NCBI RefSeq assembly: GCF_027023865.1
Contig: NZ_JALVUC010000008.1
Location: forward strand, 1-64,000
Direction of reading: 5' to 3'
Source of the DNA: Thermococcus sp.
GTDB taxonomy: Archaea > Methanobacteriota_B > Thermococci > Thermococcales > Thermococcaceae
DNA: 64,000 nucleotides
Shown here: positions 1-64,000 of the stretch, one piece after another
Position numbering within the stretch: the stretch's first letter is position 1
Layout: each line of letters begins with the position of its first letter
The notes under the pieces: generated by a model
What the model was told of the DNA's origin: nothing
Databases searched by the model: none
What the model saw: the letters and a program-made list of their open reading frames with translations, nothing else
Translations under genes and position numbers: made by a program

Positions 1-129
1 ATAAGGGATTTAAATCTAAAATCCACACCTGTAGGGCGTCAAAGGGGAGAAACCCCAAAAACGCAGTAATAAGGAATTCTCTCAGTTTAGTATTCCAAAT
101 GGCCTCTGACCTCCTTTCCGCCGTGAATG

Positions 130-510
130 GCGAGGGTTCGAGTTAACCCCTCGCTAAGGGCGGTTCGGTTTACGGGCACTCATCCACCTACTCCCGTCAC
201 CAGTTTCGGTTCAGCCCGAAGGCACGGTCTCGTGCCCATTACCCCTACCAGCCAAAGCCGGATGGGGTTATTGCTTTAGCGGCCACTCAATGAGTTTCAA
301 ACCGCTCAAGGCGGTTTTTGAGAGGACGCCTACCGGCGTCTTCCTCCCAATGGCGGGAGGACGCGATGAAACCCCTCGTCTCATCGGGTTGTCCTTGAGT
401 GGCCTCTCCGAGGCCTTATCACACTCCAAAGTTTAAAAGGGTTTTGACTGCTTAAAGACCGAATCCTAGATTACTACATCCCCAACCCTAAAGGACGAGG
501 CTTTCGAGAA
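130..510 (+). ncRNA. Candidate structured RNA (omegaRNA-like) with IS200/IS605-like right end
   Basis: No long reading frame covers this stretch, but it folds repeatedly by eye. Simple stems are 130-136/148-154, 172-176/193-197, 205-209/216-220, 221-226/231-236, 301-305/311-315, 325-330/335-340, 343-347/354-358 and 401-406/410-415. A perfect 10-bp long-range pairing (281-290 with 395-404) encloses four of them; its right arm overlaps the 401-415 hairpin, so the two are alternatives. At 479-500 there is a CCTAAAGG-type imperfect hairpin followed by GAGGCTTTC, which resembles the right end of archaeal IS200/IS605 elements. The roughly 230 bases ending there have the size and place of a TnpB guide RNA. 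A stop-free frame at 158-436 may be the last codons of a tnpB gene, which normally overlaps its guide RNA. No tnpB body is visible, so this may be a relic. Confidence 0.4.
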
Positions 511-654
511 GAAAAAAAGGTAAGGAGCACCGTCCACATAAACATGCCAAAGAGCGCCTCAACGGACGTTATACTCGTCCGATTCCAACTGGATAATGAT
601 CGCGGAGGGCCAGACAAGGATCGGTCTCTTCTAACCCGTTCCGTACTTGCAGAT

Positions 655-700
655 GACCTCCTCCCCGTCCCAAAGGGCGAGGCTTGTCAAAAGAAAAAGG
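655..700 (+). mobile_element. Second IS200/IS605-like right-end motif
   Basis: This site repeats the pattern at 479-520: a C-rich arm, the core CCCAAAGGGCGAGGCTT and then an A-rich run ending in GGTAA. A separate 6-bp hairpin (CGGACG/CGTCCG) lies between the two copies at about 564-581. Two right-end-like motifs 180 bases apart on the same strand suggest successive insertions or a partial duplication of an IS605-type end. It lies in the 3' flank of the minus-strand flavoprotein gene. It may instead be an ordinary imperfect hairpin. Confidence 0.3.
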
Positions 701-711
701 TAAAAAGAAAC

Positions 712-2037
712 TCAGAACTTCAGAACCCTCATCAGAACTATAAGTGGATCCCAAACCAGGGCGAATGGTGGTGCGTACGCTAAATCAGTGAAGAAGGCAT
801 CCTTAGTGGTGAAGCCCGCTGTCAGCATTGCCGCGGCAGTGTCTATCCTCGACAGTATCTCGGCGCCGACCGCCTGAACTCCGAGCAGTCTGTTCGTCTC
901 GTTGTCCACAACCCCCTTTAGCCATATCGACCGCGAACCGGGGTAGTAGTGCGGCCTCGTTCCTGCCTTTATGAAAGCCGTCCTGACGTCATAGCCCTCC
1001 CTCATGGCCTCTGTCTCCGTGAGACCGGTCTTTCCAATCTCGACGTCGAAGAACTTCGTGACGCTCGTTCCAAGGACACCGGGGAAGTGGATTTCCTTTC
1101 CTGCTATGTTGCTACCTGCAACGTAGCCCATCTTGTTTCCGGGTGGTGCTAGAGGTATCCAGACTCGTCTTCCGGTCAGGAGGTGCTTGGTTTCTGCAAC
1201 GTCTCCCGCGGCATAAACGTTCTCAATGCTGGTCTCCATCCGCTCATTCGTCCATATCGCACCAGTCTCGCCTATCCTAACGCCTATCTCCCTTGCCAGC
1301 CCCACGTTCGGTCTTATGCCTGTTGCGACGATTACGAGGTCGGCCTTGTACTCACCGGCGTCGGTTATCACCTTCTCAACCCTTTCCTTACCCTCAATGC
1401 GGAGCGTTATCTCCTCGGTTCTCAGGTTGAGCCTCTTCCCCATCTCCTCCTCAAGAACGTCCGTTACTTCCCTGTCGAAGGCATTCTCCATGACCCTCTC
1501 GTTCCTCTCTATGAGGGTGACGTTCTTCCCCTGGGCCGCAAACGCTTCTGCCATCTCGACGCCTATGTAGCCGGCGCCTATGATGACGACGTTCTCCACG
1601 GGGCTCTTCTCAAGGTATCCTCTTATGGCAACCGCGTCCGGTGGAAGGTCTGCTGTGAAAACACCTGGAAGATCCATGCCCTCTATGGGTGGCACCCTTG
1701 GCGATGCTCCGTTCGCGAAGACCAGGTAGTCCCACTCGTAGGTCTTCTCTCCATCAGGCTCCCTGACGCGGACCTTCCCTTGCTCGACTTCGATAACCTC
1801 GGACTTCATGTGCAGGTCTATGCCGCGCTTCTTGATGAAGACCTCCGGAGGGTAGTGCATGAGCTTCTCCGTGGGCGAGATGCCCTCGACGACGTAGGGA
1901 ACGCCACATGGGGCATGGCTTACCCATTCAGTAGCCTCGAAGACCTTGACGTCCCACTCTGGCTTGAGTCTTTTAATCCTAGATGCAGCGCTCATTCCTG
2001 CCGCGCCACCGCCTATGATAACCACCGTCTTCTTCAT
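712..2037 (-). CDS. CoA-disulfide reductase / NAD(P)H:sulfur oxidoreductase family flavoprotein
   Basis: This 441-residue protein belongs to the two-dinucleotide-binding-domain flavoprotein family that includes thermococcal CoA-disulfide reductase and CoA-dependent NAD(P)H:elemental sulfur oxidoreductase. Visible motifs are an FAD-binding GGGAAG near residue 10, the redox cysteine Cys44 in the sequence APCGVPY, a second Rossmann motif ([10 protein letters not shown]) near residue 150 and the FAD-contacting YAAGDVAE near residue 280. A single cysteine in place of a CxxC disulfide is the family hallmark. The ATG is preceded by GGTGATGGAGA. In these sulfur-respiring archaea the family transfers NAD(P)H electrons to CoA disulfides, polysulfide or sulfur in the cytoplasm. 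The exact acceptor cannot be read from sequence. Similar single-Cys flavoproteins occur at 36106 and 41322. Confidence 0.85.
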
Positions 2038-2128
2038 TCTCCATCACCGGAGAGCGTTCTAAGCCTCTGGTTAAAAAGGTTGATGGGCAGGAACGGTCAT
2101 CGAAGTGGTTGGGAAAGGAGAAGAGAAT

Positions 2129-3295
2129 TCATCCCTCCTTTGAGAGGAAGTACTTCCTCCCCCTGACCTCGACCATTTGATAAACCTCCCCCTCCCTGAG
2201 GGGCCTTTTTGGCTTCTCAAGCTCGTAGGTCTCGTAGGTCTTCATGTCCATCATCTGAACCTCTCCAAGGGTGATGCTCGTCACCATCGCCTCGCTCCTC
2301 TCGTGCTCAACCGTATCGAGTTCCTCCTGCTTAACCGTCTTCCAATTGAGATGCTTGCCCTCCCCCGTGCTCAGGTTCCTCAGCGAGAGGCCCCTTCCGT
2401 CCACCTTCTCGACCGCATAGACTTTGCCCTTCTTATCGGCCACTATATCGCCCCTCCGGAACTTCGGGATTCTGATGCTCACGCTCGTCCTGTAAGTTTC
2501 CCTGCTAGTCTGCCTGTCAATGCCCACCAGCTCGTAGGCCTCGCTTACCATCCCCCCAAACTTCTCCTTTATAGCCTGGGCGAGCTTTCTCGCGGAGGAC
2601 GTTGACCCCATGTAAAAGTCCACCCCCTCCTCCTTTTCAATCGTGTCCTGGATGAAGCCCATCCGGTCCCTGCGCATTATCTCGTCAACCTTTTCCTCTA
2701 CGAGCTTTCCAATGGCCTTCCTCTCCTCTTCCGTCAGGGGCCTTCCATCGGCGCGGACCTGGAGGACGGCCTCGAAGTAGCCCCCAAGGAACTTAGAACA
2801 GCGCGGGCAGACGGTCTGGCGGACGTAGACGGTGACGTGCTTCCGCTCGTCGTGAAGCTCGCGCTGAAGTTCGTGCGTTTTCGCCTTAACGCGGACCTCG
2901 TAGGTTACTATCGCGGGGAAGTACTCGATATGCCAGTCTATCGGCTGGAATGCAATAACGGCCCTCCCAACCGGAAGATCATCAATATTCTCCAGTTCTT
3001 CCATTGAAGCGACCTCATATTCTCTGATCTTCCCGCTCAGTGAGTCCTCAAGAGTCTCGAGAAGCGCGTTGTCAGCAACTTCAAATATCAACTCCTCAAG
3101 TTCATAGCTCTTTGGGTCAACCCATACTCCCCTCTTCTTGTAGCTCCCACAGTTCTGGCAGAGCTCGGTGTTTATCTCGTCTCCAATTAGAAGGACAGGG
3201 TTCTCCTTGCGGTAGCACACTTGGCAGAGTCCCTCGATTAGAGGACCACCTTCATCCTCGCTTATTCCACATCTGTAGCAGAACCTCTCGCCCAT
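2129..3295 (-). CDS. NMD3-family 60S/50S ribosome export-type protein
   Basis: The protein begins MGERFCYRCG and has two closely spaced zinc-binding cysteine pairs (CYRCG, then CQVC and CQNCG within the first 60 residues), followed by a CPRCSKFLGGYFEA motif. These are typical of archaeal NMD3 homologs. In eukaryotes NMD3 binds the large ribosomal subunit as an export adaptor; in archaea it is taken to act in late large-subunit assembly. The frame is open 51 codons further upstream, but the ATG at 3295 has the GGTGGG ribosome binding site and starts the conserved zinc region, giving 388 residues. It lies 55 bases downstream of the DUF424 gene on the same strand, a pairing that suits a translation-linked operon. 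Confidence 0.8.
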   Translation of the reverse strand: MGERFCYRCGISEDEGGPLIEGLCQVCYRKENPVLLIGDEINTELCQNCGSYKKRGVWVDPKSYELEELIFEVADNALLETLEDSLSGKIREYEVASMEELENIDDLPVGRAVIAFQPIDWHIEYFPAIVTYEVRVKAKTHELQRELHDERKHVTVYVRQTVCPRCSKFLGGYFEAVLQVRADGRPLTEEERKAIGKLVEEKVDEIMRRDRMGFIQDTIEKEEGVDFYMGSTSSARKLAQAIKEKFGGMVSEAYELVGIDRQTSRETYRTSVSIRIPKFRRGDIVADKKGKVYAVEKVDGRGLSLRNLSTGEGKHLNWKTVKQEELDTVEHERSEAMVTSITLGEVQMMDMKTYETYELEKPKRPLREGEVYQMVEVRGRKYFLSKEG

Positions 3296-3350
3296 GTTCC
3301 CACCGGTGGTAAAAACGGGGCCGTGCTTAAAAACGTTGAAGTTATTGGAG

Positions 3351-3650
3351 TCAAAAGAACAGCCGGGCCATCTGAGCGTGTGGAATCCCATCCACGTAGA
3401 GCACTCGATTCCTATCAATGTAGCCAAGCTCAACGGCTTTCGAGACACAGTGCTCTCCCGTAAGGTTGGCTATGGTTGCATCTGCCAAGAGACTTTCCAA
3501 TGCATCCTCCTCCACGAGTTCACCTTTGTAAAATCGTTCTTTGACCTCGAGCTTGATTTCACCCTCCCTGAATGTCTTCCCAAGCAGTTCCTCGTCGCAT
3601 GCCGCCAAAAGAACCTCACCCTGAGTGCGATAGACTTTAACATATATCAC
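3351..3650 (-). CDS. DUF424 family protein
   Basis: This 99-residue protein matches, from memory, the archaeal DUF424 family, small proteins often encoded next to translation factors. The likely start is the GTG at 3650 (VIYVKVYRTQGEV), because GGTGG lies just upstream; the open frame reaches 3725, but the extra N-terminal residues look unlike the family. The protein carries the stretches LLAACDEELLGKTFREG and ANLTGEHCVSKAVELGYI. Its function is not established. It is cotranscribed with NMD3. A damaged copy of its first 20 codons lies at 8341-8400, between the two large protease genes, which records an old tandem duplication. Confidence 0.7.
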   Translation of the reverse strand: MIYVKVYRTQGEVLLAACDEELLGKTFREGEIKLEVKERFYKGELVEEDALESLLADATIANLTGEHCVSKAVELGYIDRNRVLYVDGIPHAQMARLFF

Positions 3651-3724
3651 AACTTCCACCTGCAGGAGAAACGCGTGGTGCCTTAAAAGCTTGTGCCTGC
3701 AAAACAAAAGGATGAAGGGAGGCA

Positions 3725-6700
3725 TCAGCCCTCCTTCTGCATGTCCTCGATTGCCCCCTGAAGGAGCCTCACCGCCTTCAGTTCGTGGACGTAGGCCTGC
3801 CTAAGTGGCATTATAAGGCTCGGGTCGCCGAGGTGTATGATTATGTTACCGCCTGCAAGGTCTAGTGCTTTCTGGTAATACTGGGCCGCTGTCTCGTTAA
3901 GACTCTTAGCCTGCTCAAGGATAGTATCGTTGACGCCGAGCTTGAAGGCCTCACTGTAAAGCTTCTCAAACTGCTGGCTGTACATGTTGTAATAGCGGTA
4001 GCCAATGTAGTTAAGGGTGGACAGCGGGATCTGTGGGATAGCGAAGTCTACCTTTATGCTAACCGGTGAAGCGAACTTGACCGTGACAAACAGGTAAACT
4101 GCGTAGGTTTTCTTGACTGTGTACCAGGATATCAAGTGATCCCTGGGTACGACCACAACACTGTTCACCTTGGAGTCCTCTGGGAGGATAATCATCATGG
4201 TGGCGTTTGTTCCGTGGGTGCCGTTAACGGTTAAGCTCACCTGACCCCACTTGATGGAGCTGCTGACTACCTCAGCGTTGCCCTTTACAATGTTGATGCT
4301 CATCTGCTTGGTTGATGTAATTGGCTGGTGGAAAGGTTCGGCGACTTTCTTGACGAAGGTACCCTCATAGTCCTTGTAGTAGGGTGTCACGACCTTTACG
4401 TGGAACTCGACTTCACTATTGGTCGGGGTGTAGTAGAACTGAAGTTCCCCGTTCTCAGCTACGTACTGCCTGCCGTTTATGTAAACGGTTGCCTCACCGT
4501 GGATTGGCATCATTGTTGCCGCGTCGAGTATCTTAAGGGTCATGAGGCTGGCTTTTCCCATGACAAGTGAACCCATAAGGGCAACGTAGGTCTCCGGCAG
4601 TCCAGCCTGCATTATGACCGGAGAGTACGAGAGGGCTATTCCAGTATCCGCATCGTTGAGGCCCACAACTCCAAGGTAGGTTCCGTCGTCAGGGAGATTT
4701 ACATTGTAGTCGATGCTCGCGGAGGAGCCTAATGGGAGGGTGAAATTAGATGTTTCAGGGGTTATCTGCCCGTTGTCGCTGAGAATCTGGTGGTAGTAAA
4801 TGTAGCTCATGTTGGCAACCGGAACGTAGTATCCATGCACAACAGTCAGGTAATACCCTGGGGCCGGCATGAACTTCTCAAAGCTTTCGTAGGAAGTTGG
4901 ACCAATCTGGTTAGTGTAAATGCGAGTCGCGTTCCTTCCCAATACCCCGCTGTTCAGGTCTGCCATGAGTGCATTCCAAGTGGAGTAATACAACACGTAG
5001 AGGTCAAGGTCTGCACTTTTGTTCTCCGGCGCGGTTATGCCAGTTCTGAGATAATAAACCTTCCGGCCGCTCGTTGCGTTTATGATGTCCACAATCTTCC
5101 ACTGGCCCTGGTTGATTGTTTCAAGGAATCCTATAGCCCTATCAAGTCTGCCGAGACCGTAGCCGAAGGGTGTAACGTTTACACTGCTCATTGTGTTGGT
5201 ATAGGTGGCGCTGACCGTGTAGTTTCCTGGTCCGTTGACATCTTTGTAAATCCGCTCCGGTGTAACAGTAACGCCCTCAAGCTGGACGTCAATGCTATAG
5301 TGGGACAGCTCATAGCCGGTTCTGGCGTAGCTGCTGACACTAGAGTAGGCGGTTACCTCCCAAGTTCCCGGCTGCGGGTTGGGGATCTCCCAAGTGTAGT
5401 TAAGGTATGGGGTTCCAGCACCGACGAAGTAGTACCCGGGGACCCCAATGTACTTGACAATACCACGCGGGGTAGCTATAACCGGCCTAACCCTGCCCAT
5501 GGGGACACCGTTCTCATCAACGGGAACGCTCATGGTTATCTTGAGGAGTTTGGTTCCAGCAGGGACGTCGACGTAGTAGTGCTTGGCCTGACCCGATAAC
5601 TCAGTATCGCTTAAGTGTCCGGTCGGGGCGTCGTTCTTGTTTATTGGAACGGTCACTATAACTGGAACGGCGCCGTCGATGTAACTGGTGCTCGGATCAT
5701 CGATGTAGACGTAGCCAACGTAAGTTCCAGGTTTCTGAAGCTTTGAGTAGTCAATTGTAACGTAGACGAGACCCGTGGTGGTGTAAAATCCTGACTCACC
5801 CATACCGATGGCAGCATGAACGGCCTTCTTGTTGACCATGAGCCAGGGTTCACTTGTGAATATCCTGTAGGTACCACTTACGAGGTTCAAGTCACCGGAG
5901 GCCCTGTTGTAATCCATCCCGTAGATGTATATCGGGACGGCAACGGGTCTCTCGTTCCTGAGGTAAACACCCCTATAGAGGTACGGAAGGTTGTGTGCAA
6001 GTTGGAACCAGCCGTCGAAGAGTATGTTTGCAACGAGAGGAAGCTCTTTCTCGCCTAGAGCGTTCTGGTAGGGTGCAAAGGTCGTCCCTGCATAGATGTA
6101 GGTGGTCTTCTCCTTGCTGAGCTTGATAAGCTCCTGTATTGCCTTGTCAACATTGATGAGACCGTAGCCTTGGTCTATCGGGAGGGCACCGCTCATCGGA
6201 TTGGCGGATAGTTCAAGTGCCCTCTTTATCATGAAGGGATCATAGGTCAGGTTGTGAGCCTTGGCATAGCTGATGAGAAGTGCCGCGGCACCGCTGACGT
6301 GCGGGGTGGCCATCGAGGTTCCGTCCCAGAAGTCCGATGCCCAAGTTCCGTAATAGCCAAGAGACCATATCGGCAGGCTTGAGAACACGAACTCACCTGG
6401 GGCCATGACGTCAGGCTTGACCATGCCGTCAAGGCGTGGCCCTCTGCTGGAGAAGCTGGCCGGACCGGTGTAGACGTCTTTAAGACCATAGAAGAAGCTC
6501 CAGCTGGTTCCGTTTCTTAGGGCACCAACGGTTATAACGAAGTCAGCATCGCCAGGTGAACCTACTGTGGTGGTGCTGGGACCTGAGTTGCCGGCGGCTA
6601 CCACGAAGGTGACGCCAAACCGCTCGGTGAGCAGGTCGGCGTAGTAGTTCTCGGGGGACTCAAGGCCGTCATTGTATCCGCTCCAGAGACCGCCGAGGCT

Positions 6701-8224
6701 CATGCTTATGACGTTTGCCCCTTTTAGAGTGGCGTCGATCATTCCATAGATTATCCACGAGTCCTGTCCATAGCCAATACTCGAGAGTGACTTAAACTCC
6801 ATAAGTTGCGCACCGGGAGCAACACCCTCAAGGCCTGCGAAGTAGGTTCCAGGCAGGCCGTAACCGGCTATAGTTCCTGAGACATGGGTGCCGTGCTGGC
6901 CGCCGTCCCATCCGAAAACAGCGGTGTTCCCATTGAGACCGCAGAAGACGACGCTGTTGTAGATGGTGCCATTGGCAAGCTCAGTGGGTGAAGCTGAGCC
7001 TTCCATGAAGGTCACATAGTACGGGTTGTTAACTGAACCCGGTCCGAGGAGGAGGTAAGCACCAGTCCTGTCAAAGGATCTAGCCTGCTTAGCTCTACTC
7101 AGATTAACATCGTAGGTATAGTTCCCTCCGTTTGGAACGGTCATCATTTTCATAAGGAGAGTGCCGTTAAGTTCAACTGGAGTCCCGTTTTGGAAAATTA
7201 TCGCAACCTGCGTGTTGGCGGGGGTCAGGTTGAGCTGGAGGGGAACCGGGTAGAAGTAGGTGTCGTTGTTTGGATCAACGAGAACCAGATAAACCTCATC
7301 GTAGTTGTGGTCGAAGTTTATGTCAAAGTATCTCTCAGGAAGGAACCCGAAGCGGTAAGTTCCATTGGTGACGTTGACGTCTCCAAAATCGATAGTAACA
7401 TTAACCTCATTAAGGGTCGTGTACTCACTCGGTCTCATGACTAAGGTGGCGTAGGGACCCCAGTCTATCGTGACGTTGTTGAGAACGATGTCTACGGTGC
7501 CATTGACGACTTTACTTGAGTTAAATGTATACTTAAGGTACGCGTTGCCCTCACCTGTCTCATCAAGCCAGTAGATGATCTTTCTCCTCCCGTCAGGGGT
7601 CTGCTGGAGGTAGGGCTGGGCGACGTCGGCACCGGTGTCTATGACGGCAACAACGGCACCTGCACCGGTCACGTTGTACTCTTCCCTGGCCTGTGGGGCA
7701 TCGATTGAGTACATATCCCAGTCAAAGGGATTATACCCGCCCGCTCCCGTTGAGGTGAGGGTATTTATCGGCGCCTTGGGATAGGCCTCGGGCTTCATAG
7801 GCTTCGGGAGTTTTATTGTCCTGTCTTCCCAGACGTAGGCGAGGCCTTTCATGGACTTGAGAAGAGGGAGCTTATCAACGGGGAGCGTGGCTACTATGAA
7901 ATCGTACTTGGGTTTGCTTATCGGGGCGATCCTAGCTCCAAGGTTCTTCAACTCTTTAATAACCAGAGCACTGTAACCCCTCTGGGGAGCCATTATTAAG
8001 CGGACTTCCTTCTTATTTGATGCCGTTAGTGTCCCGTGGAGTATACCCAAATACTTTGCAACGTTAGGATTCAGTTCCTGGAGCGTCAGAGGGCCATTGG
8101 GGGTTGATACCACGCGGGCCTGTGAGTTAGAAGTAGACGTTGCTGCGGTGTATGGCATAAACACCGGGACTACTGACAGCAACATTACAGCCGCTACAAA
8201 AAGGCTCAAAACCTTTCGATTCAT
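3725..8224 (-). CDS. Secreted pyrolysin-like subtilisin (peptidase S8), 1499 residues
   Basis: This is a large extracellular serine protease. An N-terminal signal peptide (MNRKVLSLFVAAVMLLS, then small residues) is followed by a propeptide and a subtilisin domain with Asp196 (VVAVIDTGAD), His444 (GGQHGTHVSG), oxyanion Asn546 (VVAAGNSGPS) and Ser637 (DGTSMATPHVSG). The nearly 250-residue gap between Asp and His is an insert of the kind known from pyrolysin. About 760 residues of beta-rich C-terminal extension follow. The last 98 residues are helical and match the C-terminus of the adjacent C1A protease at 82 of 98 positions. Many N-x-S/T sites suggest N-glycosylation. It probably digests external protein for peptide fermentation. 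The start has a CTCC-complement ribosome site (GGAGGTG) and a TATA element about 55 bases upstream. Confidence 0.9.
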   Translation of the reverse strand: MNRKVLSLFVAAVMLLSVVPVFMPYTAATSTSNSQARVVSTPNGPLTLQELNPNVAKYLGILHGTLTASNKKEVRLIMAPQRGYSALVIKELKNLGARIAPISKPKYDFIVATLPVDKLPLLKSMKGLAYVWEDRTIKLPKPMKPEAYPKAPINTLTSTGAGGYNPFDWDMYSIDAPQAREEYNVTGAGAVVAVIDTGADVAQPYLQQTPDGRRKIIYWLDETGEGNAYLKYTFNSSKVVNGTVDIVLNNVTIDWGPYATLVMRPSEYTTLNEVNVTIDFGDVNVTNGTYRFGFLPERYFDINFDHNYDEVYLVLVDPNNDTYFYPVPLQLNLTPANTQVAIIFQNGTPVELNGTLLMKMMTVPNGGNYTYDVNLSRAKQARSFDRTGAYLLLGPGSVNNPYYVTFMEGSASPTELANGTIYNSVVFCGLNGNTAVFGWDGGQHGTHVSGTIAGYGLPGTYFAGLEGVAPGAQLMEFKSLSSIGYGQDSWIIYGMIDATLKGANVISMSLGGLWSGYNDGLESPENYYADLLTERFGVTFVVAAGNSGPSTTTVGSPGDADFVITVGALRNGTSWSFFYGLKDVYTGPASFSSRGPRLDGMVKPDVMAPGEFVFSSLPIWSLGYYGTWASDFWDGTSMATPHVSGAAALLISYAKAHNLTYDPFMIKRALELSANPMSGALPIDQGYGLINVDKAIQELIKLSKEKTTYIYAGTTFAPYQNALGEKELPLVANILFDGWFQLAHNLPYLYRGVYLRNERPVAVPIYIYGMDYNRASGDLNLVSGTYRIFTSEPWLMVNKKAVHAAIGMGESGFYTTTGLVYVTIDYSKLQKPGTYVGYVYIDDPSTSYIDGAVPVIVTVPINKNDAPTGHLSDTELSGQAKHYYVDVPAGTKLLKITMSVPVDENGVPMGRVRPVIATPRGIVKYIGVPGYYFVGAGTPYLNYTWEIPNPQPGTWEVTAYSSVSSYARTGYELSHYSIDVQLEGVTVTPERIYKDVNGPGNYTVSATYTNTMSSVNVTPFGYGLGRLDRAIGFLETINQGQWKIVDIINATSGRKVYYLRTGITAPENKSADLDLYVLYYSTWNALMADLNSGVLGRNATRIYTNQIGPTSYESFEKFMPAPGYYLTVVHGYYVPVANMSYIYYHQILSDNGQITPETSNFTLPLGSSASIDYNVNLPDDGTYLGVVGLNDADTGIALSYSPVIMQAGLPETYVALMGSLVMGKASLMTLKILDAATMMPIHGEATVYINGRQYVAENGELQFYYTPTNSEVEFHVKVVTPYYKDYEGTFVKKVAEPFHQPITSTKQMSINIVKGNAEVVSSSIKWGQVSLTVNGTHGTNATMMIILPEDSKVNSVVVVPRDHLISWYTVKKTYAVYLFVTVKFASPVSIKVDFAIPQIPLSTLNYIGYRYYNMYSQQFEKLYSEAFKLGVNDTILEQAKSLNETAAQYYQKALDLAGGNIIIHLGDPSLIMPLRQAYVHELKAVRLLQGAIEDMQKEG

Positions 8225-8340
8225 TCAAACACCTCCTGTAGTAATGGGCAACACTACTGTAAATCTTGCATTAATATAAATATTTCGCTCATGTAAGGAG
8301 AATAAAAGGCCTCAATAACTATAAAACATCCTCTATGACT
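8225..8340 (-). promoter_or_regulatory. Promoter and leader of the S8 protease gene, duplicated at 12038-12150
   Basis: On the minus strand a TATA element (ATATTTATATT, 8274-8285) lies about 55 bases before the ATG, and GGAGGTG precedes the start. The whole block aligns with the region upstream of the C1A protease gene: shared stretches include AACACCTCC, CAACACTACTGT, ATATAAATATTTCG and AAAAGGCCTCAAT. The match ends near 8335. The two proteases are therefore likely to be expressed under similar control. Confidence 0.6.
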
Positions 8341-8400
8341 TATTCGTCGCATGCCGCCAAAAGAACCTCACCTTGGATGCGGTGGATTTTAACGTATATC
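8341..8400 (-). pseudogene. Relic of the 5' end of the DUF424 gene
   Basis: Read on the minus strand from 8399, this gives IYVKIHRIQGEVLLAACDE, close to the start of the intact DUF424 protein at 3650 (IYVKVYRTQGEVLLAACDE). The GTG start codon has become GGG and similarity stops abruptly after about 19 codons. The bases between this relic and the C1A gene's stop also match the spacer between the intact DUF424 gene and the S8 gene (for example CCTTAAAAGCTTG). It is a non-coding scar of tandem duplication. Confidence 0.75.
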
Positions 8401-8482
8401 CCCCACCGGGGAGAAAAACGCGCTGAGCCTTAAAAGCTTGCTCATTATAAAATAAAGAAAATTAGAAGAGATTTAGAGGGCA

Positions 8483-11400
8483 TCAGCCCTCCTTCTGCAT
8501 GTCCTCGATTGCCTTCTGGAGGAGCTGTACTGCATACATTTCATTGAGATATGCTTTTCTGAGAGGCACTATAAGGCTCGGGTCACTGAGGTGTATGATT
8601 ATGTTACCACCGGTGAGGTCGAGTGCCTTCTGATAATACTGGGCCGCGGTCTCGTTAAGACTCTTAGCCTGCTGAAGTATCGTGTCGTTAACACCAAGCT
8701 TGACGGCCTCACTGTAAAGATTCTCAAACCGCTGGCTGTACATGTTGTAATAGCGGTAGCCAATAAAGTTAAGGGTGTTTATGGTTATCATGGGCTTAAC
8801 CGGAACCTCCGTGTATCCATCCGCCTCGATTGTCGGGTCCTCCTTGAGGACAACGAAGACGATGCCGCTCTGGACGTAGTAGTAGCCAAGTGGGTTGTTC
8901 TCATCGGTTGTAAGCTGCACCTTCTGGCCGTTCTTCCAGACATAGATGTCGGTTATGTTGATGTTCCTGAGGGCAACCACTGCAACACCGTGCTCGCCGA
9001 TCTTAACATCCGCCTTTATGGTAACTGAGTAGAGATCCTTACTGCCTTCGCTCTTGACCTTCCGGGTGCTAACCACGGCGTTAGTGAGGGTGGCATTCCA
9101 CGATGCCGCGAGGCTTACGTTGTTGTTTCCGCTGATAACGTTCTGAACGGCGGTTGCATTAACGACAATCGAGGGCACGTTGTTGACGAGCGGAACCTGA
9201 ACCTCAACGTTCCCGGTGGAGGTTGAAACGTTGGCGACTACTGTGGAGCCGTTGGCGGTAACTTTGGCAGAGCCACCTATTACTCCAACGGTAACGTTCT
9301 GGGTTTCGGTGTTAACCTCCGTGATCTTTGCTCTAGTGTGGACGACAAAGTGGACCTCTGCCATGCCCGTGTTGTTGGCAGTATCATCGGCTGTAACCGT
9401 AAGGGTATATGTACCGCTTGCAAGGCTGAGTGGGGCCTCATAGAGACCGGTTGTGTTGTTGTAATCCAAGGAGATAGTCTTTCCATCGACGGTTGCGGTA
9501 ACGTTGGTTATGTTGAGAACATCTACGACTTTCACGGAGAGTTCAAGTGTGCTGGTGTTGTAGACAGTCGGCTCGGGGCTCTTTATGTAGACCATCGGCT
9601 CCTTTATGGTCACAACTCTCTGGGGCAGTGCAACTTCCTTGCCGTTTGGATAGACAACGACCACAGTGTAGTTGTAGGTTCCTGCCGGTAGCTGGAGGGC
9701 CTGGTCAATTCCCGTGCCGTAGTAGTAGAAGCCTCCCTCTTCGGGTGTCAACTGGTATTCCTTGCCACCAATGAGCACATAAGCGCCCTCAAGTGGCACT
9801 ATGCTGGCAACGTCGACTTTGAAACTTCCAAAGTTAACGGACGAATTGCTTGGGAGCGAAAGCGGACCGTAGTTGGCTATCGGAACGGTGGCGGTAACAA
9901 CAGTTTGACCCCCATCGGGGATGGTGACCTTGCTGGTGTTGGCCGCTATCGGGTACTTGCCCCAAGGTGTCTGAAGGAGTATGGTGAAGTTGTACACATA
10001 GCCGGTTATATTGTCCTTGAGAAGGTCATGTGGGGCAACAAAGAACGTGGCGTAGTATGGAGTTACGTTGGGATGGGTGGATATGTAGTAAGTTACGTTC
10101 CAAATGGCGTTGCTTATATCAAAGGCCATTGGGCTGTTCGGGAACGGGTGGTCCTGCGGAAGGTCTGCGGCGGTTGTCTTGTTGGTTATGTCGCTCCACA
10201 GGTAGTCGCTCCAGAAGTCGAGGAAGTTGTGCTCCCATGTGTCATTGCTTACCATTACTCCAACTGGGATACCGGCTGGGATGAACTGAGTGTTACCATA
10301 CACCCCATCGACAACCTCTCCCCTAACCGGGTGTTTTATGCCAACTACTGCCATAAGGTCCGGTGTGTAGTTGGCTGCCTTTGGCACGTAGACAAAGGCT
10401 GAGCTTCCACCCCAAGATACCGGCCACTCTATCTGGTACTGAACCGGGAAGATTCCATCGACTGTGGTGTTGAAGTACTCACCGGCACTGCGAACGGCTT
10501 GGTACGAGAAGTACCAGTATCCGTTGTATCCCCAGTCCGTACCCCACGAGTTCACCATGAGGAGGGCTCCCTGTCCGTCTGGGGTCTGGGCAGTGTCATC
10601 GTACCCAACTATTGTGACGGCGTGTCCGCCCTGCCAGTTTTGGTAGTAGTTGTTAAAGTTCAGGTAAGGTGCCCTTCCTTGGAGGTATTCACCGATGGGC
10701 ACGTAGTGTATCATCCACTCAAAGTTTGCAAGGGTGAACAGTGCATCAAAGCCGTTGTTGAGGAACCATCTCTCACCGTTCACTGAATAGGTCGAGAGGT
10801 AGAACGTGGCGTTGGTTATCCAGCTCTGGTTGCTGATAAAGCTGGCGTTGACGGCAGCCTCAAGCTGTCCGGCCGCTACATACACCGGCTCGTTGAGATT
10901 AATTCCAAGCTTGTTCTGGAGGACGTCTTTCATTAAGTCAACCGACATGTTGCCCTCTTCGATCATCCTCAAAAGCGCTGCAGTATTGCCGGTTGTGGCA
11001 GATGCCCAGACGTTATAGTTCCTTTGAGCGTAGTCAAGGAGGTCTTCTACGGTCCACGAGGCGTATGAACCGTTGGTCCAATACTCCTGCCCGAACTTGT
11101 TAGCATAATGCGCGTAGAACTCAAGGTACCCAAGGAACTGTCCGGGCTGGCCAAGGAATTGGAAGCTTGGCAGGACGTTTATTGTTGTCTGGAGAACGTA
11201 TCCTTTCGCGAGGAGTGCCTTGGTGTAGTTCCACTGGGTAGCGTTGGTGAAATTCAGGTAGTACCACTGACCCGGTATCTGGTACAGCTCGGGGGTACCT
11301 GGTTCGTAATACTGCCACGCATACATGGCGCTTGTGCCGCTGTTGTGTGCGGCTTCTTCCCACTGGGTGAGGTTGGGCCAGACCCAAGCGTAGTTAGAGG

Positions 11401-12037
11401 GATCTCCATACGGGCCGAGAACATAAAGCGGGAAGTCATTAAGGGGAACCGCACCAATGGTGGATATGAGGTTCATCGCGTCCCAGGGGTTACTCCCCTC
11501 ATCAGCACCACCATTGATGAGGTTGTAGGTAAATGTTGGGTTCATGATATCGCTGGCAGTACTCGGGTGAGGGTTGTTCCTCCACCAGTTCAGCATGTAG
11601 GTCCATACATAATAGGTTGAACTCCAAGCGTTGCACGAGCCAACGTAGCCCTGGTTCCCAATGGGTGGGAGGTAAAGACTGTTGTTCATTTCTGCCGGCA
11701 GGGTTGTGGGAACACTTGAAGTCCCGTTCGGGAGAAGGATGCTGGCGCTTATTGGATTAAAGGGTGCATTTTTGACTGCGGTCTCAAAAGCATTCTGAGT
11801 CAGGGGGTTAAAGTGGAATCCAACTACCTGCTCGTACTGGTCTAAGGGTGCCTTTAGAGCACCCGTCCTGTGAGCCATCAATGGCATCATGTCGTTTGTG
11901 AACCTCTGCGGGAGGGTGACTTTGGTGGTAGCTCTAACCTCAGGGAATACAGTAGCGGAGGCAAGTGTAGCGCCCATTGAAATTACTGCCGCCAACATCA
12001 CTACCGCGACTAAAAGGCTCAAAGCCTTCCGATTCAT
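8483..12037 (-). CDS. Secreted papain-like cysteine protease (peptidase C1A), 1184 residues
   Basis: After a signal peptide (MNRKALSLLVAVVMLAAVIS) comes a C1A catalytic domain with oxyanion Gln129, nucleophile Cys135 (NQGYVGSCNAWS), His472 (GGHAVTIVGYDD) and Asn496 (MVNSWGTDWGYNGYW). The spacing between Cys and His is about 340 residues, longer than in papain, so there is a large insert. The C-terminal half has beta-rich, Ig-like repeats and ends in the same 98-residue helical domain as the S8 protease. The frame is open to 12400, but the ATG at 12037 is preceded by GGAGGTG and starts a signal peptide matching its neighbour. It is probably an extracellular or surface-bound scavenging protease. 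The pairing of two catalytic classes within the same flanking modules is unusual. Confidence 0.87.
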   Translation of the reverse strand: MNRKALSLLVAVVMLAAVISMGATLASATVFPEVRATTKVTLPQRFTNDMMPLMAHRTGALKAPLDQYEQVVGFHFNPLTQNAFETAVKNAPFNPISASILLPNGTSSVPTTLPAEMNNSLYLPPIGNQGYVGSCNAWSSTYYVWTYMLNWWRNNPHPSTASDIMNPTFTYNLINGGADEGSNPWDAMNLISTIGAVPLNDFPLYVLGPYGDPSNYAWVWPNLTQWEEAAHNSGTSAMYAWQYYEPGTPELYQIPGQWYYLNFTNATQWNYTKALLAKGYVLQTTINVLPSFQFLGQPGQFLGYLEFYAHYANKFGQEYWTNGSYASWTVEDLLDYAQRNYNVWASATTGNTAALLRMIEEGNMSVDLMKDVLQNKLGINLNEPVYVAAGQLEAAVNASFISNQSWITNATFYLSTYSVNGERWFLNNGFDALFTLANFEWMIHYVPIGEYLQGRAPYLNFNNYYQNWQGGHAVTIVGYDDTAQTPDGQGALLMVNSWGTDWGYNGYWYFSYQAVRSAGEYFNTTVDGIFPVQYQIEWPVSWGGSSAFVYVPKAANYTPDLMAVVGIKHPVRGEVVDGVYGNTQFIPAGIPVGVMVSNDTWEHNFLDFWSDYLWSDITNKTTAADLPQDHPFPNSPMAFDISNAIWNVTYYISTHPNVTPYYATFFVAPHDLLKDNITGYVYNFTILLQTPWGKYPIAANTSKVTIPDGGQTVVTATVPIANYGPLSLPSNSSVNFGSFKVDVASIVPLEGAYVLIGGKEYQLTPEEGGFYYYGTGIDQALQLPAGTYNYTVVVVYPNGKEVALPQRVVTIKEPMVYIKSPEPTVYNTSTLELSVKVVDVLNITNVTATVDGKTISLDYNNTTGLYEAPLSLASGTYTLTVTADDTANNTGMAEVHFVVHTRAKITEVNTETQNVTVGVIGGSAKVTANGSTVVANVSTSTGNVEVQVPLVNNVPSIVVNATAVQNVISGNNNVSLAASWNATLTNAVVSTRKVKSEGSKDLYSVTIKADVKIGEHGVAVVALRNINITDIYVWKNGQKVQLTTDENNPLGYYYVQSGIVFVVLKEDPTIEADGYTEVPVKPMITINTLNFIGYRYYNMYSQRFENLYSEAVKLGVNDTILQQAKSLNETAAQYYQKALDLTGGNIIIHLSDPSLIVPLRKAYLNEMYAVQLLQKAIEDMQKEG

Positions 12038-12150
12038 TCGAACACCTCCGATCATAATGGTCAACACTACTGTGAATTCAGCATGGATATAAATATTTCG
12101 TTCACAGTGGGGGATAAAAGGCCTCAATGACCATAAAACATCCCTCCACG
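12038..12150 (-). promoter_or_regulatory. Promoter and leader of the C1A protease gene
   Basis: A minus-strand TATA element (ATATTTATATCC, about 12087-12099) sits roughly 55 bases before the ATG, with GGAGGTG just upstream of the start. The block aligns with 8225-8340 upstream of the S8 protease. The rest of the gap to the next plus-strand gene (12151-12329) contains no gene I can support; GGCATAAAAC at about 12281-12290 may be the TATA element of that gene. Confidence 0.55.
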
Positions 12151-12329
12151 GCCCATATCTACCGGTAACGCTCGATAGATTCGTAAGATATCCAAAGAAG
12201 TGTGTACCCCCTTGAGAGAGTGAGCATGAGCTAAATGTCCCATTTGTGAGGACATCAAGTATTCTCCAGGAACCTACCAAAAGGCATAAAACGGGCGAAA
12301 GCAGAGAAGAACGGCGGATGGTGAGACCA

Positions 12330-13004
12330 ATGAAAAGAAGAGATCTCGTTCTAACTATCACCCTGATTCTGCTTATAGCAGCCGCTGGTGTGGTCCTCAA
12401 TTACAGCACGGAGCACTACAAAGGCGGTGAGATTTACGAGGCCGCAAACCATGCCTACGGTCTTCTTGTCAAGGGATTCAACGTCACGATAACTGTAAAA
12501 ACTGTGAACGGGAGCATTATCAGCGGCACCCTCTTCAGTGTCCAGGGTTCGACTATATACATAATAAAGGATGGAAAAGTGCTGAGCATTGGGGGGCCAA
12601 GCTCAACAATGGAGGAGATAAAGGCTGAGGAGATACACATCTCCTATAAAGGAAAGGTCTACGTCTATGATCTCCCACCCCAACTGGGAAAGCTCGGTGA
12701 TATAATAGATAACCTCAAGGTTCCGGCTTACTCGGAGAGGTTCGGCGGGACTATCTACATCGAGGGCAACATAAGCCCGATAACCCTCGGTATGCTGAAG
12801 TACAAGGCGGACTACAAGTCCTACGGCTCCCTAACTATAAACCAGATGAGTTCAAACGGTGCCATAATCACCGCTAACAGGGTTCCGCTGAGCTTTTTAA
12901 AGGAATACCTAAGTGGGTACAGGGTTTACATGTATGGCATCCTCTACGTGAACTCGAACGAGAGGAACCTGAACCTCAAGCTCCTTGAGGTGAGGACTGG
13001 ATGA
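12330..13004 (+). CDS. Uncharacterised membrane-anchored protein
   Basis: I do not recognise this 224-residue protein. It starts with a positively charged MKRRD and a single hydrophobic segment (about residues 6-24), then an extracytoplasmic soluble region rich in beta-type residues (ITVKTVNGSIISGTLFSVQ, a possible OB-like or SH3-like barrel). The ATG at 12330 has GGTGAG four bases upstream; an earlier in-frame ATG at 12318 is possible. It overlaps the next gene by 4 bases, the first link of a four-gene chain to 16498. The context suggests a partner of the membrane proteins that follow, perhaps in assembling a surface glycan, but this is inference. Confidence 0.6.
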   Translation: MKRRDLVLTITLILLIAAAGVVLNYSTEHYKGGEIYEAANHAYGLLVKGFNVTITVKTVNGSIISGTLFSVQGSTIYIIKDGKVLSIGGPSSTMEEIKAEEIHISYKGKVYVYDLPPQLGKLGDIIDNLKVPAYSERFGGTIYIEGNISPITLGMLKYKADYKSYGSLTINQMSSNGAIITANRVPLSFLKEYLSGYRVYMYGILYVNSNERNLNLKLLEVRTG

Positions 13005-13999
13005 AGGGACTGCCCCTACTGATTCCAGTGGCTTTCATAACGTTCATAGCGATAGGACTTGCCGAACCCAAGACGATAGCCGTTGGGACTGCCTTTGCCA
13101 TAGCGATGGTCCTTGGAATATACTGGGGTGATGGAATTGAATGGGAAGATCAAGGCCTGAGGTTCAGGGATGAGTATGCGGTCTGGGCCTTTTGGGGGTC
13201 AATAGGAATAATCGCCCTTCAAATCCTCCTGCTCGGAAAGGTGCCTCTCCTCGACCCGGCTATAAGGACCCACCTCCTGCCTGAACTGACAGCCCTCACC
13301 TACTTCCTCGGAGTCCCGTCGAGCGTATACCTCTTCCTCAAGGGAAAGCGCTACTCCCTCCTCTACCCTTTCATCGTTGCCCTCTACGCCTACAGGACCC
13401 CGGTTCTAGTTGACCTGCTGGCTATAGGCTCGGCCTACTACGAGAGACTGCGCTCCGAGGGAAAGCTTAAGCCAGTCCACGTAGTGGCTATACTCATGGG
13501 CGTCCTCATTATGGGGGCTGTGATGACGGAAATGCGGGGACAGGGCATTTCAAGCCTCTGGACGAGGGTGCAAAGTTCTACCTCGGTCCTCGACGTGATA
13601 GTCTGGCGCGGGGACTGGGCAGGTACTTACCATGGGGAACTCCAATGGCTCGGAGTCAGCTCATACTTTGAGGGGGGTTACTCCCCAAGGGGGCTTGTGG
13701 CGAAGTTCCTCTACGTCCACACCGGTGTGACGATAACCCCTACTCTACTCGGGGGGATGTACCTTGACTTTGGGGTGTTTGCAATCTTAGAGGGCCTCCT
13801 CTTGGGGCTTTACTATGGTATGATACAGAACGCCCGGAACCCGGTCACGCTGTCCCTCTACTACGCGACCCTAGCGTATGGGCTGGTGGGGGTTGAGACC
13901 GGGATACTCGACCTCCCAGTTTATCTGCTGTTTCTGATCGGAGCCTACATCTTGGTGAAGGGATGGCAGAGAAGGAGGGCGACGCGTGAGGCCGTCTGA
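13001..13999 (+). CDS. Polytopic membrane protein, possible oligosaccharide polymerase-like
   Basis: This protein of 332 residues has about ten hydrophobic segments and a long loop (residues about 175-245) with several charged and aromatic residues (TEMRGQGISSLWTRVQ and YFEGGYSPRGLVAKF). That topology, with one large external loop in the second half, resembles Wzy/O-antigen polymerase-type proteins. No catalytic motif can be named. Its ATG lies within the stop of the previous gene (ATGA overlap), and its end overlaps the next gene by 14 bases, so the three are translated as one unit. The next protein has a similar ending, so the two may be divergent paralogs. Confidence 0.6.
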   Translation: MKGLPLLIPVAFITFIAIGLAEPKTIAVGTAFAIAMVLGIYWGDGIEWEDQGLRFRDEYAVWAFWGSIGIIALQILLLGKVPLLDPAIRTHLLPELTALTYFLGVPSSVYLFLKGKRYSLLYPFIVALYAYRTPVLVDLLAIGSAYYERLRSEGKLKPVHVVAILMGVLIMGAVMTEMRGQGISSLWTRVQSSTSVLDVIVWRGDWAGTYHGELQWLGVSSYFEGGYSPRGLVAKFLYVHTGVTITPTLLGGMYLDFGVFAILEGLLLGLYYGMIQNARNPVTLSLYYATLAYGLVGVETGILDLPVYLLFLIGAYILVKGWQRRRATREAV

Positions 14000-15098
14000 T
14001 GCGGCGTTTGCAGTGGTATGGGCATATCTCGGAGCGGCCCTTACTGGGAAGCTCATCTACTCGGACATACTCGGAAAACCCCTTGTTGCCCCTGCAGTTT
14101 ATGCCGTCGTATTCCTCCTCACGGTCATGGCATCGTACGTGCTCTGGGGCAAGAGCAATTCCATGATTCGCTGGAGAGAAGCCCTCTACCTTGGTCTTAC
14201 CCTCCTGTTCCTCATTCCCCTAGGGCCAGTTTATTTTCTCGCGGGCATCCCCGCCATGGGGCTGGCCATTTGGCTCCTAAGAAAGGCGGTATTCCTGGGG
14301 AGGGCCAGGAGGATAGGAATTATTGGGGGGGTTATAGCCGTAGCACTCTTCTCCATTGGCATAGTCGCCTTTGGCGTCCCGCTGATGAAGCCCTGGCTGA
14401 GGTACACGGTAGCGAGCGTTCCCTTTCTGGCCGCGGGGGATGTTTTGATAATCGCCATCGGGGCGTACCCCTCCCCCTGGCTCATGCTCCTCGGACTCGT
14501 GATAGCCATCGTAGGAGCTTCTAGGACGGTCGGAATAGGGGTTCTGACGGCTTACATACTCGCCGAAGCCTACGGGGGCATCTCCCTTAGGGCGTTCGTG
14601 AAGAAGAAAAGCCTGCTGATCCTGACGATTTTTCTCTTCGCTGCGATGCTCCTAGCGCGATACTGGGTAACAAGGCACCTCTACCCCGACTGGAGTCTCG
14701 GACTCATTGGAACGCTTTTTTACAGGGTTGGCTCAACCTACACCGTCTACGAGCACCTTTTTGAGTGGGGAATGCCCTTCGGAAATCACATCCTCCTCTT
14801 CCAGAGTGACCCCACTGGCTACGTTGGCCACCTCTTCGGCAGGGATGTCGGCTACACTTATTCACTCTTCGGCCAGCCGGCCTACGATTTTGGGATAATC
14901 GGGATTGTAGAGGCGGTTTTTCTCGGGGTGCTCCTAAGGGAGGCGGACCGCTCGGCAGTAACCGGGACCTTCGCCTTCACCCTCCTCGTCCTCATGACGG
15001 AGATAGGTATAGAGGGTGCCTTCCTATCGGCCTTATCCTACGCGGCGTTCCTCGGGATAAAGTTTGATATGGGTGATGCAGGATGGAGAAAAAGGTGA
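13986..15098 (+). CDS. Polytopic membrane protein, possible paralog of the preceding one
   Basis: This protein of 370 residues is almost wholly hydrophobic apart from a loop around residues 225-305 (RHLYPDWSLGLIGTLF, GNHILLFQSDPTGYVGH). Its closing part, YDFGIIGIVEAVFLGVLL, parallels LDFGVFAILEGLLLGLYY in the upstream protein and suggests a shared origin. Possible role: polymerase or flippase-like step in surface polysaccharide assembly, by topology only. It starts 14 bases inside the upstream gene and its last 16 bases overlap the glycosyltransferase gene. No close family could be recognised. Confidence 0.6.
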   Translation: MRPSDAAFAVVWAYLGAALTGKLIYSDILGKPLVAPAVYAVVFLLTVMASYVLWGKSNSMIRWREALYLGLTLLFLIPLGPVYFLAGIPAMGLAIWLLRKAVFLGRARRIGIIGGVIAVALFSIGIVAFGVPLMKPWLRYTVASVPFLAAGDVLIIAIGAYPSPWLMLLGLVIAIVGASRTVGIGVLTAYILAEAYGGISLRAFVKKKSLLILTIFLFAAMLLARYWVTRHLYPDWSLGLIGTLFYRVGSTYTVYEHLFEWGMPFGNHILLFQSDPTGYVGHLFGRDVGYTYSLFGQPAYDFGIIGIVEAVFLGVLLREADRSAVTGTFAFTLLVLMTEIGIEGAFLSALSYAAFLGIKFDMGDAGWRKR

Positions 15099-16498
15099 CG
15101 GTTATCCTAATCTTCGCCTCCGCACTGTTGCTCCAGCTGTTCTCGCTTCCCCCCAATGACACGCTGACCTACGACGGGGCACTCTACATTGATATAGCCA
15201 GGAGCCTCACGCACGGCATCTCTAACTTCACCTATCAAGGGATATACATGATGTACCGCCCCCCTCTCTACCCGTACACACTTTCGCTCTTCTACCACTT
15301 CATCCACGAACCGCTGAGCCAGCTGACCGTTGCTAGGCTCGTTTCGGCGGTCTCTTTTGCCCTCACCGCCGTCGTTACGTACCTGCTCGCCCAAGGGATG
15401 TTCCGGAGCGAGGTTAAAGCCCTCGCCGCCGTGGGGTTCTTCATCTTCAATCCACTGGCCTTCACTATGGGGACCAGGGAGCTTGTCCACAGTGAGTTCA
15501 CGTTCTTCTACACGCTCGCGGTTTATCTCTTTTATACCGGGAAAAAGAGCGGGAGAGGGATGAGAATCTACGGGGCGTTCATTTCAGCGGGTCTGGCAAT
15601 ACTCACAAGGTACACTGGGCTTTCGATAATAGCGGTCTTCTTAGCATACTTATGGTTCACTGAGGACTGGAGATGGATTAAGAGAAGAGAGTACTGGATA
15701 GGGTTTGGGATTCTCCTCATGACACTGCTCCCCTGGTTCTACCTTGGGCACGTTCACTATGGAGGGGTTTTCAGACCCTTCAGTATTGCCTCAAGGGTTG
15801 TAACCTTGGACAGACCGGTTTCGGTGTCGAACTACTTCCACCTCCTTCTGAAGGACATGGGGCGCGTCCTGCCCGCCATAGCAGCCATAGGCTTCCTCAG
15901 GTTGAAGAAGGATGACGAAGGTTGGTTGCTGACAAGCTGGCTCTTCATAGGTTTGATGGGGATACTAACGGTAACCCACAAGGAGACGCGTTTCATCACG
16001 TTCCTAGCACCTGCAATTGCATTGATGGCGGTGGAGGGAGTTGAGCTTGCCGTGGATGCCATCTCAGAGGCACTCAGGCGGTTGGGAAAAGAGTCGGGGG
16101 TCAGGAAGAGAACCGTCCTTGTCGCTGGAATAGCATTGCTGGTGCTGATCCCCGTGGCATCGAGCGCCCACAGTCTGCACGAGCGGTGGAACATGGAGGG
16201 GGCGGCCGAAGCGACGGTTCTATCGAGGATTTCAGCAGAGCATCCAGCGGAGAGTCTTCTAGTCTCGCCGGGTCTTTACACGATGGCCGGGTTCTACTAT
16301 CCCCATGCGAGGGTTGACATGGCTCTAGATAGAAAAACGGTGCTCCAGAGGGTCAGTGAGGGTTACTATGGAGTCATAATCCTCAAGGAACCCTCAAATC
16401 ACCTTAACATCGAGGAGAGCGGACGGTACGTCCTAACCGAGGAGTTCTACAATGGAAAGTTCAGAATCTACCTCTTGAAAAAGAACAAGGAGCGCTAA
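15083..16498 (+). CDS. GT39/PMT-type membrane glycosyltransferase
   Basis: This 471-residue protein has the layout of the ArnT/PMT-like dolichyl-phosphate-sugar glycosyltransferases: a first membrane helix, then an acidic first external loop (NDTLTYDGALYIDIARSL) with the candidate catalytic Asp, about ten more hydrophobic segments, and a soluble C-terminal domain from about residue 375. The motif TRELVHSEFTFFYTLAVYLF and later ILTRYTGLSII also fit. Such enzymes move a lipid-linked sugar to protein, lipid or polymer on the outer face of the membrane. It closes the overlapping cluster 12330-16498, giving that cluster its likely glycan theme. The specific substrate is unknown. Confidence 0.75.
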   Translation: MEKKVTVILIFASALLLQLFSLPPNDTLTYDGALYIDIARSLTHGISNFTYQGIYMMYRPPLYPYTLSLFYHFIHEPLSQLTVARLVSAVSFALTAVVTYLLAQGMFRSEVKALAAVGFFIFNPLAFTMGTRELVHSEFTFFYTLAVYLFYTGKKSGRGMRIYGAFISAGLAILTRYTGLSIIAVFLAYLWFTEDWRWIKRREYWIGFGILLMTLLPWFYLGHVHYGGVFRPFSIASRVVTLDRPVSVSNYFHLLLKDMGRVLPAIAAIGFLRLKKDDEGWLLTSWLFIGLMGILTVTHKETRFITFLAPAIALMAVEGVELAVDAISEALRRLGKESGVRKRTVLVAGIALLVLIPVASSAHSLHERWNMEGAAEATVLSRISAEHPAESLLVSPGLYTMAGFYYPHARVDMALDRKTVLQRVSEGYYGVIILKEPSNHLNIEESGRYVLTEEFYNGKFRIYLLKKNKER

Positions 16499-16563
16499 AG
16501 GCGTGAATGGACACTTCAAGCCTCTCTTTCATTTCTGTACGCTGAAGAACACTTCTGTATAGT

Positions 16564-16623
16564 TAATTTTAAAAGTGAACTCCCGATATATCACCCGCAG
16601 TAACAGTTTGTGGAGGGATTCAG
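16564..16623 (+). promoter_or_regulatory. ppsA promoter with a Tgr-motif-like palindrome
   Basis: A TATA-like TTTTAAAAG (16567-16575) lies about 50 bases before the ATG, and GGAGGG (16612-16617) is the ribosome binding site. At 16589-16605 is TATCAC-CCGCA-GTAACA, which matches the Thermococcales Glycolytic Motif TATCAC-N5-GTGATA at 10 of 12 fixed positions. Its place downstream of the TATA element is that of a repressor-type site. The match is imperfect. Confidence 0.45.
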
Positions 16624-19047
16624 ATGAGTGAATACAAGTTTGTAAAGTGGTTTGAGGAGCTTGGGAAGGAGGATGTTCCCCTCGTTGGTGGAAAAGGCGC
16701 CAACCTTGGCGAGCTTACCAACGCGGGAATACCCGTCCCTCCCGGGTTCTGCGTTACGGCTGAGGCCTACAAGTACTTCGTCAACAATGTTAAGGTCAGC
16801 AAGAACGACATCGAGAGGATAATGAGTGAAAAGGCCAAGAGCGGCGTTCTCGCCGATGTTCTTGCGGCCGCCCCGGAGGAGGCCAGACCCCTCCAAGACT
16901 GGATTATGGACATTGTGAGCAGGACCAACGTCGATGACAGCAGGGAGCTTCTCGACAATACCGCCCTCATAAGGGAGCTTATAGACAGCATGCCCATGCC
17001 CAAGGAGATAGCCGACGAGGTTCTTGACGCATATCACAAGCTCAGCCAAAGGTTTGGTAAGGATGCAGTTTACGTCGCCGTTCGCTCCTCTGCAACCGCT
17101 GAGGACCTTCCGGAGGCGAGCTTCGCCGGTCAGCAGGAGACCTACCTGGATGTCTATGGCGATGAAGACCTCCTTGAGAACGTCAGAATGTGCTGGGCAT
17201 CACTCTGGACCGCCCGCGCTACGTTCTACAGGGCAAAGCAGGGCTTCGACCACAGGAGGGTTTACCTCTCAGCGGTCGTCCAGAAGATGGTCAACAGCGA
17301 GACCAGCGGCGTCATGTTCACCGCCAACCCGGTCACCAACGACAGGAACGAGATAATGATCAACGGTGCTTGGGGGCTCGGTGAGGCCGTCGTCAGCGGT
17401 GCCGTTTCACCCGACGAGTACATAGTCGAGAAGGGCACTTGGAAGATAAAGGAGAAGTACATCGCCGAGAAGGAGGTCATGTACGTCCGCAACCCCGAGA
17501 CCGGTAAGGGAACCGTTCTCGTCAAGGTCGTCGACTTCCTCGGCCCGGAGTACGTCAAAAAGCAGGTTCTCACCGAGGAACAGATTATTGAGGTCGCCCA
17601 GATGGGCGCCAAGATAGAGGCACACTACCAGTACCCGCAGGACATCGAGTGGGCCTACGACAAGGACGACGGCAAGCTCTACATCGTCCAGTCCAGGCCG
17701 ATAACCACCCTCAAGGAGGTCAAGACAGAGGAAGCTGAAGAGGTCACCGAGGAGATGGAGGTCGTCCTCAAGGGTCTCGGAGCTTCCCCGGGTGTCGGTG
17801 CCGGTAAGGTCGTCATAATCCTCGACGTCAACGACATTGACAAGGTCAAGGAGGGCGACGTCCTCGTCACCACCATGACCAACCCGGACATGGTTCCAGC
17901 CATGAAGAGAGCCTCCGCTATCGTTACCGACGAGGGCGGAAGGACCTGCCACGCGGCCATAGTCGGAAGAGAGCTCGGCATCCCAACCGTCGTTGGTACC
18001 AAGGAAGCCACCAAGAAGCTTAAGGATGGCATGCTCATCACCGTTGACGGAACCAGGGGTGTCGTCTACAAGGGCGTAGTTAAGAGCCTCGTTAAGGAGG
18101 AAAAGGAGAAGGCAGAGAGCAGGGTCGTCGTTGCCGGCGCGCCACTCATCACCGCCACCGAGGTCAAGGTTAACGTCTCAATGCCTGAGGTTGCCGAGAG
18201 GGTTGCAGCCACCGGTGCCGACGGCGTTGGACTCCTGAGAGCGGAGCACATGATACTCGGCATAGGCGCCCACCCGGTCAAGTTCATCAAGGAGGGTAGG
18301 GAGGAGGAACTCGTCAACAAGCTCGTCGAGGGTATCAGGAAGGTCGTCGAGGCCTTCTACCCGAGGCGCGTCTGGTACAGGACGCTTGATGCCCCGACCA
18401 ACGAGTTCCGCGAGCTCCCGGGCGGAGAGGACGAGCCGATCGAGAGGAACCCGATGCTCGGATGGCGCGGGATAAGGAGAGGCCTCGACCAGCCGGAGAT
18501 TCTCAAGGCCGAGTTCAAGGCCATCAAGAGGCTCGTCGACGAGGGCTACGACAACATAGGCGTCATGCTCCCGCTCGTCAGCCACCCGGAGCAGATAAGG
18601 ACCGCCAAGGAGATTGCCCTCTCAGTCGGCCTCGTCCCGCACAAGGACGTTGAGTGGGGCGTCATGGTCGAGACCCCAGCAAGTGCCCTCATCATTGAAG
18701 ACCTCATCAAAGAGGGCCTTGACTTCATCAGCTTCGGAACCAACGACCTCACCCAGTACACCCTCGCCATAGACAGGGACAACGAGCGCGTCTTCAAGCT
18801 CTACGACGAGAAGCACCCGGCAGTGCTCAAGCTCATCGAGAACGTCATCAAGACCTGCAAGAAGTACGGCGTCGAGACCAGCATCTGCGGCCAGGCCGGA
18901 AGCGACCCGAAGATGGTCAGGAAGCTCGTCAGGATGGGCATCGACAGCGTTTCGGCGAACCCAGATGCCGTCGAGCTTATCAGGAAGACCGTCGCCAGGG
19001 AAGAGGCCAGGGTCAGGCTCGAAGCTGCAAGGAAAGCCCTTGAGTGA
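16624..19047 (+). CDS. ppsA: Phosphoenolpyruvate synthase
   Basis: This 807-residue protein is full length for PEP synthase (pyruvate, water dikinase). An N-terminal ATP-grasp domain (GGKGANLGELTNAGIPVPPG near residue 20, and RSSATAEDLPEASFAGQQ) is followed by the swivelling phosphohistidine domain with His443 (GGRTCHAAIVGRELG) and a C-terminal TIM-barrel PEP/pyruvate-binding domain with Cys755 (SICGQAGS). The enzyme interconverts pyruvate plus ATP with PEP plus AMP and phosphate. In Thermococcus kodakarensis the homolog is reported to be needed for glycolysis as well as gluconeogenesis. It is a single-gene unit. Codon use is strongly biased to C-ending codons, as expected for a highly expressed gene. 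Confidence 0.96.
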   Translation: MSEYKFVKWFEELGKEDVPLVGGKGANLGELTNAGIPVPPGFCVTAEAYKYFVNNVKVSKNDIERIMSEKAKSGVLADVLAAAPEEARPLQDWIMDIVSRTNVDDSRELLDNTALIRELIDSMPMPKEIADEVLDAYHKLSQRFGKDAVYVAVRSSATAEDLPEASFAGQQETYLDVYGDEDLLENVRMCWASLWTARATFYRAKQGFDHRRVYLSAVVQKMVNSETSGVMFTANPVTNDRNEIMINGAWGLGEAVVSGAVSPDEYIVEKGTWKIKEKYIAEKEVMYVRNPETGKGTVLVKVVDFLGPEYVKKQVLTEEQIIEVAQMGAKIEAHYQYPQDIEWAYDKDDGKLYIVQSRPITTLKEVKTEEAEEVTEEMEVVLKGLGASPGVGAGKVVIILDVNDIDKVKEGDVLVTTMTNPDMVPAMKRASAIVTDEGGRTCHAAIVGRELGIPTVVGTKEATKKLKDGMLITVDGTRGVVYKGVVKSLVKEEKEKAESRVVVAGAPLITATEVKVNVSMPEVAERVAATGADGVGLLRAEHMILGIGAHPVKFIKEGREEELVNKLVEGIRKVVEAFYPRRVWYRTLDAPTNEFRELPGGEDEPIERNPMLGWRGIRRGLDQPEILKAEFKAIKRLVDEGYDNIGVMLPLVSHPEQIRTAKEIALSVGLVPHKDVEWGVMVETPASALIIEDLIKEGLDFISFGTNDLTQYTLAIDRDNERVFKLYDEKHPAVLKLIENVIKTCKKYGVETSICGQAGSDPKMVRKLVRMGIDSVSANPDAVELIRKTVAREEARVRLEAARKALE

Positions 19048-19066
19048 GGGTTTTCCCTCTTTTCTA
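19048..19066 (+). terminator. Possible oligo-T terminator after ppsA
   Basis: A pyrimidine-rich GGTTTTCCCTCTTTTCT directly follows the stop codon. Archaeal RNA polymerase stops at short T-runs without needing a hairpin. There is no stem here. Confidence 0.35.
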
Positions 19067-19125
19067 CTTCGTTTCCTTCGTTTAGGAGATACTACTTTTC
19101 AGAGCTGGCCCTTTTATCCACCCTA

Positions 19126-19160
19126 AAGTTTTTATACCAACGTTTCGATTGCTATCGTAA
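19126..19160 (+). promoter_or_regulatory. Promoter of the first MATE gene, near-leaderless
   Basis: AAAGTTTTTATACC (19123-19137) places a TATA element about 28 bases before the ATG at 19160, and no ribosome binding site precedes the start. The transcript is therefore probably leaderless. The second MATE gene shows the same arrangement (TTTTATAACAGCG at 20579-20591). Confidence 0.5.
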
Positions 19161-20575
19161 TGAACGGTGAGAAAGTTGAGGCGATGCGCGAGCAGATAGT
19201 GAGCGGCCCCATTGTTAAAACGCTCATCCTGTTAGCCTACCCTCTAATCATCAACAGGCTCGTTCAGGTTCTATACAATCTCACCGACACATTCTGGCTG
19301 GGCAAGCTCGGCATGGAACAGCTGGCCGCACCGGGGACCGCCTGGCCCCTCGTCTGGTTCTTCATGAGCATAGGTATGGGGTTTGCCATGGCGGGCTTCG
19401 CCTTCGTGAGCCAGTACATCGGGGCAAGGAAATATGAGAGAGCCAACCGTGCGGCAGGGGCGCTCTACTCGCTCATGATGCTCTTTGCGATAGGCGTCGG
19501 GCTTTTCGGGGTCATCTCGGCGCCTTATCTCTTGGCCTTCATGAACGTGAGCAACACCGTTTATCCCTACGCCCTCAGCTACACGAGGGTTATCTTTGCC
19601 GGGATTCCTTTCTCATTCACGCTCTTCGCCTTTAACTTCCTCCTTAGGGCCATAGGGGACACAAAAACTCCTGTTAAGATAAACGTCGGTACGGTTCTCC
19701 TCAATCTTGTTCTAGACCCCCTTTTCATCTTCGGTTTGGGCCCCTTTCCGAGGCTCGGGGTTACTGGAGCGGCCGTTGCAACGATGCTCTCGAACAGCAT
19801 CGGCTCGATTATCGGTGGCTATCTCCTGTTTAAAGGCAGGGTAGGGATCCATCTAGACCTCGAGACCCTAAAACCGGACAGGCACTTCTACGGCAAGATT
19901 TTCAGGGTTGGAATCCCGTCGAGCGTTGGCTCTTCAACCACGGCCCTTGGTTTCATTATTCTAGCGAGGATAATCTTCACACTAGGCGGGGAGTTCGGGA
20001 ACGCGGCCGTTGCCTTCGCGACGTACAGCATAACCAACAGGCTCACCAACTTCATGTTCGCCTTCTCCGATGGCATAAGCATGGCAATGGGAACCATGGT
20101 CGGCCAGACAATCGGCGCGAAGCTCTATGAGAGGGCCAAGGTCATAGCGGAGAGAACTATGGCAATAAACTTCGCGATACTCGGTGCCGGAACGCTCATA
20201 TTCATCCTCTTCCGCGTTCCTATCTTCAGGTTCTTTATCAACAATCAGGCGATAATAGCCGAGAGCTCCAAGGTTGTCAAGTACTTCGCGGCTTCGCTGC
20301 CCTTCTTCGGAATCTTTGATGCCGTAAACAGCACCTTCCAGAGCGCAGGCCACACCAAGAAGAGCATGACCCTCGGGATAATCCGCCTGTGGGGAATAAG
20401 GCTACCCCTGAGCTACGGGCTGGGGGTTTTCATGAGGGACACCGCAGGAATATGGCTTGGTATGGGACTGAGCAATTTCCTCGGGGCAGTGATAGCGCTC
20501 GCATGGTTCCTCCGCGGGAGCTGGATGAAAAGGATCATCGAGGAAAGGAGGAGCGATGAAGGAACCAGCACATAA
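19160..20575 (+). CDS. MATE family multidrug/Na+ efflux transporter (first of a pair)
   Basis: This 471-residue protein has twelve predicted membrane helices. Family features are LIINRLVQVLYNLTDTFWLG near the start and the repeat of that pattern in the second half, as in NorM/DinF-type MATE exporters, which expel cationic compounds in exchange for sodium or protons. The N-terminal section MREQIVSGPIVKTLILLAYP is near-identical in layout to that of the following gene, as is the C-terminal GMGLSNFLGAVIALAWFL, so the two arose by tandem duplication. The ATG at 19160 is probably used without a leader. Substrate is unknown. Confidence 0.88.
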   Translation: MNGEKVEAMREQIVSGPIVKTLILLAYPLIINRLVQVLYNLTDTFWLGKLGMEQLAAPGTAWPLVWFFMSIGMGFAMAGFAFVSQYIGARKYERANRAAGALYSLMMLFAIGVGLFGVISAPYLLAFMNVSNTVYPYALSYTRVIFAGIPFSFTLFAFNFLLRAIGDTKTPVKINVGTVLLNLVLDPLFIFGLGPFPRLGVTGAAVATMLSNSIGSIIGGYLLFKGRVGIHLDLETLKPDRHFYGKIFRVGIPSSVGSSTTALGFIILARIIFTLGGEFGNAAVAFATYSITNRLTNFMFAFSDGISMAMGTMVGQTIGAKLYERAKVIAERTMAINFAILGAGTLIFILFRVPIFRFFINNQAIIAESSKVVKYFAASLPFFGIFDAVNSTFQSAGHTKKSMTLGIIRLWGIRLPLSYGLGVFMRDTAGIWLGMGLSNFLGAVIALAWFLRGSWMKRIIEERRSDEGTST

Positions 20576-20608
20576 ATCTTTTATAACAGCGTTTAGATTG
20601 GGGTCTGA

Positions 20609-22036
20609 TTGAAAATGGGCGGTGAGAAAATCAGGAGAATGCGCGAGGAGATACTCAACGGCCCCATAGAGAGAACCCTCTTAACCCTCGCAGGCCCGCT
20701 AATCGTCAACAACCTTGTTCAGGTGGTATACAACATAACCGACACTTTCTGGTTGGGTAAACTCGGAAGGGAAGCGTTGTCGGCTCCGGGAACGGTGTGG
20801 CCGATAATAGGCACACTCATGGCCCTTGGTATGGGATTCGTAACAGCGGGCTTCGCCTTCGTCGGCCAGTACATAGGAGCAGAGCGCTATGAAAAGGCAA
20901 ACCGCTCCGCTGGGGCGCTCTACTCGCTCATGATGCTCTTTGCGGTGGCTACCACCGTCGTGGCCCTTCTCATCCTGCCATACGCACTCCACTTCATGCG
21001 CATCAGCACCAACGTCTACCCCTACTCCTACACCTACGCCACGGTGGTGTTCTTTGGTCTCCCGTTTTCCTTCGCGTTCATGGCCTTCTCCGCGTTAATG
21101 AGGGCAACGGGGGATACCAAGACCCCCGTTAAGATAACCCTAATCACGGTTATGGTTAACATAATCCTCGATCCTCTTCTCATCTTCGGCTGGTTGGGCT
21201 TTCCAAGGATGGGCGTCGCTGGGGCGGCCCTCGCCACCGTTATCTCGAATGTTATAGGGGCCACCATAGGCTTCTACCTGATGTTCAGTGGGAAGGTTGG
21301 AATCCACTTGACGCGGGAGACTCTAAAACCTGACTGGGAGTTCTACGGTAGAATCTTCCGTGTTGGCCTTCCATCAAGCGTTGGCCAGTCCGCCAACAGC
21401 TTCGGCTTCATCATCCTCACGAGGATTATCTTCGGCTTTGGAGACGTCACCTACGCCGCTTATATCATCACCACGCGCCTCGTGAACTTTTTGACGAGCA
21501 TCTCGCGCGGTATAAGCATGGCGATGGGAACGATGATAGCCCAGAACGTCGGGGCCGAGAACTATGAGAGGGCCGGAAGGATAGCACGGCGTACGATGCT
21601 CATAAACTTCACGATAGCAAGCCTCGCCGTTCTGATCATAGCGATTCTCCGCGTGCCCATCTTCAGGGTCTTCTTAGACGACCCGAGGGTCATAGCGGAG
21701 AGTAAAATCGTCCTTGATTATTTCCTCGTCTCGGTGCCCTTCTTCAACGGCATCTTCATCGTCGTGAACAGAACCTTCAGCTCTGCGGGACACACGAAGA
21801 AGCGCATGATCCTAGGCATAATCCGCCTCTGGGGGCTGAGGATACCTCTGAGCTACGCTTTCGGCTATGTTGGGGCTGTAACCCTCTTGGGCGTTACGAT
21901 ACCACTAGCTAGCCTCTTCGACTTCACCAGTAAGGGGGTCTTCTTCGGTATGGGGCTGAGCAATTTCCTTGGGGCAGTGATAGCGCTCGCATGGTTCCTC
22001 CATGGGAACTGGAGGAAACGCATCATAGACGAGTGA
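20609..22036 (+). CDS. MATE family multidrug/Na+ efflux transporter (second of a pair)
   Basis: This 475-residue paralog of the preceding gene shares the opening MREEILNGPIERTLLTLAGP, the VYNITDTFWLGKLG motif and the ending GMGLSNFLGAVIALAWFL. It has about ten extra residues in a loop near the C-terminus (TIPLASLFDFTSKGVFFG). The frame opens with TTG at 20609 and an ATG follows at 20615; either could be the start, and no ribosome binding site decides. It has its own TATA element within the 33 bases after the first gene, so the pair need not be one transcript. Confidence 0.88.
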   Translation: MKMGGEKIRRMREEILNGPIERTLLTLAGPLIVNNLVQVVYNITDTFWLGKLGREALSAPGTVWPIIGTLMALGMGFVTAGFAFVGQYIGAERYEKANRSAGALYSLMMLFAVATTVVALLILPYALHFMRISTNVYPYSYTYATVVFFGLPFSFAFMAFSALMRATGDTKTPVKITLITVMVNIILDPLLIFGWLGFPRMGVAGAALATVISNVIGATIGFYLMFSGKVGIHLTRETLKPDWEFYGRIFRVGLPSSVGQSANSFGFIILTRIIFGFGDVTYAAYIITTRLVNFLTSISRGISMAMGTMIAQNVGAENYERAGRIARRTMLINFTIASLAVLIIAILRVPIFRVFLDDPRVIAESKIVLDYFLVSVPFFNGIFIVVNRTFSSAGHTKKRMILGIIRLWGLRIPLSYAFGYVGAVTLLGVTIPLASLFDFTSKGVFFGMGLSNFLGAVIALAWFLHGNWRKRIIDE

Positions 22037-22243
22037 TTCCTCTAACGGGCCCTGTTCCTGCGTTCTTCACGCCCCATCCTCTCTGTGCTTTTCTTTGGAA
22101 CATACCCGGGAAAGACTTTCTACAAGACTGAACAGTTTTGGGGAACCGTTGATGGTCGTACAATCATTCCAAAGCACCCCTCTGGGGCACTCATATATTC
22201 TGCAAGGTGAAAAAGACAGTAGGGGGAAGGAAACGCCTTAATT
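22037..22243. other. Intergenic stretch without a supported gene
   Basis: About 200 bases between the MATE gene and the histone promoter. I see no reading frame with a ribosome binding site and no strong stem; the sequence contains a short CCCCTCTGGGG palindrome near 22179-22189. Confidence 0.4.
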
Positions 22244-22311
22244 TACCGAAAGGTTTATATATCTTTGTTTCCTAAAAGGAAACCGAAGAACCCTTTGAGG
22301 AGGTGTTATGA
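22244..22311 (+). promoter_or_regulatory. Histone gene promoter
   Basis: TACCGAAAG (22244-22252) is a strong BRE, followed directly by TTTATATATC as TATA element, and AGGAGGTG about 15 bases before the start is the ribosome binding site. The same TACCGAAAG precedes both TATA boxes in the divergent promoter at 60970-61048, so it is a favoured BRE in this genome. Confidence 0.65.
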
Positions 22312-22515
22312 ATGGCTGAGTTGCCGATTGCCCCGATTGACAGGCTTATAAGGAAGGCTGGTGCCGAGAGAGTCAGCGAGGACGCCGCCAAGGTTCTCGC
22401 CGAGCACCTGGAGGAGTATGCCATCGAGCTTGCCCGGAAGTCCAACGAGTTCGCCAGGCACGCTGGCAGGAAGACCGTCAAGGCCGAGGACATAAAACTC
22501 GCCATCAAGGCCTGA
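22312..22515 (+). CDS. Archaeal histone (HMf type)
   Basis: This 67-residue protein is a single histone fold: helix 1 ([14 protein letters not shown]), loop 1 with Arg20 (AERVSEDA), the long helix 2 ([20 protein letters not shown]), loop 2 with Arg53-Lys54-Thr55 ([11 protein letters not shown]) and helix 3. It binds and wraps DNA as a dimer and as longer stacks. Length and sequence are standard for Thermococcales, which carry two copies. By memory, the neighbourhood (histone, phosphodiesterase, TFB, GAR1) is that of the T. kodakarensis HTkB locus, so this is probably the hpkB-type gene. AGGAGGTG precedes the ATG. Confidence 0.95.
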
Positions 22516-22589
22516 GGGTCTTCTTGGCTGCTTTCTCCTTCATTTCCACAATTTTCCACTGACCTGTCGGGATGATGGATCGCTTTTGG

Positions 22590-23084
22590 TTACCAGAAGG
22601 TTATCCTCTCAACCCTGATGTTCTCATTATCAACATGGAGGAATGCAAAGCCGGGGGAGTCCATCCTCGGGAAGGTGGGAGAACCGGGGTTTAGAAGGAA
22701 AACACGGTCTCCATGGAGGGAGTATGTATCGTGATAAAAGCGGTGAGTATGACCAAAGATTAGGACGTCAACGCCCATGTCGAGGGCCTTGAGCGTTAGA
22801 AACTGGGCGTTGAGTGAGAGGAACTGGTGCCCGTGGAGCAGGCCAATCCTAACGTCCTCAACGTCTAGAATCCTCTCCTTAGGGAGATGCAGGTGGTCAG
22901 CGTTGCCCCTAACGGCAATTGTAGGGGCTATCGAATCAAGCCGCTCAAGAAGCTCAGCCGAGGTAACGTCCCCCACGTGGAGTATCAAGCAGGGCTTTCG
23001 TTTCTCAAGCTCTTTCAAAAGGAGTGAAGGGAGGTTGCCAGTCCTATCGCCGTGATGGGTGTCGCTTGTCACCGCTACCAGCAA
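22590..23084 (-). CDS. YfcE/MJ0936-type metallophosphoesterase
   Basis: This 164-residue protein has the five calcineurin-like metal motifs: SDTHHGD at residues 7-13, HVGDV, RGNADH, HGHQ and FGHTH. It closely fits the YfcE/MJ0936 family, small manganese- or nickel-dependent phosphodiesterases with unclear natural substrate. The apparent start is TTG at 23084, five bases after a GAGGGA ribosome site that overlaps the stop of the TFB gene, so the two are translationally linked. It is the last gene of the GAR1-TFB operon on the minus strand. Confidence 0.85.
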   Translation of the reverse strand: MLVAVTSDTHHGDRTGNLPSLLLKELEKRKPCLILHVGDVTSAELLERLDSIAPTIAVRGNADHLHLPKERILDVEDVRIGLLHGHQFLSLNAQFLTLKALDMGVDVLIFGHTHRFYHDTYSLHGDRVFLLNPGSPTFPRMDSPGFAFLHVDNENIRVERITFW

Positions 23085-23093
23085 GGGGATCCC

Positions 23094-24005
23094 TCATATC
23101 GGGACATTTATGCCGAGCTTCTCAACGAGCTCTTTGTACCTGTTCCTGACCGTCACCTCGGTGACGTGCGCAACCTCCGCAACCTCTCGTTGGGTCTTCT
23201 TCTCACCCTCAAGTAGTGATGCAACGTAGAGAGCGGCCGCGGCGAGACCAGTTGGCCCCTTCCCACTCGTTATCCCCTTCTCTATGGCCTCCCTAAGTAT
23301 CTCCTTCGCCTTCTTCTTGGTCCTGGCACTGACGTTAAGTGCATCGCCAAAGCGGTCAACGTACTCAATCGGACTTGTCGGGCGAAGGTTGAGGCTCAGC
23401 CCCCGAGCCATAAAGCGGTAGCTCCTCCCTATTTCCTTTTTGGAGACCTTGGAAACAGCGGCAATCTCATCAAGAGTCCTTGGGATTCCCTCCATCCTAC
23501 AAGCGGCGTAGAGGGCCGCAGACACCATACCCTCAATCGACCTGCCACGGATGAGCTTTTTCATGACCGCCTTCCTGTAGAGTGAAGCGGCCGCCTCTTT
23601 AACCCTACGCGGGAGGCGCATTTGGGCCGCCATCCTATCAAGTTCACTCAACGCAAAGGCAAGGTTACGCTCGGCGGCGTCGTTTATGCGCATTCTGCGC
23701 TGCCACATCCTTAAACGTCTGATCTTGCTCCGGTACATCCCACTGATCTGGTTACCGTGGATGTCTTTATCGCGCCAGTCTATATCAGTGGAGAGGCCTT
23801 TATCGTGGATCATCAGTGTCATGGGCGCACCGGTTCTGGCGCGCTTGGCCCTCTGGTCTGGGTCGAAGGCACGCCACTCAGGGCCTTCATCAACAACATT
23901 CTCCTCAAGAACGTAGCCACACTTGGCACAGACGATTTCGCCCCTCCTCGGATCGTAGATAAACTCGGTAGAGCCGCAAATCGGACATACCCTCTTGCCA
24001 GTCAA
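23094..24005 (-). CDS. Transcription initiation factor TFB
   Basis: This 303-residue TFIIB homolog has an N-terminal zinc ribbon (Cys7, Cys10, Cys26, Cys29), a B-reader/linker ([21 protein letters not shown], intact) and two cyclin-like repeats (about residues 105-195 and 205-300). The last contains the BRE-recognition helix [23 protein letters not shown] bridges TBP-bound promoter DNA and RNA polymerase. Thermococcales carry two TFBs; by memory of the T. kodakarensis gene order next to the histone gene this corresponds to TFB2. The start appears to be TTG at 24005, with GGGGTGAAAG upstream; that ribosome site overlaps the stop of GAR1, six bases away. Confidence 0.92.
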
Positions 24006-24011
24006 AAACTT

Positions 24012-24350
24012 TCACCCCCTTTTTCTGGGGGCAGGGCGTTCCGCCTTCCCGCCCTTAAAGCGCTTCTCCCCGGACATGTCGGGCCGTTTAGACCTGGCCT
24101 TCTTAGATCTTGAATTCTTCTTCCGTGAGGAGTCTACATAGAGCAGTGCACCAATGTAGCCTTCAGGATTTCTGACCCTTGGTTTAACCGCCACGTACGG
24201 CTTATTCACTGGTCCAAAAACGTCCTTAACAGTTCCCACGAGGGTAAGCCCCTTATCTACCACGGGCGAATTGAGTGAAGGAACCCAGTCGGACCTAAGG
24301 ATAAGGAAACCCTGCTTCGCGTAGTGAGAAACTTTGCCAAGGCGCCTCAT
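24012..24350 (-). CDS. H/ACA RNP protein GAR1
   Basis: This 112-residue protein has the GAR1 beta-barrel core (MRRLGKVSHYAKQGFLILRS, GTVKDVFGPVNKPYVAVK) and a basic lysine/arginine-rich tail from about residue 82. GAR1 works with Cbf5, Nop10 and L7Ae in RNA-guided pseudouridylation. The frame is open to 24371, but the ATG at 24350 follows GGGGTGGGG and starts the conserved core. It is the first gene of the operon with TFB and the phosphodiesterase. The GAR1-TFB arrangement is conserved in Thermococcales. Confidence 0.85.
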   Translation of the reverse strand: MRRLGKVSHYAKQGFLILRSDWVPSLNSPVVDKGLTLVGTVKDVFGPVNKPYVAVKPRVRNPEGYIGALLYVDSSRKKNSRSKKARSKRPDMSGEKRFKGGKAERPAPRKRG

Positions 24351-24470
24351 AGCCCCACCCCAAAAGGACATATCCTTTTAAGCTTTTCGCTTTGGCCTTT
24401 ATAAAGTTTTCGGAGATTTTCCAAAAGCTTTTTATTGAGAGGCGTATAATAGGTCAAGTTGGGGAAACTG

Positions 24471-25316
24471 ATGAAGTGCCTCGTTATAGGACATCTCACT
24501 CGGGACATAATCATCCGAGGCTCCCTCATTGAGACAAGAATCGGTGGGGGTGCCTACTATTCTGCCGCCGCCCTCTCAGATTTCTGTAACGTTGATGTCT
24601 TGACAAGCTACGGCGAAGATTTTCCGAGAGAGTGGATTAAAAACCTATGGGAAAATGGAATCAGGGTGATAGCAGTCCCCGCGGAGGGGAGCACCATCTA
24701 CAGGTTAGAATACCTCGATGCAAACAGACGCGAACTGGCCCTCCTCTCAAAGGCCGAGCCAATAAAAGAGCTTCCAGGTGGGGGATATGATATAATCATT
24801 TTAAATCCTGTGGCAGGAGAAATAGGGATAGAAACGGTTAAAGCCGCAAGGGAAAGTGGAACGCTGGTCGCGGCCGATGTTCAGGGCTTCATCAGACAAC
24901 ACACCCTTGGAAAGGTGAGAGTAAAAGGAGTCCCATTTGAGGTATTCAAGGGCATCCACGTCCTCCACGCCGACGTCTCCGAGATCAAACACGTCAACGA
25001 TCTCGACCCGGCTGGGGTGGGGGTGCTCCTCATCTCCAATGGTGAAGAAAGGGGAACAGTGTACAGAAAGGGAAGGGAGTACAGGTACAGACCCGCAACC
25101 GTTCAGGTGGGAGAGACCACTGGAGCAGGGGATGTTTTTCTCGCGACCTTCACTTACTTTCACCATGAATACCCCTTCGTCCAGGCTCTTAAGAGGGCCG
25201 GAGCACTTACGGCGCTGTTCCTGAAGTACAGACACTTCGATTTTTCAGGGGAAGAGATAAACAAGATGGCAATGAGAGTGTACGTAGAACCTGCCGGGGA
25301 GAGGAAAGCACTATAA
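24471..25316 (+). CDS. PfkB/ribokinase family kinase, probable myo-inositol kinase
   Basis: This 281-residue ribokinase-fold protein has the N-terminal glycine motif IGGGAYYSAAALSDF and the C-terminal anion-hole/catalytic motif TTGAGDVFLATF with Asp221. The gene order GAR1-TFB-histone beside it and the sequence fit, by memory, the T. kodakarensis gene TK2285, which was shown to phosphorylate myo-inositol. An inositol-phosphate synthase gene lies 4.4 kb downstream, which supports an inositol role. The frame opens with TTG at 24459; ATG at 24471 is the more likely start (MKCLVIGHLTRD). A TATA-like TTTTTATTG lies at about 24429-24437. The substrate assignment remains inference. Confidence 0.75.
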   Translation: MKCLVIGHLTRDIIIRGSLIETRIGGGAYYSAAALSDFCNVDVLTSYGEDFPREWIKNLWENGIRVIAVPAEGSTIYRLEYLDANRRELALLSKAEPIKELPGGGYDIIILNPVAGEIGIETVKAARESGTLVAADVQGFIRQHTLGKVRVKGVPFEVFKGIHVLHADVSEIKHVNDLDPAGVGVLLISNGEERGTVYRKGREYRYRPATVQVGETTGAGDVFLATFTYFHHEYPFVQALKRAGALTALFLKYRHFDFSGEEINKMAMRVYVEPAGERKAL

Positions 25317-25336
25317 GGGTGCCGGTGTAACAGAAA

Positions 25337-25392
25337 CACCGATGATGAAACGTCAGCACGCTGAGCCGTGATGAGGAAAAAGAACTGAGGTG
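25337..25392 (+). ncRNA. C/D box sRNA candidate
   Basis: All four boxes are present in order and spacing: box C GATGATGA (25341-25348), a 12-base guide, box D' CTGA (25361-25364), a 3-base linker, box C' GTGATGA (25368-25374), a 10-base guide and box D CTGA (25385-25388). The ends CACC (25337-25340) and GGTG (25389-25392) pair as the terminal stem of the kink-turn. This is the canonical dimension of archaeal guide RNAs that direct 2'-O-methylation with L7Ae, Nop5 and fibrillarin; the last two are encoded at 57519-59518. The 3' stem arm coincides with the GGTG ribosome binding site of the following Nudix gene. Confidence 0.75.
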
Positions 25393-25397
25393 ATAGC

Positions 25398-25919
25398 ATG
25401 GACCGCTACATCCTTCTTCTGAAGACCCCAAAGGACTATGACATTACACCAGTGAGAGGGGAACTGAAAGAGTTCATAACGGAGAAGCATCCCGAGCTGA
25501 AGGCGGAGCTCCACAGATGCATCGGTCTGACCGCGGACGTTGTCATACTCTACCGCGGCGGGGTTGTCCTGATAAAGAGAAAGCACGAGCCTTTCAAGGA
25601 TCACTACGCACTCCCCGGAGGCTTCGTTGAGTATGGAGAGAGTGTTGAGAAGGCCGCAGTAAGAGAAGCAAAGGAAGAAACCGGTTTAAACGTCAAGCTC
25701 CTAAGGCTCGTTGGTGTTTACTCCGACCCTAACAGGGACCCAAGGGGGCACACCGTGACGACAGCATTTCTCGCGGCAGGATCCGGGGAGCTGAAAGCAG
25801 GGGACGATGCAAAGGAAGTCACCGTTGTCCCGCTCGACGAGGTAGAAAAAGTGAAGCTAGCCTTCGACCACGACAGGATCATTCGCAACGCCCTGAACCC
25901 CAAAGACTGCTGGGGGTGA
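25398..25919 (+). CDS. Nudix hydrolase, ADP-ribose pyrophosphatase type
   Basis: This 173-residue protein has a complete Nudix box at residues 74-96, with the motif glutamates in REAKEETG. The following VGVYSDPNRDPRGHTVTTAF is typical of the archaeal ADP-ribose pyrophosphatase group, which splits ADP-ribose to AMP and ribose 5-phosphate. Residues 1-40 form an N-terminal extension not needed for the fold. The ATG at 25398 follows GAGGTGATAGC, whose GGTG is shared with the C/D RNA candidate, so processing of that RNA could influence translation. The Mth938-like gene follows 4 bases later. Confidence 0.85.
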   Translation: MDRYILLLKTPKDYDITPVRGELKEFITEKHPELKAELHRCIGLTADVVILYRGGVVLIKRKHEPFKDHYALPGGFVEYGESVEKAAVREAKEETGLNVKLLRLVGVYSDPNRDPRGHTVTTAFLAAGSGELKAGDDAKEVTVVPLDEVEKVKLAFDHDRIIRNALNPKDCWG

Positions 25920-25923
25920 GGGC

Positions 25924-26280
25924 GTGAAACTGACCTACTCGAACTTCGGAAGGATAACCGTGGACGGAAAAGTCTACGATCACGACATCATCGTCTATCC
26001 AAGCGGGAAAGTTGAAAAGAGGAGGAAATGGCTCAGCAAGGAGAAGCACGGGACGAGTCACAAACTTGACCCCGATGAGCTTAGGGAGTACTTAAGAGAG
26101 GAGTTTGACGTTCTCCTCGTTGGGACCGGCTTTTACGGAAGACTCTCCCTCCTGCCGGAGAGCAGGGGACTTGTGGGGAAAAAGGAAGTTATTGAACTCC
26201 CCACAGACAATGCCGCCGAGAGATTCAACGAAATTCATCGGGAGAAACGGGTTCTCGCGATATTCCACGTCACCTGCTGA
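25924..26280 (+). CDS. Mth938-like domain protein
   Basis: This 118-residue protein matches the Mth938/DUF498 fold family by its pattern TVDGKVYDHDIIVYPSGKV and by the DVLLVGTGFYGRLSL and RVLAIFHVTC segments. Biochemical function is not established. The start is GTG at 25924, four bases after the Nudix stop, with GGTGAGGG spanning the junction. It is probably cotranscribed with the Nudix gene. Its last 11 bases overlap the end of the convergent ABC permease gene. Confidence 0.7.
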   Translation: MKLTYSNFGRITVDGKVYDHDIIVYPSGKVEKRRKWLSKEKHGTSHKLDPDELREYLREEFDVLLVGTGFYGRLSLLPESRGLVGKKEVIELPTDNAAERFNEIHREKRVLAIFHVTC

Positions 26281-27727
26281 GGAACCAGAGCACTATGGCA
26301 AGAGCAGTAACCATCAGAACGAGGGTCGGAAGGTACCCTTCAAGGTACCATACGAGGGCGAGCGTTCCTATGGCAAACCCGTTGAGCATCATCAGAAGGA
26401 GGACCTCCGCGGAGTCCGTGTCCGGGATTGAAAGCCCCCTCTCGCCGTGGTAGAAAAAGGATAGGGAAACCGAGGAAGTGAGCATGGGAAGAACCAACGC
26501 GGCGGGAATGAAGCGGAGGAAGCCGGGACTGCGAAAGGCGGCCAGCAGAACGACTCCAACTGACGTCAGCACTGGAACGAGGCACATGACGAGGAGCTTC
26601 GCCCAGAGGAACTCCTCGAGCACAACTGGAAGCGCAAGGAGGGCAGAGAAGTCCCCTCCATCTGTTTTTAGAACCGCGTCGACCCCAATGGAGGCCACCC
26701 AGGCCACCATCACAAGGGTAAATTCAACCTTTCTAGGGGTTATACCCCCGGAGAGGGTGCTCAGGGCCGTCGGTAGGACAAGGAATAGAGGGAACAGAAG
26801 GCCAACGAGGAGTGCGCTCTTCCTAGCTATTATTTTGAGATCCTTGAGGAAGAGGGCCACAACAGGATGGTGAACCCGCGCCCTGAAGGCAACCCTCCAC
26901 GAGGATGAGGTGGGAGGGCCTGTCGCTATGAGTTCCCAAACCCTCCCAAGGAGGATGAGGTATAAAGGAACGAGGAGGGCTGTATAAGCGACTATAAGGG
27001 CGACGGAGCTGAATGGTTCAACAATTGAAGCGACCGAGAAAGGGTAGGCCAGTGAGTAGCGAGAGAAGAAGGGCAGAAGCTGCTCGTAGTGTTCAATTAC
27101 ATACTTCTGCACGTAGTTCAGGGCATAGAAAATGCTGATGAAAAGGAGAACGCCTAGAACCCTCACCAGCGTCCGGAGCTTAGAGAACCTGCCGCCGACG
27201 CTGGTCGAGCCGAAGAGTGTGAAGAGGACTAGGCCGAGGACGTGACCAAGGAACGCTCCGATGAAAACCCAGAAAAGGCCCAAGACTACGGCCAGGAGTG
27301 AGTAGCTGGCCATGGCAGAGACCGGCGGGAGCATGGCGACTATTGCAGGAACGTTGTCTAGGGATAGAAGGACGCTGAGATACTTGGCGCCTGTTCTGAG
27401 CGGGAGGGGCTTGAGAGGCTCGAATATTCCCATGGAAACCGCGTAGGAGGCGTTGACGGCTGTGGTGTAGAGGGCCATGAAGAAGGGAAGGAGTGAATAG
27501 GTGGCAAGGAGAACCGCAGCCTTCCCCTCATTCCCAGCACCCCAAACGGCAACACCCATCATAAGCCCGAAGAGGAGGAAAATCACCGACTGAAAGGCAA
27601 TTCCACGCTTTACATCGCCCGTCTTTCGCAACTGCTCCTTGAACTTCCCCGGGTCGGCCGCTATCTGCGGGTTGTTCTTGAGTCTACGGTAATGAAGCTC
27701 CCGGTAGAGAACCCTCACTACATCCAT
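26270..27727 (-). CDS. ABC transporter membrane protein (ABC-2 type)
   Basis: This 485-residue protein has about twelve hydrophobic segments. It is encoded directly after an ABC ATPase on the same strand, which is the main evidence for its role as the permease of an export-type ABC system. The central cytoplasmic stretch RARVHHPVVALFLKDLKIIAR is characteristic of ABC-2-like permeases. The start ATG is 12 bases after the ATPase stop, with GGGGAT upstream. The cargo is unknown. Confidence 0.75.
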   Translation of the reverse strand: MDVVRVLYRELHYRRLKNNPQIAADPGKFKEQLRKTGDVKRGIAFQSVIFLLFGLMMGVAVWGAGNEGKAAVLLATYSLLPFFMALYTTAVNASYAVSMGIFEPLKPLPLRTGAKYLSVLLSLDNVPAIVAMLPPVSAMASYSLLAVVLGLFWVFIGAFLGHVLGLVLFTLFGSTSVGGRFSKLRTLVRVLGVLLFISIFYALNYVQKYVIEHYEQLLPFFSRYSLAYPFSVASIVEPFSSVALIVAYTALLVPLYLILLGRVWELIATGPPTSSSWRVAFRARVHHPVVALFLKDLKIIARKSALLVGLLFPLFLVLPTALSTLSGGITPRKVEFTLVMVAWVASIGVDAVLKTDGGDFSALLALPVVLEEFLWAKLLVMCLVPVLTSVGVVLLAAFRSPGFLRFIPAALVLPMLTSSVSLSFFYHGERGLSIPDTDSAEVLLLMMLNGFAIGTLALVWYLEGYLPTLVLMVTALAIVLWFLSR

Positions 27728-27739
27728 CGCACTATCCCC

Positions 27740-28501
27740 TCAAAGGGCCTCCTTCAGTGCCCGCACTATGCCCAAAACCTCGTCGCGGCTCTCGGTGAGC
27801 TTGAGAAAGACGTCCTCAAGGCTCTCCTCGTGCGCAAGCCCCTTGAGCTGTTCGACGGTGCCCTTGGCTATCAGTCTGCCGTTGTAGATGACCCCAACGC
27901 GGTCGCAGATCATCTCCGCTAATGCCAAAACGTGGGTTGAGAAGACTATGCTCTTCCCTTCCTCCTTGAAGCCTAGGAGAAGCTCCCTCAGAATCCTCGC
28001 GCTCTTGGGATCGAGACCGTTCATCGACTCGTCGAGGATGAGAACAATCGGATCGTGGAGTATCGCGCTTATGAGGGAGATCTTCTGTCTGGTTCCGAAG
28101 CTGAGAGAACCTATCATCTCTCCCAGATACCCCTCGATGCCAAAGGCCCTCACAAGGGCATCAACCCTCTCCTGGAGCTTCTCCTCAGGGACCCCCCTAA
28201 CACTGCCCACGAAGTTGAAGAACTCAACCGGGGTGAGGCTCTCGTACAGTGCTGGAGTTTCCGGGACGTAACCGGTTATTTCCTTAATGCGAAGGGGGTC
28301 AGCAGAAACGTCGATTCCCCCAACAAGAACCTTTCCGGAGGAGGGAGGCAGAATCCCGGCGAAGATTCTCATCGTGGTGCTCTTCCCGCTCCCGTTAGGC
28401 CCGAGAAGGCCGTAAATCTCGCCGTCATCAACGTGAAAGCTGATTCCATCGACGGCCACGGTGGAACCGAACCTCCTGACGAGGTTTTCGACCTCGATCA
28501 T
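27740..28501 (-). CDS. ABC transporter ATP-binding protein
   Basis: This 253-residue ATPase has Walker A GPNGSGKST at residues 34-42, signature LSFGTRQK, Walker B IVLILDES and the switch histidine in VFSTHVL. The signature deviates from LSGGQ, as in many ABC-2 exporters. The open frame runs to 28630, but the second of two adjacent ATGs (28501) has GGTGG four bases upstream and starts the conserved fold (MIEVENLVRRFGS). It energises the permease encoded next. The operon stands alone. Confidence 0.9.
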   Translation of the reverse strand: MIEVENLVRRFGSTVAVDGISFHVDDGEIYGLLGPNGSGKSTTMRIFAGILPPSSGKVLVGGIDVSADPLRIKEITGYVPETPALYESLTPVEFFNFVGSVRGVPEEKLQERVDALVRAFGIEGYLGEMIGSLSFGTRQKISLISAILHDPIVLILDESMNGLDPKSARILRELLLGFKEEGKSIVFSTHVLALAEMICDRVGVIYNGRLIAKGTVEQLKGLAHEESLEDVFLKLTESRDEVLGIVRALKEAL

Positions 28502-28675
28502 CATACCACCGGCTATAATAATCCCCCGCGTTAATAAACTTTCGCCCGCGTCAACTGGAGAAGAACCCATCCAAGAAGCCCTTGAATAGACCAAAGCCCT
28601 AATAAGGCCAGTCCAAACCTCTACGAGCACGTTCCAAGGTCTGGCTCGGGTTAGATGTGAGGAAGGACTGATCCT

Positions 28676-29353
28676 TCAGCCCTTCTTTTCTAAGTGCGCC
28701 CTCTTTACCTCAAGCACGCCCGAGTAGCTACATTCATCCCATCTCTTCTCGACCTCATCGAAGACTATCCTCGCTTTGAAGAACGGTGCATCGCGAACGA
28801 AGGTCTCGAACTCGCCACCTTCCCCAGCCACGTGAATCTTGTACTTCCCGTTGAGCTTAACCAGCTCTTCAAGTGCTTTTTCATCAATCTCCCGCCCGAG
28901 CCAGCGCTCGTCAAGGCCATAAGCGGCAGTCCCCACAACCACGATGTCGAAGATGTCTATAAGTTCGCGCATGTAATCAACTGGGTCACGATGCCATGCA
29001 GGGGCAAAGCTCTCCAAGCCAAGCTCTTTGGCCATCCTATCGACCCTCCGCTTCTGATATTCGCTTGCCAAGGCGCCTGAGACAATTCCATCAATACTAA
29101 GCCCCCCAAGGACGATCTTCATATCCTCAACTTCCTTCTCCTTTTCGCCGGAGGTAAAGCCTTTGACGAGGGAAATCCCTATAGCCCTGGCCTGAAGCTC
29201 TGTCAGGTGGATGTTCGGAACGTGGTACATGTAGCTCTCGTCACTCTCGCTCACCATCGAGACGAGGTATTTGACCTCAAACCCCTGCTCTAGCGCCCAG
29301 TAGAGGGCATAGTTCGAATCCTTCCCGCCGGAATACAGCACCGCAACGCGCAT
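28676..29353 (-). CDS. Dph6-like diphthine--ammonia ligase / ATP-PPase family protein
   Basis: This 225-residue protein starts [16 protein letters not shown], the PP-loop of ATP pyrophosphatases. It carries the family marks [29 protein letters not shown] and [13 protein letters not shown], which define the Dph6/DUF71 group. Dph6 amidates diphthine on elongation factor 2, using ammonia and ATP, as the last step of diphthamide synthesis. The ATG at 29353 has GGTGA upstream at good spacing; a GTG three codons earlier is less likely. It is transcribed alone, away from the inositol-phosphate synthase gene. Confidence 0.85.
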
Positions 29354-29763
29354 CTCCTTCACCTAAAAAGTTAGTCAATTTAAATCAAATCCTGGATGAA
29401 TTGAGAAAGCCCTAAGGAACCTTAAAAAGGTGATGTCGATGCAAAAACGACAATGATTCTAACGGGGACTACCGAAAGGAAGACTTACACCGCGCGATAG
29501 CCCTTCCCGGGAAGAACAAAATTCAATCTCAAGGAAAAGGGCAACAAGAACTCCCCACCGTATAGAGAAGTTCCGGAGGAGTGGGTATCAGCTATGAAGG
29601 CCGCTTTACGGCGGAACCTCCATAAAGGGCCTGTTCATCCTCAAGATGATTTCACCCATCTTCGCACTGGACCGGCACCTTATTTCATATCCCCAAAAGT
29701 TTCGCAAGCGAAAACTATTTAACTATTATAAAATATCTTACACCAACAAAGGAGGTGGAGGAA
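29354..29763 (+). promoter_or_regulatory. Long intergenic region and promoter of inositol-phosphate synthase
   Basis: The 29354-29690 part has no supported gene. Near the right end an imperfect palindrome AGTTTCGC-AA-GCGAAAACT (29698-29716) precedes an AT-rich TATA stretch (CTATTATAAAATATC, 29723-29737), and GGAGGTGG (29751-29758) is the ribosome binding site. The right arm of the palindrome also looks like a BRE (GCGAAAA). It could be a regulator site or simply the BRE. Confidence 0.4.
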
Positions 29764-30912
29764 ATGGTTAGGGTTGTCATACTAGGACAAGGCTACGTTG
29801 CCAGCATCTTTGCAAGCGGACTTGAGAAGATAAAATCCGGAAAAATGGAGCTTTACGGCGTTCCCCTTGCCGACGAGCTTCCGATCAAGATAAAGGACAT
29901 TGAGATAGTCGGATCCTACGACGTCGATGCGGGCAAGATCGGTAAGAGCCTCTACGAGGTCGTCAAAGCCTATGATCCGAACGCTCCGGAGAGCCTAAAG
30001 GGAGTAACTGTAGGGAAGGGCATTCACCTGAGGAGCCTCAGGAACCTTCCGATCCAAGCGACCGGTCTCGACGACGAGATGTCCCTTAAGGAGGCTGTTG
30101 ACCATCTCGTGAACGAGTGGAAGGAGCTTAAGCCCGACGTCTTTGTCAACGTGTGCACCACCGAAGCGTTCATTCCCTTCGAGAGCAAGGAGGAGATAGA
30201 GAGGGCCATCGAGGAAGACAACCGTGACAGACTCACCGCAACTCAGGTCTACGTCTACGCTGCCGCCAAGTACGCAAAGGAAGTTGGAGGAGCGGCCTTC
30301 GTTAATGCCATCCCCACCCTCATAGCCAACAGCCCCGCCTTCGTCGAGCTGGCAAGGGAGAACAACCTAGTCGTCTTTGGCGACGATGGAGCGACCGGGG
30401 CAACTCCACTCACCGCGGATGTCCTCAGCCACCTCGCCCAGAGGAACCGCTATGTCTTAGACATCGCCCAGTTCAACATAGGTGGCAACAACGACTTCCT
30501 TGCTTTAACAGACAAAGAGAGGAACAAGAGCAAGGAGTTCACCAAGAGTTCGATAGTCAAGGACCTCCTCGGCTACGACGCCCCACACTATATAAAACCG
30601 ACCGGCTTCCTCGAGCCTCTCAGCGACAAGAAATTCATAGCGATGCACATCGAGTACATCAGCTTCAACGGTGCCCATGACGAGCTTGTTATAACAGGAA
30701 GGATCAACGACAGTCCAGCTTTGGCAGGTCTCCTAGTCGACCTCATCAGGCTCGGAAAGATAGCTGTCGAGAAGAAAGAGTTCGGTACAGTATACGAGGT
30801 CAACGCCTTCTACATGAAGAATCCGGGACCGAAGGAGAGGAGTAATATACCGCGCATCATAGCCCACGAAAAGATGAGGATGTGGGCGGGCCTCAAACCC
30901 AAGTGGCTCTGA
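29764..30912 (+). CDS. myo-Inositol-1-phosphate synthase
   Basis: This 382-residue protein converts glucose 6-phosphate to inositol 1-phosphate with NAD. Visible hallmarks are the Rossmann motif GQGYVASIFASGL near residue 8, VNVCTTEAFIPF, the region FGDDGATGATPLTADVL and the NIGGNNDFLAL loop, all typical of the family. It supplies inositol for archaeal phosphatidylinositol-type lipids and for di-myo-inositol phosphate, a heat-stress solute of Thermococcales. The start ATG at 29764 follows GGAGGTGG; a GTG at 29755 is part of that ribosome site. A probable inositol kinase gene is at 24471. Confidence 0.93.
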   Translation: MVRVVILGQGYVASIFASGLEKIKSGKMELYGVPLADELPIKIKDIEIVGSYDVDAGKIGKSLYEVVKAYDPNAPESLKGVTVGKGIHLRSLRNLPIQATGLDDEMSLKEAVDHLVNEWKELKPDVFVNVCTTEAFIPFESKEEIERAIEEDNRDRLTATQVYVYAAAKYAKEVGGAAFVNAIPTLIANSPAFVELARENNLVVFGDDGATGATPLTADVLSHLAQRNRYVLDIAQFNIGGNNDFLALTDKERNKSKEFTKSSIVKDLLGYDAPHYIKPTGFLEPLSDKKFIAMHIEYISFNGAHDELVITGRINDSPALAGLLVDLIRLGKIAVEKKEFGTVYEVNAFYMKNPGPKERSNIPRIIAHEKMRMWAGLKPKWL

Positions 30913-30980
30913 GTTTTCTTCTCCAGTTTTCCAACAACCTTTTAATCCCCACCTTCTAATTTTCTTTTGGAGGGAAGTGG

Positions 30981-31580
30981 ATGAGCTGGAAGAGGGGAGC
31001 CTATCCCGAGTTCACACTGGAGGACGTTGTGGCTGTTCTCTTCATGCTCCGCGAGCCGGTCGGGAGAAAGACAATCTCAGAGGTTCTTGAGCTTGGTGAG
31101 GGCAGCGTCAGGACGCTTTTGAAGAAACTCTCCCACAGGGGGGCCATAAAATCAACGCAGAAGGGTCACTCCCTGAGTGCCGGTGGTGAAAAACTCCTGG
31201 ATGGTATTGAGAGAAACTTTTCGGGGACAGCCCAGGTCGGGACTGTTGAGGGACTTCCTGCCTTCGCCTTGAGGGTAAAGGAACCGGGGGACTTCAAAAG
31301 CATCGAACTCCGAGACGAGGCAATAAGGTTTCATGCGAAGGGCGCGATGATACTCGTGGTAGAGAACGGGAGAATCGTCTTCCCAGAGGATGGAAGACCG
31401 CTGAGCGAGACGATGCAGGAGCTCACGGAGCGGCTCGACCGCCTGATGCCAGAGGAAGGAGACATGGTGGTCGTAACCTGGGCAGAAAGCCCGGCTAAGG
31501 CAATGAAGAGCGCCTACCACGTGGCCCTGTTCGTAAAGGGGGATGAGACTCCCGAGGAAATAAAGTCCCTCGTGAGGTGA
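30981..31580 (+). CDS. DUF4443-type winged-helix protein
   Basis: This 199-residue protein opens with a winged-helix DNA-binding domain (FTLEDVVAVLFMLREPVGRKTISEVLELGEG-type region, residues about 10-60). A second alpha/beta domain with EGLPAFALRVKEPGDFKSIE follows. It resembles the archaeal DUF4443 family, whose ligand and targets are unknown to me. It lies 1 base before pyrF and probably heads the pyrF-PUA-ribL-pyrH transcript, so a regulator of pyrimidine or cofactor genes is a fair guess. GGAGGGAAGTGG precedes the ATG. Confidence 0.65.
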   Translation: MSWKRGAYPEFTLEDVVAVLFMLREPVGRKTISEVLELGEGSVRTLLKKLSHRGAIKSTQKGHSLSAGGEKLLDGIERNFSGTAQVGTVEGLPAFALRVKEPGDFKSIELRDEAIRFHAKGAMILVVENGRIVFPEDGRPLSETMQELTERLDRLMPEEGDMVVVTWAESPAKAMKSAYHVALFVKGDETPEEIKSLVR

Positions 31581-31581
31581 A

Positions 31582-32217
31582 ATGATGAGCAGGCTCATTT
31601 TAGCCCTCGACGTCTATGAGCGCGGAAAGGCCCTTGAGATAGCCGAGTGTACCGCGGACTACCTCTGGGCAGTGAAGGTGAACTGGCCGCTGATAATCGG
31701 CTCGGGCCTTGGAATCCTCACCGAGCTGAAGCAGGTTACAGGTCTTCCCATCATAGCCGACCTAAAGCTCGCGGACATACCGAACACTAACAGGCTGATA
31801 GCGAGGAAGGTTTTTGAAGCCGGGGCAGACTACATCATAGCCCACGGATTCACCGGAGAAGACAGTGTTAAGGCAGTCATGGAGCTTGGGAAGACGATAA
31901 TCGTCGTCGAGATGAGCCATCCCGGTGCAAAGGAGTTCATCCAGCCTGCAACCGATAAGCTCATCAAGATGGTCAACGAGCTGGAGCCATTCGGGATCAT
32001 AGCCCCAGCGACGAGACCGGAGCGCGTTGGCTACATCCGCTCGAAGCTGAAGCCAGGGATTAAGGTGATAACGCCAGGTGTCGGTGCCCAAGGCGGAAAA
32101 GCTAAAGACGTTTTAAAGGCTGGGGCCGATTACGTCATCGTGGGGAGAACCATCTACCAGAGTGAGAACCCGAGGGAGAGTGCGAGGAGCATCTTCGAGG
32201 AGCTGGAGGTGGTATGA
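31582..32217 (+). CDS. pyrF: Orotidine 5'-phosphate decarboxylase
   Basis: This 211-residue protein has the catalytic DLKLADIPNT motif (Asp-x-Lys-x-x-Asp) near residue 60, an N-terminal LILALDV strand and the phosphate-binding GVGAQGGKAKDV and DYVIVGRTIY segments. It decarboxylates OMP to UMP, the last step of pyrimidine synthesis. Length fits archaeal OMPDCs. GAGGTGA precedes the start, which lies just after the stop of the DUF4443 gene. The stop TGA overlaps the ATG of the next gene by 1 base. Confidence 0.95.
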   Translation: MMSRLILALDVYERGKALEIAECTADYLWAVKVNWPLIIGSGLGILTELKQVTGLPIIADLKLADIPNTNRLIARKVFEAGADYIIAHGFTGEDSVKAVMELGKTIIVVEMSHPGAKEFIQPATDKLIKMVNELEPFGIIAPATRPERVGYIRSKLKPGIKVITPGVGAQGGKAKDVLKAGADYVIVGRTIYQSENPRESARSIFEELEVV

Positions 32218-32735
32218 TGGAGCTGAAGGTCAAGCATCCACTCAGCAAGAAGGAAGTCAAAGAGATAATCCGCGAGATGGGTGAGATTTTCGGCGAGGAG
32301 ATAGCCGGGAAGATGCTGAGCAAGAAGGACAGGGTTGAGCTGGCGGAGTTCGACAGGACGACTGACATAATCCTCGTCAACGGGAAACCCTTCTTTATAA
32401 AGAGGAAAGAGCTGGTCTTTCCGCTGGTTATAGCACTCTACGGGCTGTCCAACGAAGAAGATTTAAGAAAGTGGCCAAGGCGCGTTGTTGTCGATGCCGG
32501 CGCCATCCCCTTCATCCTCAAGGGTGCCGACGTGATGGCCGCTGGTATAACGGACGCCGACGAGAACATCAGAGAGGGAGACTTCGTCTTCGTGGTTGAG
32601 GAAGACTACGGGCGGCCGCTTGCCATAGGAGTAGCCTTGATGGACGGGGAGACAATGAAGGAGAAGCCGAAGGGCAAGGCGGTGAAAAACATCCATCACG
32701 CCAAGGATAGGATATGGAACTTAACGGTGGGCTGA
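32217..32735 (+). CDS. PUA-domain RNA-binding protein (MCT-1/eIF2D-like)
   Basis: This 172-residue protein has an N-terminal alpha/beta domain and a C-terminal PUA domain ([49 protein letters not shown]). This architecture is shared with MCT-1 and the N-terminus of eIF2D, which act in ribosome recycling and reinitiation. Two adjacent ATGs exist; the second (32217) is better placed for GGAGGTGG and forms a 1-base overlap with the pyrF stop. It belongs to the 30981-33201 gene chain. Confidence 0.8.
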
Positions 32736-32736
32736 G

Positions 32737-33941
<1,205 letters not shown>

Positions 33942-33942
33942 A

Positions 33943-33968
33943 GTTTCTATTCTTTTGTTTGCTTTTGA
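33943..33968 (+). terminator. Possible oligo-T terminator after pyrH
   Basis: AGTTTCTATTCTTTTGTTTGCTTTT follows the pyrH stop and contains several T-runs in the position expected for an archaeal terminator. Confidence 0.35.
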
Positions 33969-34023
33969 CAAAGGTTCTTATAATCCTGGAACATAAGGTG
34001 CATTCATGGCAGGAAATGGGCAT

Positions 34024-35766
34024 ATGAATGAGTCGATTTTTTTTACAAGAAGAACAAAACTCTAGAGGAGGAGAGGCAGTTCTGGAAAGCTTTTTTCAGA
34101 AAATTCAAGCCAAGGATAAAAGAACATGAAGTTGATGGATGAGTCCAGAGAGTCCCCGTTTTTGATAAACCTATTGACGCCAGCGGCTTTATTTTTCCAG
34201 ATATCTCACATGAGCCCGTCAAGGTTTTTATAGATGGAGTTGAGAGGGAATTCTGCAATAGGGACGACTGCGTTAACTTTCGGGGAGTTGTTTTTAAAGA
34301 AGACGTGAACTTTGAACATGCCATTTTTGGATACGTATCATTTTATGGTGCAGTCTTTGAGAAAGAGGCATATATTTTAACAACTCAAAAATATACAGCA
34401 CAGATCGATTCGTTTTTATAAAGACCTCTCTTAAGGGAGAGCTTACTTCAAGGATGTAACATTAAAGAACGTGTGGTTTCAGTTAGCCATGTTCTCAGGA
34501 AGGGTGAAGTTTAGTGGAGCAACCCTAATTGCTGTGTCTTTTGATTCGGCTCGATTTAAAAAAACTAGCCGAATTTGAGGGGGACGACTTTTGAGGGGGC
34601 CGCAAGGTTTTCTGATGCAATTTTTGAGTCAATGGCTAATTTCTGGAGTTCTAAAGAAACCTTTTTTAATGGGCCGGTGTTCTTCGAGAGGGTGCATTTT
34701 GCGGATAAAGTTCAATTTGAAGGGGTTGTGTTCAGGGATACTGTGAATTTCCATAGAACTCAATTTAAAAAAACTTCAAGCTTTTATGGAGCAAAGTTTC
34801 TTGGAAATGTTAATACCCTCTCTATAGTAACATTTGAAGGAGATACACAATTTAGTGAGGTTGTTTTTGAACATAGTGTCAGTTTTCAAGGCTCAACTTT
34901 TAGGGGAGTTGCACAATTTATAGCCACAGTGTTTTGTGGGAATGCTGACTTCATAGGAGCAACCTTTTATGAATATGATTACTTTTGCATATGCTTATTT
35001 TGGAAAGGGAGCTATATTTAATGAGGCAGTATTTAGGAGAACTGCAACGTTTTCTGGATTGGTATCTTAATATCCTAAAACTCAGCAGTTGATAAATGAG
35101 CTATCTCAACTGGGTTGTGAGATATGTCCCAAACACAAATTCAACGATAAACTTAGTTTTTCTAATTCTGAATTTCACACAGTTAAATTTGTTGAAATCA
35201 ATGAGGACAGTTATTTTGATAATGAATGCTTTTGCCAAATTTTTGTCAGGATTTACTTCACTGTTTAGACTTCCACAGGCACTTATTGAAGCCGCCCGAG
35301 TTCGGCGTTTGAGCTTTGAACATGAAGGCAAGCGCGACGAAGCCGATAGAATGTTCGTCCTTGAAATGTGCGCCAAAAGAAGGGCATACATAAAGAACGC
35401 ACGGACTAAGTTGGAAAAACTTAAAGTTCACACTCACAACTTTATTGAATGGCTCTTAGCGGATCTGCCTCGGAATACGGTACGAACTGGGTTCAACTCT
35501 TTCTGCTTTCCCTGCTCGTTATTATCGGCAACTCAGTTCCATACGCCCTCTAGAGCGCCTATATTAAAGGCTTCCCTCAAGCCCCAAATTACTTTATCCG
35601 CTTTGCCAACGCCCTCTACTACTCCCTCGTCACCTTCACCACCCTCGGCTACGGCGACATGCACCCGACCGGCTGGCTCAAAGCCCTGAGCGCCCTTGAA
35701 GCATTGACCGGAGCGGTCTTCATGGCGCTTATTGTGGCTCTCATAGCGAGGAAGTGGATGCGGTGA
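34024..35766 (+). pseudogene. Broken pentapeptide-repeat potassium-channel gene
   Basis: Pieces in different frames give one logical protein. First comes a short charged N-terminal region (LEEERQFWKAFFRKFKPRI, about 34053-34115), then many pentapeptide repeats of the A/V-x-F type (for example VNFRGVVFKEDVNFEHAIF, 34270-34330, and the run at 34575-35010). A basic linker follows (RLSFEHEGKRDEADRMFVLE, about 35310-35370). The end is a pore domain with the selectivity filter TTLGYGD at 35638-35658 and a final hydrophobic helix ending at the TGA of 35764. In-frame stops and shifts occur near 34050, 34147, 34420, 34577, 35020, 35070, 35270 and 35560. The repeat part is clearly more AT-rich than its neighbours, a sign of foreign origin. 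An intact protein would be a membrane K+ channel with a beta-helical cytoplasmic domain. Confidence 0.75.
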
Positions 35767-35806
35767 GCGGAAAGGTAATTAACCTTCGTTCCAAACGGTG
35801 AGAGTG

Positions 35807-36010
35807 ATGGAAGCTGATCCGATAAACGTCCTCCTCTACGATATACGCGAGATGAAGAAGCGCCTAGATGAGATGGAGAAAGAACCCCTGAAACTCAAGG
35901 CAAAGCTTGTAGAAGAGGAAGCAGGGGAAAGCCCGGAGGAAATCAAAGCCCTTGAGGAGGAGGCTCTTAAAAACGGAAAAGACTGCGAGAAGCTCAAAAT
36001 CAGTTCCTAG
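35807..36010 (+). CDS. RelB-like antitoxin, truncated
   Basis: This 67-residue acidic, helical protein (PINVLLYDIREMKKRLDEME, then an E-rich region) resembles the small RelB-type antitoxins of Thermococcales. The start is ATG at 35807 with GGTGAG upstream; a GTG at 35798 is less likely. Its C-terminus ends abruptly (KDCEKLKISS), and the next bases encode what looks like the tail of a RelE toxin, so the C-terminal part and most of the toxin gene have probably been deleted. It may still be expressed, but its partner is missing. Confidence 0.5.
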   Translation: MEADPINVLLYDIREMKKRLDEMEKEPLKLKAKLVEEEAGESPEEIKALEEEALKNGKDCEKLKISS

Positions 36011-36011
36011 A

Positions 36012-36059
36012 GTGGTCGTCATTCTCAAGGTCGAGCCACGCGAGAAAGCGTACCGCTAA
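36012..36059 (+). pseudogene. Remnant of a RelE-type toxin gene (3' end)
   Basis: In the frame that ends with TAA at 36057 the sequence reads RVVVILKVEPREKAYR. That is the typical final beta strand and tail of RelE toxins (pattern V-I-I-L-x-V-x-x-R-x-x-x-Y-R). It lies immediately after the truncated antitoxin. The simplest reading is an internal deletion of about 80 codons from a relBE pair, leaving an antitoxin-only scar. Confidence 0.5.
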
Positions 36060-36105
36060 GCTAACCCTTTTATACCCCCTTTCCCTTCTCTCCCTGGTGG
36101 TGTCC

Positions 36106-37425
36106 ATGAAAGTCGTCGTCATCGGTTCTGGCACAGCCGGGAGCAACTTCGCCCTCTTTCTCAGGAAGGCCGATATGAAGGCCGAGATAACCGTCATTGG
36201 GAAGGAGCCAACGATGCAGTACTCCCCCTGCGCCCTGCCGCACGTGATAAGCGGCACGATTGAGAAGCCCGAGGACGTGATCGTCTTCCCGAACGAGTTC
36301 TACGAGAAGCAGAAGATTAAACTCATGCTCGGCACCGAAGTCGATGGGATAAACCGCGAGAGGAAGGTTGTAGTCACCGATAAGGGAGAAGTTCCCTACG
36401 ACAAGCTCGTTTTGGCGGTCGGCTCCAAGGCCTTCGTCCCGCCGGTAAAGGGCATCGAGAACGAGGGAGTCTTCACGCTCAAAAGCCTCGAAGATGTGAG
36501 GAGGATAAAGGCATACATAGCCGAGAGGAAGCCAAAGAAAGCGATTGTCATCGGAGCCGGTTTGATAGGCCTGGAAGGGGCAGAAGCCTTTGCCAAGCTC
36601 GGCATGGAGGTTCTGGTTGTAGAGATGATGGATCGCCTAATGCCAACGATGCTCGACAAAGACACGGCAAAACTCGTCCAAGCAGAGATGGAGGGGCACG
36701 GTGTCTCCTTCCGCTTCAACGAGGGAGCCAACGAGATAATCGGAAGTCCAGTCAAAGCCGTTAAAATTGGAGACGAGGAAGTCCCGGCAGATCTCGTTTT
36801 AGTTGCCACGGGAGTTAGGGCGAACGTCGACCTGGCGAAAAAGGCCGGCCTCGAAGTCAACAGGGGAATAGTGGTGAACGAGCACCTTCAGACGAGCGAC
36901 CCTAATATCTACGCGATAGGGGACTGCGCTGAGGTCATCGATGCGGTAACGGGGAAGAGAACGCTCAGCCAGCTCGGAACGAGCGCGGTGAGAATGGCGA
37001 AGGTTACAGCGGAGCACATAGCAGGCAAAGACGTCGTCTTTAGGCCCGTCTTCAACACAGCCATCACGGAGCTCTTCGGCCTCGAGATAGGCACCTTTGG
37101 AATCATCGAGGAGAGGGCAAAGAGGGAAGGCATCGAAGTAGCGGTCGGCAAGTTCAAGGGCTCGACCAAGCCCGAGTACTACCCCGGCGGAAAGCCAATA
37201 ACGGTCAAGCTAATCTTCAGAAAATCCGATAGAAAGCTCATCGGTGGACAGGTGGTTGGTGGAGAACGCGTCTGGGGCAGGATAATGACGCTCTCTGCCT
37301 TAGCGCAGAAGGGCGCAACCGCTGAAGACGTGATCTACCTTGAGACGGCCTACGCCCCGCCGATAAGCCCAACGATAGACCCGATAAGCGTTGCCGCGGA
37401 GATGGCACTGAGGAGGCTCCGTTGA
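36106..37425 (+). CDS. NADH oxidase-like FAD-dependent disulfide oxidoreductase
   Basis: This 439-residue flavoprotein has an FAD motif IGSGTAGSNFALFL, the single redox cysteine Cys42 (QYSPCALPHV), an NAD motif VIGAGLIGLEGAEAF and the late FAD contact IYAIGDCAEV. It is in the same superfamily as CoA-disulfide reductase, but CALP instead of CGVP is typical of the thermococcal NADH oxidase (Nox) branch, which reduces oxygen to peroxide or water and may also act on other acceptors. The ATG at 36106 follows GGTGGTG; a GTG three codons earlier is part of that site. The TATA element is TTTTATACC about 38 bases upstream. Confidence 0.85.
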   Translation: MKVVVIGSGTAGSNFALFLRKADMKAEITVIGKEPTMQYSPCALPHVISGTIEKPEDVIVFPNEFYEKQKIKLMLGTEVDGINRERKVVVTDKGEVPYDKLVLAVGSKAFVPPVKGIENEGVFTLKSLEDVRRIKAYIAERKPKKAIVIGAGLIGLEGAEAFAKLGMEVLVVEMMDRLMPTMLDKDTAKLVQAEMEGHGVSFRFNEGANEIIGSPVKAVKIGDEEVPADLVLVATGVRANVDLAKKAGLEVNRGIVVNEHLQTSDPNIYAIGDCAEVIDAVTGKRTLSQLGTSAVRMAKVTAEHIAGKDVVFRPVFNTAITELFGLEIGTFGIIEERAKREGIEVAVGKFKGSTKPEYYPGGKPITVKLIFRKSDRKLIGGQVVGGERVWGRIMTLSALAQKGATAEDVIYLETAYAPPISPTIDPISVAAEMALRRLR

Positions 37426-37596
37426 GAACCTGCCTAAAGGGTCCGATTTTTTGATTTTTGCTCAACCGACCGAGGATAGCCCTCGTCGGATAGGTCTTCA
37501 AAGTGGACATAACCTACTACAAGACCAAAATCTTTTTAACCCCAAAATTTATTCTCCTCCAACTACAGGTAATTAAACACCTTGAGGGGTCAAAAG
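37426..37596 (+). promoter_or_regulatory. Intergenic hairpin and promoter before a lipoprotein gene
   Basis: A T-rich run (GATTTTTTGATTTTTG, 37445-37460) may terminate the preceding gene. A bulged hairpin CCGAC-CGAGG / CCTCG-TCGG lies at 37466-37489. A TATA-like CTTTTTAACC is at 37530-37539, and GAGGGG is the ribosome binding site of the next gene. Confidence 0.35.
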
Positions 37597-38454
37597 ATGA
37601 AGAAGGCGGGGATGATTTTAGCTGTAATCCTGCTGACCAGCTTGATGGCGGGATGCATAGGTGGAAAAACGGAGGTCTCCCACTCACCTGCGGGTGAAAT
37701 CTCCAGTGGCACCCCATCGGTGTCTTCTACGGCTTCCTCAAAGTTCCAGCAGTACCCGCGGGAGGAGCTGCTAAAGAACATTAAAAGGATACACCAGTTC
37801 AGTTTTCTCGAAAACACGAGCGTTGAACTCAACATAGTTGCGGAGCGGGGAAACTTCACCCAGAATAGCAACGCCACTGCGATCTACCACCGGAGGGGTT
37901 ACATCGACCTTGAAGGAAAAAGGGCAGATATCAACACGACCACAATAACCTTCCCAGGGGGCACCTCAGTGTTCACAAGGACCATTATCGTTGGAGGAGA
38001 TTTCTACGTATTCTTCGGTGGAAGATGGATAAAACTCACCAACAACTCCCACGCCTTCCTCAATAACATTCTCAACATGACGTGGAAGTACAACATCATT
38101 AACCTTACGGGGCGGTACCTCCTGGGAAAACCCTTCAGGGAGGCTTTTAAGAACGGGACTCAGCTCCTCTATTACAACATCACTAATGAGGACTTGAGAA
38201 CTATCGCGGAGGCGTTCCTCAGGGGCGATGCCAACCCGACATTCAACGTGACTAACGGTGTTCTCGAGCTTCGTTTTAGAAACGGCGTTCTGATCGGGGG
38301 CAGAATGGGGTACCATATGAACGTTCACATTCAGGGGGAGTACTTTGGGGAACAGGTTAACGTTTACGAGGCTGGGAACGTCTACGACGAGTTTGTTGTG
38401 TTTGACATTAACATCAAGAAGCGTGTCAATCCCCCCGAACTGGAACGCGCCTGA
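37597..38454 (+). CDS. Predicted lipoprotein of unknown function
   Basis: The protein (285 residues from ATG 37597) begins with MKKAGMILAVILLTSLMAGC, a signal peptide ending in a lipobox whose cysteine is followed by IGG. A Ser/Thr-rich linker follows, then a single soluble domain of about 230 residues (from QYPREELLKNIKRIHQFSF) with alternating beta strands that resembles LolA/LppX-type lipid-binding folds in general pattern. No specific family is recognised. It would sit on the outside of the membrane. The earlier in-frame codons at 37582 lack a ribosome site. It has its own promoter. Confidence 0.65.
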   Translation: MKKAGMILAVILLTSLMAGCIGGKTEVSHSPAGEISSGTPSVSSTASSKFQQYPREELLKNIKRIHQFSFLENTSVELNIVAERGNFTQNSNATAIYHRRGYIDLEGKRADINTTTITFPGGTSVFTRTIIVGGDFYVFFGGRWIKLTNNSHAFLNNILNMTWKYNIINLTGRYLLGKPFREAFKNGTQLLYYNITNEDLRTIAEAFLRGDANPTFNVTNGVLELRFRNGVLIGGRMGYHMNVHIQGEYFGEQVNVYEAGNVYDEFVVFDINIKKRVNPPELERA

Positions 38455-38559
38455 GGAAAGCCCTTTTATTTACCCCAAGCCCGTATCCAAGCGAACATAA
38501 TTGTTTTAAGCTCTACACAAAGCTATTTAACCCACAAAGAGAAAAGACATACGGTGAGA

Positions 38560-39290
38560 ATGATGGACATCAAAGGGAGGATATCCACCGGAGTTTCCGG
38601 TCTCGATCGGATGCTGAACGGTGGGTTTGTGCCAGGTAGGGTGTACCTTGTGAGGGGTGATCCAGGTCTTGGAAAGACCACGCTCTCGATCCAGTTCCTA
38701 GTGGATGGCATGAGAAGGGGAGAGAACGTCCTGTACATAACTCTGGAAGAGCCATTTGATATGGTGCGCGAGGATATGAAGGGGTTTGGCCTCGACCTGA
38801 CAGGCCCCCATTTTATGGGGATAGACGCGACTCCCGTTAGAAGGAAGACCCACATCTTCGAGGACGTCCGCTATGCTGAGTTTGCCGAAAGTCTTGAGAA
38901 TTTATAACCGCCATTGAGCAGAGGCTGAAAGAAAGCAGAATATCGAGGGTTGCAGTTGATCCTATAACCATGTTGCGCCTCACGGTGAACGACGAGCTTG
39001 CCTATCGGCGTCTCTTTATAGACCTCGTCAAGATTTTTACCAAGTACAACACTACGGTGATTATCACCTCTGATATAGGGGAGCCTGGACGTTTCGGAAT
39101 TGAGGACTATCTCACCAGCGGGGTTATAGAGCTGAGGAGATATGAAGTCGAGGGCAAGACCCTTAAAGGCATTAAAGTGACAAAGTTCAGAGGAAGTCCG
39201 TTTGATGAAGATGTAAGACCCTACGCTTTCACCGATGCTGGCATTGAGGTCTATGAGACCGAAAGACTGTACGAGAGATCAACACCATGA
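38560..39290 (+). pseudogene. KaiC/RAD55-like ATPase gene with a single frameshift
   Basis: Two frames join into one RecA-fold protein of about 243 residues. The first part has GVSGLDRMLNGGFVPG and Walker A GDPGLGKTT, then YITLEEPFDM. The second has the Walker B-like strand RISRVAVDPITML and continues to ERLYERSTP. The break is at about 38902-38908, where AATTTATAACC would read on correctly as AATTTTATAACC, so loss of one T in a short T-run explains it. This could be a true mutation, a sequencing error or programmed slippage. Family members are signalling ATPases; some work with archaeal motility or DNA repair. The gene after it probably belongs to the same unit. Confidence 0.7.
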
Positions 39291-39302
39291 GGGGGGAGGC
39301 CT

Positions 39303-39902
39303 ATGGAAGTTGCTCCCTCACTCCTTGATAAATTCTGTGATTCCCTCAAAAAGGGGGACGTGTTACTTATTGAGTCCGAAGGTGGGGTACCCCCCAACCT
39401 CCTTTTTAACTTCTTAAGAAGGAGAGGTGCAATCCCCCTGCTTGCCGTGATACCAAAGGGTCTACCGGAGGTGAAGGATTGGAACTCAACAGATGGCAAA
39501 CTACTCATCCTTGGGCAGGATGTTGACCCTGACAAGCTCTACGAGCTCATCCGCATTATCCGACAGCAACCAGAAGGAACCTATATTTTGGTTATACACC
39601 TAGACTTACTCCTTTTAAAGCGCGACGAGAAGACAGTCTTCATGTTTCTTGAGGACCTGACAAACGCTGTTCAGAAGGGAAGCACGCATCTTATAATAAC
39701 CGTTGACAAAAGGATCCTCTCCCCAAGACAGATGGCTGCGTTCGAAAGCTTCTCCTCCTACATTATTGAGATCACTGAGGAAATAACCGGCACTCAAGTA
39801 ACCTACCACCTACGAGTTAAGAGAGCTCCCAAAGGGGGTACCGACTTTTATATCTTTGACCAGAAGAACGGGGAAATCATCTTAAAGAGGCCTTCCCTCT
39901 GA
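39303..39902 (+). CDS. Uncharacterised protein, RecA-fold-like (DUF835-type) partner of the KaiC-like gene
   Basis: I cannot name the family of this 199-residue protein with certainty. It has the alternating strand/helix pattern of a degenerate KaiC/RecA domain (DVLLIESEGGVPPNLLFNFL, TYILVIHLDLLLLKRDEKTV, THLIITVDKRILSPRQM) but no Walker A lysine, as in DUF835-type proteins. The start follows GGGGGGAGG, 12 bases after the ATPase stop. Tight linkage suggests that it works with the ATPase, perhaps as a non-catalytic subunit or sensor. Confidence 0.55.
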   Translation: MEVAPSLLDKFCDSLKKGDVLLIESEGGVPPNLLFNFLRRRGAIPLLAVIPKGLPEVKDWNSTDGKLLILGQDVDPDKLYELIRIIRQQPEGTYILVIHLDLLLLKRDEKTVFMFLEDLTNAVQKGSTHLIITVDKRILSPRQMAAFESFSSYIIEITEEITGTQVTYHLRVKRAPKGGTDFYIFDQKNGEIILKRPSL

Positions 39903-39951
39903 ATTTCTAAAGCCTCGTGCCACCCCGTTGAGGGTGTTCCGCCAGGGTGCA

Positions 39952-41190
39952 TCACTCCGGAAGCCTGAGCGCCAGCAGGAGGGCTAACCCGAGCGGCACG
40001 AGCGTGCCCATGAAGTCCAGCTCAAAGCTTATTCCCGAGAGGTAGCCGCCGATGAGAGGCCCAACCACCCAACCAAGGCTCATCATCGTGTTGAGCAGAC
40101 CCATCCCCTGCGCCCTCTCGCTCAATTTCACTTTCCCGGCCACATACGCCGAGGTGGAGTTGATTGTAAGAACCCACTTGACGCCCGAGAGGAAGGCAAC
40201 GCCGAAAATCAACCAGACGTTTTTAACGATGGCGTAGAGGAAGAACGCCGCTATGTAGCCCGCTATCGCCAGGAGGTAGAACTTCCTGGGGCCGTAACTG
40301 TCGATGAGTCTGCCTAGGTAGTAACCCGTTAATGCCGCGGCCAGGCTCTCAACGCCGAAGATAGCGCCAACACTCCAGCCGCCGAAGGTTCTCTCAAAGT
40401 AAACGGGCGAGACAGAGTAGAACTGCCCGCTCGCGACCATAACCAGCAGGACCGTGAGGTAGAAAAGGCCAAGCTCTCCGCGGAGGAGCCTCCTAAATGC
40501 AGAACCTCCCACCGTTGCGCGCCAGCCCTCCCTGCCCTCCTGGACGAGTATCATGCCAAGGAGAGAGCGCCTCCCTGTGGGTTTCTCGCGTATCATGAGC
40601 ACAATGAACACGGAGAGAAACAGCAAAACCCCAGACAGGAGGAAGATGCTCCTAACGCCAAGGTAGCCCGAAACGGCCGAGCCAATGAAGTTGCCGACCA
40701 TATAACCGGCGTTCTCAACCGAGTTGAAGAGGCCGAATATCGAGCCTGCCCTGGTTGAGAGTTCAGAGATCAAAGCGGAGTGCGCGGGCGTCAGTGACGA
40801 GCCGAAAACACCCTGAAGGGTCCTAAGGATGAGAACCTGGGTCGGTGACGCCGCGAAGGCCATCATGGCGTAGAAGAGGCCCATCGAACCGATGCCAAAG
40901 GCTATGAACCCCTTCCTGTTGCCACTCGAGTCGGAGAGCCAGCCAAAGGGATACTGAAAGATGGTTGAGGTCAGGTTGAAGGCGACGCTCAAAAGACCGA
41001 CCATAACCATGCTCGCCCCGAGGTAGCGCGTGTAGACCCCGAGGTAGGGGAAGGCCATACCGAAGGACATGTTGGCTATGAACATTCCAAGGGCGAGGAA
41101 AAAGACGTTCCTCCGCCTAACCCGGAGCTTTTTAAGTTTAAGAGTCCTCTCGCGCTTTCCTTGGATAACAACCTGCTCACGCTTCGGCAT
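39952..41190 (-). CDS. Major facilitator superfamily transporter
   Basis: This 412-residue protein has twelve membrane segments and the MFS loop motif GWLSDSSGNRKGFIAFG between helices 2 and 3, with a related GRLIDSYGPRKFYLL in the second half. The basic N-terminal tail (about 30 residues) is unusual. A TATA element (TTTTATAAAA on the minus strand, about 41212-41221) lies only about 25 bases before the ATG, so the transcript may be leaderless. The substrate is unknown; it is downstream of, but separate from, the proline dehydrogenase operon. Confidence 0.82.
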   Translation of the reverse strand: MPKREQVVIQGKRERTLKLKKLRVRRRNVFFLALGMFIANMSFGMAFPYLGVYTRYLGASMVMVGLLSVAFNLTSTIFQYPFGWLSDSSGNRKGFIAFGIGSMGLFYAMMAFAASPTQVLILRTLQGVFGSSLTPAHSALISELSTRAGSIFGLFNSVENAGYMVGNFIGSAVSGYLGVRSIFLLSGVLLFLSVFIVLMIREKPTGRRSLLGMILVQEGREGWRATVGGSAFRRLLRGELGLFYLTVLLVMVASGQFYSVSPVYFERTFGGWSVGAIFGVESLAAALTGYYLGRLIDSYGPRKFYLLAIAGYIAAFFLYAIVKNVWLIFGVAFLSGVKWVLTINSTSAYVAGKVKLSERAQGMGLLNTMMSLGWVVGPLIGGYLSGISFELDFMGTLVPLGLALLLALRLPE

Positions 41191-41321
41191 CAGCCAAAAA
41201 AGGAGAGATTGGTTTTATAAAATTTCCGTCGAAATGATAAGAAAGAGGTTGAAGTTAGTCCATTCGAAGATGTTCTACCGCGTAGCTCGCCAAGGAAAGA
41301 ATTAATATAAATATAGCGGAA

Positions 41322-42665
41322 TCAGTGGTATATCTGCCTCAGGGCATCCTCCACCGCTTTTATCGTCGCGGGAGCAGTCGGTGCGGGTGTTAATAGGGGG
41401 TGGGTGCCTATCTGAAGTCCTATGTACTGGGAGGCAGTGTAGCCGCTTTCAATGGCAAAGCCGATGAGGTTTATCATCTCGCCGATGGTCTTTCCCCCCG
41501 CAAGCTGTCCTCCGATGAAGAACCCCCCCTGCTTTGTGAAGATCAACTTTGCAGATACCTCACTCGCCTCTGGGAGCGATGCGGGATGTTTGTCAGATAC
41601 GTTGCTCCTGCCAACTACGTATTCGAATCCCTCTGCCTTTGCACTCCTCTCTATCAGCCCCGCAGCCCCCAGGGACAGATTCCCGACCTTGGTGGCGAAT
41701 ATCCCGAGCGTTCCACGGAACTGCTTGAAGGCCTTTATCCTGTAAAGGTTTGCCCCGGCTATCCTGGCCTCGGCGGTGGCTACTGAAGCAAGGAGCGTAA
41801 GCTTGGGTTTCCTTGTGAAGAAGTCCCTCTTTTCCGCACAGTCCCCAACGGCAAAGATATCCGGATGGGAGGTTCTCATGTACTCGTCAACTTCTATCCC
41901 GTACTTGCTGACTTTTAATCCCATCCTCTCCGCCAGCTCCGTGTTGGGCCTAACCCCCGCGGCCACTATGACGAGGTCAGCGTTCAGATTTTTGCCGTTG
42001 GACAGCGCAACACCCTCAGCGGATCGTTTACCCGTTATCTCCTTGACCCTAGTGTTTGTGTAAACACCAACCCCCATCCCTCCGAGTTCCGCTTCGGCCA
42101 TCTCACAGAACTCATCGTCAAAGGAGTTGTAGAGAACGTGGGGGAGCATCTCAACTATCGAAACGTCTTTTCCGAGCTTTCTCAGTTCATCGGCAAACTC
42201 CACACCTATGAAACCGCCGCCGATTATCACGATATCTTGACTCTCCTTGATTCGCTCCTTCATCGTTGACAGATACCTAAAATCTTTCTTTACCTGAAAC
42301 ACGTTTTCTTTGTCCGCTCCATTTATCGGGGGCATTAGGGGTTTGGAGCCCGTGGCCAGAATGAGCTTTTCAAAGGTGATTCTTTCACCGTTGCGGGTCT
42401 CTGCGGCTTTCTCTTTTAGATCAACTGAGGTTATCTTATCAATCACCAAATTTATCCCGCTCTTTTTGAGGATGTCGTCGGAAATAACGTCCTTCTCAAC
42501 GCTTCCCAGCGTTCCAAATATGTAGGGTATCCCGCAGGGAACGAGGGTTTTCTCCTCCTTCCGCACCATGGTGACGTCTTTATCCGGATAACTGCCCTTT
42601 GCGGTTAATGCGGCCACTATCCCCGCCGCACCGCCCCCTACGATTAGAACGTCCGTCCTCATCAT
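41322..42665 (-). CDS. FAD/NAD-dependent single-cysteine disulfide oxidoreductase in the proline dehydrogenase operon
   Basis: This 447-residue flavoprotein has IVGGGAAGIVAALTA, single redox Cys44 (LVPCGIPYIF), a second nucleotide motif IIGGGFIGVEFADEL and a late IFAVGDCAEK. It is a CoA-disulfide-reductase-like enzyme whose electron acceptor is unknown. It starts 48 bases after pdhB on the same strand, so it may take electrons from, or pass them to, the proline dehydrogenase complex. Two adjacent ATGs (42665 and 42662) follow GGGAGG. The frame upstream to 42716 is open but overlaps pdhB and lacks a ribosome site. Confidence 0.8.
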   Translation of the reverse strand: MMRTDVLIVGGGAAGIVAALTAKGSYPDKDVTMVRKEEKTLVPCGIPYIFGTLGSVEKDVISDDILKKSGINLVIDKITSVDLKEKAAETRNGERITFEKLILATGSKPLMPPINGADKENVFQVKKDFRYLSTMKERIKESQDIVIIGGGFIGVEFADELRKLGKDVSIVEMLPHVLYNSFDDEFCEMAEAELGGMGVGVYTNTRVKEITGKRSAEGVALSNGKNLNADLVIVAAGVRPNTELAERMGLKVSKYGIEVDEYMRTSHPDIFAVGDCAEKRDFFTRKPKLTLLASVATAEARIAGANLYRIKAFKQFRGTLGIFATKVGNLSLGAAGLIERSAKAEGFEYVVGRSNVSDKHPASLPEASEVSAKLIFTKQGGFFIGGQLAGGKTIGEMINLIGFAIESGYTASQYIGLQIGTHPLLTPAPTAPATIKAVEDALRQIYH

Positions 42666-42712
42666 CTTTGGTTGCCTCCCAAAACGCAAATGGGTATAAA
42701 AACGGAAAGGGA

Positions 42713-43870
42713 TCACCCCATTTGGATGGCCTTTCCACGGAGTTCGCCACGCTCAAAGCGGTAGGGATCGTAAAAATCAAGGGGTTTGTCCGTTTTTCCG
42801 TTAACTACCAGCTCTGCCATTGCCTCCCCCACGACCGGTGCGAGCATGAAGCCGTGGCCGCTGAAGCCCGCCGCGATGTAGAACTCGTCTATCTCGTTTA
42901 TCCTACCAATTGTTGCGTTTCCGTCCGGTGTTTCGGCATAGTAGCCACCCCAGATCCTGATCACGTTAATGTACTTGAGTGCCGGGATGATCTGGGAGAA
43001 GCGGTAGCTAACCCCGCGGAGGAACTCGTGGGTCGGGGTTATATCGTAGGTTGGACCGTACTTGAGGCCGTAGCCACCTATGACACCTCCTTGGTTCGCC
43101 TCCTGCGTAAGGTAAACACCGCCATGCTTGAAGGAGACCACCATCGGCTCTATCTGGCCTGGCTTTATAGGCTCGGTCTTAACGCCCTGATGCTTGTAGG
43201 GGTGGATGGGGATATCCACTGGAACACCCGCCATTTCGTTTATCTTCGGTGCCCAAGCGTTGGCCGCGTTTATCACCCGCCCTGTTTTTATCTCACCCCT
43301 GTTCGTCACAACGGCCTTTATCTTCCTATTTTCAACTTTGATGCCCTTTGCCTCAGTGTACTCGTAGATTTCAACACCCAGCCTCTTCGCCGCGTCTGCG
43401 TAGGCGAAGACGACCTTGAAAGGGTTGGCCTTCCCGTCCGTGTGGTTCCAAGCGGCCCCTATTACCCCGTCCGTGTTCAGGGGAGGGACTATCTCCCTGG
43501 CCTCCCCGGGGGTTATTATCCTCGATGGAACGCCGAACCTGTTCTGAAGGCGGACGTTCTTTTTAAACGACTCAAGCTCTTCCTCGTCGTAAAGCAGGAA
43601 GAGGTAACCGCCCTGCTTAAACTCAACGTTATGACCGAGTTCCTCACTCAACCCACTCCAGAGTTCCACGGAGCGCTTCATCATCCTGATGTTGACCTCG
43701 TCGCCGAACTGTTGCCTTATCCCGGTTCCGCAGCGGAAGGTCGAGCCATTGCCGAGGTAGCCCTTTTCGAGAACCACCACGTCACTTTCGCCGAGCTTGG
43801 CGAGGTTGTATGCTACGGAGAGGCCTATGATGCCGCCGCCTATGATAACAGTTTTAGCCTCACTTTTCAT
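42713..43870 (-). CDS. pdhB: Dye-linked L-proline dehydrogenase beta subunit
   Basis: This 385-residue protein belongs to the D-amino-acid-oxidase/sarcosine-oxidase beta family: FAD motif VIIGGGIIGLSVAYNLAKLG at the start, CGTGIRQQFGDEVNI, and the C-terminal YIAAGFSGHGFMLAPVVGE. In the characterised Thermococcus profundus complex the beta subunit oxidises L-proline to pyrroline carboxylate. The gene order pdhA-pdhF-pdhX-pdhB here is the order reported for that complex. It overlaps pdhX by 11 bases. Proline from digested protein would be its substrate. Confidence 0.88.
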   Translation of the reverse strand: MKSEAKTVIIGGGIIGLSVAYNLAKLGESDVVVLEKGYLGNGSTFRCGTGIRQQFGDEVNIRMMKRSVELWSGLSEELGHNVEFKQGGYLFLLYDEEELESFKKNVRLQNRFGVPSRIITPGEAREIVPPLNTDGVIGAAWNHTDGKANPFKVVFAYADAAKRLGVEIYEYTEAKGIKVENRKIKAVVTNRGEIKTGRVINAANAWAPKINEMAGVPVDIPIHPYKHQGVKTEPIKPGQIEPMVVSFKHGGVYLTQEANQGGVIGGYGLKYGPTYDITPTHEFLRGVSYRFSQIIPALKYINVIRIWGGYYAETPDGNATIGRINEIDEFYIAAGFSGHGFMLAPVVGEAMAELVVNGKTDKPLDFYDPYRFERGELRGKAIQMG

Positions 43871-44159
43871 CGTCCATCTCCCCCGCGAGCACTCCCATCA
43901 TGACGGGTCTGACCGGGACGCGCGTGGCCGGAACGGGGATTTCATCGGGCTTCTTTCCGGTTTTCCTCGCGATTATGCTGATCACTAGGGGTATGCAAGT
44001 TCTCCCCTGGCAGGGACCCATTCCGATGCGCGTCAGCCTCTTGATCTCCTCGATGTCCGTGATTCCTTGGTCTATCAGGTCCTCTATCTCCTTCTGCGTG
44101 ACGTCGTTGCACCGGCATATTATTATCTTTTCCCTTGGGTCTCCTGTGTTCTCAGTCAT
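43860..44159 (-). CDS. pdhX: Proline dehydrogenase [2Fe-2S] subunit
   Basis: This 99-residue protein carries the BFD-like [2Fe-2S] pattern CRCNDVTQKEIEDLI followed by GMGPCQGRTC, so four cysteines (C-x-C and C-x4-C) are in place. Such domains mediate electron transfer between flavin subunits. The ATG at 44159 is placed by GGTGGAG just upstream and overlaps the end of pdhF by 8 bases; an ATG three codons earlier is possible. Its own end overlaps pdhB by 11 bases. Confidence 0.82.
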   Translation of the reverse strand: MTENTGDPREKIIICRCNDVTQKEIEDLIDQGITDIEEIKRLTRIGMGPCQGRTCIPLVISIIARKTGKKPDEIPVPATRVPVRPVMMGVLAGEMDDEK

Positions 44160-44673
44160 CTCCACCATCTCCCGGCACCTTAATCGACCTGACATCCCAT
44201 GCCAGTTCCATAGGCACCTCCACAGTCACAACGGCAGTATCTCCCATGCTCTTCTCGCGCGGAATAACGAGGGTAACCTTCCCCCTTCCAACGGGTTCAC
44301 CAACACGGTTGAGGAGTATCACCTCGTCGCCCCTCTTCGGAACGGGCAGGAGTTCATAGGGCATCGTTATCCTCGCTCTATCTCCAACGTACTGGACCAT
44401 GAAAAAGGCCAGGCCCGGGCATACCTGAACGCAAAGGGAGCAGCCGATGCACTTATCGTAATTAACAACGGGCCTGTCGTTGGGTGTTGGCATACTTATC
44501 GCGTTGACAGGGCAGACTTCCTTGCACGGGGTGCACGGTATCTCCTGAGGGCACTCCGGGATTGCCACCGGCCTCGCCCTCAGCCTCTTCTCACTCGGCT
44601 TGGGGGTCATCTCAAAGAGTTCGTCAACGGTAAGGTATCCCTCTCTGAGGAAGTGCGGTATTTCGTTACTCAT
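44152..44673 (-). CDS. pdhF: Proline dehydrogenase ferredoxin-like subunit
   Basis: This 173-residue protein has two cysteine clusters for iron-sulfur binding (CPQEIPCTPCKEVCPVNAI and CIGCSLCVQVCPG), together enough for two clusters, followed by a beta-rich C-terminal domain. It is the electron-transfer gamma-type subunit of the dye-linked proline dehydrogenase. The ATG at 44673 follows GGGGGTGAGAGA and overlaps by 4 bases (ATGA) the stop of the small ORF at 44670-44777. Confidence 0.83.
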   Translation of the reverse strand: MSNEIPHFLREGYLTVDELFEMTPKPSEKRLRARPVAIPECPQEIPCTPCKEVCPVNAISMPTPNDRPVVNYDKCIGCSLCVQVCPGLAFFMVQYVGDRARITMPYELLPVPKRGDEVILLNRVGEPVGRGKVTLVIPREKSMGDTAVVTVEVPMELAWDVRSIKVPGDGGDD

Positions 44674-44777
44674 TCTCTCACCCCCGCAGCCCTTTCTGAC
44701 GAAAGCGCTGGCGGAAAAGTATGAATTCCAGAACCGACCTCAATCGCGGCCAAAGGAAGCTCCACCGTGGCCTTCAT
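44670..44777 (-). CDS. 35-residue ORF between pdhA and pdhF
   Basis: The ATG at 44777 overlaps the stop of pdhA (ATGA), and its own stop overlaps the ATG of pdhF (ATGA). A strong site GGAGGTGAGAGA lies directly upstream. Translated, it begins MKATVELPLAAIEVG and ends AAGVRE, with no cysteine, no clear membrane helix and no similarity I recognise. Both pdhA and this ORF end in VRE, because the same GTGAGAGAATGA junction occurs twice. The coupling at both ends argues that it is translated; it may be a small subunit, or a remnant that keeps the ribosome moving to pdhF. Confidence 0.5.
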   Translation of the reverse strand: MKATVELPLAAIEVGSGIHTFPPALSSERAAGVRE

Positions 44778-46237
44778 TCTCTCACCTCCGAGGACGTCTT
44801 GGCCTCAAAGCCTGCCATTGCCTTCTTTATGCCCTCCAGGATGTGCTTTCCAAACGGCCCGGAGCGGAACTCGTCGAGGTCGCGCTGAGCTTTCCTTATC
44901 TCGTTGAGCCACTCCGGCGAGGCCACACCAGCTTTCAGCGCGGCCGCTATACCCGCTATCTTCCCCTCGAGCATCGCCGTCGTTGCCTCCTCGATTCCTG
45001 CGGAATCCCCTGCAACGAAGATTCCCTGGACGGTCGTCTCCATCCTGTCGTCCCTCACCGCGACGTGACCGCTAAGCTCGCGGACGTACCTTATCTGGCA
45101 GCCGGCCTGGTGGAGGAGTTCAATGCTTGGTCTCAAGCCAACGGCGAGGGCTATGATATCAACGTCAAAGGTCTTTTCAGTCCCGGGAATCGGCCTCCAT
45201 TTATCGTCGAGCTGGGCAACGATAGCTCTCTCGACCTTCTCCTTTCCTTCCGCGCGCAGAATCGTGTGCCTCGTTAATATGGGCACCCCGAGGCGCCTCA
45301 CTTTGGCAGCGTGGACGAAGTAGCCGCCGACCTTCGGCATCGCTTCGACTATCGCCTCCACCTCAACGCCGGCCTGTATGAGCTGGTATGCCAGGATGAG
45401 TCCCACGTTCCCGGCCCCGACGATTAGAACCCTATTGCCCGGCTTGACGCCGTAGGTGTTCATGAGGGTCTGTATCGCCCCGGCACCGTAGATCCCGGGC
45501 AGGTCGTTGTTCTCAAAGGGAATCATCTTCTCCATCGCGCCGGTGGCAACGACAAGGCTCTTTCCAGTAAACTCCAAAAGCTCGGTGTTCTTCCTCACCG
45601 CAGTTACGAGCTTTTCATCTCCCTCCTGGAAGATGCCAACGGCAGAGGTCTCAAGGAATACCTTGATGTTCTCCCTCTTTTTAACCTCTTCCTCAAGGAT
45701 TTTGGCTATTTCAACACCCCTGACCCCAGCGAACTGCTCTCTCTTTCCGAAGAACTTGTGGGTCTGCTTGACGAGCTGGCCGCCGAGCATGGGCTGTTCG
45801 TCAATCAAAATGACCCTCGCGCCGGCGTCCGCCGCGTTTATCGCCGCCATGAGTCCGGCGGGTCCGCCGCCTATCACAACGACGTCCGCGGTATAGTGCG
45901 GTGCATCCTTCCAGGCCGGGGGTTTTGCCGTTTTTGGAAGCTCCTCCTTGCCCCTCTGCATCTCCACCCTCATGCCGTCCTCGACGAGGGTTATGCAGGA
46001 ACGGACGTTTGGAATCCCGTTCACCTTCACCAGGCAGGAGGAACACTTTCCAATGGCACAGAAAAGCCCCCTGGGTCTGTGTTTCTCGCCACTGTAGCTC
46101 AACACCCTGATTCCCGCGGCGTGAAGTGCCATGGCTATGGTTTCGCCCTCGTAGGCCTCTATTGGCTGGCCTTCGAAGTATATCGTGATCTTCCTGCCGC
46201 GTTTAAACTTTAGAACAGGATGCTCATTGAGACGCAT
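44774..46237 (-). CDS. pdhA: Proline dehydrogenase alpha subunit (NAD(P)H-dehydrogenase-type flavoprotein)
   Basis: This 487-residue protein starts with a [2Fe-2S] ferredoxin-like domain (GLFCAIGKCSSCLVKVNG, about residues 65-82), then a disulfide-reductase-like flavoprotein with VIGGGPAGLMAAINAADAG, IVGAGNVGLILAYQL and FVAGDSAGIEEATTA. It resembles sarcosine oxidase alpha N-terminal regions. In the T. profundus proline dehydrogenase complex this subunit carries the NADH-dehydrogenase-like activity. The ATG at 46237 follows GGGGGTTCT; the open frame to 46270 has no ribosome site. It is the first gene of the operon ending near 41322. Confidence 0.87.
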   Translation of the reverse strand: MRLNEHPVLKFKRGRKITIYFEGQPIEAYEGETIAMALHAAGIRVLSYSGEKHRPRGLFCAIGKCSSCLVKVNGIPNVRSCITLVEDGMRVEMQRGKEELPKTAKPPAWKDAPHYTADVVVIGGGPAGLMAAINAADAGARVILIDEQPMLGGQLVKQTHKFFGKREQFAGVRGVEIAKILEEEVKKRENIKVFLETSAVGIFQEGDEKLVTAVRKNTELLEFTGKSLVVATGAMEKMIPFENNDLPGIYGAGAIQTLMNTYGVKPGNRVLIVGAGNVGLILAYQLIQAGVEVEAIVEAMPKVGGYFVHAAKVRRLGVPILTRHTILRAEGKEKVERAIVAQLDDKWRPIPGTEKTFDVDIIALAVGLRPSIELLHQAGCQIRYVRELSGHVAVRDDRMETTVQGIFVAGDSAGIEEATTAMLEGKIAGIAAALKAGVASPEWLNEIRKAQRDLDEFRSGPFGKHILEGIKKAMAGFEAKTSSEVRE

Positions 46238-46404
46238 AGAACCCCCTTCACTCGGGTCGAGCGATTGCATATTCTCACCCCACTCAAGTACACTCGGATA
46301 TGGATGAACACCAGCGCTTATAAATTCTGGGGTGCAGGATATAGAACATAGATGTGCTTGGAGGATACCACAAGGGGGAAGAGAAGAACAGTCCCGGTTA
46401 AGAA

Positions 46405-47571
46405 CTACCTCGCGTGAATCTCCACTATGTCCCCGTCCTCAAGCACGTGATCGGCCCCAACCCTCTGACCCGGAAACTTGACGCTCTTTCCCCAGACACG
46501 GGCGTAGCGGAAGTTCCTGGCGAAGTCCTTGTGGATTTTCTCCGCCAGATCCATGACCGTTGAGCCCCTCTTGAGCGGCACGGGGGGATAAGCTGGATCT
46601 TCGCCGGGGCTCTTTGTGAAGACGCGGATTATTCCAGCTAACTCATAGAGCTCATCCTTCAGCTTCTCCAGCTGTATCTTCCGCTTCGCCGAGACGGGAA
46701 GTACCTTGAAGCGGTCGCCGTATGTCTCAAGCAACCTCTCGTAGTTCTCTTTACTGCCGGGGGCGTCGCCCTTGTTGGCAATGATTATCGCCCTCTTCCA
46801 GACGAGACTTTCATCCAGGGCATCGGCTATTTCCTCAAGTGTTACAGGCTCCTTGACAGTAACTTCGGCAGAGTGAATCCTCTCATCCCGGAGTATCTTC
46901 ACAACCTCGCTCACGTCACCCTTTATGTTCTCGACGCCGTTGATCACTATGCCGCCCATGGCGGTTCTCTTAATTTCAACCCTTGGACGGCGCTTGTTGA
47001 CCTTTATTCCGGCCCTCTCAAACTCGCGCAGGAGTGCCTTCATCTGCTTCACCGGGTCCCCAGAGAGGTCCACAACGATGGCCACCGCGTCCGCATTCCT
47101 AACGACGCTCAAAAGCTGTGGCCCCATGCCCTTTCCAAGGGCAGCACCCTCAACGAGGCCCGGGACCTCCACCAGCTGAATCTGGACGTCCCTATGGTGC
47201 ATCATGCCTGGAACGGGCTGAACTGTGGTGAAGGCGTAGTCGGCCACGTCCGTCTCCACATTTGTGAGTGTCCTGAGGAGGGAGCTTTTACCAACGTTTG
47301 GAAGTCCGACGAGGGCTATCTGGGCGGCGCCTTCCTTTCTAACGGCTATTGAGGGACCACCGCCCCCCTTCTTCATCTGCCTCTGCTTCTCAAGCTCCCT
47401 CCTGAGTTCGGAGAGCTTCCTCTTTATTTGAAGTCTGAGCTTTTCGGTTCCTTTGTGCTTTGGGACGGTGGCATACATCTTCTCGAGGGCGCGTATCTTC
47501 TCGGGAATAGTCTTGGCCCTGTGGTACTCCTCCTCTGCCGCAAGGTACTCCGCTGTTACGTTCGTTGGCAT
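46405..47571 (-). CDS. DRG-type GTP-binding protein with TGS domain
   Basis: This 388-residue protein has a coiled-coil-like N-terminus (residues about 10-65), a G domain with LVGLPNVGKSSLL (G1), DVADYAFTTVQPVPG (G2), VEVPGLVEGAALGKG (G3) and ANKGDAPGS (G4), and a C-terminal TGS domain ending ADHVLEDGDIVEIHAR. This is the domain order of archaeal DRG/OBG-family GTPases linked with translating ribosomes. GGGGGGTCAG precedes the ATG. It is transcribed divergently from the Lrp-like gene, with which it shares a 126-base promoter region. Confidence 0.9.
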   Translation of the reverse strand: MPTNVTAEYLAAEEEYHRAKTIPEKIRALEKMYATVPKHKGTEKLRLQIKRKLSELRRELEKQRQMKKGGGGPSIAVRKEGAAQIALVGLPNVGKSSLLRTLTNVETDVADYAFTTVQPVPGMMHHRDVQIQLVEVPGLVEGAALGKGMGPQLLSVVRNADAVAIVVDLSGDPVKQMKALLREFERAGIKVNKRRPRVEIKRTAMGGIVINGVENIKGDVSEVVKILRDERIHSAEVTVKEPVTLEEIADALDESLVWKRAIIIANKGDAPGSKENYERLLETYGDRFKVLPVSAKRKIQLEKLKDELYELAGIIRVFTKSPGEDPAYPPVPLKRGSTVMDLAEKIHKDFARNFRYARVWGKSVKFPGQRVGADHVLEDGDIVEIHAR

Positions 47572-47619
47572 TGCTGACCCCCCAGAAGCACTTGGACATT
47601 CCTGATTTAAGGAGGGCGG

Positions 47620-47690
47620 CGTTTTATAAAAGTATGGTTCCTCAAAATCGGCAGATTTATATATGTCCTCGAAAATTTTTTACCAGCGGT
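47620..47690. promoter_or_regulatory. Divergent promoter between the DRG and Lrp-like genes
   Basis: A TATA element for the minus-strand GTPase is TTTTATAAA (reverse of about 47621-47632). For the plus-strand Lrp-like gene it is GATTTATATATG (47651-47662), about 40 bases before the ATG. A GGTGGTG ribosome site precedes the Lrp start. Confidence 0.5.
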
Positions 47691-47697
47691 GGTGCTC

Positions 47698-48150
47698 ATG
47701 CGAACGGGTTTGGACGAGGTAGATAAGAAGATACTTACCATACTCCAGAAGAACAGTAGAACACCCCTAAGGGAGATATCAAAGGAGGTTGGTTTAGCGG
47801 AATCGACGGTTTACGAGAGGATAAAGAAGCTGAAGGAGCGCGGAATCATTCAGAAGTTCACCGTAATGCTCGACCCCGAGTCCCTCGGATTCAACATAAT
47901 GGCATTTATACTCATAAAGTCCAAGGCCGGGATGTACACCAGCGTAGCAGACGAACTTTCTAGATATCCCCAAATAGTTGAGATATACGAGACCACCGGC
48001 GACTACGACATGCTCGTGAAGATAAGGACGAACGGGAGCGACGAGCTTAACGAGTTCCTCGACAGGATAGGAAACGTTGATGGAGTCGTTGCGACACACA
48101 CAATGGTGGTTCTCAAGGTCCACAAGGAGACAACCGAGCTCCCTCTCTGA
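47698..48150 (+). CDS. Lrp/AsnC family transcriptional regulator
   Basis: This 150-residue protein has an N-terminal helix-turn-helix (LDEVDKKILTILQKNSRTPL then ISKEVGLAESTVYERIKKL) and a C-terminal RAM ligand-binding domain with the GDYDMLVKI strand and VVATHTMVVL. Members sense amino acids or act as global regulators, as octamers or dimers. The target genes are not evident. The ATG at 47698 follows GGTGGTG; a GTG three codons earlier is part of that site. Confidence 0.92.
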   Translation: MRTGLDEVDKKILTILQKNSRTPLREISKEVGLAESTVYERIKKLKERGIIQKFTVMLDPESLGFNIMAFILIKSKAGMYTSVADELSRYPQIVEIYETTGDYDMLVKIRTNGSDELNEFLDRIGNVDGVVATHTMVVLKVHKETTELPL

Positions 48151-48222
48151 CCATTTCTACCCAGAAAGGGTTATAAACGACCCTTTCCATTTTTCCTAAA
48201 CATTAATACGGAGGGTGTTTTC

Positions 48223-48723
48223 ATGAAGGTGCTGTCTCTGAGTGCAGACGAGTTTGAGGATCTGGAGCTCATATATCCCCTCCACAGACTCAAGGAGGAA
48301 GGCCACGAAGTTTACGTGGCAAGCTTCCAGAGGGGGAAGATAACGGGCAAGCACGGCTATTCCGCAGAGGTCCAGCTAACCTTTGATGAGGTCGATGCTG
48401 ACGAGTTCGACGCGCTGGTTCTGCCTGGAGGGAAGGCCCCTGAAAGGGTGAGGCTCAGTGAGAAGGCGGTTTCAATCGCAGGGAAGATGTTTGAGGACGG
48501 GAAGCCGGTCGCGAGCATATGCCACGGGCCGCAGATACTTATCTCAGCCGGCGTCCTGAAGGGCAGGCGAGGGACGAGCACGATAACAATCCGCGACGAC
48601 GTGAAAAACGCCGGAGCGGAGTGGATTGATGCCGAGGTTGTCGTGGATGGCAACTGGGTCAGCTCGAGGCACCCCGGCGACCTCTACGCCTGGATGCGCG
48701 AGTTCGTGAAGCTCCTAGGGTGA
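48223..48723 (+). CDS. pfpI: PfpI/DJ-1 family intracellular protease or glyoxalase-like protein
   Basis: This 166-residue protein has the nucleophile elbow Cys100-His101 in ASICHGPQILISAG and the supporting Glu12, the same positions as in the Pyrococcus PH1704/PfpI protease. The family forms hexameric rings and has been described as protease, and more recently as a deglycase/glyoxalase. GGAGGGTG precedes the ATG and GTTATAAAC is a TATA element about 50 bases upstream. It stands as a single gene. Confidence 0.92.
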   Translation: MKVLSLSADEFEDLELIYPLHRLKEEGHEVYVASFQRGKITGKHGYSAEVQLTFDEVDADEFDALVLPGGKAPERVRLSEKAVSIAGKMFEDGKPVASICHGPQILISAGVLKGRRGTSTITIRDDVKNAGAEWIDAEVVVDGNWVSSRHPGDLYAWMREFVKLLG

Positions 48724-48852
48724 GTCTCTGCTTCCTCTTACCCTTTTCTGTTTAATTATTGTGTCCATGCGGGACAGTCCACCAACGTCGTTATAACTCT
48801 CCATGGGCGTAAACTTTATACGGTAAGACAATTATATTGGAATGATGAAAAC

Positions 48853-49581
48853 ATGCTCAGGCATGGTGGGGTTCTACCAGTCATAGTTGGAACGGTCCTA
48901 GCGGTTATTCTCATAGCGATTATTATTACAGGTGCTGTAGCGGCTGTGGTGATAGTGCACGATCATCAAACACACAAGATAGAAGCCGGGCCGCTGAAGG
49001 AGCTGGGCACCTTTGATGCCAGTGGGATTATCCTCAGGGAAATCGTTGGGGACGTCCGGATCGTCCGAGTGAATGTGAGTGGGGTGGTTCTGAAGAGCAA
49101 CCTCCCGATAAAAGCCTACTACTCCAGGGGCCTCCTGACGGTGTACTGTCCGAGAGAGCGGGAGAAGGGCCTCCTCGGGTCCAGCGAGCGCAACGCCCGC
49201 AACGAGTACAAGGGAGGAAAGGTAGTCATCGAGGTTGGAAAAAGGCTCTCCGAGATGCAGGTCCGTGAGATCGTCGGCAACATCAATGTTAATGTAAACA
49301 CCACCAGGACAATCCTGATGGACGTGGTGGGCGACATATCGGCCGTTACCCCGGCTGAATACGTAATCGACAACATCATGGGTGATATCCCGCTTCACGC
49401 GCGCAGGGACGTGAATATAAGCGACGTTGTGGGAGACGTGGAAATATTCGTTCCCGAGAACCTTTCAATCCAGCTCACCGTAAATGACATTATGGGCAAA
49501 CTTGAAAACACGCACTCCGGCAGTGGGACGCCTGTCCTGGTGAGGGTCTCGGATGTCATGGGCAACGTCAGGATCGGGTAA
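48853..49581 (+). CDS. Membrane-anchored protein with VGD/MGD beta repeats
   Basis: A single N-terminal membrane helix (VIVGTVLAVILIAIIITGAV, residues about 10-35) anchors a domain of about 200 residues. In it a motif [VM]G[DN][VI] recurs: IVGDVRIV, IVGNINVNV, VVGDISAV, IMGDIPLH, VVGDVEIF, IMGKLENT and VMGNVRIG. Repeats of this kind are expected to build a beta-solenoid, as in DUF4097-type adhesin-like proteins. It is likely exposed outside the membrane. The start has no clear ribosome site; TATA-like TTTATACGG and TTATATTGG occur upstream. Function unknown. Confidence 0.65.
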   Translation: MLRHGGVLPVIVGTVLAVILIAIIITGAVAAVVIVHDHQTHKIEAGPLKELGTFDASGIILREIVGDVRIVRVNVSGVVLKSNLPIKAYYSRGLLTVYCPREREKGLLGSSERNARNEYKGGKVVIEVGKRLSEMQVREIVGNINVNVNTTRTILMDVVGDISAVTPAEYVIDNIMGDIPLHARRDVNISDVVGDVEIFVPENLSIQLTVNDIMGKLENTHSGSGTPVLVRVSDVMGNVRIG

Positions 49582-49624
49582 TGATTTTTAAGCCCGTTCT
49601 CTTTTCCCTATGCAGGTGAGAAAA

Positions 49625-49731
49625 ATGGCGAAGAAGCTGGTGAGGCCCAAATGGGGTAAAATTTTACAGGAGTTCTCGGTGGACTGGCGGTGTTTCTAGT
49701 GGGGAAGGGTAACGCTGTCAAGGTGGTGTAA
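49625..49731 (+). pseudogene. Possible decayed small ORF before the citG-like gene
   Basis: ATG at 49625 with GGTGAG upstream starts MAKKLVRPKWGKILQEFS, but this frame stops at 49697-49699 after 24 residues. Another frame continues GVLGGLAVFLVGKGNAVKVV to a TAA just before the ATG of the next gene. Together they look like one small hydrophobic protein broken by a frameshift. A leader peptide or chance is equally possible. Confidence 0.25.
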
Positions 49732-50658
49732 ATGAAGAGGTTCAAACTGCTGAGGGCCTTCATCCTAGGCCCGCTCTTAGAGGCGGCGGTTCCAAAGCCC
49801 GGGAACGTCAACCGCTATCGCGATTTCAACGACCTAACGTTCTACAACTTCCTTTTTGCGTATACTGCCGTCTTCGGCGTCTACTACGAGGCTATCAAAA
49901 CGGCCGAACTCCTCAGAAAAGGGGTCTTAGGGTTCAACGAGGCAGGAATAGGCGAACTGATAAAGCGCGCCACTCAGGCGTCGCACGAGGCCCAGGACGC
50001 AAACCCGAACTTTGGAATTATAACCCTCTCGATCCCGCTCAGCATGGGGATGGTTCTGGGCAGGAACATGCTCGACGCCAGGGAGAAGGCGCGACTCCTG
50101 CTTGAGGAATCAACCGTGAGGGACACGATGGAGTTCTACCGCGCGATAAGGACTGTGAACCCCAAGGGCATTCCAAGTGGGGTGAAGTACGACGTTTACA
50201 GCGACAACTCCTTCAGAGAGCTTTTCCAGGCCGGGATAAACCTCACTCGTTTGGCCGAGATGAGCTGTGACAGGGAGCTTATCTTCTGCGAGTGGCTGAA
50301 TGGATACGAGTTGAGCTACAAGACCTTTAGCAGGCTCTACGAGCTGATAAAAGAGGTCCCATTTGAGGACGCGGTGGTGAGAGCTTTCATCGAGCTTGTG
50401 GCAGAGAAAGAGGACACGCTAATAGCAAGGAAAGCGGGAAAGGAGGAGGCAGGGCTCGTCAGGGAGAAAGCCAGAGAGGTTCTTGAGGGAAGGCTATCGG
50501 TTGAAGAGTTCGACTCATTCCTGCGCGATAAAGGTGACCTGAGGAACCCAGGCAGTTTGGCGGACATAATGGCAATCTCCTTAAGCCTGCTCGTTCTCCG
50601 GGGGTTAAGAATTGAAATCAGAAATGGGAAGGTCTGGGGAGTTATAGGACGACCCTAA
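49732..50658 (+). CDS. Triphosphoribosyl-dephospho-CoA synthase (CitG)-like protein
   Basis: This 308-residue protein fits the CitG-like family by VPKPGNVNRYRDFNDLTFYNFL near residue 20, the QDANPNFGIITLSIPLSMGM segment and SLADIMAISLSLLVL near the end. In bacteria CitG makes the prosthetic-group precursor of citrate lyase, but no citrate lyase genes are seen here. Archaeal members occur without it and their substrate is uncertain, possibly another nucleotide transfer. GGTGGTG precedes the ATG. Its end overlaps the convergent small gene by 17 bases. Confidence 0.75.
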   Translation: MKRFKLLRAFILGPLLEAAVPKPGNVNRYRDFNDLTFYNFLFAYTAVFGVYYEAIKTAELLRKGVLGFNEAGIGELIKRATQASHEAQDANPNFGIITLSIPLSMGMVLGRNMLDAREKARLLLEESTVRDTMEFYRAIRTVNPKGIPSGVKYDVYSDNSFRELFQAGINLTRLAEMSCDRELIFCEWLNGYELSYKTFSRLYELIKEVPFEDAVVRAFIELVAEKEDTLIARKAGKEEAGLVREKAREVLEGRLSVEEFDSFLRDKGDLRNPGSLADIMAISLSLLVLRGLRIEIRNGKVWGVIGRP

Positions 50659-50923
50659 ACCTCTTCGCCCCACCGGAACCGAAGCCAAGAGCCTTGCTGT
50701 CCACAACCACTGCGTCTCCCCCGAGTTCCTCAAGGAGTTTCACCCTGAGACCGGAAAGCTCGAGAACGTCTTCATCCCCACCGAACTCCTCGCGCACCTG
50801 CTCCTTGAGGAAATCGTAGGCCTCTTTTCCCATGAGAACAAGGTCCGCCTCAAAACCGTCCAGCTTGAGCTCGTTCGCCTTCTCCTCAACCGAACTGAGA
50901 ACCCGTATAAGATCGCCGCGCAT
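50642..50923 (-). CDS. Small protein of unknown function (DUF1884-like)
   Basis: This 93-residue protein has an alternating helix/strand pattern (LSSVEEKANELKLDGFEADL, LSGLRVKLLEELGGDAVVVD). It resembles, from memory only, the Thermococcales DUF1884 family. No function is known to me. The ATG at 50923 is preceded by GGTGTTC; the frame opens with GTG at 50932. It converges on the CitG-like gene with a 17-base overlap, and its 5' side faces the CRISPR array's distal end. Confidence 0.5.
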   Translation of the reverse strand: MRGDLIRVLSSVEEKANELKLDGFEADLVLMGKEAYDFLKEQVREEFGGDEDVLELSGLRVKLLEELGGDAVVVDSKALGFGSGGAKRFRVVL

Positions 50924-51017
50924 TTTGAACACCAGAGAAGGATTGGGAAGGAGCCTTTAAGGGTTTTTCTGGGGGGAGGTTTTATCCTCCACACCCCTTG
51001 AATCCATTCCATCAGGA

Positions 51018-51643
51018 ATTATACGTCTCCTAGAGTCGTATTGCAACTCGCCCCCAGAGTGTGAGCGTCTGAGAAGTCCACGTGCTTTCAATTCTCCTAG
51101 AGTCTTATTGCAACGCGGATGTACTGCGAAACGCGCTTGAGAAGGGGGAGCTTTCAATTCTCCTAGAGTCTTATTGCAACAGACGCATAGGGACATCCTG
51201 CCCCTCGACCCGGAAGCTTTCAATTCTCCTAGAGTCTTATTGCAACCATCGTCACATCGCCCCCTTTCCTACCATCTTCCACCTTTCAATTCTCCTAGAG
51301 TCTTATTGCAACTTTGTGGGCCTGTTGGAGGATGGGATGTTGTTCTCCACTTTCAATTCTCCTAGAGTCTTATTGCAACAGGAAAAAGTACCTTGACAAG
51401 GAAGAATTCGATGTACTTTCAATTCTCCTAGAGTCTTATTGCAACTGGCGATGTTTGCCTTTGTGTACCACCTGCGGGCGTCTTTCAATTCTCCTAGAGT
51501 CTTATTGCAACCAATTTCGCCCCACGAAAGGCTCGGAACTAAGAAAGCTTTCAATTCTCCTAGAGTCTTATTGCAACCGGTATAAAGGTACTTGTACTTG
51601 ACGACCTTCCAAGCTTTCAATTCTCCTAGAGTCTTATTGCAAC
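51018..51643 (-). CRISPR. CRISPR array, 9 perfect repeats plus one degenerate, 9 spacers
   Basis: Nine identical 30-base repeats start at 51085, 51151, 51217, 51283, 51350, 51416, 51482, 51548 and 51614. On the plus strand each begins CTTTCAAT and ends TTATTGCAAC. A degenerate tenth copy is at 51018-51047. Spacers are 36-37 bases. On the minus strand the repeat reads GTTGCAATAAGACTC... and ends in ATTGAAAG, the 8-base crRNA handle of Thermococcales systems, so transcription runs on the minus strand from high to low coordinates. The degenerate copy is then at the distal end, as expected. No cas gene is in the window. Reading frames that cross the array are artefacts. Confidence 0.98.
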
Positions 51644-52050
51644 AGGGCAGCTTTTTCCTTAATTCATCCTATAGAACAACAAAAACCTTCAAATCATATA
51701 AGCCTTTCGTTGAAGGGGTCTTCAAAAAGGTCGCTGAGGGCGTTTTTAACCGGCACTAGCAGGCCTATTCCGTGGAATAAACATCATCCTAGCCGTCTTT
51801 TCGTTAGTGAACACCAATGTCCATAATACCTCCCGGGGGATAAGGGAGTTTCAAAAAATAAAAACAGGATTTAACAGATCTAAACGCTAGAAAAAACGTC
51901 TCTAAATGAGGAGATAGTATTTCTAGGGGCTTCCCATAGCCTGTCCTACCTCTCGAAAAAATTTTGTTATAAAACAAACTAAAATCACGACGTTTCGTTT
52001 GATAATAACAAAAGGTTATTAAAGAGTTCCAGAACTCCCCCAACGGTGGA
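51644..52050 (-). promoter_or_regulatory. CRISPR leader region
   Basis: This AT-rich stretch adjoins the intact end of the array and has no gene. On the minus strand GCTTATAT (51696-51703) is a TATA element about 55 bases before the first repeat, with AT-rich sequence beyond. Long leaders of several hundred bases are usual for Thermococcales arrays, and new spacers would be added here. Confidence 0.6.
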
Positions 52051-52107
52051 ATTAAAGGGATGAGAGCGAAGCCAGGACAAAATTCAAAAAAGAGAACTTT
52101 AATGGAT

Positions 52108-52749
52108 CTAAAGCCCAAACGCACCCCGAATACCATTGATCATCATCTGTATCGCCATGGCCGTCAGGATGAGACCCATCATCCTCGTCATGACCTTGAT
52201 CCCAACGCGGCCGAGGGCGTCCTGTATCCTGTTGGATGAATGCAGAACCAGCCAAACGGTTGCCCCGATGGCCAGGATACTCGCCAAGACAGTGAGCTTA
52301 TCCGCAAAGCCCGTGCTCTTCGTCATGTAGAGGATAACCGTCGTTATAGCCCCGGGTCCAGATATAAGCGGAATGGCGAGGGGGATTATCGCGACCTCCT
52401 CGAGCGTGACAACCTCGTCGCTGAACTCCTCGGTTTCCTCCCTACTTATCTTGACCGTTGAGAGCTTTCCGGAGAGCATATCCATTGCCATCTTGAAGAG
52501 CAGTATGCCGCCGGCTATCGCGAACGCATCAACGCTGAAGCCGAAGAAACGGAATATCCACTCGCCAATGAGCGCGAAGACTACCAGTGTTATAATGACT
52601 GAGAGGGCCGTTTTGGTGGCTATCTCCCACCGCTCATTCCTAGAGAGGTCGTGGGTAACGCCGAGGAACACGGGGACAGCTCCAATCGGGTTCGTTATAG
52701 CAAACAGACCGCCGTAGAGGAGAACGAAGTACTTGAGGTACTCGATCAC
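52108..52749 (-). CDS. snatA: MarC/SnatA family small neutral amino acid transporter
   Basis: This 213-residue protein has six hydrophobic segments with the family motifs ITNPIGAVPVFLG near residue 20 and PLAIPLISGPGAITTVI around residue 120. SnatA of Thermococcus sp. KS-1 was shown to transport glycine and other small neutral amino acids, and the length and sequence fit it. The start is GTG with GGTGGT upstream. It stands alone upstream of the CRISPR leader. Confidence 0.88.
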   Translation of the reverse strand: MIEYLKYFVLLYGGLFAITNPIGAVPVFLGVTHDLSRNERWEIATKTALSVIITLVVFALIGEWIFRFFGFSVDAFAIAGGILLFKMAMDMLSGKLSTVKISREETEEFSDEVVTLEEVAIIPLAIPLISGPGAITTVILYMTKSTGFADKLTVLASILAIGATVWLVLHSSNRIQDALGRVGIKVMTRMMGLILTAMAIQMMINGIRGAFGL

Positions 52750-52787
52750 GGGACCACCAGAGGGGGAAGGAAAAGGGGGTTAAAAAC

Positions 52788-53198
52788 CTACTCCCCGGGA
52801 ATTATCTCGTAGGAGTAGGTAAGCTCGGCCCCGCTGAGCTTTATGTGCGCGCTGGCCGAGCAGTACTTGTCCTGGCTCAGCTCTATCGCCCTCTTCGCTT
52901 TCTCCTCTCTAACATTGCCCCTGATGACGTAGTGGAGGTGAACCCTGCTGTAAATTTTCGGGTGCTCCTCGCGCCTCTCGCCGCTTATCTTGACTTCAAG
53001 GCCATCGACCGGCTCGCGCATCTTCTTGAGTATCATCACCACATCGTAGGCGGTGCACCCGGCAACGCTCAGAAGGAGGAGCTTCATGGGGCTTATGCCT
53101 CCCTCACCGAGGATAACGGAGCAGCTGTCGCTTTCAACCCGTCCGATGAACTGGTAATCCTTAAACCACTCGACCTTTCCCTTGATCTCTTCGCTCAA
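52788..53198 (-). CDS. OsmC family protein
   Basis: This 136-residue protein has the OsmC fold signatures SPMKLLLLSVAGCTAYDVVMIL with the peroxidatic-type cysteine and the second cysteine in DKYCSASAHIKLSGAEL. OsmC-like proteins reduce organic hydroperoxides through this Cys pair. The open frame continues to 53327, but TTG at 53198 follows GGTGG by a proper distance and begins the fold (SEEIKGKVEWFKDY). It is divergent from the radical SAM gene, sharing a 67-base promoter gap. Confidence 0.82.
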   Translation of the reverse strand: MSEEIKGKVEWFKDYQFIGRVESDSCSVILGEGGISPMKLLLLSVAGCTAYDVVMILKKMREPVDGLEVKISGERREEHPKIYSRVHLHYVIRGNVREEKAKRAIELSQDKYCSASAHIKLSGAELTYSYEIIPGE

Positions 53199-53265
53199 GG
53201 CAACCACCGGTGGAAATCGGGGAAACGATTTAAATGGGTTTTCCAAAGGGAGGACGGTTGGGAAG

Positions 53266-54108
53266 ATGTACATACGACCCTTCGACCCTTGGAAGTCGAA
53301 GCTCTGCACCTGCCCCTTCAAGTACACTCTGAACGTCTACACGGGTTGCGACCACGCGTGCGTCTACTGCTATATAACGAGCTACATTCCGAACGCCTTC
53401 CGCGTGAGGACTAAGGAAGGCTTTCTCCCCAAGCTTGAGAGGGAGTTGAGAAGGTTTGACAAACGCTATATCATAGCCCTCTCCTATTCCTCCGATCCGT
53501 ACCCAACGATCGAGAGGGAGCTTGGGATAACGAGGAAAGTGCTGGAGCTATTCAGGAGGTACGGCGTCAGGTGCATGCTCCTCACGAAGTCAGATATCTT
53601 CAAGAGGGACCTAGATGTCCTGAGCGAGCTAAAGTGCGCCGTCGGTATAACGGTAACAACCGTCAATGAAAGGAAGGCAAAGCTTCTCGAACCAAATGCA
53701 CCGTCACCGGGGGCAAGAATCCGGGCGCTGAGGAAGGCGAAGGAAAAAGAAATTCCAGTTTATGCTCGCATAGACCCAATAATCCCGCTTTACACCTGGG
53801 AGGATTTTGATAAAACGCTCAAAGCGCTGAGCTTCGTGAGCCACATAACGGTCTCCACGCTAAAGCTTAAGCCAGATTCAAAGAAGAGGATGTCCGCCAA
53901 GTTTCCCGAGCTAATGGAGAGGCTGTGGCCGCTCTACGAGAAGGGAGAGAGAATAAGCGGCTACTACTACCTCCCGCGGGAGCTCAGGTTCAAGATCCTT
54001 AGGGAGGCAGAGGAGAAGGTACTAAGGAATGGAATCACATTCGGCTCGTGTCGTGAGGGTTATCGCTCGTTTCCAATGTGTGACGGTTCTCACCTGGTTC
54101 CTTCGTAG
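53266..54108 (+). CDS. Radical SAM protein, spore-photoproduct-lyase-like
   Basis: This 280-residue protein has the radical SAM cluster motif Cys28-x3-Cys32-x2-Cys35 (TGCDHACVYCYITSY). LSYSSDPYPTIERELGITRK and VYARIDPIIPLYTW place it in the SPL/Rv2578c-like group of archaeal and bacterial radical SAM proteins of unknown substrate. The family usually occurs without specific neighbours. The frame opens at 53182, but ATG 53266 starts the conserved MYIRPFDPW region. A TATA-like GATTTAAATG lies at 53228-53237. The 3' end overlaps the convergent amidotransferase-like gene by 74 bases. Confidence 0.8.
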   Translation: MYIRPFDPWKSKLCTCPFKYTLNVYTGCDHACVYCYITSYIPNAFRVRTKEGFLPKLERELRRFDKRYIIALSYSSDPYPTIERELGITRKVLELFRRYGVRCMLLTKSDIFKRDLDVLSELKCAVGITVTTVNERKAKLLEPNAPSPGARIRALRKAKEKEIPVYARIDPIIPLYTWEDFDKTLKALSFVSHITVSTLKLKPDSKKRMSAKFPELMERLWPLYEKGERISGYYYLPRELRFKILREAEEKVLRNGITFGSCREGYRSFPMCDGSHLVPS

Positions 54109-54910
54109 GGAGTTGCTCTGAACTTTCCCTTTTCTCAAGAGCCTCGCGAACCTGGGCCTCCACCTCGATGCGCAGAAACTCCTCCTTTTCCATGTGGTAC
54201 TCTGCCGCGGCCTTCACAAGGACCTCATAGAGCCGCCACATCTCGGGGAGGTACTCTGGCTGCCACTGAACACCGATTACGAAGCCTTCCGCCCATTCAA
54301 TGGCTTCTATAAAGCCATCAACAGAGTACGCGCTGGGTCGCAATCTGTCTCCAACCTTCTTAATCGCCTGGTGGTGGAAGCTGTTAACGCGGATGTGAAC
54401 TTCGTTCGTGCCGTTTATATCGAGGCCCTCCTTGAGAACCTCGTAGAGCTTTGAATCCATCTTAATCCTTACCCCGTGAACCCTCTGGGCCGGCCCAATG
54501 AGCTCAAGCTCCCAGTCGTGCTTTATCGCCTTGGGGATCTCATTGATGTCCTGGTAGAGGGTTCCACCGAGGGCGACGTTTATCACATGCATCCCCCTCG
54601 CCACGCCGAGAAGTGGGATGCCCCTCTCAACGGCACCCCTCGCAAGGGCCATCTCGAACTCGTCACGTCTTACATCCACAGACTTGATGGCGCTTGAAGG
54701 ATCCTCTCCGTAAAAGGAAGGGTGAATGTCGGGACCTTCTATAAGGAGAAGCCCGTCAACGTGCTCAATGACGTCCTCGGGGGAGTCATCAACTGTAAAA
54801 ACTGCCGGTATGCCTCCAGCAGACGCAACGCGCTCTACATGGGTCCTGTCGAGGAATATCCTATTATTAAGATAATCAACCTGACCGATTATACCGATTA
54901 GGGGTCTCAT
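54035..54910 (-). CDS. Class I glutamine amidotransferase-fold protein (PuuD/C26-like) lacking catalytic residues
   Basis: The 291-residue protein aligns well with gamma-glutamyl-GABA-hydrolase-type (PuuD) proteins: GIIGQVDYL at the start, LLIEGPDIHPSFYGED, GGTLYQDI and VNSFHHQ. But the nucleophile elbow reads GVARGMH, with Ala104 where Cys is needed, and the catalytic His-Pro-Glu region reads GVQWQPE, with Gln217 for His. Only Glu219 remains. It is therefore probably not a hydrolase; binding or regulation is possible. A hydrophilic tail of about 40 residues follows the fold. The ATG at 54910 has GGTGGTG upstream. Confidence 0.75.
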   Translation of the reverse strand: MRPLIGIIGQVDYLNNRIFLDRTHVERVASAGGIPAVFTVDDSPEDVIEHVDGLLLIEGPDIHPSFYGEDPSSAIKSVDVRRDEFEMALARGAVERGIPLLGVARGMHVINVALGGTLYQDINEIPKAIKHDWELELIGPAQRVHGVRIKMDSKLYEVLKEGLDINGTNEVHIRVNSFHHQAIKKVGDRLRPSAYSVDGFIEAIEWAEGFVIGVQWQPEYLPEMWRLYEVLVKAAAEYHMEKEEFLRIEVEAQVREALEKRESSEQLPTKEPGENRHTLETSDNPHDTSRM

Positions 54911-54969
54911 CAACACACCACCAAAAGTGCTTGGAGAAGAAACGTAAAAAGATTTTGGAGAGCAAAAAC

Positions 54970-56226
54970 TCAGTCCCCGAGAGACTTCATTTCAGCCTCA
55001 ATGACTTCAGCGAGCCTCTTAACACCCTCACGTATCTTCTCCTCTGGGACGTAAGTGAAGTTAAGCCTCATGGTGTTCTTGACGTCGCGGTGGGCGAAGA
55101 ACGCCTCTCCAGGAACGTAGGCAACGCCCTTGGCAACGGCTTTCTCGAGCATCATCTTAGTATCTATGCCCTCAGGAAGGGTGACCCAGATGAACATTCC
55201 GCCGTCCGGTTTGGTCCACCCCACACCCTCAGGCATAAAATCCTCAAGGGCCTTTAACATGGCATCACGTCTCGGCTTGTAAAACTCGACTATCTCCGGT
55301 ATGTGCTCGTCTAAGTAGCCGTCCTCAACGTATTTCCAGGCTATAAGCTGGGCAAGGGTGTTGGCGCAGAGGTCTATGCTCTGCTTTGCTATCTCCATCT
55401 TCCTTATGAACTGGGGCTGGGCCGCTATCCAGCCGAGGCGGAAGCCGGGGGCGAGTATCTTCGAGAAGGTTCCGAGGTAGATGACCCTACCAGTGTCATC
55501 AAAGTGTTTAACGGGCGGAACCGGTTCACCGGAATAGCGGAGCTCCGTGTAGGGGCTGTCCTCGATGATAAGGAAGTCGTACTCGTCGGCGAGTTCAACG
55601 AGGCGTTTTCTCCTGTCAACGCTCATGGTTACTCCCATCGGATTCTGGAAGGTCGAGACAGTGTAAACGAACTTCACCTTCTTCCCCTGAGCCTTGAGTT
55701 TCTTCAGTTTCTCCTCTAGGAGGTCGATGCGCATTCCTTTGTGGTCCATTGGGATGCTGAGGAACTCGGGGTCGTAGTACTTGAAAGCCTGAAGGGCAGC
55801 AAGGTAAGTCGGCCCCTCAACGACGACGATGTCCCCCCTGTTGATGAAGACCCTGCCGGCGAGGTCAAGAGCCTGCTGGCTTCCGGCAACCATCATTATC
55901 TCGACCTTGCTGGTGGGAATGCCATAGCGCTTCTCCATCCACCTAGCAAGGGCGAGGCGGAGCGGCGTAAAGCCCTTCGTTGTTCCGTACTGAAGGGCCT
56001 TGTCGGCGTGTTCCTCGAGGACTTCCTTTGTTATCTCCTTGATCTGCTCTACCGGGAAGGTCTCCGACGCGGGAAGGCCGCCGGCAAGTGATATGACGTT
56101 CGAGCTTTCAACGAGCTTAAGCAGTTCCCTAATTTCCGAGGCTTTCATTCCAAGGGCCTTTTTGGAAAAGTACCTCTCAAACTCCAGTGAGCCTGAGCCA
56201 AGCTTGCGCATGAGCCTTTCCTCCAT
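54970..56226 (-). CDS. PLP-dependent aminotransferase (class I/II, aromatic/2-aminoadipate type)
   Basis: This 418-residue protein has the PLP-lysine motif GTFSKILAPGFRLGW, SLAGGLPASETFP and FQNPMGVTMS, and is close to the MocR/KAT-AadAT-type aminotransferases that Thermococcales use for aromatic and branched amino acids. It moves an amino group to 2-oxoglutarate as the first step of amino acid fermentation. The start is taken at ATG 56226 (MEERLMRKLGSG), preceded by GGGGGGAACC; an upstream ATG at 56241 lacks a site. It is transcribed divergently from the R15P isomerase gene. Confidence 0.87.
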   Translation of the reverse strand: MEERLMRKLGSGSLEFERYFSKKALGMKASEIRELLKLVESSNVISLAGGLPASETFPVEQIKEITKEVLEEHADKALQYGTTKGFTPLRLALARWMEKRYGIPTSKVEIMMVAGSQQALDLAGRVFINRGDIVVVEGPTYLAALQAFKYYDPEFLSIPMDHKGMRIDLLEEKLKKLKAQGKKVKFVYTVSTFQNPMGVTMSVDRRKRLVELADEYDFLIIEDSPYTELRYSGEPVPPVKHFDDTGRVIYLGTFSKILAPGFRLGWIAAQPQFIRKMEIAKQSIDLCANTLAQLIAWKYVEDGYLDEHIPEIVEFYKPRRDAMLKALEDFMPEGVGWTKPDGGMFIWVTLPEGIDTKMMLEKAVAKGVAYVPGEAFFAHRDVKNTMRLNFTYVPEEKIREGVKRLAEVIEAEMKSLGD

Positions 56227-57432
<1,206 letters not shown>

Positions 57433-57518
57433 ACTTTTCCCTTTTTCAGTTTCCGGGATAGGCTTTAAAACTCCGAACCCTTTTATACTCCTGATGCAAA
57501 AATTTGGAGGGTGATAGT

Positions 57519-58832
57519 ATGAAAGCTTACATCGCTGAGAACGTCCGGGGCGTTTACGCCTTCGGCGAGGACGGCACTCTCATCGCTAATCGGGAATTCC
57601 AGGACGAGCCAGCTAGGGCCCTCGACAGACTCCTGAAGGGCGCGCCTGTTGAAGAGCTGGTGGGGCTTCTAGGGGAGCTGAACGGTGGAGAATACACCGA
57701 GTTCGTCGTTGAGGACACGGAACTCGCAAGGAAGCTCAAGGAGATGGGGTACAGCGCGACGGCGGAGTTCCCCAACGTAGCGGGTGAAGAGCTGCGCTCA
57801 AGCCCAGAGGAGTTCCTTGGGGAGAACTGGTTCGAGGAGTACTTCAATGCGGGCGTTGCACTCACCAGAGCACGCATACAGGAGCAGAGCGGCGCGCGCG
57901 ACAAGATGATAATCCAGGCGATTGAAGCACTCGATGATATAGACAAGGTCACGAATCTCCTCGTCTCCCGCCTGAGGGAGTGGTACGGCCTCCACTTCCC
58001 TGAACTGGATGAGATTCTCCCCAAGCACGAGCAGTACGTGGCCTTCGTAAGCATGGTTGGCGCGAAGGAGAATCCCAATGAGGACAAGCTCAAGAAGCTC
58101 GGCTTCCCAGATAGCAAAGCTGAAAAGATACTCAAAGCGGCCGAGAAGTCTATGGGTGCCCCACTCGGCAGGTTCGACGAGGGGGTAATCAAAAAGCTCG
58201 CTGGCGAGATAAACGACCTCTACCGGCTTAGGGGCGAGATAGAGAACTACCTTGAGACAGCGATGGATGAGGTTGCACCGAACCTTAAGGCCCTCGTTGG
58301 CGCTAAGCTCGGAGCGAGACTCCTCAGCCTTGCCGGCGGGCTGAAAGAGCTGGCTATGATGCCAGCGTCGACAATTCAGGTTCTCGGAGCAGAAAAGGCC
58401 CTCTTCAGACATCTGAGGAGCGGTGCCAAGCCGCCGAAGCACGGCGTCATCTTCCAGTACCCCGCAATCAACCGCTCTCCATGGTGGCAGAGGGGCAAGA
58501 TCGCAAGGGCTTTGGCTGGAAAGCTGGCCATAGCGGCGCGCGTTGACTACTTCTCCGGTGAATACATCGGCGAGGAGCTTAAGCAGGAGCTTGAGATGAG
58601 GATAGAGGAGATCAAGGGAAAATACCCGAACCCGCCGAAGAGGAAGGCCAAACCCGAGAAGAAAAAGAAGGAGAAGTTCAAGGGCAAGAAGGGCAAGGGT
58701 GGAAAGTACGAGAAAGGCAGAAAGTTCGAGAAGAAGGAGAAGTTCAAGGGTAAAAAGAGCGAGAAAGGTGGGAAAGACAAGAGAAACAAAGGTGAGAAGA
58801 AAAAGAAGAAGCCTAAAGGCGGCAAGAGGTGA
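57519..58832 (+). CDS. C/D box RNP core protein Nop5 (Nop56/58 homolog)
   Basis: This 437-residue protein has an N-terminal fibrillarin-binding domain, a central coiled coil and the NOP domain with [20 protein letters not shown] and [20 protein letters not shown], the RNA/L7Ae-contacting signature. The final 60 residues are a lysine/glutamate/glycine-rich tail. With fibrillarin and L7Ae it forms the 2'-O-methylation machine guided by C/D sRNAs. The ATG at 57519 follows GGAGGGTGA. The next gene is fibrillarin, 5 bases later: the standard archaeal pair. Confidence 0.93.
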
Positions 58833-58837
58833 TTGAG

Positions 58838-59518
58838 ATGAGGGTTAAGAAGGGCAGGTTCCCGGGCGTTTACGTATTCATCGATGAGGAGGGGGGCGAG
58901 AAGATAGCCACCAAGAACCTCGTCCCCGGCCAGAGGGTCTACGGCGAGAGACTGGTCAAGGCGGAGGGCGAAGAGTACAGAATATGGAATCCAAGTCGGT
59001 CAAAGTTGGGTGCAGCAATTCTTAACGGACTAAAGCACTTCCCGATAAAGCCTGGTTCGACCGTGCTCTACCTCGGCGTCGCGAGCGGAACAACGGCTTC
59101 CCACGTCAGCGACATAGTGGGCGGGGACGGCAGGGTCTTCGGCGTCGAGTTCTCGCCACGCGTTCTGAGGGAGCTCGTTCCCCTCGTTGATGAGAGGAGG
59201 AACCTTGTGCCAATACTGGGCGACGCGACCAAACCGGAAGGCTACCGCGCGCTCGTTCCCAAGGTCGACGTCATCTTCGAGGACGTGGCCCAGCCAACGC
59301 AGGCGAAGATCCTGATAGACAACGCCAAGGCCTTCCTCAAGAGCGGTGGTTACGGCATGCTCTCCGTCAAGAGCAGAAGTATTGACGTCACCAAGGAGCC
59401 GGAGCGGGTCTTCACAGAGGTCGAGAAGGAGCTTTCAACGTACTTCGAGGTCGTCGAGAGACTTTCGTTGGAGCCGTACGAGAAGGACCACGCGCTCTTC
59501 GTGGTCAGGAAACCTTGA
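58838..59518 (+). CDS. flpA: Fibrillarin (C/D box RNA 2'-O-methyltransferase)
   Basis: This 226-residue SAM-dependent methyltransferase has the N-terminal small domain, then [20 protein letters not shown] (SAM-binding motif I) and [17 protein letters not shown] (acidic loop). [13 protein letters not shown] follows motif I. It is the catalytic subunit of the C/D RNP. The frame opens at GTG 58829; ATG 58838 with GAGGTGATT upstream fits the family start. It is translationally coupled to Nop5. Confidence 0.94.
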
Positions 59519-59538
59519 ATAACAAAGGAAGAAGAGAT

Positions 59539-60933
59539 TCAGCGCTTCCTCAGGGGGACCACAGCTAATAGAACCAGGAGAACAATGAATCCCGGCCCGC
59601 ATATCCCCTTTCCTTTCTCCGGAGGCATGTATGTGCAGAGAAGGGATGCGTTGCCAGCGGTTTTCCCTGTGGTGACGGCGATTGTCCTCACGGTGGACTT
59701 GGGCTGGCCGGTGCTCAGCTCCACCTGGGAAACATTAACCTCCGGAGAGGTTTTCTCAACCTTGACGCTGGTGAGATACTTGCAGTTGGGGAGACTGCCG
59801 TTGGCAGGGAGCCTCGCCATGAGCGGGGTGTTGTTCTTCGTAACGCCCGAGAGCAGAAGACTGCCGTCGGGGGCAATCGTCAGGGTTCTAAGGGCCATCC
59901 CAGGGCCGTAAGTTCTAACGTCCGTGAGGGTGCCGTTGGAGACGTGGAGGAGAATGCCGTAGTATGTTGTCTCGTTGGACAGTACCCTCACCAAAGCCCC
60001 CGAGAGCCATGAACCCTTGGGTCCCATTACCATATTCCCTCCAAGCATGAAGAAGCCCCTTCTGTAATAGGACCTGCTCCAGAGAACGTTCCCTTTTCCG
60101 TCGAGCTTCATTATGAGGGCGCCGATGGTGCCGTTGCCCAGATAGATATACCCTGACGCGTAGAGGCTCCCATTGGAGTAAGAAAGGCTACGGATTACTA
60201 ATCCCATGCCATTCCGGTACTCCCTTGCCCACCTCAGGTTTCCATTGCCGTCAACCGACAGGATCAGGCCGTAGGTAATGCTACCGTGGATTGAGGTTCC
60301 GGCTATCAAAACATTTCCATTGGGTTCAACCAGAATGCTCGACGGTTCATCATTCCACCTCGTGCCGTAGGTCCTTTCCCAGAGGACGTTCCCGTGCCCG
60401 TCAGTCTTGAGAAGCCACACACTACCCTTAGCGTCTCCGAAGCTCGTCGTCATTCCAGCGGCTAGGATTTCCCCATTCTTCAGGACTGTAACTACCGAGA
60501 GGAAATCCGTGCCGTTTCCACCGTAGCGCTTCGCCCAGAGAACCTTTCCGCCCTTATCTATCTCCATGAGAAAGCCGTCAGGCAGTAATGAGCCTCCCGA
60601 GAAATACGTGCCCGCCGCGACTATCTTTCCGTCGGGTGTCTCGGCCAGTGCGTTTATGATAACTCCTTTTCCGTACTCAACCGCCCATTCCACACTCCCA
60701 TTGGGAGCGACCTCCCTCAAAACGCTGTACTCCACCATCATGTCTTCCTTGACGTAGGAAACGAAGACAGAACTTCCGCCCGGAAGGGACAGAATGGGCG
60801 ATGGCGAAATCAAAAGAGTTCCCCCGTAGGTTCCAATCCAGTAAGAGGCGCTTCCCGCGGCACTTACACCGGGAATTAATACAAGACCCGTGAGAACAGA
60901 AAAGACGACTAGTAAAGCGTAAACTTTTCGCAT
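59539..60933 (-). CDS. Secreted beta-propeller-like protein with CGP-CTERM anchor
   Basis: This 464-residue protein has a signal peptide (MRKVYALLVVFSVLTGLVLI) and about ten repeats of the pattern DGKGNVLWSRSY or NGEILAAGM, each some 40-50 residues, typical of a beta-propeller-like repeat domain. It ends in GICGPGFIVLLVLLAVVPLRKR split as ICGPG plus a hydrophobic stretch plus RKR, the CGP-CTERM signal limited to Thermococcales surface proteins. The cysteine of CGP is the likely processing and lipid-anchoring point. Function unknown. The ATG at 60933 follows GGTGGTGGT. It converges on fibrillarin. Confidence 0.78.
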   Translation of the reverse strand: MRKVYALLVVFSVLTGLVLIPGVSAAGSASYWIGTYGGTLLISPSPILSLPGGSSVFVSYVKEDMMVEYSVLREVAPNGSVEWAVEYGKGVIINALAETPDGKIVAAGTYFSGGSLLPDGFLMEIDKGGKVLWAKRYGGNGTDFLSVVTVLKNGEILAAGMTTSFGDAKGSVWLLKTDGHGNVLWERTYGTRWNDEPSSILVEPNGNVLIAGTSIHGSITYGLILSVDGNGNLRWAREYRNGMGLVIRSLSYSNGSLYASGYIYLGNGTIGALIMKLDGKGNVLWSRSYYRRGFFMLGGNMVMGPKGSWLSGALVRVLSNETTYYGILLHVSNGTLTDVRTYGPGMALRTLTIAPDGSLLLSGVTKNNTPLMARLPANGSLPNCKYLTSVKVEKTSPEVNVSQVELSTGQPKSTVRTIAVTTGKTAGNASLLCTYMPPEKGKGICGPGFIVLLVLLAVVPLRKR

Positions 60934-60965
60934 AGCTACCACCACCAATATTTTACTATTTTAAT

Positions 60966-61050
60966 AAAGAATTTATACGCCTTTCGGTACACTACGGATG
61001 ATAGGCAATCGTCGAAATTATCTTGCACTTTTACCGAAAGACTTTTATAA
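60966..61050. promoter_or_regulatory. Divergent promoter of the CGP-CTERM and HMG-CoA synthase genes
   Basis: On the plus strand TACCGAAAG (61032-61040) is a BRE and CTTTTATAAC (61042-61051) the TATA element for HMG-CoA synthase. On the minus strand the same TACCGAAAG (60981-60989) precedes GCGTATAAATTC for the CGP-CTERM gene. The two identical BREs form a 9-bp inverted repeat 42 bases apart. Confidence 0.6.
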
Positions 61051-61103
61051 CTCCCCCTTCAACCCTAGGCGAAGTTACTCTCAGCTTTTACGGGTGGTGC
61101 ACC

Positions 61104-62156
61104 ATGGGAAAACTCCTGAAGTCAAAGAGGGATGTTGGTATTATCGGCTACGGCGCCTACGTGCCGATGTATAGAATCAAAGCGGAGGAGATAGGAAGGG
61201 TCTGGGGGATAAGCAGCTTCCCGATAGAGGAGAAGTCCGTCCCAGGCCTCGATGAGGATACCATAACCATAGGAATCGAGGCGGCGAGAAACGCACTTAG
61301 ACGGGCCAAAATTGACCCCCAGCTTATCCGCGCGATATGGCTCGGCACGGAGAGCAAGCCCTACGCGGTCAAGCCAAGCGGAACGGTAATAGCAGCCGCA
61401 GTAGGAGCGACTCCGGACCTCAATGCGGCCGACTTCGAGTTCGCCTGCAAGGCTGGAACCGAGGCGATCCAAGCTGCTATGGGCTTCGTTGGCTCCGAAA
61501 TGGCAGACTACGCGATGGCCATCGGTGCCGACACATCCCAGGGGAGGCCGGGCGACCACTTGGAGTTCACGGCTTCAGCTGGAGGAGCGGCCTACATCCT
61601 CTCTCCGAAGAGCTCTGAAACCCTCGCCTACTTCGAGGCGAGCTACTCCTACGTTACGGACACGCCTGACTTCTGGAGGCGCCAGCATGAGCACTACCCG
61701 AGGCACGGAAACCGCTTCACTGGCGAACCGGCCTACTTCCATCAGATAATAAACGCCGCCAAGACCCTCATGGAGGAGATGGGCTACACGCCGGACGACT
61801 TCGACTACGCGGTCTTCCACCAGCCCAACGTTAAGTTCCCGCTCACAGCCGCCAAAATCCTTGGTATCCCGAAGGAGAAGGTCCTTCCGGGACTTCTCAG
61901 CGGGATAATCGGCAACACCTACAGCGGCGCGACCCTCGTGGGAGTTTCAGCCGTTCTTGACATAGCAAAGCCGGACGACAGGATTCTCTGGGTGAGCTTT
62001 GGAAGCGGTGCCGGAAGCGACGCCTTCAGCCTCGTCGTCCAGGATGCCATCGAGGAGAAGCGCGATCTTGCGCCAAAGACGATGGACTACGTGAACCGGA
62101 AGAAATACATCGACTACGCCCTCTACGCGAAGGCGAGGAAGAAGTACATAGTATGA
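61104..62156 (+). CDS. Hydroxymethylglutaryl-CoA synthase
   Basis: This 350-residue thiolase-fold enzyme has catalytic Cys115 ([12 protein letters not shown]), Glu83 (LGTESKP) and the histidine of [10 protein letters not shown]. It condenses acetyl-CoA with acetoacetyl-CoA to HMG-CoA at the entry to mevalonate and archaeal lipids. The frame is open to 61023, but ATG 61104 follows GGGTGGTG and begins the conserved [10 protein letters not shown]. It is the first gene of a tight operon with thiolase and a DUF35 protein; in archaea the three proteins form a complex that passes acetoacetyl-CoA directly between sites. Confidence 0.95.
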
Positions 62157-62166
62157 GGTGGTTGAG

Positions 62167-63327
62167 ATGAAGAAGGCGGTCATAATCGGTGCCGGGATGG
62201 TTCCGGTTGGTGAGCACTGGAGGCTCTCACTCAGGGACATGGCAGTTGAAGCTTTACTAAACGCGATGGACGACGCTGGAATTGACAAAGTAGATTCCCT
62301 ATACGTCGGAAACATGGCCTCTGGCTCCTTTATCGAGCAGGAAAACCTTGGCGCACTCATAGCGGACTGGGCCGGCCTTGGAAACATACCTGCAGTCAAG
62401 GTTGAGGCCGCCTGTGCCAGTGGTGGTGCCGCGGTCCAGGAAGGGGCCAAAGCCATTCTCAGCGGCCTTGAAGATGTTGTAGCTGTCGTTGGCGTTGAGA
62501 AGATGACGGATGCATGGCCGAGCGACGCTACGCGCTATCTGGCCTACGCGGCAGATGCCGACTGGGAGCTTTTCCATGGGGCCAGCTTCGTCGCTTTAAA
62601 CGCGCTCATCATGCGCCTTTACATGAAAAAATACGACTACACCGAGGAGGATTTGGCCCTATTTGCCGTTAACGCCCATGCCAACGGTGCCAAAAACCCC
62701 TACGCGATGTTCAAGAGGCCGATAAAAGTTGAGACGGTTCTAAAGAGTCCCTACATTGCCGATCCTCTCAAGCTCTTCGACGCTTCCCCTGTCTGTGATG
62801 GTTCAGCGGCAGTGATAATCACCACACCTGAGAAGGCGAAAGAACTTGGCGTTCCAAAGGAGAAGTGGGTTGAGATAGCGGGAATGGGAAGGGCCATAGA
62901 CACCATAAACCTCGCCAACAGAGAGAACCCCCTAAGACTGAGGGCTGCAGAAGTCGCCGCGAAGAGGGCCTACAGGATGGCGGGGATTACGGCGAAGGAT
63001 ATCAACTTCTTCGAGGTCCACGATGCCTTTACCGTCATGGCGGCACTCAGCCTCGAAGCTCTGGGCGTTGCTGAGAGGGGTAAGGGTGCGATGCTTGCCA
63101 AGGAAGGCCAGATAGCCATCGACGCCGACTACCCGATACAGACAATGGGCGGGCTGAAGTCCAGAGGTCATCCGGTTGGGGCGACCGGCGTTTACCAAAC
63201 GGTTGAAGCCGTGCTCCAGCTCCGCGGCATGGCACCCAACCAAGTACCAGACGCCGAGATTGGACTGACCCAGAACATAGGTGGTACCGGCTCAAACATA
63301 ACGGTTAACGTGTTTAGGAGGGTTTGA
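62167..63327 (+). CDS. Acetyl-CoA C-acetyltransferase (thiolase)
   Basis: This 386-residue thiolase has nucleophile Cys83 (VEAACASGGAAV), the later FFEVHDAFTVM and the C-terminal GGLKSRGHPVGATG histidine. The archaeal branch lacks the usual second catalytic cysteine pattern of bacterial thiolases and works together with HMG-CoA synthase. ATG 62167 follows GAGGTGGTTGAG; a GTG at 62158 is less likely. The gap from the synthase is 10 bases and DUF35 starts 1 base after its stop. It makes acetoacetyl-CoA. Confidence 0.93.
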   Translation: MKKAVIIGAGMVPVGEHWRLSLRDMAVEALLNAMDDAGIDKVDSLYVGNMASGSFIEQENLGALIADWAGLGNIPAVKVEAACASGGAAVQEGAKAILSGLEDVVAVVGVEKMTDAWPSDATRYLAYAADADWELFHGASFVALNALIMRLYMKKYDYTEEDLALFAVNAHANGAKNPYAMFKRPIKVETVLKSPYIADPLKLFDASPVCDGSAAVIITTPEKAKELGVPKEKWVEIAGMGRAIDTINLANRENPLRLRAAEVAAKRAYRMAGITAKDINFFEVHDAFTVMAALSLEALGVAERGKGAMLAKEGQIAIDADYPIQTMGGLKSRGHPVGATGVYQTVEAVLQLRGMAPNQVPDAEIGLTQNIGGTGSNITVNVFRRV

Positions 63328-63328
63328 A

Positions 63329-63745
63329 ATGGGGAAGCCGATGCAGGTTGCAAGGCACTGGAGGCACTTTGAAGAGAAGTACGCCCTCATAGGAGGAAAA
63401 TGCGAGAACGGTCACGTCTTCTTCCCTTACAGGGAGGTTTGCCCTGTCTGCGGCAGCAGGAACGTGGAGAAGTACAAGTTCAGCGGAAGGGGGAAGGTTC
63501 TAAGCTGGACGATAGTGCGGAACCCGCCGAGCGGGCTGGAGTATTACAAACCCTATCCGCTCGCCCTCATCCAGCTTGAAGAGGGACCCGTTGTCCTGGC
63601 CCAGCTGACCGACGTCGAACCGGACGAGATCGACTTCGACATGGAGGTCGAGATGGTTACCAGAAAGGTCAGAGAGTTTGACGAAGATGGGATAATCCTC
63701 TACACCTACAAGTTCAGACCGGTTCTGAAGCCACAAAAAGACTAA
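63329..63745 (+). CDS. DUF35/OB-fold zinc-ribbon protein of the thiolase/HMGS complex
   Basis: This 138-residue protein has a rubredoxin-like zinc ribbon (Cys25, Cys38, Cys41 and a nearby His29 in KCENGHVFFPYREVCPVCG) and an OB-fold C-terminus (GKVLSWTIVRNPPSG and later). In archaea this DUF35 protein bridges thiolase and HMG-CoA synthase and helps to pass the acetoacetyl-CoA intermediate. The start lies 1 base after the thiolase stop with GGAGGGTTTGAA upstream. Confidence 0.9.
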   Translation: MGKPMQVARHWRHFEEKYALIGGKCENGHVFFPYREVCPVCGSRNVEKYKFSGRGKVLSWTIVRNPPSGLEYYKPYPLALIQLEEGPVVLAQLTDVEPDEIDFDMEVEMVTRKVREFDEDGIILYTYKFRPVLKPQKD

Positions 63746-63750
63746 AGGCC

Positions 63751-63984
63751 TCAGGTCTTCTCTATTTTCATCCTCTCTCCGTTCTCAAACTCAAGCTCGA
63801 GCCTTCCACGCTCCATCCTGACCTTCACGCCATCAACAACCGCTTTGATGCTCCCGTTTTCCGCCTCAACCCCAAGCATTTCGGCAATTTCTTCGACGCT
63901 CTTTAAAGAGCCGGTCATCGTGGTCTCAAGTGTCTCGCCCTCGTTCTCTATCCTCACCTTAAGGCTACCGCCATCCTTACGCAT
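63751..63984 (-). CDS. Small protein of unknown function
   Basis: I do not recognise this 77-residue protein. It is charged and beta-strand rich (SLKVRIENEGETLETTMTGS, GRLELEFENGERMKIEK). The pattern SVEEIAEMLGVEAENGSIKA suggests a helix followed by a strand, as in small substrate- or RNA-binding domains. The ATG lies 16 bases from the window edge with GAAGAGAG as a poor ribosome site, so the true gene may start at an internal codon or beyond. It converges on the DUF35 gene, 5 bases away. Confidence 0.5.
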   Translation of the reverse strand: MRKDGGSLKVRIENEGETLETTMTGSLKSVEEIAEMLGVEAENGSIKAVVDGVKVRMERGRLELEFENGERMKIEKT

Positions 63985-64000
63985 GAAGCTCTCTTCGTTT

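Follow-up and report, generated by a model that had tools for sequence, protein, structure and literature searches.

An exported-protease locus upstream of DUF424 and NMD3 in Thermococcales with recurrent replacement of the catalytic core

The chromosomal site upstream of the DUF424 and NMD3 genes of Thermococcales is read here as a core-exchange locus. Its product is a giant exported protein whose signal peptide is similar and whose C-terminal module is homologous across the order, with cores of differing types in between; in some close relatives, the difference is confined to the core. Core replacement is a recurrent property of this site across Thermococcales, not peculiar to the pair of proteases in the window (the whole 64,000-nucleotide stretch of Thermococcus sp. 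DNA analysed here). To the complete reading, which includes the recombination, the origin of the tandem in the window and the docking of the module, we assign a probability of about 0.85.

Gene content and catalytic domains

The window encodes an S8 subtilase and a C1A papain-like protease side by side (Table 1). The two genes are adjacent and on the same strand, as stated in the preliminary description of this DNA. Both ORFs are intact. The ORF of the C1A gene as delimited mechanically begins earlier, at a TTG; the ATG start used here has GGAGGTG before it.

The match to PF00082 and the Asp, His and Ser motifs place the first protein in MEROPS family S8, and solved subtilases match it at 3e-25. 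The second presents the Peptidase_C1 profile and the Cys, His and Asn residues of the C1A proteases; its PF00112 score is 24.8 bits for a cut-off of 20.7, the profile covering the His-Asn part only, while the C135 motif was read by eye and cathepsins and papain match weakly. For both proteins, the catalytic residues are motif positions taken from the sequence.

Divergent from the proteases, the region 12246-16498 contains surface glycan genes, namely two O-antigen-polymerase-like genes and a PMT-like glycosyltransferase. The second O-antigen-polymerase-like gene is fast-evolving, and part of the glycan cluster is missing beside the protease in several relatives.

Table 1. Coordinates of the protease genes, their parts and their neighbours in the window
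Feature	Position	Strand	Description
NMD3-family gene	2129..3304	(-)	Pfam PF04981 7.4e-52; second fixed neighbour of the protease locus
DUF424 gene, intact	3354..3650	(-)	Pfam PF04242 1.8e-33; fixed downstream neighbour of the protease locus; present in 86/94 genomes
S8 subtilase gene	3725..8224	(-)	1499 aa, type alpha core; Pfam PF00082 7e-44; D196/H444/S637
C-terminal helical module, S8 protein	3728..4021	(-)	residues 1402-1499; AlphaFold2 four helices, pLDDT 88
S8 catalytic domain	6161..7666	(-)	Pfam residues 187-688
Promoter copy of S8 gene	8225..8331	(-)	TATA-like element 8287-8274, Shine-Dalgarno 8236-8230
Junction	8332..8343	(-)	12 bp, ATAAGTCATAGA; joins the DUF424 remnant and the second promoter copy
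DUF424 5'-end remnant	8344..8400	(-)	19 codons, IYVKIHRIQGEVLLAACDE then stop; in-frame match to the intact DUF424 start; between the two proteases
C1A papain-like protease gene	8483..12037	(-)	1184 aa from ATG; Pfam PF00112 2.8e-05; C135/H472/N496
C-terminal helical module, C1A protein	8486..8779	(-)	residues 1087-1184; 82/98 identical to the S8 copy, DNA 85%
C1A catalytic region used for searches	10448..11752	(-)	residues 96-530
Promoter copy of C1A gene	12038..12143	(-)	TATA-like CGAAATATTTATAT at 12100-12087, Shine-Dalgarno 12049-12043; ~80% identical to the S8 promoter copy

Shared ends and the tandem scar

The count of 82 agreements in the last 98 residues, made by eye in the preliminary description, was recovered exactly, and BLASTP aligned 84 identical positions in 103 (E 8e-49). 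The signal peptides, already reported as alike, are alignable (24/67, E 5e-4). Between the two ends, the BLASTP comparison of the proteins revealed no significant similarity, and the cores do belong to unrelated families (Pfam Peptidase_S8 and Peptidase_C1). All S8 types have a homologous domain just before the module, which C1A does not share; the parts common to both classes are therefore the signal peptide and the module alone.

The homology exceeds the coding ends, reaching the promoter, the 3' flank and the start of DUF424, which had been missed. At the 5' side, about 107 nt upstream together with the signal-peptide codons represent 161 nt at 80% identity, and both promoter copies have the TATA-like CGAAATATTTATAT and the Shine-Dalgarno GGAGGTG. 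At the 3' side, the homology starts with the module and takes in the first 57 nt of the neighbouring DUF424 gene (80% over 439 columns), with about 140 bp downstream in common. A single unit, composed of promoter, gene, module, 3' flank and the first 19 DUF424 codons, is repeated head to tail. The copy of the promoter, module, 3' flank and truncated DUF424 located between the proteases is the scar of a tandem duplication.

A comparison of synonymous divergence had been suggested as a check on gene conversion. The dS between the window genes is 0.62 for the module and 0.56 for the signal peptide, which indicates that both ends are similar in age and that no wholesale recent gene conversion has occurred; recent conversion was rejected at these values as the source of the matching ends. 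At the end of both genes (3728-3765 and 8486-8523), the last ~38 bases through the stop are identical, and the stretch just before them is ~65% identical. These identical bases may represent either a short conversion tract or a tight constraint.

Census of the locus

A search for DUF424 in 94 Thermococcales genomes (one genome per species, many of them drafts) found the gene in 86, and the DNA upstream of each was read. A module protein is present upstream at 62 of the 86 loci, mostly as the next gene, with one further gene between in some genera; the other 24 present other genes there, or a contig edge. The 62 module loci comprise 54 with S8, 4 with C1A only, 2 with the module only, 1 cut by the contig end, and the window, which carries both an alpha S8 and C1A. 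Four S8 core types were recognised, alpha (25 loci besides the window), beta (21), gamma (5) and delta (3), and with C1A there are at least five types, the core measuring roughly 1000-2200 residues between the signal peptide and the module. No second tandem was found among the 86 loci. In addition, C1A cores occur elsewhere in Thermococcales genomes, in frames inside and outside the module-hit set.

The two module-only loci (L079:4989-5366 and L119; genomes G077 and G074) encode a signal peptide and the module, and the catalytic core is absent. At the DUF424 locus L124 (G029), the S8 alpha gene is apparently split, giving frames of 884 aa and 481 aa, the latter with the module.

Core exchange between close relatives

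Conserved ends and a different middle were found at the same locus in close relatives. Loci L040 (G028, S8 alpha) and L041 (G024, C1A) present 91.8% DNA identity until 82 nt into the gene; across the cores, of about 4.2 and 2.9 kb, there is no DNA identity, and the match resumes, at 91.4%, 15 nt before the module. In L034 and L035 (alpha and delta), the flanking DNA is 93.9% and 96.0% identical on either side of the differing cores. The pairs L035/L063 (delta/beta), L100/L103 (beta/alpha) and L120/L124 (gamma/alpha) present the same breakpoint pattern as L040/L041.

No detectable fit was found between core type and the species tree of 59 tips, which was built from DUF424, NMD3 and the oxidoreductase, all genes linked to the locus. 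Core type changes 27 times on this tree, for a mean of 28.6 in shuffled data, and 132 of 500 shuffles gave a number equal to or below the observed one. Ten path-disjoint close pairs on the tree differ in core. Core types differ in 15 of the 22 pairs whose flank identity is at least 95%. Across these 15, the modules are between 0.36 and 0.96 identical, which places some breakpoints inside the module or past it. The module is in fact often swapped together with the core; the ends are thus not strictly constant, a point against the core-exchange reading. For L034/L035 and L033/L034, retention of the module fits, since its dS is close to those of DUF424 and NMD3.

The exchange may proceed when chromosomal DNA of other Thermococcales enters and recombines homologously at the shared ends and flanks, which would replace the core; the shared ends and the conserved flanks would serve as long homology arms. 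DNA uptake followed by a double crossover seems the likely route. Work cited in PMC12713403 documents homologous integration, natural competence and DNA-bearing vesicles in members of the Thermococcales.

The preliminary description had proposed a tandem duplication in which one core was replaced. The duplication is borne out by its scar, and the replacement must be seen more broadly, as it recurs at the site across Thermococcales and is not a one-off event.

Origin of the tandem

The C1A core of the window shares 80% identity with its counterpart in G049, the nearest sampled species, which has C1A only at the locus. The S8 core is closest to that of the distant G055 (70%), and it is 41% identical to that of the near G066. 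Each window gene has the closest match to its ends in the other (85% for module DNA, against 69% for the next best), and the dS of ~0.6 between these ends is to be compared with 0.9-1.15 for the flanking genes to G049; for these reasons, the tandem probably arose after the split from G049. A recent import of the S8 core was considered and is not demonstrable, because synonymous sites are saturated and the distance to G055 about equals that of the flanking genes.

After this split, a duplication or an unequal exchange at the locus would have put the C1A and S8 alleles side by side. One history, to which we give about even odds, is that the resident C1A gene was tandemly duplicated in the window lineage and that the core of the downstream copy was then replaced by S8 via recombination in the shared ends. 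The head-to-tail junction with its DUF424 remnant, the C1A gene standing alone in G049 with a core 80% identical, the mutually nearest ends of the window genes and the core-only replacements observed in other genomes all favour it. It needs two steps, however, where the joining of existing alleles needs one, and alleles of two species might equally well differ at their ends by a dS of about 0.6.

Since core replacement is recurrent at the site, the joining of two ready-made alleles in tandem is equally possible. In this second history, which we rate a little below an even chance, a single recombination event, unequal or by one crossover, linked the resident C1A allele to an S8 allele contributed by a related strain outside the sample. 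Different species do carry S8 or C1A alleles at this locus, and one such event would explain why the cores differ as well as why the ends have diverged; on the other hand, neither window copy has close counterparts of its ends in any sampled species (next best module DNA 69%). That no exchange took place, both proteases being ordinary and independently inherited, with gene conversion preserving the likeness of a C-terminal domain that they happen to share, is very improbable: the module is common on Thermococcales exoproteins, but the promoter, the 3' flank and the DUF424 fragment are shared as well, the junction contradicts it, dS is 0.56-0.62 at both ends and not near zero, and the cores at this site differ between close relatives.

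The C-terminal module

The module, of ~98 residues, was found in 80 of the 94 Thermococcales genomes; 21 genomes from elsewhere in the phylum gave no hit. No family in Pfam or NCBIfam matches it; the absence of a Pfam model agrees with its earlier description as not yet defined. As far as the open-access literature and these 94 and 21 genomes go, the module is an undescribed domain, confined to Thermococcales. No copy was found on viruses or plasmids, in collections that may leave out near relatives, and a scan of a genome collection with the module returned one Guaymas MAG only.

The AlphaFold2 model of the module, obtained from three sequences, presents four helices (pLDDT 88, pTM 0.79). Foldseek searches with this model gave no significant fold relative (lowest E values 0.1 for PDB and 0.78 for BFVD). 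The best PDB hits, helices of multiheme nitrite reductases, were judged non-significant, and weak PDB sequence matches, to TPR designs and over short stretches, were judged to be due to chance.

The module ends exported S8, C1A, CARDB, SBP_bac_5, GH18 (chitinase), LamG and ThuA-like proteins, and it also occurs alone, in free-standing proteins of 125-150 aa with a signal peptide. Its presence at the end of other secreted enzymes is what the preliminary description had named as support. The contrary outcome named there, an ordinary domain present in all members of both protease families, fails, because some C1A cores lie in open frames that are not among the module hits, and because proteins other than proteases carry the module.

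The neighbours of the stand-alone module proteins gave no functional hint; in two genomes (L074:4172-4621 and L077:4729-5121) such proteins adjoin apparent ABC transporter genes. The window genome encodes a third module protein (L073:4246-5271, 341 aa), from a family widespread in Thermococcales, and a relative of it (L075) matches ThuA weakly.

A TM-like segment beyond residue 60 is absent, by hydropathy, in 60 of 61 module carriers. The C-terminus of both window proteins is formed by the helical module, and a hydrophobic segment there, as in anchors of the sortase or archaeosortase type, was not found. Surface docking would be the likeliest and simplest role of the module, which may hold exoenzymes at the cell surface; a core placed between the signal peptide and such a module would be both exported and retained. 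We consider it unlikely that the module instead serves in maturation or folding, as a C-terminal propeptide, chaperone or inhibitor, and is removed by cleavage. Removable propeptides are common in subtilases, and free-standing proteins of signal peptide and module exist, but the module is also present on proteins with no need of a protease inhibitor, such as solute-binding proteins and the GH18 protein.

Implications

Beyond the core-exchange reading, a wider proposal is possible, though we hold it tentatively and with the odds somewhat against it. Thermococcales may keep a dedicated site at which the core of a major exported protease is swapped as a cassette, across unrelated catalytic classes, between a standard export signal and a docking module; selection would keep the swapping fast, and the module would be a general socket for exoenzymes. 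If so, the selection could come from changing protein food, or from protease inhibitors and surface conflicts.

The locus offers natural and repeated domain-swap experiments in hyperthermophiles, as well as a testable case for the drivers of protease turnover in these archaea, and the module could serve as a cell-surface tag. The tandem of the window is a rare snapshot, with two alternative cores in one cell.

Comparison with known systems

The window S8 may be compared with pyrolysin and stetterlysin, which belong to an archaeal S8 protease group of Pyrococcus and Thermococcus (PMC9549277); a pyrolysin homologue is listed in the genome paper of T. gammatolerans (PMC2718504). What that account of the thermophilic pyrolysins says of their make-up differs in that, in the part concerned, neither a shared C-terminal module nor a core exchange at one locus is described (PMC9549277). 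The thiol protease of Pyrococcus sp./Thermococcus kodakarensis KOD1 (Morikawa 1994, cited in PMC12713403), likened to the window C1A by type only, is also a cysteine-type enzyme from Thermococcales, and T. gammatolerans is noted as having no thiol protease (PMC2718504).

The VARTIG loci (PMC8416519) are also from Thermococcales and involve a large exported protein and in situ recombination between species. They differ in that a C-terminal Ig domain varies, an RNase III-like gene adjoins and the C-terminus has a DNNxxxGG motif, whereas in the window locus the C-terminus is shared, the centre varies and the neighbours are DUF424 and NMD3. The window proteins end in MQKEG, next to DUF424, NMD3 and an oxidoreductase; neither an arCOG07710-type Ig protein, nor DNNxxxGG, nor an RNase III-like neighbour (PMC8416519) was found for them.

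The closest parallel may be the exchange of the H antigen in flagellin (fliC), which shares with the present locus the conserved gene ends, an unrelated or highly diverged middle, the fixed position and the recombination in the ends (PMC7018530). In the flagellin model, the core between conserved ends moves via recombination inside those ends (PMC7018530). The filament domains of flagellin have here an export signal and a helical module in their place, and the middle, a structural antigen there, is here an enzyme whose catalytic class may change (PMC7018530). Surface antigens are known to have the middle of the gene replaced while its ends stay constant; at this locus whole enzyme classes change within one gene that keeps its export and C-terminal portions. 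By analogy, then, and judged from the open-access literature, with a prior description possible elsewhere, the site upstream of DUF424 and NMD3 may be seen as a case of "constant ends, variable core", as in flagellin, here with exchanged enzyme classes.
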